Below are positions 1 through 34,576 of a stretch of DNA of 34,576 nucleotides, one piece after another. A program made the position numbers and the translations under genes. The DNA comes from Caldisericota bacterium (GTDB lineage: Bacteria > Caldisericota > JANLFM01), in the NCBI GenBank assembly GCA_024655865.1, contig JANLFM010000002.1:138405-172980 (forward strand), read 5' to 3'. Within the stretch, counting starts at the first letter, position 1; each line of letters begins with the position of its first letter. The notes under the pieces were generated by a model that was given only the letters and a program-made list of their open reading frames with translations, made no database searches and was not told the DNA's origin.

Positions 1-378
1 GTCTTCGATATAAAGATAGGTAGGCTTTTCCGCTGCACCTTCCACGATCAGAGCGTCATAACCGGCCTTTCTCAGCTGTTCGGTCATGCGGGAACCCAGG
101 TTACCGTCCCCGTACCCTCCAGTGAGAGGCGATTTCGCCGCCACGACGGTCTTCCCGGTGTTGGGAGCGGGAATTCCAGCAAGGGGTCCCAAAGCCACGA
201 TCAGCTTGTTTTCTGGTCCCAGGGGATCAATTCCTGGCTTGAGCTCATCCCAGAGGATTTTGAGAGCGAACCCTCTTCCGCCTACCCATTTCGTTGCGAA
301 GTCCTCGCCATAGGTCTCCTTCCGGAAAGTCTTATTGGAAAGGTTTACCCTGAGAATATTACCAGTCCATCCCTTCAT
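1..378 (-). CDS. Aldehyde:ferredoxin oxidoreductase, N-terminal part (cut by window edge)
   Basis: The reverse strand from ATG at 378 reads an open frame of 126 codons to the window edge. It begins [14 protein letters not shown] and continues with [16 protein letters not shown] and the region [21 protein letters not shown]. This is the conserved N-terminal domain of the tungsten/molybdopterin aldehyde:ferredoxin oxidoreductases, which bind the bis-pterin cofactor and oxidise aldehydes to acids with ferredoxin as acceptor. GGAGG lies 6 nt before the ATG and supports this start. The rest (the full protein is usually about 600 residues, with the [4Fe-4S] cysteines later) is outside the window, so the substrate class cannot be judged. 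Cytoplasmic enzyme of anaerobic metabolism. Confidence 0.93.
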
Positions 379-412
379 AATGAACCTCCAAAAAGATATT
401 TAGGGCAAATCA

Positions 413-441
413 ATCATCCAAAAAAATTGGCGCCCTGTCAA
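413..441 (-). promoter_or_regulatory. Putative sigma70-type promoter of the AOR gene
   Basis: On the minus strand TTGACA (436-441) and GATGAT (413-418) are separated by 17 bases, about 35 bases before the AOR start codon. The -35 box is consensus; the -10 box is weak. The rest of the gene-free stretch 379-736 is AT-rich and shows no open frame with coding character on either strand. Confidence 0.4.
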
Positions 442-736
442 TATATCCTGGCAATTAAAATTTTTTATTTTACTTTTTTCTTTATCTTTGTGATCACACC
501 TTCAATGACTTTAGAGCTATTTCTTTTTGTAATCGATTTTAAACACTTCACCAGGACTAATTAACCGAGGGGAGCTAATCTCTTCCTGCATCATCCAAAA
601 ATTTTCCCTTCATGCTTTTGGAAAGTTTGAGGCGTTGATCTTGATACCAGCCGGTCTTGGCTCTTTAGCTCATTACGAGTAGAATCTTTCTAACCGGTGC
701 TTGTTTTATGTTCAATTATCCTGGGGTAAAGCAAAA

Positions 737-1933
737 ATGAGAGGGCGTTCTTCCTTTTTAAAGTATTGGGATTTCGGAGAGGTGATTTTCCTCAATCACG
801 GTTCTTTCGGCGCCTGCCCTAAGCCAGTGCGCGACCGCCAGAACGAACTAAGGGAATTGATGGAGAAAGAGCCCGTAGAGTTCCTGGCACGCAACATGCT
901 ACGTCTTCAAGAGGAAGCGCGCAAAGCTCTGGCCGATTTCATCGGCGCTCAAAGCGAGGATCTGGTTTTCGTCCCTAACGCCACGCACGGCGTGAATACT
1001 GTTTTGAGGTCTATCCCTTTCAAGGAAGGAGACGAGATCATCTGCACCAACCACATCTATTTTGCCTGCGCCAACGCTTTGAACTTCATCTCCTCCCTAA
1101 GCGGTGTACGGATAGTGAACGTTCTGATACCCTACCCTTCGCGCTCCAGAGAGGATTTAATCGATCCCATTCTTTCTTCAATCTCCCCCAGGACGCGCCT
1201 GGTTTTAATCGACCACATTACCTCGCCCACGGCCCTCATTTTTCCCATAGAAGAGATCGTGCGAGAACTCGAAGGAAAAGGTATCCCCGTTTTAGTGGAC
1301 GGAGCTCACGGTCCAGGAATGGTGCCTTTGAACATGAACGCGCTCCAGGCCAGCTTTTATGCTGGAAACTGTCACAAGTGGCTTTGCACTCCTAAGGGAT
1401 CAGCCTTTCTCTGGGTACGAAAAGACTGGCAGAAAAAGATCAGGCCCCTAGCTATCAGCCATTTAGGAGGGGATTACGGTCCGAATGAAAACCCCTTCCA
1501 GGTGGAGTTCTCCTGGAGCGGAACCATGGATCTTACCCCTTACCTTACTATCCCCTACGCTCTTCGTTTCCTCGGCTCCCTTTATCCCGGGGGAATCGAG
1601 GAGTTGATGCGAAGAAACCATGAGCTAACACTCTATGGGAAGAAGGTCCTTGCTGAGGCCCTGAATCGTAATTTTCCTCTTCCAGAAGAATTCATTGGCT
1701 CCATGGTCTCCTTTCCTATCCCCCCAAGGGAGGCTCCCTGGCCGCTATCGAAAGGTTTCTGGGATCCGGATCAGGAGCGTTTGTTCAAGGAATTCAAAAT
1801 CGAGGTTCCGGTGATTTACTGGCCTCAACCACCACGGCGCCTGATCCGCATATCTGCCCAGGCCTACAACGAGAAGTGGCATTACGAGCTTCTTAAAGAG
1901 GCCTTAAGAAAGATTTTCCCGACTTCGGGCTAA
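737..1933 (+). CDS. PLP-dependent aminotransferase class V, isopenicillin N epimerase-like
   Basis: A fold-type I PLP enzyme of 398 residues if started at the ATG at 737. The frame opens at 701, but the first 12 codons have no family similarity and no ribosome binding site; conserved sequence begins soon after 737. Family marks are FLNHGSFGACP (near 18-28), the cofactor-binding NATHGVNTVL (81-90), VDGAHGPG with the PLP-pyridine Asp (D188), and GNCHKWL with the Schiff-base lysine K214. These are typical of the isopenicillin N epimerase / cysteine-desulfurase-like branch. In most bacteria such genes have nothing to do with penicillin and the real substrate is unknown. The gene stands alone. Function at family level is secure, substrate is not. 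Confidence 0.85.
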   Translation: MRGRSSFLKYWDFGEVIFLNHGSFGACPKPVRDRQNELRELMEKEPVEFLARNMLRLQEEARKALADFIGAQSEDLVFVPNATHGVNTVLRSIPFKEGDEIICTNHIYFACANALNFISSLSGVRIVNVLIPYPSRSREDLIDPILSSISPRTRLVLIDHITSPTALIFPIEEIVRELEGKGIPVLVDGAHGPGMVPLNMNALQASFYAGNCHKWLCTPKGSAFLWVRKDWQKKIRPLAISHLGGDYGPNENPFQVEFSWSGTMDLTPYLTIPYALRFLGSLYPGGIEELMRRNHELTLYGKKVLAEALNRNFPLPEEFIGSMVSFPIPPREAPWPLSKGFWDPDQERLFKEFKIEVPVIYWPQPPRRLIRISAQAYNEKWHYELLKEALRKIFPTSG

Positions 1934-1937
1934 AGAA

Positions 1938-2180
1938 TTAATCCCTTCCCAGCTTCTCCACTACTTGAGGAATCTCCCTCGGGTCGGTAACGGTCAAATG
2001 GGGCTCTTCTTCCTCTCCCTCTGGCTCCTTGAAGGAAAGGCTGGTGAGTACAATGTCGTTATTGATCCGGTCCCTGACCATTACCGCCTCATGTGGCAGA
2101 CATCCTGCGGTATTAAGAATTCGCTGGAAAAAGGATGGATCCCGCTTGACAACGATCGTCCACCAAGAAGCCCTTAAACC
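1938..2180 (-). pseudogene. Relic of a HAD-superfamily hydrolase (C-terminal part only)
   Basis: The minus strand between stop codons reads about 80 codons with clear HAD-hydrolase C-terminal character: KRDPSFFQRILNTAGCLP, then HEAVMVRDRINNDIVLT, which matches the usual 'KPDP..F..aL...g..peeavmVGDr..nDi' block carrying motifs III and IV. It ends at TAA 1938-1940. There is no start codon or ribosome binding site at its beginning (a TAG at 2181-2183 closes the frame), and motifs I and II are missing. The usual GDR is RDR here. It is best read as the remnant of a gene that lost its 5' two thirds. It lies just downstream of the Fpg gene. Confidence 0.7.
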
Positions 2181-2224
2181 CTACTTTTCTAAAATTGAAT
2201 TGCCACTTTCTAAATCTATCCCTC

Positions 2225-3037
2225 TCATCTCTGACAGGCGGGACAGATGTAGGAGGAAGTACTCCCCGTTTTTATTTTCTGGATCGTTGTGCCGCACACC
2301 GGACAGGGCTTTCCCTCCCGGTATCTCACGAGGAAATCCTTGAATTTCCCGGGTTGATTGAATAGATTCCTCTCGTAGGCCAGCCCTCCCAGGTCCGCGG
2401 ATTGCTTCAGGTTTTCTTTGATCGCCCGAAAGAGCTTTTCCACCTCATCTTCTTTTAAGGAGGAGATTTTGCGGTTGGGGTGAAGCCCCGTCCGAAACAG
2501 GATGTCATGGATATATACGTTCCCGATCCCGGCGATGTTCCTCTGGTCCATCAGGAAGGACTTGATCCCTCCTTTCTTTCCTGAAAGGAGCTTCTGGAAA
2601 TTTTCCAGGGTGTACTCCCGGTCATCCAGAGGTGAGATCCCCAGGGATGAGGTCATCCCATGCCCTGAGAGTTCCTCCTCCCTGACCGCGTGTGCGTACC
2701 CGAACCACCAGAAATTGATCGTAAGCAGGGAGCCATCATGAAAGTCCATTCTCAGCTTAAACTTCTCCGGGAGGTCCTTTTCCTCCGGGAAATAGAGAAC
2801 CTCCCCTCCCATTCCTAAGTTAAGGAGAAATATGACCCCGGGATGGAGCTTCACGAAAATCCACTTTCCCCGAGGAGTGGCCTCCTGGATTTCCTTATTT
2901 ACGACGAGTTTCTCGAACTCTTCCTGGGGAATGTTCAGGCACTTCGCTTGCTTCACCTTAAGCCCCGCTATCCTCTTCTCCTTCAGGGTCTCGTCCATCT
3001 CGTTGGCTAAGTTCCAGATTTCTGGCAATTCCGGCAT
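2225..3037 (-). CDS. Fpg/Nei-family DNA glycosylase (formamidopyrimidine-DNA glycosylase-like)
   Basis: A 270-residue base-excision-repair glycosylase/AP lyase. It starts MPELPEI with the catalytic N-terminal Pro2 and Glu3, has the conserved Lys58 in PRGKW, the helix-two-turn-helix block DQRNIAGIGNVYIHDI, and a C-terminal zinc finger C245-x2-C248-x16-C265-x2-C268. In classical Fpg an Arg sits five residues before the third zinc Cys (Arg-Ala-Thr-Phe-Tyr-Cys in E. coli); here the segment is GSTSSYIC without that Arg, a variant that I recall from some Bacillota-type members, so the lesion preference may differ. AAGGAGAAAG before the ATG supports the start. It is divergent from the DUF488 gene across about 150 bases. 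Confidence 0.92.
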   Translation of the reverse strand: MPELPEIWNLANEMDETLKEKRIAGLKVKQAKCLNIPQEEFEKLVVNKEIQEATPRGKWIFVKLHPGVIFLLNLGMGGEVLYFPEEKDLPEKFKLRMDFHDGSLLTINFWWFGYAHAVREEELSGHGMTSSLGISPLDDREYTLENFQKLLSGKKGGIKSFLMDQRNIAGIGNVYIHDILFRTGLHPNRKISSLKEDEVEKLFRAIKENLKQSADLGGLAYERNLFNQPGKFKDFLVRYREGKPCPVCGTTIQKIKTGSTSSYICPACQR

Positions 3038-3190
3038 TTTACTTTCTCCTTTTTGGGATAGGAAAATTCAAATTGATATTGGAGTCCAAGTCAACCGTCC
3101 AATTTTTTTCGGGTTTTCCTGAGGCTTGCCCCTCAACAATCTCTACCAATAGAGGATCTCTGGCCCCAATCTTGATAGAATCAAGAAAGG

Positions 3191-3625
3191 ATGAGGAGAG
3201 TTTTCACTATCGGGACAAGCGAACGTTCCTTTGAGGAATTTCTCAGTCTCCTCAGGCTACACAAAATCCAGGCTGTAGCTGACGTGAGAAGGTTCCCCAC
3301 TTCCAGATGGGAGCATTTTAAAAAGGAAGCTTTTCAGGGTCTCCTGGAAGCGGAGGGAATAGAATACTTCTATTTAGGAAAAGAGCTCGGGGGATTTCGC
3401 CAGGGCGGCTATCAGACATACATGGAGACCGAAGAATTTCAAAAAGGGCTGGAGCGGTTGGAAGAGATAGCTTCAGGCAATAATCTTGCGATTGTCTGCG
3501 CAGAACGCTTCCCCTGGCGCTGTCACCGCAGGTTTATCGCCTTTGCCCTTGAATCCCGCGGCTGGGAGGTGGTGCACATAATTTCAGAAGACAGAGATTG
3601 GATTAAGAGGAGAAAAGAAGTCTAA
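3191..3625 (+). CDS. DUF488 domain-containing protein
   Basis: A 144-residue protein covering the whole DUF488 domain. Family marks are TIGTSERSFEEF, ADVRRFPTSRW, the LGKELGGFR segment, and CAERFPWRCHRRFIA near the C-terminus with its paired cysteines. Members are widespread small cytoplasmic proteins of unsettled function. The ATG follows AAGAAAGG with almost no spacing, and a -10-like TAGAAT lies at 3175-3180, so the message could be nearly leaderless. It ends in front of a strong bidirectional hairpin. Confidence 0.88.
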   Translation: MRRVFTIGTSERSFEEFLSLLRLHKIQAVADVRRFPTSRWEHFKKEAFQGLLEAEGIEYFYLGKELGGFRQGGYQTYMETEEFQKGLERLEEIASGNNLAIVCAERFPWRCHRRFIAFALESRGWEVVHIISEDRDWIKRRKEV

Positions 3626-3646
3626 GCTATTTGTGAAAACCCGAAA

Positions 3647-3678
3647 AAGAAAGAAGGCAGCTAGCTGCCTTCTTTCTT
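3647..3678. terminator. Bidirectional intrinsic terminator between convergent genes
   Basis: A perfect inverted repeat with 14-bp arms (3647-3660 and 3665-3678) and a CTAG loop. The arm outer ends are A-rich on the left and T-rich on the right, so both strands get a GC stem followed by a T-rich tract. It lies between the convergent DUF488 and exported-protein genes. Confidence 0.85.
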
Positions 3679-3698
3679 AGAAATGGTTTATTTAAATC

Positions 3699-4184
3699 TT
3701 ACGGCCCATACCCGCATGGGGTAGCGTGAGTAAGCCATACATGTTCCCCGCCGGGATAGGTTCCTTGATCCATGATCACCTCAAACTGGCCCCAAACTGG
3801 ATAGCCTCCCTCGCGCCAATAGGGAGAGTTTTCCAGTTCCGGGCCCACCCAGATGATCTTGTAGTGCCACACTTCTCCCGATCCTCCGGGGACTCTGCCG
3901 TTCCATTCGTTATCTTCCCAAGCTTCTGGTGTCCAAGGAGCGCCATGGAATCTGGCATCGTCCCAGGCTTTGGACCACTTCATCACGAGATGATCGTTGG
4001 CATAGGTAGTATCACCCCATACTGCCCCATCGAGCACCCTGTCTACGCCATCGGCAGGACCCACGAAAATCCTGGCATTGTAGTTATAACCATACTCGTC
4101 GAATCCCCCGCCCTTCTGGGCAAAGATAGAAGTGGGGATAAAAGCCAGGGCCAGGGCCAGCAAAAACACTAAAACGCGCTTCAT
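3699..4184 (-). CDS. Small exported protein of unknown function
   Basis: A 161-residue protein from the ATG at 4184, chosen because GGGGAGG lies 7 nt upstream; the frame could open 6 bases earlier with TTG. It has a clear signal peptide: MKRVLVFLLALALAF, then a likely cut after IFA-Q. The mature part is rich in Trp, Gly, Tyr and acidic residues, for example DEYGYNYNARIFVGPADGVD, WGDTTYANDHLVMKW and EVWHYKIIWVGPELE, and has one Cys near the end. I recall very similar short exported proteins from metagenomic bacteria but know no function. There is no lipobox, so it is probably secreted or periplasmic. Confidence 0.75.
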   Translation of the reverse strand: MKRVLVFLLALALAFIPTSIFAQKGGGFDEYGYNYNARIFVGPADGVDRVLDGAVWGDTTYANDHLVMKWSKAWDDARFHGAPWTPEAWEDNEWNGRVPGGSGEVWHYKIIWVGPELENSPYWREGGYPVWGQFEVIMDQGTYPGGEHVWLTHATPCGYGP

Positions 4185-4324
4185 AATCAAACCTCCCCAA
4201 AAAGTTTCTTCCTCCGCTCCGCAGAAGCGTTTTTACCTGCTCTCACCTCCACATCTACCAAGCATCAGTCCGATCAAATTTTAAAATATTTTCTTATGAA
4301 TTTTTCAAATTTGCGAAAGAAAAA

Positions 4325-4645
4325 TTAAGGCTCTTCGATTTCTGGTATCCACAGGTGTCTTTCCAAGTCCACCCTGCCATCGGGAAGAAAGGTCACGCCC
4401 TCCCTTAAAAGGCACTCTCTCTGAACACCTTCCCCGAAAATGTGAGGAGGGGCAAGCTGGCCTTTGGAATTCACCACTCTGTGGTAGGGAAGCTCTAGTC
4501 CTGAAGGGCCTGACCACAAAGCCCAGACCACGACCCGTGCCCCTCTGGGGTTCCCTAATGCCCGGGCGATTACCCCGTAGGTAGTCACTTTTCCCTCTGG
4601 AATTCTGGCCACGATTTCTAAGACCTGGCGCGCAAAATTTCCCAT
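4325..4645 (-). CDS. Alkyltransferase-like (MGMT-family) DNA-binding protein
   Basis: A 106-residue protein with the MGMT C-terminal domain: IPEGKVTTYGVIARALGNP, the arginine-finger segment NPRGARVVVWAL, and PYHRVVNSKG. The acceptor cysteine of true O6-alkylguanine methyltransferases (PCHRV) is Tyr54 here, so it cannot take up the alkyl group. This is the hallmark of alkyltransferase-like proteins, which bind alkylated guanine and hand it to nucleotide excision repair; they more often have Trp at this place. GAGGG before the ATG supports the start. It sits near two DNA glycosylases of the same window but is not in an operon with them. Confidence 0.85.
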   Translation of the reverse strand: MGNFARQVLEIVARIPEGKVTTYGVIARALGNPRGARVVVWALWSGPSGLELPYHRVVNSKGQLAPPHIFGEGVQRECLLREGVTFLPDGRVDLERHLWIPEIEEP

Positions 4646-4745
4646 TTTTCCCTCAATTAAAAAATCTTTGTATAAGAGTTTCTATATAAACCCCGGGGAA
4701 GACCCAGGGTCAACAAACCACAATTTTCACGCCCCATTACCATTA

Positions 4746-4766
4746 GAAAAAAGGGGCAGGCCCCCA
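4746..4766 (-). terminator. Intrinsic terminator after the I42/stalk protein gene
   Basis: Read on the minus strand, a GGGG/CCCC-cored hairpin is followed directly by six T residues, about 25 bases downstream of the stop codon of the gene at 4789-5703. Confidence 0.6.
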
Positions 4767-4788
4767 ATTATCTTTTTAAGGTTCAGCT

Positions 4789-5703
4789 CTAAAACACTCC
4801 CACAAAAAGCGAGAACTCCTTCTCCGGAGGGCCGCTTTCTCCCGCTTTGACATAGATTAGCTTCAAGGGAGTCTGGCCAGGGGAGACAGGAACGAACTTA
4901 AAGTTGAAAACCCCTGGAGCGCCCAACAATTCGGATTCCGCTTTGAAGGTGGGCTCACCTTCGATCTTGAGAATAGCACCATCGCAGGATTGAATCTCCC
5001 AGCTATAACCAGCAGAGGGATTTCCGGGAAGGGAAATTTCCAGCTCGTTTAAGGGCATAATTACATAAACTGCGCTCCCGGAATCCTCTTCCGAAAAACT
5101 GATCTTTCCTTCAGGTTCCAGGATTTTCACTTTCAGGGTAAACTCTTTGAGGGGAGGAACGCTCTCCCATGGCCTGAGGTAGATAAAGTCAAGGGTAGCC
5201 TCTCCGGCTTTACTCTGAGTGAGGAAGTTGAAGGTGAATTTCCCTCCCGCACCCACGACATTGGTCGGGGATTGAGTGGTGTAAATTGGCTCTCCCAAAA
5301 GTTTCAGGAGGTTCTGATCGAAATCCTTAACTTCCCAGGAGTACCCCGTGGTGGGATTTCCCTCAAGCACTACCGAGAAGAGCTGGGAATCTTTAGAAAC
5401 AAAGAGTGTCTTTCCTGAGAACTCCTCGTTCAACGCCAGAGGATCGGCGATGCGCACCTCGTACTTGCTCTGATCCCAGGTGACGTTCTTTCCTAAGGCC
5501 TCAGAGATAAAGCGAATGGGAACGAAGGTTCGGCCATCGAAAATAAAGGGTTCCACATCGGAGGAAATCTGGTTTCCGTTCACCAGGATGGAAATGTCCC
5601 TGTAGGCTACCTCGATTTGCTTGTTTCCCGTGCTGGCTTCGACTAAGGCCGTGCCTGCAATCACCGTTACCAAGAGAATAATTACGGCTGTCCTCTTAAT
5701 CAT
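4789..5703 (-). CDS. Exported stalk-domain protein with two chagasin-like (I42) protease-inhibitor domains
   Basis: A 304-residue exported protein with three parts. Residues 1-23 are a signal peptide ending near ALVEA. Residues about 28-88 are a stalk / copper-amine-oxidase-N-like domain with DGRTFVPIRFISEALG. Residues about 95-200 and 205-304 are two I42 (chagasin-type) domains, each with the inhibitory loop GNP(T/S)(T/A)GYSWE. The first also has the GAGGKFTFNF strand and the RPWES loop; in the second RPWES has become KAGES. Chagasin-family proteins block papain-like cysteine proteases, so this may protect the cell surface. AGAGGTG precedes the ATG. A likely monocistronic unit with its own terminator. 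Confidence 0.88.
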   Translation of the reverse strand: MIKRTAVIILLVTVIAGTALVEASTGNKQIEVAYRDISILVNGNQISSDVEPFIFDGRTFVPIRFISEALGKNVTWDQSKYEVRIADPLALNEEFSGKTLFVSKDSQLFSVVLEGNPTTGYSWEVKDFDQNLLKLLGEPIYTTQSPTNVVGAGGKFTFNFLTQSKAGEATLDFIYLRPWESVPPLKEFTLKVKILEPEGKISFSEEDSGSAVYVIMPLNELEISLPGNPSAGYSWEIQSCDGAILKIEGEPTFKAESELLGAPGVFNFKFVPVSPGQTPLKLIYVKAGESGPPEKEFSLFVGVF

Positions 5704-5781
5704 TTTTTCACCTCTTTCATCAAGTTAACTATTTGACGATTTAAGGATCTGGTAGTTCCAGCTCGTTGTTCTGAAGAGCTT

Positions 5782-6274
5782 TCAAAGTGATCCTTTTACT
5801 CGAAGGAGTTCCGCCGCCTTTCTTGTCGCAAATTTCACTCGCTCCACACACTGGTAATCGTGAACGATAGCGAAATACTCTTTCAAGCCCTCCGGGGTCT
5901 TCAGATCTAAGCCCGTAAGCTCGCGACAATTCATGTGACCAAACCTCTCCTGAAAGGCTCGAAGGTAATCGCTCATAAGATTCCAGACCTGCTCCGGGCT
6001 CTCTTCCTTTTTGTCCCTGCCAGACTTAATTCCCATAATCAGAGCCAGCCGGAGGCAGACCCGCAAAGAAGGCCGTTCAGACTGACTCCTGCCCCAATCG
6101 CCATGGCAATTCTGGGAATCAGGTCGGAGCGAACTTAAAAGTATTCCGAAAGGGCAAGGAGCACGCTTCGGTGCAATTATAAGGTCTTCCCTCGGGGAAA
6201 TTAGCCGGTCTCTGACAAAAATACTGGACCACCTTTTCCTCCAGCTCCTTTAACGAAACGGAAGATTCTCCCAC
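5782..6274 (-). pseudogene. Broken C_GCAxxG_C_C-family (putative redox) gene
   Basis: Three frames must be joined to rebuild one protein. It would start at GTG 6274, ten bases after GGAGG, and read GESSVSLKELEEKVVQYF to PYNCTEAC. A frameshift near 6160 then leads to LLALSEYF, an in-frame TAA (6135-6137), and IAMAIGAGVSLNGLLCGS. A second shift near 6050 leads into GIKSGRDKKEESPEQVW and MNCRELTGLDL, ending with YQCVERVKFATRKAAELL. The order NC...A, G.G....LCG, NCREL and a late Cys is that of the C_GCAxxG_C_C family of membrane-associated redox proteins. Three lesions make a sequencing artefact unlikely; I call it a pseudogene. Confidence 0.85.
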
Positions 6275-6373
6275 CGCTTTTACACCTCCTGTTTTTGTTC
6301 TTAGTCTAAGGCTTTTGCGGAAATTGTCATACAAACCCTCGACAGCAGGGGGCAAATGGGGGACAATTAATCA

Positions 6374-7432
6374 ATGGATACAAATCAAATCATTAAAGAT
6401 TTACTCTCAAGTTCTTCGCCCTCTATTCGTTACCGGTTACGCAAGGAAGTCTTAGGGTTCGATCCCTCATGCGAGGAGATGCAGGAGCTTCAAAAGGAAA
6501 TCCTTCAGGAACCTCTTGTAGCCAGAACCCTTCGGCTGTTTCAGCCAGAAGGCTTTTCTGGCTCTCATTACCATTCTAACGGTCTGAAACCGGGGGAGGA
6601 AGCTTTAGAAGTTTCTTTGCGGATTCTTTTCGAGAAAGGAGTTGAACCCGACCATTCTGACTTGGAAAAGGCTCTGAGGGACCTCGAGGAAGGACCACCA
6701 TTCTACGACAGGGAAATCCACCGCATCGGTGGATTTTTGGATAAAAGTGGCCTGGGGGGTTCCTCCTTGATCCGCGCCTACCTCCTCGCTCGAGGGGGAA
6801 AAGAGGAGTCTCCCATTGTCCAGGAAGAAATCCGGAACGCGGTGGAGGTCTTCCGTTGGGTAAGAGGGGTACACAGCATAAAAGAGGTGGCAGAAGAATA
6901 CAGGGACAGGTTGGTCTTCCGTCCCAAAGCCCTCTGGCCCGGGATCTACCATTTTCGCCTTCTGGCTTACAGTTCAAGCTGGCGCAGCGAAGAAAACTGC
7001 GCCCTTGTGGCCGAAGCTGTGGAGAACTTGATCCAGCTTTCCCCGCTTCCTTTCATCTATTTAAAAGTGGGATCCCAGTTCGTCGCTCCTGCCACAGTCT
7101 TCGCTCTGGATCTCGTCTGCGATTTAAGCAAGCTCGACGAGCCGGGTTGGGCGCACTGGTTTGAGCGAAGCGAACTTCTTTCCCGAATGGGCGTTTTCGG
7201 CATCGTCCCTCAACTTGAAGAACAAAAAGAGGAACTTCTAAAGATAATCTTTACCGGGTACGAGGTCTTTCAGCATTTTCAGTCTCACCGCTCGTGGACA
7301 ATCTGGTCGGCTTACAGCGGGCTCGCACTGGAGCCGGACTGGCGCTCAAAAGAGGCTAGGACAAGGGACGCCCTTTTTAGAAGTCTTCTCGTGCTTCATT
7401 TTTCCGGATCGTTTTTAAGCGCAGAGGTTTAA
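6374..7432 (+). CDS. Prenyltransferase/squalene-oxidase-like toroid-fold protein, function unknown
   Basis: A 352-residue protein with no signal peptide, made of helical repeats. The N-terminus (IIKDLLSSSSPSIRYRLRKEVLG) aligns with that of the gene at 27099, and both follow the 'WLL..sdPsiRYr' opening of an uncharacterised family often labelled prenyltransferase/squalene oxidase-like or, wrongly, 'NifH'. The expected Cys/His/Asp catalytic signatures of squalene cyclases or protein prenyltransferases are not seen. The ATG is preceded by no strong ribosome binding site (GGGGGACAATTAATCA). It is transcribed divergently from the broken C_GCAxxG gene. Confidence 0.6.
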   Translation: MDTNQIIKDLLSSSSPSIRYRLRKEVLGFDPSCEEMQELQKEILQEPLVARTLRLFQPEGFSGSHYHSNGLKPGEEALEVSLRILFEKGVEPDHSDLEKALRDLEEGPPFYDREIHRIGGFLDKSGLGGSSLIRAYLLARGGKEESPIVQEEIRNAVEVFRWVRGVHSIKEVAEEYRDRLVFRPKALWPGIYHFRLLAYSSSWRSEENCALVAEAVENLIQLSPLPFIYLKVGSQFVAPATVFALDLVCDLSKLDEPGWAHWFERSELLSRMGVFGIVPQLEEQKEELLKIIFTGYEVFQHFQSHRSWTIWSAYSGLALEPDWRSKEARTRDALFRSLLVLHFSGSFLSAEV

Positions 7433-7672
7433 ATACCTCTTTGTTAAAGCCTACTCTCCAAAAGTGAGGCTTAGCAAGCTCTCTACCTTTAAGGAACTGG
7501 TTCCCGAAGGCCAGGTTATAGAAGGCTGAGTTCCCGGATTTTTCCTGAAGAAGATTATATAAGTTTCCCATTTAGGCAGGGCGCGGGCTGATCAGTCTTT
7601 GCCAAAGGGAAATCCACGGTCTTCCTTTAATTGCCCCATTTTTTTAAAATTGCAAAAACTGGAGGCGATAAG

Positions 7673-8374
7673 ATGAGGAAAATTATCATTGAGGATCAAG
7701 TTTTCCAAATGTTCCCCAATTTCAAAAGGGGGTTGGTAATCGTGTGGAATATGCAAAATCACAGCTCCCACTCTGAGATCGAGGAAATGCTGGAAAATCA
7801 GAGAGCTCTTCGACAGGACTGTCCTTTAGACCATGACTTCATCATGGCCTGGGATGAAATGCACAGGAAATTCGGTTCCAATCCCAACAAGTTTCCTCCC
7901 TCCATAAAGTCCCTGATTAAAAGAGCACAGAGAGGCGACAGGATACCCTTCATCAATTCCGCGGTAGCGCTCTTCAATTACATCTCGCTGAAACACTTAC
8001 TTCCCTGCGGAGGAGACGACGTAGATACAATAAAGGGCAACCTCCGATTGGGCATCGCCCAGGGAGATGAAGTATTTATTCCTCTGGGGGGATCAGAAAG
8101 CGAGCATCCGGTCCCGGGAGAGATCATCTACTATGACGATCAGACCAAAAACGTGATGTGCCGCAAATGGAACTGGCGCAACGGGGACTTCTCCAAAATT
8201 CTGGAAAACACCAGGAAGGTCGTAATCAACGTGGATGGAGCAGAGAGGATTCCTGAAAGCAAGGTCATTGAAGCGAGGGACGAGCTTGCCAGGCTGCTTC
8301 AGGAAAAATGCTCGGCGGTTGTCTCCACGGACCTTTTAAGCGGGGAAAAACGAGAATTAAAGGTTGATCTATAA
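7673..8374 (+). CDS. B3/B4 tRNA-binding-domain protein
   Basis: A 233-residue protein if started at ATG 7673, eight bases after GGAGG; the open frame extends to 7631 but with no signal there. It matches the B3/B4 domain of the phenylalanyl-tRNA synthetase beta chain found as a free-standing protein: FPNFKRGLVIVWNM at the start, then FPPSIKSLIKRA, the core IPFINSAVALFNYISLKHL and GGDDVDTIKGNLRLGIAQGD, and YYDDQTKNVMCRKWNWR. Stand-alone members have been suggested to edit mischarged or D-aminoacyl tRNAs, but this is not settled. Interesting here because it directly precedes an island with racemase-family genes. Confidence 0.85.
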   Translation: MRKIIIEDQVFQMFPNFKRGLVIVWNMQNHSSHSEIEEMLENQRALRQDCPLDHDFIMAWDEMHRKFGSNPNKFPPSIKSLIKRAQRGDRIPFINSAVALFNYISLKHLLPCGGDDVDTIKGNLRLGIAQGDEVFIPLGGSESEHPVPGEIIYYDDQTKNVMCRKWNWRNGDFSKILENTRKVVINVDGAERIPESKVIEARDELARLLQEKCSAVVSTDLLSGEKRELKVDL

Positions 8375-8383
8375 GAACGTGTT

Positions 8384-8399
8384 GGGCAATGTTTTGCCC
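8384..8399. terminator. Weak hairpin between convergent genes
   Basis: GGGCAA and TTGCCC (loop TGTT) form a 6-bp stem 10 bases after the B3/B4 gene and before the end of the convergent racemase gene. There is no clear T tract, so termination is only suggested. Confidence 0.35.
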
Positions 8400-8435
8400 G
8401 AGAATTGACCTATCCTAACAAAGGGTCGGCTACGA

Positions 8436-9158
8436 TTATCGATTTGTGATCCTTGTTTTCTCAGGTGGCTTAAAATAAGTAAGACGGCTTTGCTTTAAGC
8501 CCATGGCAATGCAGGTTTCCAGCATCTTCAATGCGGCAAAAGCAGGATCAATAACGGGAACATCGAAACCTTCTTTAAGAAGTCTCTTTTGAACAGAAGA
8601 TGCAATGCCCACCATTCCGGTGCAACCGAGAATAAAGACGTGGGGATCATCCTCCCGTATCGCCCTTAAGCATTGCTCTAAGATAGCCTCTTCTGACCTC
8701 CGTTTATCATTCAGCTCCAGCACGGGGATGTTCACCGGGCGAATACTTACCACTTTTTCCGAGAGACCGTTCTCAGAGACCTGATTGCGCAAAATAGGGA
8801 CAAGCCCTTGAAGCACTGTTATTATCGTCATTCTCTGTCCCAGTGCTGCCCCTAAAAACATGGAAGGCTGAAAAGCCCCGAAAACCGGAATATCCACAAG
8901 CTCCCTGGCTGCTCTCACCCCTGGATCTCCGAAGCAGTCAATAAATATTCCCTGGAAGCCATCACCTTCTGCCTTTTGCACTTTTTCCAAGATGTAAGGG
9001 ACAGCAATTGAAACATCGTATTCGCTTTCTATAGAGGCTGGCCCAAAGGCAATCTTTTCCACGCTTAATTCTGTTCCCGGGTTTACAAAGGGCTGGAGAT
9101 CTTGAAGGACTTCAACTTCTGAGAGATCAATTATTGGTTCAATCACCTTTATTTTCAT
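8436..9158 (-). CDS. Asp/Glu/hydantoin racemase-family protein (copy 1)
   Basis: A 240-residue protein if started at ATG 9158, which has AGGCGG five bases upstream; the frame opens 21 bases earlier without support. It shows both family cysteines: Cys75 in IDCFGDPGVRAARE and Cys179 in ILGCTGMVG, the two-base pair used for stereo-inversion in aspartate, glutamate and hydantoin racemases. The pattern DCFGDPG...AARE is closest to the hydantoin-racemase/AroM-like branch; maleate isomerases belong to the same superfamily, so isomerisation is also possible. It diverges from the NicX-like gene at 9269 over a 110-base AT-rich region. One of four paralogues in this island. Confidence 0.88.
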   Translation of the reverse strand: MKIKVIEPIIDLSEVEVLQDLQPFVNPGTELSVEKIAFGPASIESEYDVSIAVPYILEKVQKAEGDGFQGIFIDCFGDPGVRAARELVDIPVFGAFQPSMFLGAALGQRMTIITVLQGLVPILRNQVSENGLSEKVVSIRPVNIPVLELNDKRRSEEAILEQCLRAIREDDPHVFILGCTGMVGIASSVQKRLLKEGFDVPVIDPAFAALKMLETCIAMGLKQSRLTYFKPPEKTRITNR

Positions 9159-9268
9159 CTTTACCGCCTTTTTAAACAAATTTTGCTTGACTTGTCGGAG
9201 GAAACAAAAAATAATCTAAAAACATATTTTAACATTCTTGGACAAGGAGGGAATAAAAAGGAAAATTC

Positions 9269-10312
9269 ATGGATCAGTTTTTTTATGAATTTGAGCTCGG
9301 GAAAGCAGCAGACATTCTTTGCCGGGAGTTATTTAAATTGAAAGATGGTGAATGCCTGGCAATCACAGCCGATACCGAAAGCGACATGAGGATAGTAAAC
9401 GCCACCGCCAGAGCAGCGTTTTCTTGCGGGGCCAAACCCTTAGTTCTGATCAATGCAGCACCTCTCGGGGTTAGCAAAGACGCAGACAAAGACCTACCAT
9501 TGGAGGCGCTTACTGCCGTACTTACATCGGTGGATGCTTGGGTTGAGTATAACAATAAGTGGCTTTTGTACTCCACACCTTATGAGATCGCTTTCCGAGA
9601 AAATAAAAAATTACGCCACCTTGCACTGGCAGGGATGAATGTAGACATGATGGTGCGTTGCATCGGCAGGGTCAACTATCCTGTCTTGCGCCAGTTCCAG
9701 GAGAAAATCGCAGAATTAACCGGAAAAGCAAGCCATGTTCGCATAACTACCCCCGCCGGAACGGATGTAGAATTTGAAAACTATCCGGATCAGAAAATTG
9801 TCTTGGAATTAGGTTACGCAGATACTCCAGGTTCTCATATGATGTCAGGGCAAATTGGCTGGATGCCTAAATTAGAGACTGTTAGCGGGACGATAGTATT
9901 TGATGGTTCGGTAAATCCACCATTGGGCCTTCTTAGGGAACCCATCTCCTTAACCATTAAAAATGGGGAGATCGTGAAGGTAGAAGGGGGATGGGAAGCA
10001 AAAGAATACGAGCACTGGCTCAAGTCTTTCAATCACCCCCAAATGCTAAAGTTAGCGCATGTCGATTATGGTTTTAACCCTGGAGCCAGATTAAGTGGCA
10101 ATTGTGTCGAGGACGAAAGAGTTTGGGGGGCAACCGAGTGGGGCATTGGGTACATCGGACAATTTTTTATTCCGGAAGGAGTGTATGCTCCCTCACATTC
10201 CGATGGCATTTGTTTGAACAGCTCAGTATGGTTGGATGAAAAACAAATTATGAGACAAGGCGAGCTGTTGGAACCCGAGCTCGAAAAGCTGGCGAAAAAA
10301 CTTGGGAAATAA
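9269..10312 (+). CDS. NicX/M29-like metal-dependent enzyme (copy 1)
   Basis: A 347-residue protein of the family joining 2,5-dihydroxypyridine 5,6-dioxygenase (NicX) and M29 leucyl aminopeptidases. It has ITADTESDMRIVNATARAAF (32-51), RITTPAGTDVEFE (158-170), the strand GTIVFDGSVNPPLG (207-220), LAHVDYGFNPGAR with His264, and SHSDGICLNSSVWLD with His310 and Asp312. From memory, the NicX ligands are His265, His318 and Asp320, so spacing and identity agree; M29 peptidases also end in a His-x-Asp pair. Length fits NicX (about 350) better than M29 (about 410). Probably a metal-dependent hydrolase or ring-opening enzyme; the substrate is unknown. AAGGA lies eight bases before the ATG. First gene of the plus-strand run; near-twin of the gene at 21327. 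Confidence 0.8.
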   Translation: MDQFFYEFELGKAADILCRELFKLKDGECLAITADTESDMRIVNATARAAFSCGAKPLVLINAAPLGVSKDADKDLPLEALTAVLTSVDAWVEYNNKWLLYSTPYEIAFRENKKLRHLALAGMNVDMMVRCIGRVNYPVLRQFQEKIAELTGKASHVRITTPAGTDVEFENYPDQKIVLELGYADTPGSHMMSGQIGWMPKLETVSGTIVFDGSVNPPLGLLREPISLTIKNGEIVKVEGGWEAKEYEHWLKSFNHPQMLKLAHVDYGFNPGARLSGNCVEDERVWGATEWGIGYIGQFFIPEGVYAPSHSDGICLNSSVWLDEKQIMRQGELLEPELEKLAKKLGK

Positions 10313-10399
10313 GGCATTTGATCCTGGCGGAAAGTGTTACGTTTAAACTTCTATCTATGTTACTATTTGTGAAACCTAATAAGGGGAAAGGAGGCTATG

Positions 10400-12010
10400 A
10401 TGAAGCAAATTAAGCAAGTAATGGTATTAATTGCGGGGCTTTTAGCTCTGGCGGTTTCCGTAACAGCCTGTGGTCCTGGCGCTTCTCCTACTCCCACCGG
10501 CACAGGCTCGCCCACTCCTTCTACTACTTCAATGCCTCAGGTTGCTGTGGTAGCGCTGCTTTCTATTCCGGTAACGGACTGGGACCCGGCAGTGGAGTTT
10601 TCAAACGGAGTAATGATCTTGCACAATGTTTATGAAACCCTTCTGCGCTACGAACCATTGGAGGATACTTTTACTCCTGTTTTGGCCACAGATTACACTC
10701 ATAGCGATGATGGTCTGACCTGGACTTTTCACATCAGGCAGGGCGTTAAATTCCATGATGGAACCGAACTTAATTCCGAAGCAGTTAAATTTTCTATTGA
10801 GAGGACAATCAAGATCGGCAAAGGAGCTGCATTTATTTGGGATCCTGTCGATAAGATTGAGACGCCTGATAAATTAACCGTTGTCTTCAAATTGAAGTAC
10901 CCAGCTCCCATGGACTTGATCGTTTCTTCCGCCTATGCGGCTTTTATTGTTTCTCCCGCCGCTGCCCAGAGTAATCCCGATGACTGGTTCACCCAGGGTC
11001 ACGAAGCCGGAACTGGTCCCTATAAGTTGGAAAGCCAAAAAATGGGTGAAGAGGTTATTTTGACCAAATTTGACGATTACTGGAAGGGCTGGCAAGGTAA
11101 ACATTTCGACAAAATTTACTACAAAAAGGTACCTGAGAACGCCTCCAGGCGCCAAATGCTGGAAAAGGGAGATGCTGATTGGACAATGGAACTAACCAGT
11201 GAGGACATCGAGGCTTTGAAAGCGAATCCCAATATCGCTATCGAGGTGAACTCGTCTTTTGAAAACCTGCTGGGATTCTTCAATACAGAGAAGGAACCGT
11301 TAAACAACAAACTCGTTCGTCAGGCTCTCTCTTATGCTTTCCCTTATGAAGATGTGGTGAAATATGCCATGGGAGGGTATGCTGAACAAGCCAAAGGGCC
11401 GGTACCTAAGGGGCTTTGGGGACACGGAGACGATCTTTTCCAATACAACTACGATCTTGAGAAAGCCAAAGACCTCCTGGCCCAGGCAGGATATCCTGAT
11501 GGAGGGTTAAAACTTCTTGCCACATATAACTCCGGGGATGAAACCGAGAAGAAAGTCTGCGAATTGTATAAATCTGAGCTGGCCAAACTCAATATCGAAT
11601 TAGAAATCAGAGGCATGCCCTGGGAGACTCAATGGGAGCTGGCAAAAGCTACTAATCCAGATGACCGACAGGATATCTTCTTTATGTACTGGTGGCCTGA
11701 CGTAACAACCCCTTACACTTACCTGTTCAACCTTTACCATAGCCAGCCGGAAATAGTCTTTAATTTCAATTACATCAACGATCCGGAGCTGGATAAACTT
11801 ATGGACGATGCTAACCTTCAGGCAGGTATTGATCGCGCCAAGGCTGCCCAGATGTTCGTTGAAGCGCAAAAGAAGATTGTCGACGAGGCTTACGGCCTCT
11901 TTGTTTACGACAAGAATTACGTGCGCACTTTTAACAAGAGTCTGAAGGGATATAAGGATAACCCTTCTTATCCTCACGTGATTTTCTTCTACGATTGTTA
12001 TCGCGAGTAG
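10400..12010 (+). CDS. ABC transporter substrate-binding lipoprotein, oligopeptide type (SBP_bac_5)
   Basis: A 536-residue extracellular lipoprotein. The signal peptide ends in the lipobox VTAC (Cys about 24) and is followed by a Pro/Thr/Ser/Gly linker that spaces the domain from the membrane. Family 5 marks are NVYETLLRYEP, the signature GVKFHDGTELNSEAVKFSIER-like segment, GTGPYKLE, and the C-terminal FNFNYINDPELDKLMDDA. The family binds di-/oligopeptides, nickel or sugars. I prefer the second of two adjacent ATGs (10400) because GGAGG is 5 bases away from it and only 2 from the ATG at 10397. A strong hairpin follows the stop codon before the permease genes. Confidence 0.92.
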   Translation: MKQIKQVMVLIAGLLALAVSVTACGPGASPTPTGTGSPTPSTTSMPQVAVVALLSIPVTDWDPAVEFSNGVMILHNVYETLLRYEPLEDTFTPVLATDYTHSDDGLTWTFHIRQGVKFHDGTELNSEAVKFSIERTIKIGKGAAFIWDPVDKIETPDKLTVVFKLKYPAPMDLIVSSAYAAFIVSPAAAQSNPDDWFTQGHEAGTGPYKLESQKMGEEVILTKFDDYWKGWQGKHFDKIYYKKVPENASRRQMLEKGDADWTMELTSEDIEALKANPNIAIEVNSSFENLLGFFNTEKEPLNNKLVRQALSYAFPYEDVVKYAMGGYAEQAKGPVPKGLWGHGDDLFQYNYDLEKAKDLLAQAGYPDGGLKLLATYNSGDETEKKVCELYKSELAKLNIELEIRGMPWETQWELAKATNPDDRQDIFFMYWWPDVTTPYTYLFNLYHSQPEIVFNFNYINDPELDKLMDDANLQAGIDRAKAAQMFVEAQKKIVDEAYGLFVYDKNYVRTFNKSLKGYKDNPSYPHVIFFYDCYRE

Positions 12011-12022
12011 TTGAGTAAAGAC

Positions 12023-12056
12023 ACCCTGGCGGAAGGCAGTTGCCTTCCGCCAGGGT
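12023..12056 (+). terminator. Strong intra-operon stem-loop after the binding-protein gene
   Basis: A perfect inverted repeat with 16-bp arms (12023-12038 and 12041-12056), core CCTGGCGGAAGGCA, between the substrate-binding gene and the first permease. There is no T tract. Such hairpins commonly stabilise the 3' end of the binding-protein message and reduce read-through, giving excess binding protein over permease. It also rules out an upstream permease start at 12040, which would lie inside the stem. Confidence 0.75.
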
Positions 12057-12072
12057 GGAAAGAAAACCCAAA

Positions 12073-13083
12073 ATGCTTAAGTTCATTCTCAAGAGACTGG
12101 CCTTAGGGGTATTAGTAATTTTAGGGGTTGTGATCGTCACTTTCATCATGACTCGTGTTGTGCCCTCTAACCCGGCAGCCCAATGGGTAGGGCCTAGAGC
12201 TACTCCCGAACAAATTCAGGCAGCGAAAAGGGAGCTAGGATTAGACCAACCTCTGTATATCCAATTGGGCATTTACATCAAAAATCTTTTCACAGGAAAC
12301 CTTGGCAAATCACTGAAAACCCACCAGCCAGTTATTGAGGAGCTAAAAAACTATTTACCCGCAACAATTGAGCTGGTATTGCTTTCCACTGTTATTGCAG
12401 CGCTTATAGGACTCCCGTTAGGAGTCATTTCAGCGAAGAAGAAAGATCGCTGGTTAGACCATTTTTCCCGATTTTTCTCTGTGGGTGCGGTTTCCCTTCC
12501 TACATTCTGGGTGGGGTTATTTCTCCAGCTTATTTTTTACAGATGGCTAGGGGTGCTCCCCCTGGGAGGAGAATTGAGCACAAATATTAAGCTTTTTTAT
12601 CAGGTTCCCCATGTTACGGGTTTTCTTCTTTTAGATAGCTTGATCACGGGAAACATGGTCATATTCAAAGATGCTCTACTTCATTTTATTTTGCCCGGGA
12701 TTACGGTAGCTCTTTATCCAATAGGGCTTGTAGCGAGGATGACCCGCTCTGCTTTGCTGGAGATTCTAGGGGAAGATTACATCAGGGCTGCGCGTTCCTA
12801 TGGGCTTCCCGAGAGCACGGTGCTTTGGTCATACGCCTTGAAAAACTCTTTAGGCCCAACTATAACGGTTTTAACTCTCTCTATTGGGTACACCCTGACA
12901 AATACCTTTCTTATAGAGGCTATCTTCAGCTGGCCAGGGATTGGGTCATATATTGCTACCTCGATTCTCAGCTTAGACTATCCCGCCATTATGGGAGTGA
13001 CCATTTTTGCAGCTCTTGCTTACGTAGTTTTGAACTTAATTGCAGACATAATCATTGCTCTTGATCCTCGGGTCCGTCTATAA
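12073..13083 (+). CDS. ABC transporter permease, DppB/OppB type
   Basis: A 336-residue inner-membrane permease started at ATG 12073 (MLKFILKRLALGVLVILGVV), the usual opening of DppB-type subunits; the earlier in-frame ATG lies in the hairpin. It has an N-terminal membrane helix, an extracytoplasmic loop (PSNPAAQWVGPRATPEQ), and about five further helices. The cytoplasmic EAA loop EDYIRAARSYGLPES contacts the ATPase. It ends LDPRVRL, typical of the family. The ribosome binding site is weak (GGTGGAAAG). Part of the five-gene importer at 10400-15947. Confidence 0.92.
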   Translation: MLKFILKRLALGVLVILGVVIVTFIMTRVVPSNPAAQWVGPRATPEQIQAAKRELGLDQPLYIQLGIYIKNLFTGNLGKSLKTHQPVIEELKNYLPATIELVLLSTVIAALIGLPLGVISAKKKDRWLDHFSRFFSVGAVSLPTFWVGLFLQLIFYRWLGVLPLGGELSTNIKLFYQVPHVTGFLLLDSLITGNMVIFKDALLHFILPGITVALYPIGLVARMTRSALLEILGEDYIRAARSYGLPESTVLWSYALKNSLGPTITVLTLSIGYTLTNTFLIEAIFSWPGIGSYIATSILSLDYPAIMGVTIFAALAYVVLNLIADIIIALDPRVRL

Positions 13084-13099
13084 GGGAGTGAAAAAAATA

Positions 13100-13999
13100 A
13101 TGCGAAAACTATTACCAGTCGAAACTTTTGAGGCCATAAAACCACGATTAAAAGAGTTCAAATTAACCTTTTACCTGTTAAACCGAAATAGACTAACAAT
13201 GATTGCTGTTATCACAGTTTTCTTGTTAGTACTCATTGCTATATTAGCGCCTCTTATCGTCCCATATAAGGAACACGTCATTTCTGGAACAAATCCTCAG
13301 GAAAAGCTCCTCCCGCCCTCGCAAGAGCATTTATTTGGAACAGATGAGCTTGGAAGAGACATTTTCTCAAGGGTTATCTACGGAACAAGAATCTCTTTAG
13401 AAACTGCTCTAGCTGCCGTTGGCTTAGCTCTATTGATCGGCGTACCCCTGGGGGCAATCGCTGGCGCCACTGGTGGAGTAGTTGATGAAGTCATCATGAG
13501 GATTACAGATATCTTCTTAAGTTTTCCTCCATTGTTATTAGCAATTCTCATCGCCGCTTTTTTAGGGCCCAGTCTGACCAATGCTATGTTAGCTATTGCT
13601 GTCGCCTGGTGGCCCTGGTATACACGACTAATTAGAGGACAGGCAGTTTCCATGAGAGAAAGGCAGTTTGTTAGGGCAGCGAGAGCCATTGGTACTCCCC
13701 ATTTCAAGATAGTTTTCGGTCATATAGTCCCGAATACAATTGCGCCGGTGATAGTCCAGGCTTCAATGGACTTGGGAGGCGTTATCCTCACCGCAGCCTC
13801 ATTAAGTTTCTTGGGTCTCGGTGCGCAGCCACCAACCCCTGAATGGGGTCTGATGGTGAGCACGAGTCGCAATTACTTTCTTAATGCTTGGTGGTATAGC
13901 ATCTTCCCCGGATTAGCCATCTTCATCACTGTCCTGGTTTTCAATTTAGTAGGAGATGGATTACGCGAGGTCTTAGACCCTAGGACGAGAAAATACTGA
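13100..13999 (+). CDS. ABC transporter permease, DppC/OppC type
   Basis: A 299-residue permease from ATG 13100 with GGGAGTG ten bases upstream. It has the N-terminal helix after FYLLNRNRLTMI, the family signature HLFGTDELGRDIFSRVIYG, the EAA loop REREFVRAARAIG-like segment (here ERQFVRAARAIGTPHF), and the C-terminal WWYSIFPGLAIFITVLVFN and LDPRTRKY. Partner of the upstream DppB-type subunit in the membrane. It begins 16 bases after it and ends 12 bases before the first ATPase gene, so co-transcription is near certain. Confidence 0.92.
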   Translation: MRKLLPVETFEAIKPRLKEFKLTFYLLNRNRLTMIAVITVFLLVLIAILAPLIVPYKEHVISGTNPQEKLLPPSQEHLFGTDELGRDIFSRVIYGTRISLETALAAVGLALLIGVPLGAIAGATGGVVDEVIMRITDIFLSFPPLLLAILIAAFLGPSLTNAMLAIAVAWWPWYTRLIRGQAVSMRERQFVRAARAIGTPHFKIVFGHIVPNTIAPVIVQASMDLGGVILTAASLSFLGLGAQPPTPEWGLMVSTSRNYFLNAWWYSIFPGLAIFITVLVFNLVGDGLREVLDPRTRKY

Positions 14000-14011
14000 G
14001 ATAGGCGTGAA

Positions 14012-14968
14012 ATGACAGAGCTTCTCAAAATAGAAAACTTAAAAGTCAACTTCCGTACTTTTGAAGGGGTTACAAACGTTCTTAACCTGGAGTCCCTATC
14101 AGTTGCAAAGGGGGAATCATTCGGTTTAGTCGGAGAAAGTGGCGCCGGAAAGACGACTCTGGCCTATACAATTCTTAAACTTCTGCCAATCCCTCCGGCC
14201 TTTGTGGAATCAGGAGTAATTAACTTTGAAGGAGAAAACCTGCTTAAAAAGAGCGAAGGGGAGATGCAAAAAATCAGGGGCAAAAAGGTCTCCATGATCT
14301 TCCAGGATCCCATGTCCACTCTTAACCCCGTCTTTACCACCGGGCAACAAATCACGAGGGTTCTTCAACATAATCAAGGTTTGCATAAGGCGCAGGCCAA
14401 GAAAAGGGCTGTTGAACTCATGAATCTGGTGAAACTACCTGACCCGGAAAATATTCTGTCCAAATATCCCCATGAACTCAGCGGTGGCCAGAGACAAAGA
14501 ATCATCATCGCTTTGGCTTTCTCCTGCGGAGCTCAATTTCTGATTGCCGATGAGCCAACAAGAAACCTGGATGTTACTATTCAGGCGGGCGTACTGCAAC
14601 TAATCGCCGAGCTAATCAGGGAAACAAATGTAACTGTTCTTTTCATCGGCAACAACCTGGAACTGGTCTCTTTGATATGCGATCGAGTAGGTATATTGCA
14701 TAGGGGACAATTAGTAGAGCTTGGGTCGATAAAGGAAGTTGCAAAACATCCTGCCCATCCCTATACTCTGACCCTGCTTAGAGCCATCCCTAAAGAGAAG
14801 AGAGAAAAAATCGATCTTACTCAAATTGCGCTTAAAGCTGAGGAAAGGTTAGCCGAGAAGGGTTGTCGCTACGCTGGAAGATGTCTAAAGAAAGAGAAAA
14901 TCTGTCTGGAAGAGGAGCCAGCGCTTAAACACATTGGTGGAACTCATTACATAGCATGTCACCTGTAA
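14012..14968 (+). CDS. ABC transporter ATP-binding protein, DppD type, with altered H-loop
   Basis: A 318-residue ATPase. Walker A is GESGAGKTT, the Q-loop FQDPMSTLNPV, the signature LSGGQRQR, Walker B FLIADEPTRNLD, and the C-terminal oligopeptide-type extension has cysteines (CRYAGRC, ICLEEEP, YIACHL) as in DppD/DppF, sometimes binding Fe-S. Odd: the H-loop switch histidine, normally in ITHDL, is missing; the sequence is TVLFIGNNLELVSLICD, so Asn replaces His and Asn replaces the following Asp. The D-loop is RNLD rather than SALD. One of the two nucleotide sites of the importer may thus be weak, as in known asymmetric ABC transporters. Weak ribosome binding site (AGGCG). Confidence 0.9.
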   Translation: MTELLKIENLKVNFRTFEGVTNVLNLESLSVAKGESFGLVGESGAGKTTLAYTILKLLPIPPAFVESGVINFEGENLLKKSEGEMQKIRGKKVSMIFQDPMSTLNPVFTTGQQITRVLQHNQGLHKAQAKKRAVELMNLVKLPDPENILSKYPHELSGGQRQRIIIALAFSCGAQFLIADEPTRNLDVTIQAGVLQLIAELIRETNVTVLFIGNNLELVSLICDRVGILHRGQLVELGSIKEVAKHPAHPYTLTLLRAIPKEKREKIDLTQIALKAEERLAEKGCRYAGRCLKKEKICLEEEPALKHIGGTHYIACHL

Positions 14969-14981
14969 AAGGAATGGAAAA

Positions 14982-15947
14982 ATGAACGAGACGATTCTTT
15001 CCGTTAAAGACCTGGTCAAGTATTTCCCGGTAAGGGGTGGCGTTTTCACCAAGGCACAGTGGGTTAAAGCAGTGGACGGAGTGAATTTTGAACTGGAAAA
15101 AGGCAGAGTCCTGGGACTGGTAGGCGAATCAGGATGTGGCAAAACTACCCTGGTCAATGTGCTATTAAAATTAGAGGAACCTACCTCGGGAAAAGTCTTT
15201 TTTGAAGGCACTGACCTTTTCAACACCCATGGTCAGCAACTAAGAAGATTAAGAAAGAATATTCAAATCGTTTTCCAGGACCCCTTTTGGTCTCTAAATC
15301 CCCGTTGGTTGATCCGCAATATAATTGGAGAGCCAATACAAGTTCACCTTAAGCCACCTTTGAGCCAGTTGGTAAAAATGGTAGAGGATCTGCTGGAGCT
15401 GGTAGGGCTTCCCAGGGAAGCTGTATATCAATATCCTCATGAGTTCTCAGGTGGGCAAAGGCAACGGATCGCCATCGCTAGAGCTCTGGCCTTAAGGCCC
15501 AAGCTTGTGGTTCTGGACGAACCAACTTCTTCTATCGATGCCCTCTCACAAGCTCAGATCCTTTCTCTTCTTATGGACCTGAAAAATAAGATGGATTTAA
15601 CTTACATCCTGGTTTCTCATGACCTTAGAGTCGTACACTATATGGCGGACGAGATCGCAGTAATGTACTTAGGGAAATTTGTGGAATACGGTGATGCCGA
15701 AGCCATATTTCAAAAGCCAGCGCATCCTTATACCCAGGCCCTTTTCAAATCAGCGCCGAGTATAAGCGTTGAGAGTGTGAACGATCTTTTCATCCTTCCC
15801 GGAAATGTCCCAAGCGCCATTAATCCGCCATCGGGTTGCAGATTTCACACCAGGTGCCCTCAGGTCATGGAGATCTGCAGCCAGAAGGAGCCGCCACTTG
15901 TAAAGATAGACCGAGACAGGCTTGCAGCTTGTCATCTTCTTAATTAA
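14982..15947 (+). CDS. ABC transporter ATP-binding protein, DppF type
   Basis: A 321-residue ATPase with all motifs intact: Walker A GESGCGKTT, Q-loop FQDPFWSLNPRW, signature FSGGQRQR, Walker B LVVLDEPTSSID and H-loop YILVSHDLRVV. The C-terminal oligopeptide/dipeptide extension has INPPSGCRFHTRCP and further cysteines. It follows the DppD-type gene by 13 bases and completes the importer. With the upstream subunit lacking its switch histidine, this subunit would supply the canonical residues to the heterodimer. Cytoplasmic face of the membrane. Confidence 0.93.
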   Translation: MNETILSVKDLVKYFPVRGGVFTKAQWVKAVDGVNFELEKGRVLGLVGESGCGKTTLVNVLLKLEEPTSGKVFFEGTDLFNTHGQQLRRLRKNIQIVFQDPFWSLNPRWLIRNIIGEPIQVHLKPPLSQLVKMVEDLLELVGLPREAVYQYPHEFSGGQRQRIAIARALALRPKLVVLDEPTSSIDALSQAQILSLLMDLKNKMDLTYILVSHDLRVVHYMADEIAVMYLGKFVEYGDAEAIFQKPAHPYTQALFKSAPSISVESVNDLFILPGNVPSAINPPSGCRFHTRCPQVMEICSQKEPPLVKIDRDRLAACHLLN

Positions 15948-15983
15948 AGAACCCTAATCAGTACTCAAAGGAGAGACCTGAAA

Positions 15984-16718
15984 ATGAAAAAAATATTAGT
16001 AATTGACCCTATAGTAAAGCTTGAATTTCAGAAAATGGTCAAAGAGTACCTGGCGGCTTTTGAGAAACCGGATCTGGAGATTGAGATTGCCACGGTGGAG
16101 AAAGGACCGAGCTCCATTGAAACCTTTTTCGACGAATCATTTGCCCTTCCTGAAATTCTGCGCATTGTGGACGAAAATAAAGATAGAGTGGATGCTATTG
16201 TGGTGAATTGTTTTGCTGATCCGGCTGTTCATGCTGCCCGTGATCTGGTAAAGATTCCTGTTGTCGGGCCAGCCGAAGCTTCGGTCTCTATAGCCCTGCT
16301 TCTTGGCCAAAAGTTTGGCATCATATCCACTTTAAGAAACTCCGGCCCCTGGAGCGAGATGCAGGTAAGAACAATGGGGTGTCCTGATCGCTTAGCTGGA
16401 GCCGCGGGGATAGACATCCCTGTCTTAGAGTTGAATTCCGATCCTGTGAAAACTGCAGATCGTCTGGCTCAGGCCGCTTTGCATTTGATCAGGGATAAAG
16501 GGGCGGAAGTAATAGTTTTAGGCTGTACCGGCATGGCGAAGGTTTCCCAGATTTTACGACAGAAATTAGAGGTTCCTGTCGTGGAGCCTCTTTCCGCAGC
16601 TATTTCCATGGCTGAAGTTTTAATTCGCCTCAATTTGTCTCACTCCAAAACGGGCCTCTACCTCGCCCCCAACCCGTCAAGCATTAAGGGGTATTACTGG
16701 AATGGAAAAGAAAAATGA
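15984..16718 (+). CDS. Asp/Glu/hydantoin racemase-family protein (copy 2)
   Basis: A 244-residue family member with Cys76 in VNCFADPAVHAARD and Cys181 in VLGCTGMAK, the two catalytic cysteines. AAGGAGAG lies eight bases before the ATG. Its stop overlaps the start of the next gene by four bases (ATGA), so it is translated together with the unknown protein at 16715 and the DUF917 protein at 17563. That coupling makes a hydantoin-type or other cyclic-amide substrate plausible, since DUF917 proteins are known next to hydantoin-utilisation genes, but the reaction is inferred. Confidence 0.88.
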   Translation: MKKILVIDPIVKLEFQKMVKEYLAAFEKPDLEIEIATVEKGPSSIETFFDESFALPEILRIVDENKDRVDAIVVNCFADPAVHAARDLVKIPVVGPAEASVSIALLLGQKFGIISTLRNSGPWSEMQVRTMGCPDRLAGAAGIDIPVLELNSDPVKTADRLAQAALHLIRDKGAEVIVLGCTGMAKVSQILRQKLEVPVVEPLSAAISMAEVLIRLNLSHSKTGLYLAPNPSSIKGYYWNGKEK

Positions 16719-17566
16719 TCCTTCAGTTTACGCTTACAGTCCCTGAGGCTAAAAAGTTAATCGCTCTGGGGGCTTTGGAGTTACCCGAAATAAAGGCGGC
16801 CTTTAAGGAGGGAAAAATCTTCCTGAAGGGAGGAAGCACTGTTTCTGCCCTGGCGGAGGAGCTCGTGGGGATCAAATTGGGAATCTGTGGCAGGATTACT
16901 CCGCTGGGGACAAAAGGGTCGCGCACATGGCCCGTGGATGCTCCCCATAGCATTTTAATTGAGCGGGGAGTCCCGCGCTCTTGCGACGACAGGGAAGAGG
17001 AAGAAATCCTTGGGATGAGGAAAGGGGACGTTTTTGTCATTGGAGCAAATGCCATTGATGGATATGGAAATGCTGCCATGATGGCAGGAAGTGCATTGGG
17101 AGGCCAGCCGGGTAAAATCTTGGGAGGCTTGATGGGCGAAGGGATAAACGTTCTCATTCTTGCAGGTTTGGAAAAACTGATTCCGGGAAGTATTATGGAA
17201 GCCACTAAAGCATGTGGCAGGAGAAAAATCGACCTTTCTTTCGGTATGGCTGTAGGGTTAATTCCTATTGTGGGAAAATTAATCACGGAGCAAATAGCCA
17301 CGGAACTTTTAGCCAATGTAAAGTGTCAGATAATCGGGAAAGGAGGAATCTCAGGAGCTGAAGGCGCAACAACGATGGTAGCAGAAGGAAACCCCGATCA
17401 AATTGAGAAACTCTTTCAGATAATCAGAAAGGTCAAAGGAACCAAAACAAGCGGTTCCCCTTTGAGCCTTGAAGAATGCAGGCCTCATGGGCCCGGATGC
17501 TCTGATGACCTGGCCTGCATATATCTAAAACCCCTTAAAACGCAGAGAAAGGAGAGCAAGCAGTGA
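16715..17566 (+). CDS. Unknown protein in the racemase/DUF917 operon; possible ISOCOT-like fold
   Basis: A 283-residue soluble protein that I do not recognise as a named family. Visible features are FLKGGSTVSALAEEL (36-50), KLGICGRITPLGTKGSRTW (54-72), CDDREEEEILG, then VFVIGANAIDGYGNAAMM (106-123) and a glycine-rich stretch leading to INVLILAGLEKLIPG. The GANAID...G segment followed by a hydrophobic strand resembles the ISOCOT/LUD-type fold (CoA transferase, 5-formyl-THF cyclo-ligase and LutC relatives), a weak inference. Seven cysteines, three near the C-terminus (C255, C262, C268). It overlaps its upstream neighbour by four bases and its downstream neighbour by four bases, so its role is tied to the racemase and the DUF917 protein. 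Confidence 0.7.
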   Translation: MILQFTLTVPEAKKLIALGALELPEIKAAFKEGKIFLKGGSTVSALAEELVGIKLGICGRITPLGTKGSRTWPVDAPHSILIERGVPRSCDDREEEEILGMRKGDVFVIGANAIDGYGNAAMMAGSALGGQPGKILGGLMGEGINVLILAGLEKLIPGSIMEATKACGRRKIDLSFGMAVGLIPIVGKLITEQIATELLANVKCQIIGKGGISGAEGATTMVAEGNPDQIEKLFQIIRKVKGTKTSGSPLSLEECRPHGPGCSDDLACIYLKPLKTQRKESKQ

Positions 17567-18669
17567 AAAAATTAAACCGTGAGGATCTCCACGATTTGCT
17601 CTACGGGTGCGCGATCCTGGGGACAGGAGGCGGTGGAGCTCTTGATAAGGGAATCAACAGAGTGGAAGAAGCCTTAAGTTTAGGAAAGGAGTTCAAACTG
17701 GTTTCTTTAGATGAAGTTCCAGATGATGTCACAATCGCCTGTCCTTATTACTGCGGAGCAATCTCCCCAATTTCTCCAGAGGAAGAGAAAAAGTACGCTT
17801 CCCTGCCCAGAGTTAAGGAAGAGCCAGTACTCAGAGCGTTCCGTGCCTTAGAGGACTACATGGGGCACGACTTTTACGGAACGATTTCTACAGAGCTGGG
17901 CGGCTCTAATACAGCAATGGCACTTTATGTGGCAGCGATGGCAGGAAAATACATCGTGGATGCTGACCCTGCAGGGAGATCTGTTCCCGAACTCCAGCAC
18001 ACTACTTTCTTCATCCACGGAGTTCCCATAACCCCTATGGCAGTGGCAAACGAGTTTGGAGACGTAGCAATTTTTACGCAAGTGGTAGACGACTTCAGGG
18101 CCGAAGCCCTTGTGCGCGCCCTGGCCATTGTCAGCATGAATATGGTGGCAGTCGCGGATCATCCCTTAAAAGGGAGCCAATTAAGGAAAGTTGTAATTCC
18201 GGGAGCTTTGAGTTATGCCTTAAAAATTGGAAAAGCTTATAGGGAAGCAATCAAGGATAACAAAAACAGGGGAGAAGCGATAGCCTCAGCGGGTAAAGGA
18301 GAAGTCCTCTTCCAGGGTGTCGTGGAAAGAGTAACCTGGGAGACAAAAGAAGGATTCACCATTGGTGACACCTATCTAAAAAACGAAAATTCGCACGAGA
18401 AATACCATATCTGGTTTAAAAACGAAAACATTGTGGCCTGGAGGGAAAACAGGGTTGAAGTTTCAGTCCCCGACCTGATTTGCGTAATTGTTGAGGAATC
18501 CGAAAAACCAGTAACTAACCCCTACCTGAAACCGGGGATGAAAGTGTCAGTGGTAGCCCTTCCAGCTCCTGATGAATGGCTAAGTCCTAAAGGTTTAGAA
18601 GTCTTCGGTCCCAGAAGTTTTGGTTTCGATTTCGATTATGTGCCCTTTAAAGAAAGGGGCAGAAAATAG
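17563..18669 (+). CDS. DUF917-family protein (S-methyl-thiohydantoin desulfurase-like)
   Basis: A 368-residue protein started at GTG 17563, with AAGGAGAG six bases upstream. Family marks are the opening LLYGCAILGTGGGGALDKG, ISTELGGSNTAMALYVAA, DADPAGRSVPELQHTTFF, and the C-terminal VIVEESEKPVTNPYLKPGMKV and FGPRSFGFDFDY. DUF917 proteins are about 360 residues, are often labelled hydantoinase-associated or S-methyl thiohydantoin desulfurase, and accompany hydantoin-racemase genes. Here it is the last gene of the plus-strand run, before a strong terminator. No HyuA/HyuB hydantoinase or amidohydrolase is present alongside, so the true substrate is open. Confidence 0.9.
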   Translation: MKKLNREDLHDLLYGCAILGTGGGGALDKGINRVEEALSLGKEFKLVSLDEVPDDVTIACPYYCGAISPISPEEEKKYASLPRVKEEPVLRAFRALEDYMGHDFYGTISTELGGSNTAMALYVAAMAGKYIVDADPAGRSVPELQHTTFFIHGVPITPMAVANEFGDVAIFTQVVDDFRAEALVRALAIVSMNMVAVADHPLKGSQLRKVVIPGALSYALKIGKAYREAIKDNKNRGEAIASAGKGEVLFQGVVERVTWETKEGFTIGDTYLKNENSHEKYHIWFKNENIVAWRENRVEVSVPDLICVIVEESEKPVTNPYLKPGMKVSVVALPAPDEWLSPKGLEVFGPRSFGFDFDYVPFKERGRK

Positions 18670-18684
18670 AACAATAGGATGAAA

Positions 18685-18709
18685 TGAGGGGGCGCACTGC
18701 GCCCCCTCA
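18685..18709. terminator. Bidirectional terminator between the two facing operons
   Basis: A 12-bp GC-rich inverted repeat (18685-18696 with 18698-18709, TGAGGGGGCGCA and its complement) followed by TTGTTTT on the plus strand. It sits between the DUF917 gene and the convergent racemase copy 3. Confidence 0.8.
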
Positions 18710-18715
18710 TTTGTT

Positions 18716-19462
18716 TTAAGGAGGGTAAATCCCCCACTTTAGCATTTCCTCCATTGGGGGACTTTCGTAGGCGCATGCTTTGCTCGTTTTCCAGGAAAAT
18801 TGTTTTCTCAAGTCAATAAAGAACTCAGCGTATTTCAAAGCAGCCAGAGAAACATCTATCACTGGAATCTTTAAATTTTCCTGTAATTCATTGTAGAAGC
18901 CGTATTGCATGGTGCATCCCAGAATAAGGACTTCAGCACGATCCTTAGTTTTTGCCTCTTCCGCGGCTTTCATAAGGAGCTTCATTGTTCTTTCGGGATC
19001 TTTATGAAAATCGTTAACTCCTAATCCTAAAGCTTTAATGGAGGCTAATTTTTCCTTAAGCCCGTACCTGTGTAAATTCTCAAGTACTCTGGGAACCCAT
19101 TTATCCCTGCCAACTATGATTGAGAAGGAATTCCCAAGAGTACTGGCGATGTGCATTGAGGCTTCCCCAGGTGCAACAACCACCAGGTCTTTTGTAATCT
19201 CTCGCGCCTCGTATAACCCGGGATCGTAAAAGCACCCTATTACTACCCCATCAAAACCGTCTTTCTCGGCCTTAACCGAAAGGCTCAAAATATCCCGCAG
19301 CACAAGAGTTTCGTAAAAACGGTACTCCAGGTGCTCTGGGCCCGATTCGATGCTTGCAATAACGAGTTCAGTTTCACTGGCTTTTCCCAGCTCCAGATAG
19401 GATTTGAAATTCGGTTCTATAGGTCCAGGAACCGGATCTATAAATAATATTTTTCTTTTCAT
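18716..19462 (-). CDS. Asp/Glu/hydantoin racemase-family protein (copy 3)
   Basis: A 248-residue protein with Cys77 in IGCFYDPGLYEARE and Cys183 in ILGCTMQYG. Both catalytic cysteines are present, but the second motif lacks the usual Gly after Cys-Thr (CTMQ instead of CTGM), so the pocket may differ from copies 1 and 2. Its C-terminus is longer (ESPPMEEMLKWGIYPP). It is the last gene of the minus-strand operon and overlaps the preceding racemase by four bases (ATGA), which suggests translational coupling and possibly a joint complex. Confidence 0.86.
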   Translation of the reverse strand: MKRKILFIDPVPGPIEPNFKSYLELGKASETELVIASIESGPEHLEYRFYETLVLRDILSLSVKAEKDGFDGVVIGCFYDPGLYEAREITKDLVVVAPGEASMHIASTLGNSFSIIVGRDKWVPRVLENLHRYGLKEKLASIKALGLGVNDFHKDPERTMKLLMKAAEEAKTKDRAEVLILGCTMQYGFYNELQENLKIPVIDVSLAALKYAEFFIDLRKQFSWKTSKACAYESPPMEEMLKWGIYPP

Positions 19463-20199
19463 AAAGTGATCCTCTTCCGCTCTGGAGAGGGAAATGCCCT
19501 TTTACTTTGAGCCAGTCCTATATTGATCAACGTTTCGCATAGCTTGAGAGCAGCTCGTGCCGGGACAACAACGGGAATTCCTAAAATTTGGGATACCTCT
19601 TCATCCACTCCCAGTATTGACCCGCATCCTAAAACTATCACGTCTGCGCCTCTTTTAATCATTTCCTGGCCCAGCTCTATTAACCTCTCTTTGACTTTCT
19701 CCTTTTGGACTTCCAGATCTAAGACTGCAACCCCTAAAGAAAGCAAACCAACGCATTTTTCCGCCAAACCGTAAACTTTTAAGTTATCCATTTCCGGAGA
19801 GACATTGGGTGGAGCTTCAGGACCTGCACTGAGAATGCAAAATTTTCTTCCCAATAAAGATGCCATATAAAAACTTGCTTCGCCCAAACCTACTACTGGG
19901 ATTTTCACCGCTTCCTTTGCTGCCTGGAGGCCTGGATCAGCGGTACAGTAAATAATTATCCCGTGGCAGCCATCCTTTTCAGCTTTTATGGCTTCCTCCA
20001 GTGTGAAGGGAACTGCCCAGGCTTCGTCATAAGCGGTCTCTATGGATTCAATTCCCTTTTTTAAGCTTACGATCTCCAAAACCGTATTTTGTTCCCGGTA
20101 TTTTTCGAGCTCTTCCTGAATAACTTGATTCCACATTTCCGTGGTCACTGGAACAATCACTCGGATTCTCTTACTGGAGCTGCAATTTGTGCGGGTCAT
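19459..20199 (-). CDS. Asp/Glu/hydantoin racemase-family protein (copy 4)
   Basis: A 246-residue protein with a 10-residue N-terminal extension (MTRTNCSSSK), Cys85 in IYCTADPGLQAAKE and Cys192 in VLGCGSILG. GGAGGGG lies eight bases before the ATG and overlaps the stop codon region of the upstream M20 gene, four bases away. The second motif CGSI replaces CTGM, again unlike copies 1 and 2. The tandem arrangement of two unlike racemase-family genes (copies 4 and 3) in one operon argues for different substrates or a heteromer rather than simple redundancy. Confidence 0.86.
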   Translation of the reverse strand: MTRTNCSSSKRIRVIVPVTTEMWNQVIQEELEKYREQNTVLEIVSLKKGIESIETAYDEAWAVPFTLEEAIKAEKDGCHGIIIYCTADPGLQAAKEAVKIPVVGLGEASFYMASLLGRKFCILSAGPEAPPNVSPEMDNLKVYGLAEKCVGLLSLGVAVLDLEVQKEKVKERLIELGQEMIKRGADVIVLGCGSILGVDEEVSQILGIPVVVPARAALKLCETLINIGLAQSKRAFPSPERKRITL

Positions 20200-20203
20200 A
20201 TTA

Positions 20204-21307
20204 TTAGCCCCTCCTTCCGGATGAAGAACAACACTCTTTAAAAATAGCGTGGAGAATCAGGACCGCCTTTTTCATCTCCTCCACAGGGATATATTCCTCC
20301 TTGGAGTGCTCAGCTTGAACTCCAACTCCCAGGACGACTGTCTCTATCCCCTTTTCGTTGTAGATGGAGGCATCGGTCCCTCCAACTATGGGGAAAACTT
20401 TTGGGGTCAAATTTACTGACTCTATGGCTTTTTTTGCTATGCGTACAACTTCCGCGTCCGAAGGAATCATGGAGGCTTTCGTCTCCAGATCAAGTTTAAT
20501 GTTCACTTTAGCTCCGGAGATTTTTCCCACAGCTTCGAAGGTTTCCTTGATCTTCTGGCTCTCTTTGAGACACTTTTCGTGGTTTAGGCTGCGGCATTCC
20601 GCCATGATGGTTACCTTTTCCGGTACTCCATTGCGAATTTCCCCTCCCCTGATCACTCCGATGTTGGAAGTGGTCTCAGGATCAATCCTCCCGTCCCGGA
20701 GCATGGCTATGGCATAACTGGCCACTTTTATGGCAGAAATTCCTTTCTCCGGCTCCATTCCTGCATGTGCTGCTTTCCCGGTGATCTCAATATCGATGTT
20801 CATGTAAGAAGGGCCGCCAATAACAACTTCGTCGAGATTAGAGGAATCGAGAAGAAAGCCTTTCCTTGCTTGAAGCTGGGTGACATCCACGTGCCTTGCT
20901 CCCACTAACCCGATTTCCTCTTCCCTGGTAACTACAATTTCTAAAGGAGGATGAACCTCTGCTGTTAAAATCGCTTCCAGTAATTCGGCAATTCCCGCCT
21001 TGTCATCGCCCCCTAAAATGGTGTCCCCCTGGGAGCGAATTATGCCGTTTTCCAAGATTGGTTGGATTCCCTTGCCTGGTTTTACAGTATCCGCATGAGC
21101 ACCAAACAGAATCGTGGGGCAATCCGAGCAGCTCTTTCCAGGTATTTTCGCTATTAAATTTCCATAACTGTCTATTGTGCAAGTAGCCTTGAGCTCGGTT
21201 TGGAAGCGACCCTTAAGGTAATTAATGAATTCTGCTTCCTCACCAGATTCGCTGGGAATCTGCACCATCTTGAAAAAACTCTGAATCAACCTTTGCTCAT
21301 CAATCAC
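20204..21307 (-). CDS. M20-family metallopeptidase, PepT-like
   Basis: A 367-residue zinc peptidase started at GTG 21307, which has AGGAGG seven bases upstream; an in-frame ATG at 21349 would overlap the previous gene by 23 bases and has no such signal. Metal and catalytic motifs are all visible: FGAHADT (His, Asp), GGDDKAGIAELL (bridging Asp), VVTREEEIGLVGA (catalytic Glu pair), LLDSSNLDE, and GVQAEHSKEEYI with the last zinc His. The lid domain includes GKAAHAGMEPEKGISAI. The family removes residues from small peptides (peptidase T-like) or cleaves carbamoyl/acyl amino acids. Second gene of the minus-strand operon. Confidence 0.9.
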   Translation of the reverse strand: MIDEQRLIQSFFKMVQIPSESGEEAEFINYLKGRFQTELKATCTIDSYGNLIAKIPGKSCSDCPTILFGAHADTVKPGKGIQPILENGIIRSQGDTILGGDDKAGIAELLEAILTAEVHPPLEIVVTREEEIGLVGARHVDVTQLQARKGFLLDSSNLDEVVIGGPSYMNIDIEITGKAAHAGMEPEKGISAIKVASYAIAMLRDGRIDPETTSNIGVIRGGEIRNGVPEKVTIMAECRSLNHEKCLKESQKIKETFEAVGKISGAKVNIKLDLETKASMIPSDAEVVRIAKKAIESVNLTPKVFPIVGGTDASIYNEKGIETVVLGVGVQAEHSKEEYIPVEEMKKAVLILHAIFKECCSSSGRRG

Positions 21308-21326
21308 CTCAGACCCTCCTTCAATT

Positions 21327-22370
21327 CTATTTTCCCAGCTTTGCTGCAAGCTTCTTTAATTCAGTGCCCATAACCTGGCCTTTATCTAAAATCTGAACAC
21401 CATCTAACCACACGGAACTATTCAGACAGACACCGTCAGAGTGAGAAGGAGCAGGAACCGCACCACCGGGAATAAGCAGTTCTCCAATATGTCCGATTCC
21501 CCACTCAGTGCATCCCCAAACTCTCTCGTCCTCAATCACATTTCCCGAAAGCCTTGCTCCAGGGTTAAAACCATAGCAAACATGGGAGAGCCTGAGCATT
21601 TGAGGATGGTTGAAACTGCGCAACCAGGCCTCGTATTCCGCAGCCTCTCTTCCCCCCTCAAATCTTACAATGGTGCCATTTTTTATGTGTAATTTGATGG
21701 GTTCTTTAAGCAATCCTAAGGGCGGGTTTACGGATCCATCAAAAACAATAACCCCATTCACACTATTAAGGTCAGGGGACCAGCCTATCTGCCCTCCTAA
21801 CATATGGGAACCAGGGGTATCTGAGTAACCCACGTCCATATCTACCTTGCGCCCAGGAGCATTGTAGAACTCCACATCCGTTCCCGCCGGAGTAGTGATG
21901 CGCATATGCCTGGCTTGCTGCGTCATTTGAGTTATTCCGGCAAGAAAAGCTTGTAATGCGGGATAATCAATCCTGCCGATGCATCTGATCATAAGATCCA
22001 CGTTCATCCCCACCAAGCAAAGATGCCTTAGTTTATTATTCGCCGCCATCGCATCTTCATAAGGCGTGGAATATAAAAGCCATTTATTATTGAACTCTAC
22101 CCAGGCATCAACAGTCTTCAAGAGAGCAGTTAAAGCCTCTCCTGGAAGCATGGGGTCAGCCTCTTGAGCCACTCCTAAGGGGGATGCGAGCCAAAGTACC
22201 ATTGGCTTAGCCCCTTCAGCAAAAGCCGCTCTGGCGGTGGCATTAACAACCCTTTCGTCGCTTTCGGTATCCGCCGTAATCAGGAAGGTTTCTCCCGGTT
22301 TTAGCTTGAAAAGTTCGTGCGCCAGAATGTAACTTGCCTTGCCTAACTCAAACTCGTACAAAAAAGACAT
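21327..22370 (-). CDS. NicX/M29-like metal-dependent enzyme (copy 2)
   Basis: A 347-residue protein from ATG 22370, the same length as the copy at 9269; AAGGAGG lies eight bases upstream, so the longer frame (to 22442) is not used. It shares long identical blocks with copy 1: ITADTESDERVVNATARAAF, NNKWLLYSTPYE, RITTPAGTDVEF, FDGSVNPPLGLL, SFNHPQML, YGFNPGARLSGN and HSDGVCLNSSVWLD. His263, His310 and Asp312 match the proposed metal site. First gene of the minus-strand operon with the M20 peptidase and two racemases. Two such conserved copies at opposite ends of one island point to a recent duplication or a two-step use. Confidence 0.8.
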   Translation of the reverse strand: MSFLYEFELGKASYILAHELFKLKPGETFLITADTESDERVVNATARAAFAEGAKPMVLWLASPLGVAQEADPMLPGEALTALLKTVDAWVEFNNKWLLYSTPYEDAMAANNKLRHLCLVGMNVDLMIRCIGRIDYPALQAFLAGITQMTQQARHMRITTPAGTDVEFYNAPGRKVDMDVGYSDTPGSHMLGGQIGWSPDLNSVNGVIVFDGSVNPPLGLLKEPIKLHIKNGTIVRFEGGREAAEYEAWLRSFNHPQMLRLSHVCYGFNPGARLSGNVIEDERVWGCTEWGIGHIGELLIPGGAVPAPSHSDGVCLNSSVWLDGVQILDKGQVMGTELKKLAAKLGK

Positions 22371-22402
22371 ATTCGACCTCCTTAGGAAAAGTAATATTCC
22401 TA

Positions 22403-22430
22403 ATTTTATAGAAAGCCTCTTTTCCGTCAA
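22403..22430 (-). promoter_or_regulatory. Putative sigma70 promoter of the minus-strand NicX-like/M20/racemase operon
   Basis: On the minus strand TTGACG (22425-22430) and TAAAAT (22403-22408) are 16 bases apart and lie 33 bases before the start codon at 22370. A small inverted repeat (AGGAA..TTCCT) lies between promoter and ribosome binding site. Confidence 0.5.
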
Positions 22431-22761
22431 TTGACACATCATACGCTTTTTGCAAAAAGGAGGCAGTTATAGGACTTTTTCATAAACTTAATTGCTAAGA
22501 CCCAATTCCTTGTAGAGCAGTCGCTTTAGCCGTTCCTTGCCAGATATAGAGCTTGACAAAGGCTCGAATGGTCTTTCCGTCAAATCTTTTCCTTTGATTA
22601 GTTCCGCTTTCATCGTAAGCCCAGTCTTGAGCTTATCACAGAGGTATTCCTGAAACCGGCACAATTGAATAATCCTCGTTCTCGGACGCAGGGGACACAT
22701 TGCGCAAAATCTTTTACAATTAGCTTATCAACTGCCTTTTGTAAAGGCCAGGGAGGATCAT
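22431..22761. other. Intergenic stretch with one doubtful small frame
   Basis: Between the promoter of the NicX-like operon and the stalk-protein gene. A minus-strand frame at 22488-22700 encodes up to 70 residues (inner part MKAELIKGKDLTERPFEPLS) with fairly protein-like composition but no ribosome binding site and no family I know. It could be the tail of a lost gene. Nothing else is seen. Confidence 0.3.
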
Positions 22762-23460
22762 TTGAAAAATATTATTTTGGGGGCCCTTTTCTGCCTCTTG
22801 TTGCTCTCTATTGGCACCATGGTCTCTGCCTCTACAGAGCGAACTATTGAGCTAACCATCGACAGCAACACTATGCTTGTGGACGGAAGCGCTGTAACCA
22901 TGGATGTTGCCCCTTTCATTAAGGATGGTCGCACTTTCGTTCCTTTGCGCTTTGTCTCCGAGCAGTTGGGAGCCACAGTCACCTGGACCTCAAGGCCCGA
23001 TGGCACTACGGACAAGGTAATCGTAAAAATGCTGGTGAGCGAACCTCCTTCTCCAACTTCCTCCTCTCCCGCTCCCACACCCGAAAACATCGTGGGCAAG
23101 GTTACTTCTGAGGGAGCCGCTCTCACTGTGGTCAAGGTCACCAAACTCTCCAAAATCGGCATCTGGGTGCCAGAAAAAGCAAGCGATGTTTTCCTCAACG
23201 CGGAGGTCATCCTGGAGAATATCTCTCGGGAGAAGATTCAAGGAAATTCCCTTTATTTCAGCCTCAAGGATAAAAACGGGGTATCTTATGGCCATTCCAT
23301 CGCCGCCCTTGATCCCAGGTTTCCTCTCGGTGACATCGGCCCCGGACAGAGTGCTCAGGGAAACGTGGCTTTCATAGTGCCCGAGACGGCAAGTGGATTC
23401 GTTTTAAGCTTTCAGGATTACCTCATGGACAATCCCTTGACTATCGAATTGGGGCTTTAG
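22762..23460 (+). CDS. Exported stalk-domain protein
   Basis: A 232-residue exported protein started at TTG 22762, with GGGAGG five bases upstream. Residues 1-24 form a signal peptide (NIILGALFCLLLLSIGTMVSA). Residues about 30-95 are the stalk / copper-amine-oxidase-N-like domain, with VAPFIKDGRTFVPLRFVSEQLG and VTWTS. A Ser/Pro linker (PSPTSSSPAPTP) leads to a C-terminal beta-rich domain of about 120 residues (FLNAEVILENISREKI, GDIGPGQSAQGNVAF) that looks like the DUF4352-type immunoglobulin-like domains. The role is probably at the cell surface. The same stalk domain occurs in the I42 protein at 4789. It converges with the glycosylase gene. Confidence 0.85.
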   Translation: MKNIILGALFCLLLLSIGTMVSASTERTIELTIDSNTMLVDGSAVTMDVAPFIKDGRTFVPLRFVSEQLGATVTWTSRPDGTTDKVIVKMLVSEPPSPTSSSPAPTPENIVGKVTSEGAALTVVKVTKLSKIGIWVPEKASDVFLNAEVILENISREKIQGNSLYFSLKDKNGVSYGHSIAALDPRFPLGDIGPGQSAQGNVAFIVPETASGFVLSFQDYLMDNPLTIELGL

Positions 23461-23491
23461 GGCTTAGAGACAGATCTGGTTCAACTTTGCC

Positions 23492-24376
23492 TCAATTTCC
23501 CTTATAAGACCACTCCCAAAACCAGTAGGCTAAGCCCTTGAACTCACCCCAGCCTGCGAAGGCGGCTTCCACGTCCCTGGGTTTGACCGGTTTCCCGGAA
23601 TGCCATTCGTGAGAAACCAACTTCAGGGCCCAGGAGTCCACGGGGATGAAATCGTATCTACCAAGGAGCATAAGCAGGTTGCCTGCGGCATAACTCCCCA
23701 CGCCCTTGATCCTCATCAGCTCCTTGCGCAGCTCAGGAGTGGGCAGGCTAGAGCTTTTCAAACCTTCCAGATCCAGGTCTCCACTTGCCACCTTCAAGGC
23801 CAGTTCCCAGACGTATGGAGCACGGTATCCCATCCCGGTTGAGCTCCGGAGTACCTCGGGACCAACTTCCACCAGGCGCTCAGGAGTAGGGAAAGCGAGG
23901 CGATGAGAATCGTCAGGGAGCGGCTCGCCATATTGTTCCACGAGCAATCGGTTCATGCGCACGGTGGAACGCCAAACCGTGTTCGTGGTGAGAATGGTTT
24001 TCACTATGTCCTCAAAAAGAGTGGCTGAGCGGAGGATGCGACCGTATGCTTTTTCCTCTACCTGGGCCAGCTTCGGCTCCTTCCTGGCGCGTGCGTAGAA
24101 AGGCCGGAGGTCGAGATCCAGAGCGAACATCCAGCGGAGCGAGGATTTCAGTTCTTCCTTCTCTTCGTTTCCTATCTGGGCTTGAACTTCCGCGGATATT
24201 CCTCCATCTGTACCCCTCACAAAAAGGTGAAGAAGCTTTCCAGATTTCAGGCGGAGAACGTATTCCAGCTCACCGCGCTCTTTATCGTACTTAAAGGGGG
24301 CAAGCTGCACCCAGCCGTGAGAGCGAACTGTGGACTCGAAAGAAAATGGCGGCTTCGCTTTAAGAGTAATTTTCAT
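23492..24376 (-). CDS. HhH-GPD DNA glycosylase, AlkA/OGG1-like
   Basis: A 294-residue base-excision-repair glycosylase. The N-terminal beta domain (1-90) is of the AlkA/OGG1 type. It is followed by the helical domain with ATLFEDIVKTILTTNT (118-132) and the helix-hairpin-helix LMRIKGVGSYAAGNLLMLL (220-238), then the catalytic Asp247 in FIPVDSWA. The hairpin has Ser-Tyr-Ala where OGG1 has a Lys, so it should be a monofunctional glycosylase acting on alkylated bases rather than an AP lyase. The third DNA-repair gene of the window, with Fpg and the alkyltransferase-like protein. Confidence 0.88.
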   Translation of the reverse strand: MKITLKAKPPFSFESTVRSHGWVQLAPFKYDKERGELEYVLRLKSGKLLHLFVRGTDGGISAEVQAQIGNEEKEELKSSLRWMFALDLDLRPFYARARKEPKLAQVEEKAYGRILRSATLFEDIVKTILTTNTVWRSTVRMNRLLVEQYGEPLPDDSHRLAFPTPERLVEVGPEVLRSSTGMGYRAPYVWELALKVASGDLDLEGLKSSSLPTPELRKELMRIKGVGSYAAGNLLMLLGRYDFIPVDSWALKLVSHEWHSGKPVKPRDVEAAFAGWGEFKGLAYWFWEWSYKGN

Positions 24377-24786
24377 GGTTCACCTATTATCCCTTTCTGG
24401 TTTTAGGAAAATCCTATTATTAGATTCTGGGGAAAGGCGAACAGTTCTTCTTCGGGAAAATCAAATCCCTTAATGGCTTTCCTTCCGTGCGGATCAACTC
24501 TTCAGGAAAAATTACACCGAATCCTGGACTTTTACTTTCCCCCTGGATAAGGCGAATCTCGCATTAATCTGAGACCTGTTGAGTCTCAAACTCTGCTAAA
24601 GACAATCCTGGGGGAGGGATGGCCCTGCAAGAAGGCTGCCTGATTCTTCTCTATAAGGTAGCGCAGCGCTTCCCAATTTAAAACGGGATCTCAAGCAGCA
24701 GCTAATCGCCCAGGCTACATCATCGGAAGTGTATCGATCTCACTTTTAGGTCAGGTTTTTAAAGTCAGGAAGGGGGAATATTATCC
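24377..24786. other. Gene-free stretch with a possible gene remnant
   Basis: No complete gene is visible. On the minus strand, at about 24594-24694, a 33-codon frame reads DPVLNWEALRYLIEKN and ends in GHPSPRIVFSRV before a stop. It looks protein-like but has no start and no family I can name. It is probably a relic. Confidence 0.3.
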
Positions 24787-26079
24787 TCACTGCTTTATCC
24801 CTTTCAGGCTTCTCCGGCTTAATTGCAGCTTCATTGTAAGCACTTGGTCAGAGGAGAAAATTCGGGCTGCGAGGAAGACCAGAATAGCGAAAATCACGAA
24901 CATGTAAATGATGCCGTAAAAGACAGGGAGGTAATTCCCCAGGAGGATGTTCTGGGACGCCAGGAAAGGATGGGAAAAGGGGATGATCCATAGGAGAACC
25001 TTCACTGGCCAGGAAAGTGAATTGAAGTCCGAGAAAAGCGAGATAAAGTAAGGAATTAAGGCCAGGAAAATAATGGGCATTAAAAGCCCTTGAGCGGATT
25101 TCAGGTCCTTAGCTAATACCCCTAATATAATGGCCATAGCCAACCCGCAAAGGATAGCTAAAAAGAGGGAAACCCCCAGAACCAGGTATCCCTGAGGAGT
25201 AAAAGCCAGCCCTAATTTCTGCACAACTGTGTCTATCTGCCCCGAGGTGGGAACATTTCCCATAAAACCGCTCATATAGAACCGGAACCCCACCATGTAA
25301 ATCCCCGCGGTGACCAGTCCCACAATACCCGAGGAGAGCATCTTCGCGACGACGATGTAGTTTCTGTTGATGGGCACAGTCAAAAGGGTTTCTAGGGTCT
25401 TGTTTTCTTTCTCCATAGCTACCGCAGAGATCACCATCTGAGAGGAATAAACGATGATCAGCATCAAGATAATGGGCAGAAAAGTGGATTGGGAAAGGAT
25501 GAAGCTGGAAACTTCTGCTGGTGAACCCTCCGCGATCCTGTCTTTGACGATCACATAATCCTTATTTTTTACGGGGTTTTTCAGCTCTTCAGGGTTCACT
25601 CCGGGAAGTCTTTCCTTGATATAGGTATCGGAAATGTAGTTGTTCACGGTCGCAATTACGGCTTTCACCATGCCCGAGGCACTGGTAGCCGACATGGAGA
25701 ACCCGCGAATGAAGTAATAGGTATCGATGGACATGGAGTTCAGTTCCAGAACTGACTTTCCAAATCCCCTGGGAATAACCAGAAGGAGGCTGGCACCGCT
25801 TTCCCTTGCCTGTTCAATAGCGCTCTGCCTGTCCTCTGTGGTGAGCGCGATAACTTTAAAATTTGCGGAGGAAAGACCATTCATGATTCCCCGGGAGAGC
25901 TCAGAGGAATCGAGATCCAACACGGCGATCTCCTGAGGAGCTGCAGCCTTTGCCATCTCACCCTGAGCCAGGGTTCCCATCAGGTAAAAAAGGAAGAACG
26001 TGAAAATCAGAGAGATGATTAACTGGGCGTTAATCAGTTCCTTGGTCTCTTTTTTTAGCAAATTCCAGAATTTCCTCAA
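24787..26079 (-). CDS. ABC-2 type transporter permease (NatB-like)
   Basis: A 430-residue membrane protein with the ABC-2 exporter layout. It has an N-terminal membrane helix (LIISLIFTFFLFYLMG), a large extracytoplasmic domain of about 160 residues (ISVLDLDSSELS-like start, through DYVIVKDRIAEGSPAEV), and a C-terminal block of about five helices from FILSQSTFLPIILMLIIVYS, including the cytoplasmic segment VAMEKENKTLETLLTVPI typical of NatB/YhaP-like permeases. Its start overlaps the stop of the ATPase gene by four bases, so the two form one exporter. The substrate could be Na+, a drug or a peptide; not decided by sequence. Confidence 0.88.
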   Translation of the reverse strand: MRKFWNLLKKETKELINAQLIISLIFTFFLFYLMGTLAQGEMAKAAAPQEIAVLDLDSSELSRGIMNGLSSANFKVIALTTEDRQSAIEQARESGASLLLVIPRGFGKSVLELNSMSIDTYYFIRGFSMSATSASGMVKAVIATVNNYISDTYIKERLPGVNPEELKNPVKNKDYVIVKDRIAEGSPAEVSSFILSQSTFLPIILMLIIVYSSQMVISAVAMEKENKTLETLLTVPINRNYIVVAKMLSSGIVGLVTAGIYMVGFRFYMSGFMGNVPTSGQIDTVVQKLGLAFTPQGYLVLGVSLFLAILCGLAMAIILGVLAKDLKSAQGLLMPIIFLALIPYFISLFSDFNSLSWPVKVLLWIIPFSHPFLASQNILLGNYLPVFYGIIYMFVIFAILVFLAARIFSSDQVLTMKLQLSRRSLKGIKQ

Positions 26080-26798
26080 ATCACTGCCCTCCTGAAGACT
26101 TCTTCCAGGTTATTCGCTCCGTATTTTTCTTTGAGCTCCTTAGGAGTCCCGGAATCCAGAATCACCCCATTGTCGATCAGGGCCACTCTGTCCGATAGGA
26201 ACTCGATCTCCAGCATATTGTGGGAGGAAAGGAGAACGGTGGTCCCCTGCTTCACGTATTCCCTGATGGTTTGCCTGATTTCCAGGGAGTTAATGACGTC
26301 CAGCCCGGAGGTAGGCTCATCCAGGATAGCCAAGTGCGGTTGGCCCATTAAGGCTCGCGCTAAAAGAAGCTTCCTCACCATCCCTTTGCTGTAGGTGCCG
26401 ATTTTGTCATACAGGCGCTCGCCCAAATCGGCGATCTGGGCACCTCTCTTCACAAATTCTTTTGTTTCCTCCGGCTCAGTGGCATAGAAGTTGGCCATAA
26501 AACGCAAGTACTCAACTCCCCGCTGATTGCGGTATGCCCCGGCTTCCTCCGGGAGGTAGCTGATTTTTTCCCTGATTTTTTCGGGTTCCTTTCGGAGATC
26601 ATGGCCCAGAACCTCCACTTTGCCCTCAGTGGGCGAAAGCAGGGTGGCGATGATCCTCAGGGCCGTGGATTTCCCTGCCCCATTCGGGCCAATGAGGGCG
26701 AAGATCTCCCCTTTCTGGATCTGGAAGCTTATACCCTTCAGGGCCTGCAGGTTTCCGTAATTCTTCTTCAATCCCTCTACTTTTAAAACAGCGTCCAT
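26076..26798 (-). CDS. ABC transporter ATP-binding protein (NatA-like)
   Basis: A 240-residue ATPase from ATG 26798, with AGGTGG eight bases upstream; a GTG four codons earlier is less likely. Walker A is GPNGAGKST, the signature region YSKGMVRKLLLARAL (degenerate LSGGQ, common in this group), Walker B LAILDEPTSGLD, and the H-loop VLLSSHNMLEIE. Pairs with the ABC-2 permease downstream. Confidence 0.92.
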   Translation of the reverse strand: MDAVLKVEGLKKNYGNLQALKGISFQIQKGEIFALIGPNGAGKSTALRIIATLLSPTEGKVEVLGHDLRKEPEKIREKISYLPEEAGAYRNQRGVEYLRFMANFYATEPEETKEFVKRGAQIADLGERLYDKIGTYSKGMVRKLLLARALMGQPHLAILDEPTSGLDVINSLEIRQTIREYVKQGTTVLLSSHNMLEIEFLSDRVALIDNGVILDSGTPKELKEKYGANNLEEVFRRAVI

Positions 26799-27098
26799 TT
26801 CACTTTCCACCTTTTATGTGCTCGGCAAATTTTATTCACACTATAATAGATTGCCAAATACCCCTTATTGGTTTGAATTTGGAAAATATATCTCAAATAA
26901 TACTGGAATCGGTTGAGGAAGAGTAGTTTCCACACCCAAAATTAAGGGAATTTAATTCCCCTTAGACCAGATGAGGAGCTTGAAGTCCAATTTTGGCGGA
27001 AGTTGCGTGCCCATTCCTGGAAGAGGGTTCGGCAGCCCAGAAATTGCTGGCTTGGCCTCAATCGCAGGTTCTTGTAGAATAGACTCCGGCATATCATC
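26799..27098. other. Intergenic region between divergent genes
   Basis: It separates the exporter operon (minus) from the prenyltransferase-like gene (plus). A near-perfect palindrome (26943-26964, arms GGGAATT/AATTCCC) lies in the middle and could be an operator or a weak terminator. No convincing promoter pair is seen, though TATAAT occurs at 26842-26847 on the plus strand. Confidence 0.35.
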
Positions 27099-28082
27099 AT
27101 GAGCGCTGATAGGTTGATCACCTGGCTCCTTGAAGGTTCGCCCTGGGTTCAATACAGGACGAGGCTTGATTTGTTGCACCAAAAAGAAAGCGATCCTGAA
27201 GTGCTCAAAGCTCGTCAAGAAATGATTAAACACCGGCAAGTACAGGGACTATTGGCAGAATTGGCTCAATGGCCCGGTTCTATCTTGTCGAGCCACAAGA
27301 GCGCCGGGCATCCGCTTCATAAACTGATCTTCGTTGCTGATCTGGGGCTCAAAGCAACTGACCCCGAGATAAAGCAGATTATTGAGCGAATTTGTGAGCA
27401 TCAAGCGCCAGAGGGCTCATTTCAAGTGCTTATGAATATCCCTCCCCGATATGGCGGTACGGGAAAAGATCAATGGGCCTGGGCGTTATGCGATGCACCT
27501 CTTATCCTCTACGCCTTAGTAAAATTCGGTTTAGGGGAGGACGAGCGCATTCAGAAAGCAAGTGCACATCTTGTAAGCCTGATTAAGGAAAATGGATGGC
27601 CTTGCGCCGTTTCAGAGGAGCTGGGGAAGTTTCGGGGACCGGGGCGTAAGGAGGATCCCTGCCCATATGCTAACCTTATTATGCTCAAAGCCCTGTCACA
27701 GATACCGGGCTTAAACGATAGCAGTGCCAGTTACACTGGTGTGGAGACCTTGCTTGCCCTCTGGGAAGGACGCGAGAAGCGCCACCCCTACATGTTCTTC
27801 ATGGGGACTGATTTTTGCAAGCTCAAGGCGCCCTTTGTCTGGTACGACATCCTGCACGTGGCAGATGTCCTGACCCAGTTTCCCTGGTTGCGCGCAGACG
27901 CTCGTTTAAAAGCCATGATCGGGATAATCAAAAGGAAAGCAGACGAAGAGGGCCGCTTCATCCCTGAATCCATCTGGGAGGCCTGGAAAGAATGGGATTT
28001 TGGACAAAAGCGTGTCCCATCACGCTGGCTGACGCTTGCGGCTCAAAGGGTACTGAAGCGAATGCAGGTTCAAAGTGAATGA
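27099..28082 (+). CDS. Prenyltransferase/squalene-oxidase-like toroid-fold protein (second copy)
   Basis: A 327-residue soluble protein, distantly related to the gene at 6374 and sharing the opening ITWLLEGSPWVQYRTRLDLL. It has alpha-toroid repeat features: PEGSFQVLMNIPPRYGGTG, WAWALCDAPLILYALVKFG, ENGWPCAVSEELGKFRGPG with CPYANLIMLKALSQIP, and YDILHVADVLTQFP. The GW/QxxxGxW-like repeats of terpene cyclases are only partly visible and the catalytic DxDD motif is not. Database entries of this type are often mislabelled as NifH. Function unknown. The ribosome binding site is weak. Transcribed alone. Confidence 0.65.
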   Translation: MSADRLITWLLEGSPWVQYRTRLDLLHQKESDPEVLKARQEMIKHRQVQGLLAELAQWPGSILSSHKSAGHPLHKLIFVADLGLKATDPEIKQIIERICEHQAPEGSFQVLMNIPPRYGGTGKDQWAWALCDAPLILYALVKFGLGEDERIQKASAHLVSLIKENGWPCAVSEELGKFRGPGRKEDPCPYANLIMLKALSQIPGLNDSSASYTGVETLLALWEGREKRHPYMFFMGTDFCKLKAPFVWYDILHVADVLTQFPWLRADARLKAMIGIIKRKADEEGRFIPESIWEAWKEWDFGQKRVPSRWLTLAAQRVLKRMQVQSE

Positions 28083-28219
28083 TGGTCATCTTTTCCTGAG
28101 GTTTTCACTTTTGGAATAACAAAATCATTCCCGCGCCTGATGATCATATGATGAGGAACCTGCAGTCAATTTGTGCACTCTTAATCGCCTGGCTTGATGC
28201 CCAAATCCTGCTCCAGGTC

Positions 28220-28760
28220 CTAAATTCCTTCCATAACCTCTCCGAAGTCCACTTCCAGGCCGTCTTTTAACTTTCTGTAATAAATAATTTTTACCGCGAT
28301 ACGCTCCGATAGTGCAGTTTTAACCCTCGTAAGTATAAGGCTTTATGGACACAGGAAAATCTCCAATATAGCCGTCGATTCCTTTTGATTCTTCTTCAGG
28401 GACGGCTAAACGGAAGCTTGTTCCTTTTATCTCAGCCCCTTTCTTCAGGATGGCTTCCTGGAATCTCAAGCCGATAAAAGTCTTGACAACCACCAGATCT
28501 CGAACCCATTGCTCCACTAACCCTTTGTCAATACTGTTCAAGGTGTCTTTAAAATTTTGAAGCATCTCCATAATTTTCTCCGTGGCAACCCTGATGGCAT
28601 CAGGTTTTTGCTCCAAGTACCATTGCTCCCACTCTTCTAACGTTCTCCCGGTGAACTCCTGGATAAGCTCGCTCATCTGCCCCACGATTTTGGGTCTGGT
28701 TCCCTGAGCATATTGATTGACCAGGTTAATAATGGGGGCCGTATACTTGGGAAATTCCAC
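28220..28760 (-). pseudogene. MjaI-family type II restriction endonuclease, frameshifted
   Basis: The main frame (28320-28760) encodes 146 residues beginning FPKYTAPIINLVNQYAQGT and containing PKIVGQMSELIQEF and GIDGYIGDFPVSIKPYTYE, the MjaI-type pattern with its Asp and Ser-Ile-Lys near the nuclease site. It then hits a stop. Skipping one G in a GGG run at about 28325 continues at once into VKTALSERIAVKIIYYRK and DGLEVDFGEVMEGI, ending at TAG 28220-28222, to about 179 residues in all. At the 5' end the GGAGG is placed for a TTG in another frame, which would read KLSPWNFP, so a second shift is possible. The gene follows the methyltransferase; the enzyme is probably inactive. Confidence 0.78.
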
Positions 28761-28802
28761 GGGCTCAATTTCAAGGTATTTCCTCCAGGCTGATTTTTAT
28801 TT

Positions 28803-30110
28803 TCATAAAATTTGACCTTCTTTAGCGGACCTTTTCAGGTCAAGAAATTTAGCTTTATACCTATACTCCAGGGTGGCATCCACGTCCACCAACCCGCTTT
28901 TTATCAGATGAGCATTTATGAATGTTTTATTCCACAAATAGAGGTAGCACAATAAATTCTCATCTTTGTCATACTTGAGGTTGTCAAAACGTAAAAATAC
29001 CTTTTGGCCTTTGAGCCTCTCACAAAGAAATCGCATTGCCTTGCCGTTTTCCTCGATTTTCGCCTTTACGCCTATTAATCTTATCTTCAACCCGTTATCC
29101 AGAATTAAAACTTCGGGCGATAGCACCTCCTTAACCCTGTAATATCTTTCCCTCTGATGGTCAGATTGATCGATCTTTGAGCCAAATCTTAATTTTTTGG
29201 GGTCAATTTTTCTTTCAAACTTGACCGGGTCTTGAAAAATGTAAGGGAGCTTTTTAATTTCTTCCCGATAATCAATTTCCCTTTCCTCTTGCTTCAGAAT
29301 TTCAAAAGTTGCATCCTCGAAAATCGCTCCCTGGGTTAGCCCTATCTTGCCTTGAATTACGGGCAAAAACTCTTCGTTTATCTCATATCCGATAGAGTTC
29401 CTGCCCAGATTCCTTGAAGCTAAGGAAGTGGTTCCGCTCCCTAAAAAGGGGTCGAGCACAGTATCTCCAACAAAACTGAACATCTTGATAAGTCGCCTGG
29501 GAAGCTCTTCAGGAAACATGGCAAGATGCTTGTCCTGTTTCTCTCCTGGAAAATTCCAGTGACCGGAGAAGTATTGATTCCACTCTTCCTGGCTTAATCT
29601 GGATTTTTCCTTAATTTTCTTGCTCACCCTGGGAGGGTCCCCGTATTTTCTGAAGATAAGGATAAATTCATAATCCAGCTTGATAATACCGTTTCTGGGG
29701 TAAGGAAAAGAACCCATTACCGTTGCCCCGCCAGTTGTATTACAGGTGGTTACCTTTTGCCAGATGATTGCTCCCATGTAATCGAAACCTGCGCTCTCGC
29801 AGAACTTGATGATCTCTGTCCTGATAGGAATCACTTTGTATCTTCCGTAGTAAACTGAGCGAGCGAACTGGTCCCCAATATTGATGCACAGGCGGCACCC
29901 TTTATGCAGAATTCTATGGCATTCATTCCAGACCAAATTGAGGTTGTTAATGTAGTCCTCATACGAATCGTTGAAGCCTATCTGCTTTCCATTTCCGTAA
30001 TCCTTAAGCTGCCAGTAAGGAGGAGACGTAATGATCAGGTGCACGGACTCGTCAGGAACTTCTTTCATGCATCTTGAATCGCCTATAATAATCTTATGCC
30101 AGGTCTTCAT
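28803..30110 (-). CDS. DNA (cytosine-N4) methyltransferase, MjaI-type, with SNase-like C-terminal domain
   Basis: A 435-residue methyltransferase of beta-type motif order. Motif IV SPPYW (29-33) comes first and the SAM-binding motif I DPFLGSGTT (220-228) follows; SPPYW suggests N4-cytosine methylation. MjaI-type systems recognise CTAG, so CTAG is the likely target by association with the neighbouring endonuclease. Unusual: residues about 325-435 form a staphylococcal-nuclease-like domain (VLILDNGLKIRLIGVKA, KAMRFLCERLKGQKVFLRF, LLCYLYLWNKTFINAHLIKSG). The first catalytic Arg may be kept (R343), but the Gly-Arg of the second Arg motif is Glu-Asn here, so it is probably a binding rather than a cutting domain. 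It starts 190 bases from the tRNA-Ser fragment. Confidence 0.88.
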   Translation of the reverse strand: MKTWHKIIIGDSRCMKEVPDESVHLIITSPPYWQLKDYGNGKQIGFNDSYEDYINNLNLVWNECHRILHKGCRLCINIGDQFARSVYYGRYKVIPIRTEIIKFCESAGFDYMGAIIWQKVTTCNTTGGATVMGSFPYPRNGIIKLDYEFILIFRKYGDPPRVSKKIKEKSRLSQEEWNQYFSGHWNFPGEKQDKHLAMFPEELPRRLIKMFSFVGDTVLDPFLGSGTTSLASRNLGRNSIGYEINEEFLPVIQGKIGLTQGAIFEDATFEILKQEEREIDYREEIKKLPYIFQDPVKFERKIDPKKLRFGSKIDQSDHQRERYYRVKEVLSPEVLILDNGLKIRLIGVKAKIEENGKAMRFLCERLKGQKVFLRFDNLKYDKDENLLCYLYLWNKTFINAHLIKSGLVDVDATLEYRYKAKFLDLKRSAKEGQIL

Positions 30111-30300
30111 CTCAGCTTTATTTTATCAGATAAATTAGCTGGTAGGTTTTTACTCTTCGAGGCTGGAAACGGGATAATTAAAGGAGCACTCTCGCCTTTT
30201 TATCTTCTCCCTGAATTATCGCTTTGAAGATGGGTAAAAATGCATTCCTTCCAAGGTGAAAAATGAAGCTAAATGGCGACTGCGCACGAGGAAAACGCCA

Positions 30301-30355
30301 TGGCGGAGAGACCGGGATTCGAACCCGGGAGCCGGGTTTACCCCGGCCACTCGCT
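30301..30355 (-). repeat. Attachment-site copy: truncated tRNA-Ser 3' half (left)
   Basis: Minus-strand reading gives anticodon loop CTGCTAA (GCT, Ser; at 30354-30360), the long variable arm GCCGGG/CCCGGC typical of class II tRNAs, the T arm CCGGG-TTCGAAT-CCCGG, acceptor strand TCTCTCC, and encoded G-CCA. No matching 5' acceptor (GGAGAGA) or D arm follows to the right, so this is a fragment and not a functional tRNA. Confidence 0.9.
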
Positions 30356-30397
30356 TAGCAGGCGGACGGCTGTAAGTGAAAAGGAGGCTGGCTTTTA

Positions 30398-31294
30398 ATG
30401 CGACCTGCAGGCACCAAAAAAGAGGGCCATTTTCAAACAGCAGTTGGCTCTTTAATTTCCCTGTATTTAAAACAGTGCGACCTCAGGGGCCTTTCCCCGC
30501 GCACAGTTAATATTTACCAGGAGAGCTTGAAGAAATTACTCCATTTTCTCAAAGGCCAGAGATTAGAGGAAGCGGACTTTTATGCCTTTATTTCTTTTTT
30601 AAAGGAATCGGGGAACGGTCCGGTAACCATCAGCATTTACCTGAGAAGCTTAAAGACCTTTTACCGCTGGGCCTATAACCAGGGCTTTATCAAATCCAAT
30701 CCCTTAGCCGGTTTCCCTGCAGTTAAAATTCCCCAAAAACTCCTTCCTACTTTGACCCCCTCAGCACTTCAGGAACTTTTTGACATCACCAGGAAAATCC
30801 AGAGAAACTCCCGGAGAAACCAGGCTCTTTTACTCCTCCTCATTGATACTGCTTTGAGACCAGGAGAACTCCTGAGTCTCACCTTAGAGGATTTTCAAGG
30901 AGATTATATCAAGGTGCGCGGTAAGACCGGGGAAAGGCTCCTTCCTGTCTCTCAAGTTGCCAAGAGAGCCATTCAGGCCTACCTGAAGAAGAGGAGAGCC
31001 TCACCTTTAGAGGATGCACTCTTCACTACCTCAGATGGAAGGCCTTTGACTTACTGCGCTCTGCGCTCCATCTTAAGAACTCTAAAAGAAAAGAGTCAGG
31101 TAAGCAGGCTCTACCCCTACCTTTTCCGCCACACCTCAGCCACCTCCTACCTCCAGAATGGCGCTGATTTGGAGACCGTGAGGCGCCTTTTGGGGCATGC
31201 CACTTATGCCGTTACTCAGAGGTATTTGAGCTTGACTCAAGGGGATTTAGCACGGGCACAGAGGAAAGCCAGCCCGGTGAATAAGCTCAGGTAG
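30398..31294 (+). CDS. Tyrosine recombinase / integrase of the element
   Basis: A 298-residue phage/XerCD-type integrase. The N-terminal SAM-like core-binding domain spans about 13-105 (GLSPRTVNIYQESLKKLL, YLRSLKTFYRWAYNQGFI). The catalytic domain has Arg154 in DTALRPGELLSL, Lys176 in the beta-hairpin, the box PYLFRHTSAT with Arg244 and His245, LLGHA with His267, and the nucleophile Tyr276 in TQRYLSLT. The first His of the usual HxxR box is Tyr241. GGAGG lies ten bases before the ATG. It starts 43 bases from the attachment site, the usual place for an integrase, and should catalyse integration into tRNA-Ser. It is followed after 19 bases by the Cys-rich gene. Confidence 0.93.
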   Translation: MRPAGTKKEGHFQTAVGSLISLYLKQCDLRGLSPRTVNIYQESLKKLLHFLKGQRLEEADFYAFISFLKESGNGPVTISIYLRSLKTFYRWAYNQGFIKSNPLAGFPAVKIPQKLLPTLTPSALQELFDITRKIQRNSRRNQALLLLLIDTALRPGELLSLTLEDFQGDYIKVRGKTGERLLPVSQVAKRAIQAYLKKRRASPLEDALFTTSDGRPLTYCALRSILRTLKEKSQVSRLYPYLFRHTSATSYLQNGADLETVRRLLGHATYAVTQRYLSLTQGDLARAQRKASPVNKLR

Positions 31295-31313
31295 AAAGGA
31301 GGGAAAGGAAAAG

Positions 31314-31505
31314 ATGAAGGAAAGCTGGGTGTTCAGTTGCGACTTAGGATTTCATCAAGATGATTGCGATGCTTACGTAAAAGATGAGCAATTAGACCCT
31401 TTTACAGCCTGTTTCGCTGGTTGCGCATCTTGCGTGCATCGCATCGCGTACAACGTGGCGGAAGGCAGAAGATTACTACCGCCCGCTAAAGAGGAGGAGG
31501 CCTGA
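31314..31505 (+). CDS. Small cysteine-rich protein of the element
   Basis: A 63-residue protein with five cysteines: C9, C18, C33, C37 and C40, in the pattern FSCDLGF, DDCDAY and CFAGCASCVHRI, with His14 and His42 nearby. The cluster C-x3-C-x2-C could bind zinc or an Fe-S centre. GGAGGG before the ATG and the 19-base distance from the integrase gene indicate one transcript. It could be an excision or regulatory helper, but I do not recognise the family. Confidence 0.65.
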   Translation: MKESWVFSCDLGFHQDDCDAYVKDEQLDPFTACFAGCASCVHRIAYNVAEGRRLLPPAKEEEA

Positions 31506-31524
31506 GAAAGGGACTTCAAGAGGA

Positions 31525-31557
31525 AAGGGAGGACCTCTCAGCCCTCCCTTCTTATGT
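31525..31557 (+). terminator. Probable terminator after the integrase/Cys-rich unit
   Basis: Arms AAGGGAGG (31525-31532) and CCTCCCTT (31543-31550) with a 10-base loop, followed by CTTATGTTT, only weakly T-rich. It lies 20 bases after the Cys-rich gene. Confidence 0.5.
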
Positions 31558-31664
31558 TTGCGCAAGCTCAGAAAAAAATATTAGGGATGCTCATTACATT
31601 TTTGGGACTCTAATATGGACATTGGAACTTTTAATTTTGGGATTATTACTTGAACTTCTTCGGC

Positions 31665-31715
31665 TTGACAAGATAATTAAAGTTGTGATAAACTACGACT
31701 ACACTTGAGAAGTGT
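31665..31715 (+). promoter_or_regulatory. Promoter with overlapping inverted-repeat operator, upstream of the XRE-like gene
   Basis: TTGACA at 31665-31670 and an extended -10 (TGTGATAAA, hexamer 31687-31692, spacer 16) make the best sigma70 promoter in the element. Starting nine bases downstream, at the expected start site, is a perfect inverted repeat ACACTT-GAG-AAGTGT (31701-31715), a good operator for a dimeric repressor such as the XRE-like protein encoded next. The 31506-31961 stretch has no gene; besides this and the terminator it holds a leader of about 260 bases with two adjacent stem-loops (31861-31876 and 31878-31900) and two GGTGGAGC copies (31791-31798 and 31883-31890). Confidence 0.6.
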
Positions 31716-31961
31716 GTTTAAGCAGAAGCTTTTTTAAACTATAGCACTGGAGGCTAAAGCCTAAAGAACCAGAAAAATTAAATAAGCCCAGGTGGAGCAC
31801 CCAGCGGGCAGTTTTCCCAAAGAAAGGAGGGAATTCTGTCCGTTTTTTGTTTCCAGAAAGCGGGCCTTGTAGCCCGTCTCAGGGTGGAGCGCATCCTGAG
31901 TATTTGAAAACTGAATATAGAAAGCCGACTGTGTTATTTTTCAAAAAAATAAAGAAAGGAA

Positions 31962-32168
31962 GTGAAGAATTTGAAAAGCCGACTCACAGAAATTTTGGAG
32001 GAGAAGAGCCTAACACGCTTGGATCTCCAATACCTTGCCAGGTGCGGACCTAATTTGATTCGGGGCATCGAAAAGTTTGGCTGGAAGCCCCGTCCTGCAG
32101 TGGCGGAAAAAATCGCCCGCGTTTTGAATGTAAAAGTTTCCGATATTTGGCCCGAGGGAGGTGAATAA
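31962..32168 (+). CDS. XRE/Cro-type helix-turn-helix regulator of the element
   Basis: A 68-residue protein from GTG 31962; a TTG at 31971 has better spacing (ten bases) from AAAGGA and could be the true start. The helix-turn-helix is LTRLDLQYLARCGPNLIRGI, and the C-terminal VAEKIARVLNVKVSDIWPE is the standard ending of XRE domains. It likely controls the promoter and inverted repeat at 31665-31715 upstream of itself. It could act as the repressor keeping the element integrated. A perfect 14-bp stem-loop follows the stop codon. Confidence 0.75.
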   Translation: MKNLKSRLTEILEEKSLTRLDLQYLARCGPNLIRGIEKFGWKPRPAVAEKIARVLNVKVSDIWPEGGE

Positions 32169-32169
32169 C

Positions 32170-32203
32170 GAAGATAGCCGCCTCTGACCAGGCGGCTATC
32201 TTC
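32170..32203 (+). terminator. Perfect 14-bp stem-loop between regulator and replication gene
   Basis: Arms GAAGATAGCCGCCT (32170-32183) and its exact complement (32190-32203) with loop CTGACC, two bases after the regulator's stop codon. No T tract follows, so it may terminate only partly or act as a binding site or RNA processing hairpin. Confidence 0.6.
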
Positions 32204-32316
32204 AAACAAATTATGTTGGACACCAAAAAAATTTTAAAACCCTCTCAATCAAATTGCAATACATTCTCCCAAAAATTTTTTGCTCCGATGGAAAACCAAG
32301 GGGAGGAATGATTTAA

Positions 32317-33636
32317 ATGAGACGTATCTCTAATATTTACTCAGATGCCTATCTTACCTCCCTCCCCGCGCAAGAAAGACTATGTTACCGGGCCTTATTT
32401 GACGTAGCAGAGGTTGGCTGTCTTCTATATGACCCGGTGGTTCTGAGGAACAAACTCTTCCCTACTTCTAAGGATAAAGTCAGTCCCTTAAGAATGAAGG
32501 AAATGCTCAAAAAGTTTGCCAAAGACGGCAAGATTGTCCTTTATAAGGTGAACAACAAGCTTTGCGCTTTTATCACGGATTTCTTTGACTGGGAGAGGGA
32601 TAACAATTGGCCGGAGCCCCAGGTTCCTATTCCTTCCTGGATCAGGTGGGAGCGCTATTCTGAAAAATCTTACCTGGGCAGAGTCGTAGTGGATAAAAAA
32701 GAACTTGAACACGCTCTCACAAGAACAATCTCCTCACAGAATAAAGAAGAGTTGACCCCCGCCTGCCCTCCAGTTGACCTCCAGTTGAGTGCTGGTTCAC
32801 CTCCACTTGACCCCCAACTGACCTCCACTTGCCCTCCATCTGAGGGGAAAGCGACCCCCGATGAACCCGCATTAAATCAAGATTCTTCTTCGCCTTTCTC
32901 GCAAAAAATAGCGTATGGTAATGGAATTGGAAATGGAAATGGTAACGGAAAGGGAAGCGAAAACCAAAATTCTCCCACTCCCCCTCTCATAGAATCTTTT
33001 TCCTTTAAGGAAAAAGGACTTCCCTCTAAAGAGGAAAAAAGCTTAAAAGAGACAAGCTCCTTTCCAGAACCTATCAGGATTTGGGAAGAAACTTTTAGCC
33101 TATCTCTTCCACAGAACCGCTGGCAGGATATAACAGAGACCGTGGGAGAGGACCTGGATCGCTGGGAGGAAGCCTGCCATTCCTGGTTCCTCCACGGCTA
33201 CAAACCCTTGAACATCGCCGGCCTGCTTGATTATTATCAAAGGCATGAGTTTGTAGATGGCTCTGTTATCCCTAAGATGGGCAAAACCGCCGCTGCTCTA
33301 CTTTCCTGGGCAGAGAAGTATGAGAAGGAAGAGGCGGAAGCGCGGGAGGCTGAGTTAAACCCCATAAGTGAAAATGAAAGCTTTTCTGAAGAGCTAATAC
33401 CCAATCAGGAAGCCCCTCCAGAAAAAGCTCCAGACATTCCCGCCTTCCTGGATGAGGAGCGCAAGAGCCTATTGAGGGATATTAAAATTTTAGCCGGTAA
33501 GCTAAAAATTGACCTGAAAGCGCACCTTAAAGGCGGTCCGAGCTTAGAGGAGATGAGCAATGACCAGCTGCACACCCTGAAAAATGACCTTTGGGAAAAG
33601 GACTTCCATCAGACCTATGAGGAAGCGAAAACATGA
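32317..33636 (+). CDS. Replication initiator / replisome organiser, DnaD-like
   Basis: A 439-residue protein. Residues 1-115 form a winged-helix replisome-organiser-type domain (RRISNIYSDAYLTSLPAQ, DFFDWERDNNWPEPQVP). Residues about 145-240 are a low-complexity linker containing an 11-residue imperfect repeat (PPVDLQLSAGS, PPLDPQLTSTC) and a Gly-Asn run. Residues about 258-310 resemble the DnaD C-terminal domain (FSLSLPQNRWQDITETV, WEEACHSWFLHGYKPLNIA, LLDYYQ). An acidic helical tail follows. Such proteins in Gram-positive phages bind iterons in their own gene and recruit the host helicase. GGGGAGG lies ten bases before the ATG. Its gene carries the candidate origin at 32767-32843. Confidence 0.8.
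   Translation: MRRISNIYSDAYLTSLPAQERLCYRALFDVAEVGCLLYDPVVLRNKLFPTSKDKVSPLRMKEMLKKFAKDGKIVLYKVNNKLCAFITDFFDWERDNNWPEPQVPIPSWIRWERYSEKSYLGRVVVDKKELEHALTRTISSQNKEELTPACPPVDLQLSAGSPPLDPQLTSTCPPSEGKATPDEPALNQDSSSPFSQKIAYGNGIGNGNGNGKGSENQNSPTPPLIESFSFKEKGLPSKEEKSLKETSSFPEPIRIWEETFSLSLPQNRWQDITETVGEDLDRWEEACHSWFLHGYKPLNIAGLLDYYQRHEFVDGSVIPKMGKTAAALLSWAEKYEKEEAEAREAELNPISENESFSEELIPNQEAPPEKAPDIPAFLDEERKSLLRDIKILAGKLKIDLKAHLKGGPSLEEMSNDQLHTLKNDLWEKDFHQTYEEAKT
32767..32843 (+). repeat. Seven tandem 11-bp iteron-like repeats inside the replication gene (candidate origin)
   Basis: Seven head-to-tail 11-base units: CCTCCAGTTGA twice, GTGCTGGTTCA, CCTCCACTTGA, CCCCCAACTGA, CCTCCACTTGC, CCTCCATCTGA. Consensus CCTCCA(c/g)TTGA; the third unit is degenerate. 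Eleven is not a multiple of three, so the units run through all three codon positions, which argues for selection on DNA. One unit per helical turn puts all sites on one face. Placement inside the initiator gene is like lambda ori in gene O. Confidence 0.7.
32917..32958 (+). repeat. Seven 6-bp GGNAAN repeats (Gly-Asn linker)
   Basis: GGTAAT, GGAATT, GGAAAT, GGAAAT, GGTAAC, GGAAAG, GGAAGC in tandem, encoding GNGIGNGNGNGKGS. Being in phase with codons it may be only a protein linker, but it lies 74 bases after the iterons and is strand-biased. Confidence 0.6.
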
Positions 33637-33665
33637 CGGAAAAGGCCTGAAAGAAAGAGCGATAG

Positions 33666-33703
33666 CGGGGCGCCTTGGTGTCACGGGAAGAAAAGGCGCC
33701 CCG
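33666..33703. other. GC-rich stem-loop downstream of the replication gene
   Basis: Arms CGGGGCGCCTT (33666-33676) and AAGGCGCCCCG (33693-33703), 11 bp perfect, loop 16 bases, with no T tract. It lies 30 bases after the replication gene. Next to it are GCAATTGC and GACCCCAGGGCC-type symmetric sequences. It may be a terminator, a priming site or part of a second replication control region. Confidence 0.45.
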
Positions 33704-33818
33704 GACGCAATTGCGCCCTGACAGACCCCAGGGCCAGGGGCAATTATCTGAACGCGCATAAGCTCGGACCGTGGTGGCAAGAAAGCGCACACGCCCGCGT
33801 TATTTTTTAAAATGAAAT

Positions 33819-33841
33819 TTTTATGACAAATTTTATGACAA
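33819..33841 (+). repeat. Two 11-bp direct repeats TTTTATGACAA
   Basis: Exact copies at 33819-33829 and 33831-33841, 12 bases apart, in an AT-rich stretch before the last gene of the element. They could be recombinase arm sites, iterons or regulator sites. Confidence 0.5.
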
Positions 33842-33895
33842 GCCCACGCAAGGGGCCTGTCAATCCCGGAGTCCAACCCTGAGGAGGTGGTGAAG

Positions 33896-34102
33896 ATGCC
33901 TTACAAGGACCCGGAGGAAGAGCGATTAGAGGAGCCAGAGATGGAGAAAGCTTTGGGAGGAAAAGTGGCAAAGGATATTCAAGAGGCCTTAGAGATTTTG
34001 GAGGAACTTTCTGAGGTCCTGGACCGCCAGGAAGAATTGCTCAAGCTCCTCAAAGAAAAAAGGCAGGTTCTTGAGATTATTATCCGGGAACCCACCTCTT
34101 GA
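33896..34102 (+). CDS. Small acidic helical protein of the element
   Basis: A 68-residue protein from ATG 33896, six bases after AGGAGGTG; the frame also has GTGs just upstream that overlap this signal and are unlikely starts. It is rich in Glu, Lys and Leu and should be almost wholly helical: KVAKDIQEALEILEELSE, VLDRQEELLKLLKEKRQVL, with heptad-like Leu/Ile spacing of a coiled coil. No known domain. A helper or partner of the replication protein is possible but not shown. Confidence 0.6.
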   Translation: MPYKDPEEERLEEPEMEKALGGKVAKDIQEALEILEELSEVLDRQEELLKLLKEKRQVLEIIIREPTS

Positions 34103-34521
34103 CCCCTCAAAAATGCCCTCAAATTTGCCCGTAGAGGTGGGGTGGGATAGTAGGAACGTAAAACACTACCCCCTACATTCAACAGGGCAAAAAGGGCCAC
34201 TTTTTAAATTTGATTCCACCAGCTAAGTCCTGAAGCGGAAGAGAAGGCTTTTTATCAAAATCCCCGAAAATGGCTCTATGCCTTTCAAATTTGACAATAG
34301 TGAGTATAGCCAAGAAGTTTATGGGATGGTAAAATGAAACTACGAAAAGCCAACCTTCCGGAAAGGGGAGGGGTCCGCATCCTCTCCCCTAATTTTTTTA
34401 TATTTCCCCTTCCCAAAAATGACAAAATGTTTTATCTTATGGGTGGCTCCTTTAAGGAGACTATTTGAACAGCGCCTAGCTTCTGGAAGAGGAACAAGAA
34501 ATAAAAAATCTCTTCTCCAGC
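34103..34521. other. Gene-free right arm of the element
   Basis: No convincing gene. A short frame from ATG 34334 has no family and runs through the terminator hairpin, so I leave it out. Contains AT-rich blocks and the terminator at 34364-34397. This is the arm next to the attachment site, where recombinase accessory sites would be expected. Confidence 0.4.
34364..34397 (+). terminator. Intrinsic terminator in the right arm of the element
   Basis: Arms AGGGGAGG and CCTCTCCCCT (one mismatch or bulge) around a loop near GGTCCGCAT, followed by AATTTTTTTA. It is a good rho-independent shape, placed to stop transcription before the tRNA gene. Confidence 0.65.
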
Positions 34522-34576
34522 TGGCGGAGAGACCGGGATTCGAACCCGGGAGCCGGGTTTACCCCGGCCACTCGCT
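34522..34576 (-). tRNA. tRNA-Ser (GCT expected), 3' half, cut by window edge
   Basis: Identical over 55 bases to the left attachment copy. It includes the variable arm, T arm, 3' acceptor strand TCTCTCC and encoded CCA. The anticodon and 5' half lie beyond the window; the left copy shows the loop CTGCTAA, anticodon GCT. This is presumably the functional gene and the integration target, with the element lying on its 3' side. Confidence 0.8.

What the first reader, a model, noticed from the sequence alone, without database searches (positions are those of the whole stretch)
30301..34576. A 4.2-kb minimal integrative replicon in tRNA-Ser
Seen directly: 55-base identical direct repeats, both the 3' half of a tRNA-Ser, bound a unit with integrase, Cys-rich protein, XRE-like regulator, DnaD-like initiator with internal iterons and a small helical protein. 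Only the right copy can be a full tRNA. The unit is far smaller than typical integrative conjugative elements or known phage satellites and has no packaging or transfer gene. It could be an integrating plasmid or a helper-dependent satellite of a type not yet described.
Basis: partly seen in the sequence, partly recalled or inferred. Interest (0 to 1): 0.82.

Follow-up and report, generated by a model that had tools for sequence, protein, structure and literature searches.

The report
Tiny tRNA-integrated replicating DNA element
A complete 4.2-kb mobile DNA element, carrying little more than an integrase and a phage-type replication starter, sits precisely in a serine tRNA gene of an uncultured bacterium; a sister genome has the same site empty, and the element carries no packaging or transfer genes, so how it travels is unknown.

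Summary
A 4,221-bp unit (30301-34521) lies between two identical copies of the 3' part of tRNA-Ser(GCT). The window ends because the contig ends. The missing 5' half of the tRNA starts contig C15; joined to the window end it gives a 93-nt tRNA-Ser(GCT) identical to that of same-genus genome G001. The left copy matches for 64 nt, not 55. G001 has the site empty, with genes of both flanks around the intact tRNA, so integration is shown. The unit holds a tyrosine integrase, an orphan Cys-rich protein, an XRE-like regulator, a phage-type initiator with 11-bp iterons inside its gene (0 of 5,000 synonymous shuffles as strong) and a small helical protein; no packaging or transfer gene. Integrases 78-82% identical sit at three other tRNAs here (two empty in G001), but capture the 5' part. 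Best reading: a minimal integrative replicon that excises, replicates from its internal iterons and needs outside help to spread. Satellite versus integrating plasmid cannot be decided. Comparable minimal elements are published (PICMI 6.1 kb; NitUzo-E2 2.6 kb), so it is a new variant of a known kind.

The parts
30301..30364 (-). attL: truncated 3' part (64 nt) of tRNA-Ser(GCT); not a functional tRNA
   Evidence: 64/64 identical to G001 tRNA-Ser(GCT), then diverges; ARAGORN finds no tRNA here
30398..31294 (+). int: tyrosine recombinase, 298 aa
   Evidence: PF00589 1.1e-27 and SAM-like N-domain; dN/dS 0.05-0.15 against three paralogues in the same genome
31314..31505 (+). Cys-rich 63-aa protein, 19 nt behind int; orphan; possible excision or accessory factor (guess)
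   Evidence: no convincing family hit; no relative in 54 genomes of the phylum
31665..31694 (+). sigma-70-like promoter (TTGACA, 18-nt spacer, TAAACT with TG before it) ahead of the regulator/rep genes
   Evidence: consensus scan only
31962..32168 (+). XRE/Cro-like small DNA-binding protein, 68 aa
   Evidence: weak: phrog_8 5.4e-5; HTH_26/HTH_3 below Pfam cut-off
32317..33636 (+). rep: phage-type replication initiator (replisome-organiser-like), 439 aa
   Evidence: N-terminal part phrog_1408/2149; C-terminal part 39-40% identical to initiator P0006 on contig C13 (E about 1e-16), which itself hits phrog_16167 'replication initiation' 1e-47
32752..32850 (+). about 9 iterons of 11 bp, consensus YTGACCTCCAS, inside the linker-coding part of rep; presumed origin
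   Evidence: relatives carry 15-bp repeats at the same place in their rep genes
33887..34102 (+). small acidic helical protein, 71 aa; orphan
   Evidence: no convincing family hit; no relative in the phylum
34364..34390 (+). strong terminator-like hairpin (10 bp stem, T-run) closing the element
   Evidence: consensus scan
34522..34576 (-). attR: 3' part of the functional tRNA-Ser(GCT), cut by the contig end; the 5' half is at the start of contig C15 (L006)

Best explanation
A complete minimal integrative replicon (a 'hitcher'-type cryptic integrated element). The integrase recombined a circular form, carrying a 64-nt copy of the 3' part of tRNA-Ser(GCT), into that tRNA gene; the element-borne copy rebuilds a working tRNA at the right end and the displaced stub marks the left end (integration shown by the empty site in G001). 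On excision, the 439-aa phage-type initiator is inferred to bind the 11-bp iterons inside its own gene and recruit the host replisome for theta-type replication, under control of the XRE-like protein. As it has no packaging, capsid, relaxase or mating gene, spread between cells is inferred to rely on an outside vehicle; a phage particle and plasmid-like routes are about equally likely.
For: Integration: rebuilt tRNA 93/93 identical to G001; G001 has the 327-aa gene of the left flank and the MFS gene of the right flank (C15) on the two sides of the intact tRNA. Live integrase family: three further int genes 78-82% identical plus one broken 47% copy in the same genome, all directly behind truncated tRNAs, dN/dS 0.05-0.18 among the four intact ones, and two of those sites also empty in G001 (tRNA-Lys(TTT), tRNA-Arg(CCG)). 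Replication: initiator family and conserved C-domain, iterons beyond 5,000 synonymous shuffles with a period that does not fit the reading frame, and iterons at the same place in relatives. Helper need: no structural or transfer gene in the unit; no terminase (phrog_2), portal (PF04860) or relaxase (PF03432) match in the genome.
Against: No reads, so no excised circle, copy number or empty site within the population is seen. Only one copy of this gene set is known; no relatives in viral contigs, phages or plasmids. The N-terminal match of rep is weak and the structure model is too poor to use (pLDDT 42). No DnaA-box enrichment. The join between C22 and C15 is by matching sequence and G001 synteny, not by assembly.
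Confidence: 0.6

Rival explanations
1. Phage satellite in the strict sense: induced by a helper phage, replicated from its iterons as a concatemer and packaged into helper particles, like PICMIs.
For: Phage-type initiator, XRE-like regulator, integrase, no structural genes; size near PICMI115; relatives on C6/C13 carry further phage-early genes (HNH, phrog_19042, G39P-like helicase loader).
Against: No AlpA, primase, terS or capsid-remodelling gene; no helper prophage markers found in the genome, though PICMI helpers are virulent phages; not found in viral contigs, though the window's own records may be left out there.
Confidence: 0.35
2. Integrating plasmid: a self-replicating low-copy circle that integrates into tRNA-Ser and spreads by transformation, vesicles or plasmid mobilisation.
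For: Self-contained int plus rep plus iterons; no virion gene; iteron control is typical of plasmids (general knowledge).
Against: The initiator belongs to phage families; no plasmid record matches by protein or DNA; no relaxase in the unit and no PF03432 match in the genome.
Confidence: 0.35
3. Remnant of a temperate phage or larger island that lost its other genes and is fixed in place.
For: Larger relatives in the same genome share int (E3 on C6) or the initiator C-domain (C13).
Against: Both att ends are precise, all ORFs are intact, iterons and terminator are preserved, int is under purifying selection; the unit is not a recent deletion of E3 or C13, since outside int only 89 bp of rep align at DNA level; the site is empty in G001.
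Confidence: 0.2
4. Assembly artefact: the right repeat is a contig-edge k-mer and the unit is not bounded there.
For: The repeat stops exactly at the contig end and at 55 nt, a likely assembly k; C15 starts with a fold-back.
Against: tRNA rebuilt from the window end and C15 is 93/93 identical to G001, and G001 places both flanks together.
Confidence: 0.04

Closest known systems
Cryptic integrated elements (CIE) of Thaumarchaeota, e.g. NitUzo-E2, 2.6 kb (PMC6563490)
   Same: Integrase plus a DNA-binding or replication protein and small orphans, no virion or transfer genes, minimal size
   Different: Archaeal, unrelated replication proteins; here a bacterial phage-type initiator with in-gene iterons
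PICMI phage satellites, PICMI115 6,110 bp (PMC10803314)
   Same: Integrase, regulator, one replication protein, few orphans, no capsid-remodelling gene
   Different: PICMIs have AlpA and a DUF3987/DUF5906 primase and sit next to fis in Vibrionaceae; none of these here; helper dependence shown there, not here
SaPI/PICI satellites of Gram-positive bacteria (from general knowledge)
   Same: int, repressor-like regulator, replication initiator with nearby iterons
   Different: No primase/helicase, terS, capsid morphogenesis or interference genes; about a third of the size
pTN3-like archaeal elements that integrate in the 5' half of tRNA genes (PMC8371274)
   Same: The sister elements E2-E4 here capture the 5' part of the tRNA, so the rebuilt tRNA would use element-borne upstream sequence
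   Different: Bacterial; and the window element, with an integrase about 80% identical, captures the 3' part instead

Membership tests
tRNA-targeted genomic island / integrated mobile element (tyrosine integrase) | Intact tyrosine integrase, direct repeats that are tRNA parts, regenerated full tRNA at one end | tested here: met
tRNA-targeted genomic island / integrated mobile element (tyrosine integrase) | Empty site in a related genome | tested here: met
   G001:C22
Cryptic integrated element (replicon with int, no virion or conjugation genes) | Replication protein present, hallmark virus/conjugation genes absent | tested here: met
   whole unit read
Cryptic integrated element (replicon with int, no virion or conjugation genes) | Excises and replicates as a circle | not testable with these tools
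   no reads or culture
PICMI | AlpA plus DUF3987/DUF5906 primase | tested here: not met
   no such Pfam hit in any gene of the unit; definition from PMC10803314
PICMI | Integrated next to fis | tested here: not met
   integrated in tRNA-Ser(GCT)
Phage satellite (general) | Mobilised by a helper phage | not testable with these tools
   no helper markers found in the genome, which does not exclude a virulent helper
PICI / SaPI | Primase/helicase, packaging or capsid-redirecting genes | tested here: not met
   five genes only, none of these
Tailed prophage | Terminase, portal, capsid | tested here: not met
   absent in the unit; no phrog_2 or PF04860 match in the genome
Integrative mobilisable element (IME) | Relaxase or oriT | tested here: inconclusive
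   no relaxase in the unit and no PF03432 match in the genome; oriT cannot be recognised

The most novel reading that the evidence does not exclude
The unit is the smallest member of a not yet described family of satellite-like replicons whose integrase lineage uses the palindromic tRNA T-loop (TTCGAA) as its core, so that near-identical integrases can insert in either orientation and capture either the 3' part (this element) or the 5' part with upstream sequence (E2, E3, E4) of many different tRNAs in one genome.
Probability: 0.25. Interest if true: 0.7.

Novelty: new variant of a known kind. Interest (0 to 1): 0.48.

Why it matters
It narrows what an integrated mobile element needs: an integrase, one initiator with its own iterons, a regulator and two small proteins. 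It documents several related integrations in one uncultured species, each with a truncated tRNA piece at the integrase side, and poses a testable question: how the same integrase lineage captures the 3' part of one tRNA and the 5' part of others (5' capture is described as rare in bacteria, PMC8371274).

Tried and rejected
Larger prophage beyond the window: rejected, the next sequence is chromosome (C15), as in G001. Chance repeat: rejected. Assembly artefact: rejected by the rebuilt tRNA and G001 synteny. Deletion derivative of the C6/C13 elements: unlikely, only int and a short rep stretch align at DNA level. Searches for relatives of rep and int in IMG/VR by single protein and by alignment, of rep in phages and plasmids by protein and of the whole unit in plasmids by DNA, and of int in genome contigs (two distant 25-28% hits) gave nothing close; records of this genome may be left out of those collections. 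The rep hit in G081 is a low-complexity NGNGNG match and was dropped. The AlphaFold model of rep is unusable (pLDDT 42), so no fold search was made. Rfam gave only sub-threshold noise and tRNA-like pieces. The E2, E4 and E5 elements run off contig ends, so their sizes are unknown.

Full report
OBSERVATION. The two 55-nt direct repeats are real and identical. The window is the last 34.6 kb of contig C22, so the right copy is cut by the contig end. Contig C15 of the same genome begins, after a short fold-back, with the 5' half of a tRNA-Ser(GCT). Joining the window end to C15 gives a tRNA that ARAGORN calls tRNA-Ser(gct) and that is 93/93 identical to the intact gene of the same-genus genome G001; the left copy matches for 64 nt (30301-30364) and then diverges, and yields no tRNA. 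The 55-nt figure therefore most likely reflects assembly, not biology: contig C8 also starts with an exact 55-mer shared with C55.

EMPTY SITE. In G001 the order is: 327-aa gene (orthologue of window 27099-28082), antiporter gene, tRNA-Ser(GCT), MFS gene (orthologue of the first gene of C15). G000 thus has two additions between these flanks: a MjaI-type restriction-modification pair (28320-30110) in place of the antiporter, and the 4,221-bp element in the tRNA. That integration took place is shown by comparison, not inferred from the repeats alone.

GENES. int (298 aa, PF00589); a 63-aa Cys-rich orphan; a 68-aa XRE-like protein (weak matches); a 439-aa initiator; a 71-aa helical orphan; coding density 67%; GC 46.8% against 47.3% for the window. 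The initiator's N-terminal part matches phage replication-initiation families weakly (phrog_1408, phrog_2149), and its C-terminal part is 39-40% identical to a 545-aa protein on contig C13, a clear phage-type initiator (phrog_16167, 1e-47) followed by a G39P-like helicase loader (PF11417). A sigma-70-like promoter lies upstream of the regulator, and a strong terminator-like hairpin closes the unit 131 bp before attR.

ITERONS. About nine 11-bp units lie at 32752-32850, in the part of rep that encodes the linker. In 5,000 shuffles that keep the protein and the codon set, none reached the observed lag-11 periodicity (51/84 against at most 48/84). Because 11 is not a multiple of three, the repeat is not a by-product of a short repeated peptide. 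Relatives on C13, G002 and G004 carry 15-bp repeats at the same place. The arrangement (initiator gene containing its own origin) resembles phage lambda O and Gram-positive phage initiators (general knowledge). That it works as an origin is inferred.

FAMILY IN THIS GENOME. Naming used here: E1 is the window element, E2 is on C55/C8, E3 on C6/C62, E4 on C38, E5 on C42. Three further integrase genes 78-82% identical and one broken copy (47%) lie on C55, C6, C38 and C42. Each stands directly behind the 5' ~55 nt of a tRNA (Lys-TTT, Arg-CCG, Arg-TCT, Thr-CGT), broken in the T-loop. For Lys and Arg-CCG, G001 has the uninterrupted locus, with G000's two contigs lying on its two sides (C55/C8 and C6/C62), so these are also insertions with a truncated tRNA at the int side and a complete one at the far side. 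dN/dS among the four intact integrases is 0.05-0.18. E3 on C6 carries ImmA/IrrE-HIRAN, XRE, HNH and phrog_19042 genes; the similar gene block on C13 leads to initiator, loader and type I R-M genes; neither shows phage structural genes in the part held. No terminase (phrog_2), portal (PF04860) or relaxase (PF03432) match was found in the genome; these are single-family searches of a 96%-complete draft.

ATT ORIENTATION. The window element captures the 3' part of its tRNA, with int reading antisense to it; E2-E4 capture the 5' part, sense. For E3 the ~95 bp upstream of the two tRNA copies are also alike, as expected if the element brings upstream sequence along. 5'-half capture is known for archaeal pTN3-like integrases and is described as seldom met in bacteria (PMC8371274). 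A simple account is that the core is the T-loop, whose TTCGAA is palindromic; this is inference and was not tested.

COMPARISON. The gene set fails the tests for PICMI (no AlpA, no primase, not at fis), PICI and prophage, gives no relaxase for IME, and fits the loose class of cryptic integrated elements, in which a 2.6-kb example is published (PMC6563490). PICMI115 (6,110 bp; PMC10803314) shows that about six genes suffice for a true satellite, so a satellite life for this element is possible but unproven. Hence: new variant of a known kind; satellite and integrating plasmid are about equally likely.

LIMITS. One copy only, no reads, no named host, weak annotation of three of five genes, and the C22-C15 join rests on sequence overlap and synteny.

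Noticed in passing
window 28320-30110: Restriction-modification pair beside attL: MjaI-type endonuclease (PF09568, 1e-60) and a DNA methyltransferase fused to an SNase domain (PF01555 + PF00565). It stands where G001 has an antiporter gene; no second tRNA stub was found to its left. Possibly cargo of an earlier insertion at this site.
   Followed up: partly
L028 1053-2609, L029 8743-9639, L030 1020-1913, L031 74-757: Related integrases directly behind 5' parts of tRNA-Lys(TTT), Arg(CCG), Arg(TCT) and Thr(CGT), broken at the T-loop: 5'-part capture, rare in bacteria, by integrases about 80% identical (47% for the broken one) to the window's 3'-part-capturing one.
   Followed up: partly
L027 9170-15542 (contig C13) and C13:1080-14879: Initiator (545 aa), G39P-like loader, HNH, phrog_19042, XRE and ImmA-HIRAN genes next to type I R-M genes, with no phage structural gene seen; a replicating island type of its own.
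   Followed up: partly
L032 2258-3846, L033 9102-10708: The same initiator-loader gene pair stands alone in G002 and G004, beside toxin-antitoxin-like genes and, in G004, type I R-M genes.
   Followed up: partly
L028 1053-1124: Second, truncated integrase 3' end (last 22 codons) behind the C55 integrase: trace of tandem insertions at tRNA-Lys.
   Followed up: no
G000 contig ends C1:66335, C8:1, C10:5, C15:1, C42:1: Several contigs end inside tRNA genes and only 34 tRNA matches are found against 49 in G001, which hints at more tRNA-targeted insertions or duplications that broke the assembly.
   Followed up: no
window 31913-31930 and 31967-31984: Imperfect direct repeat (GAATATAGAAAGCCGACT / GAATTTGAAAAGCCGACT, 83%) around the start of the XRE-like gene; possible operator pair.
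   Followed up: no
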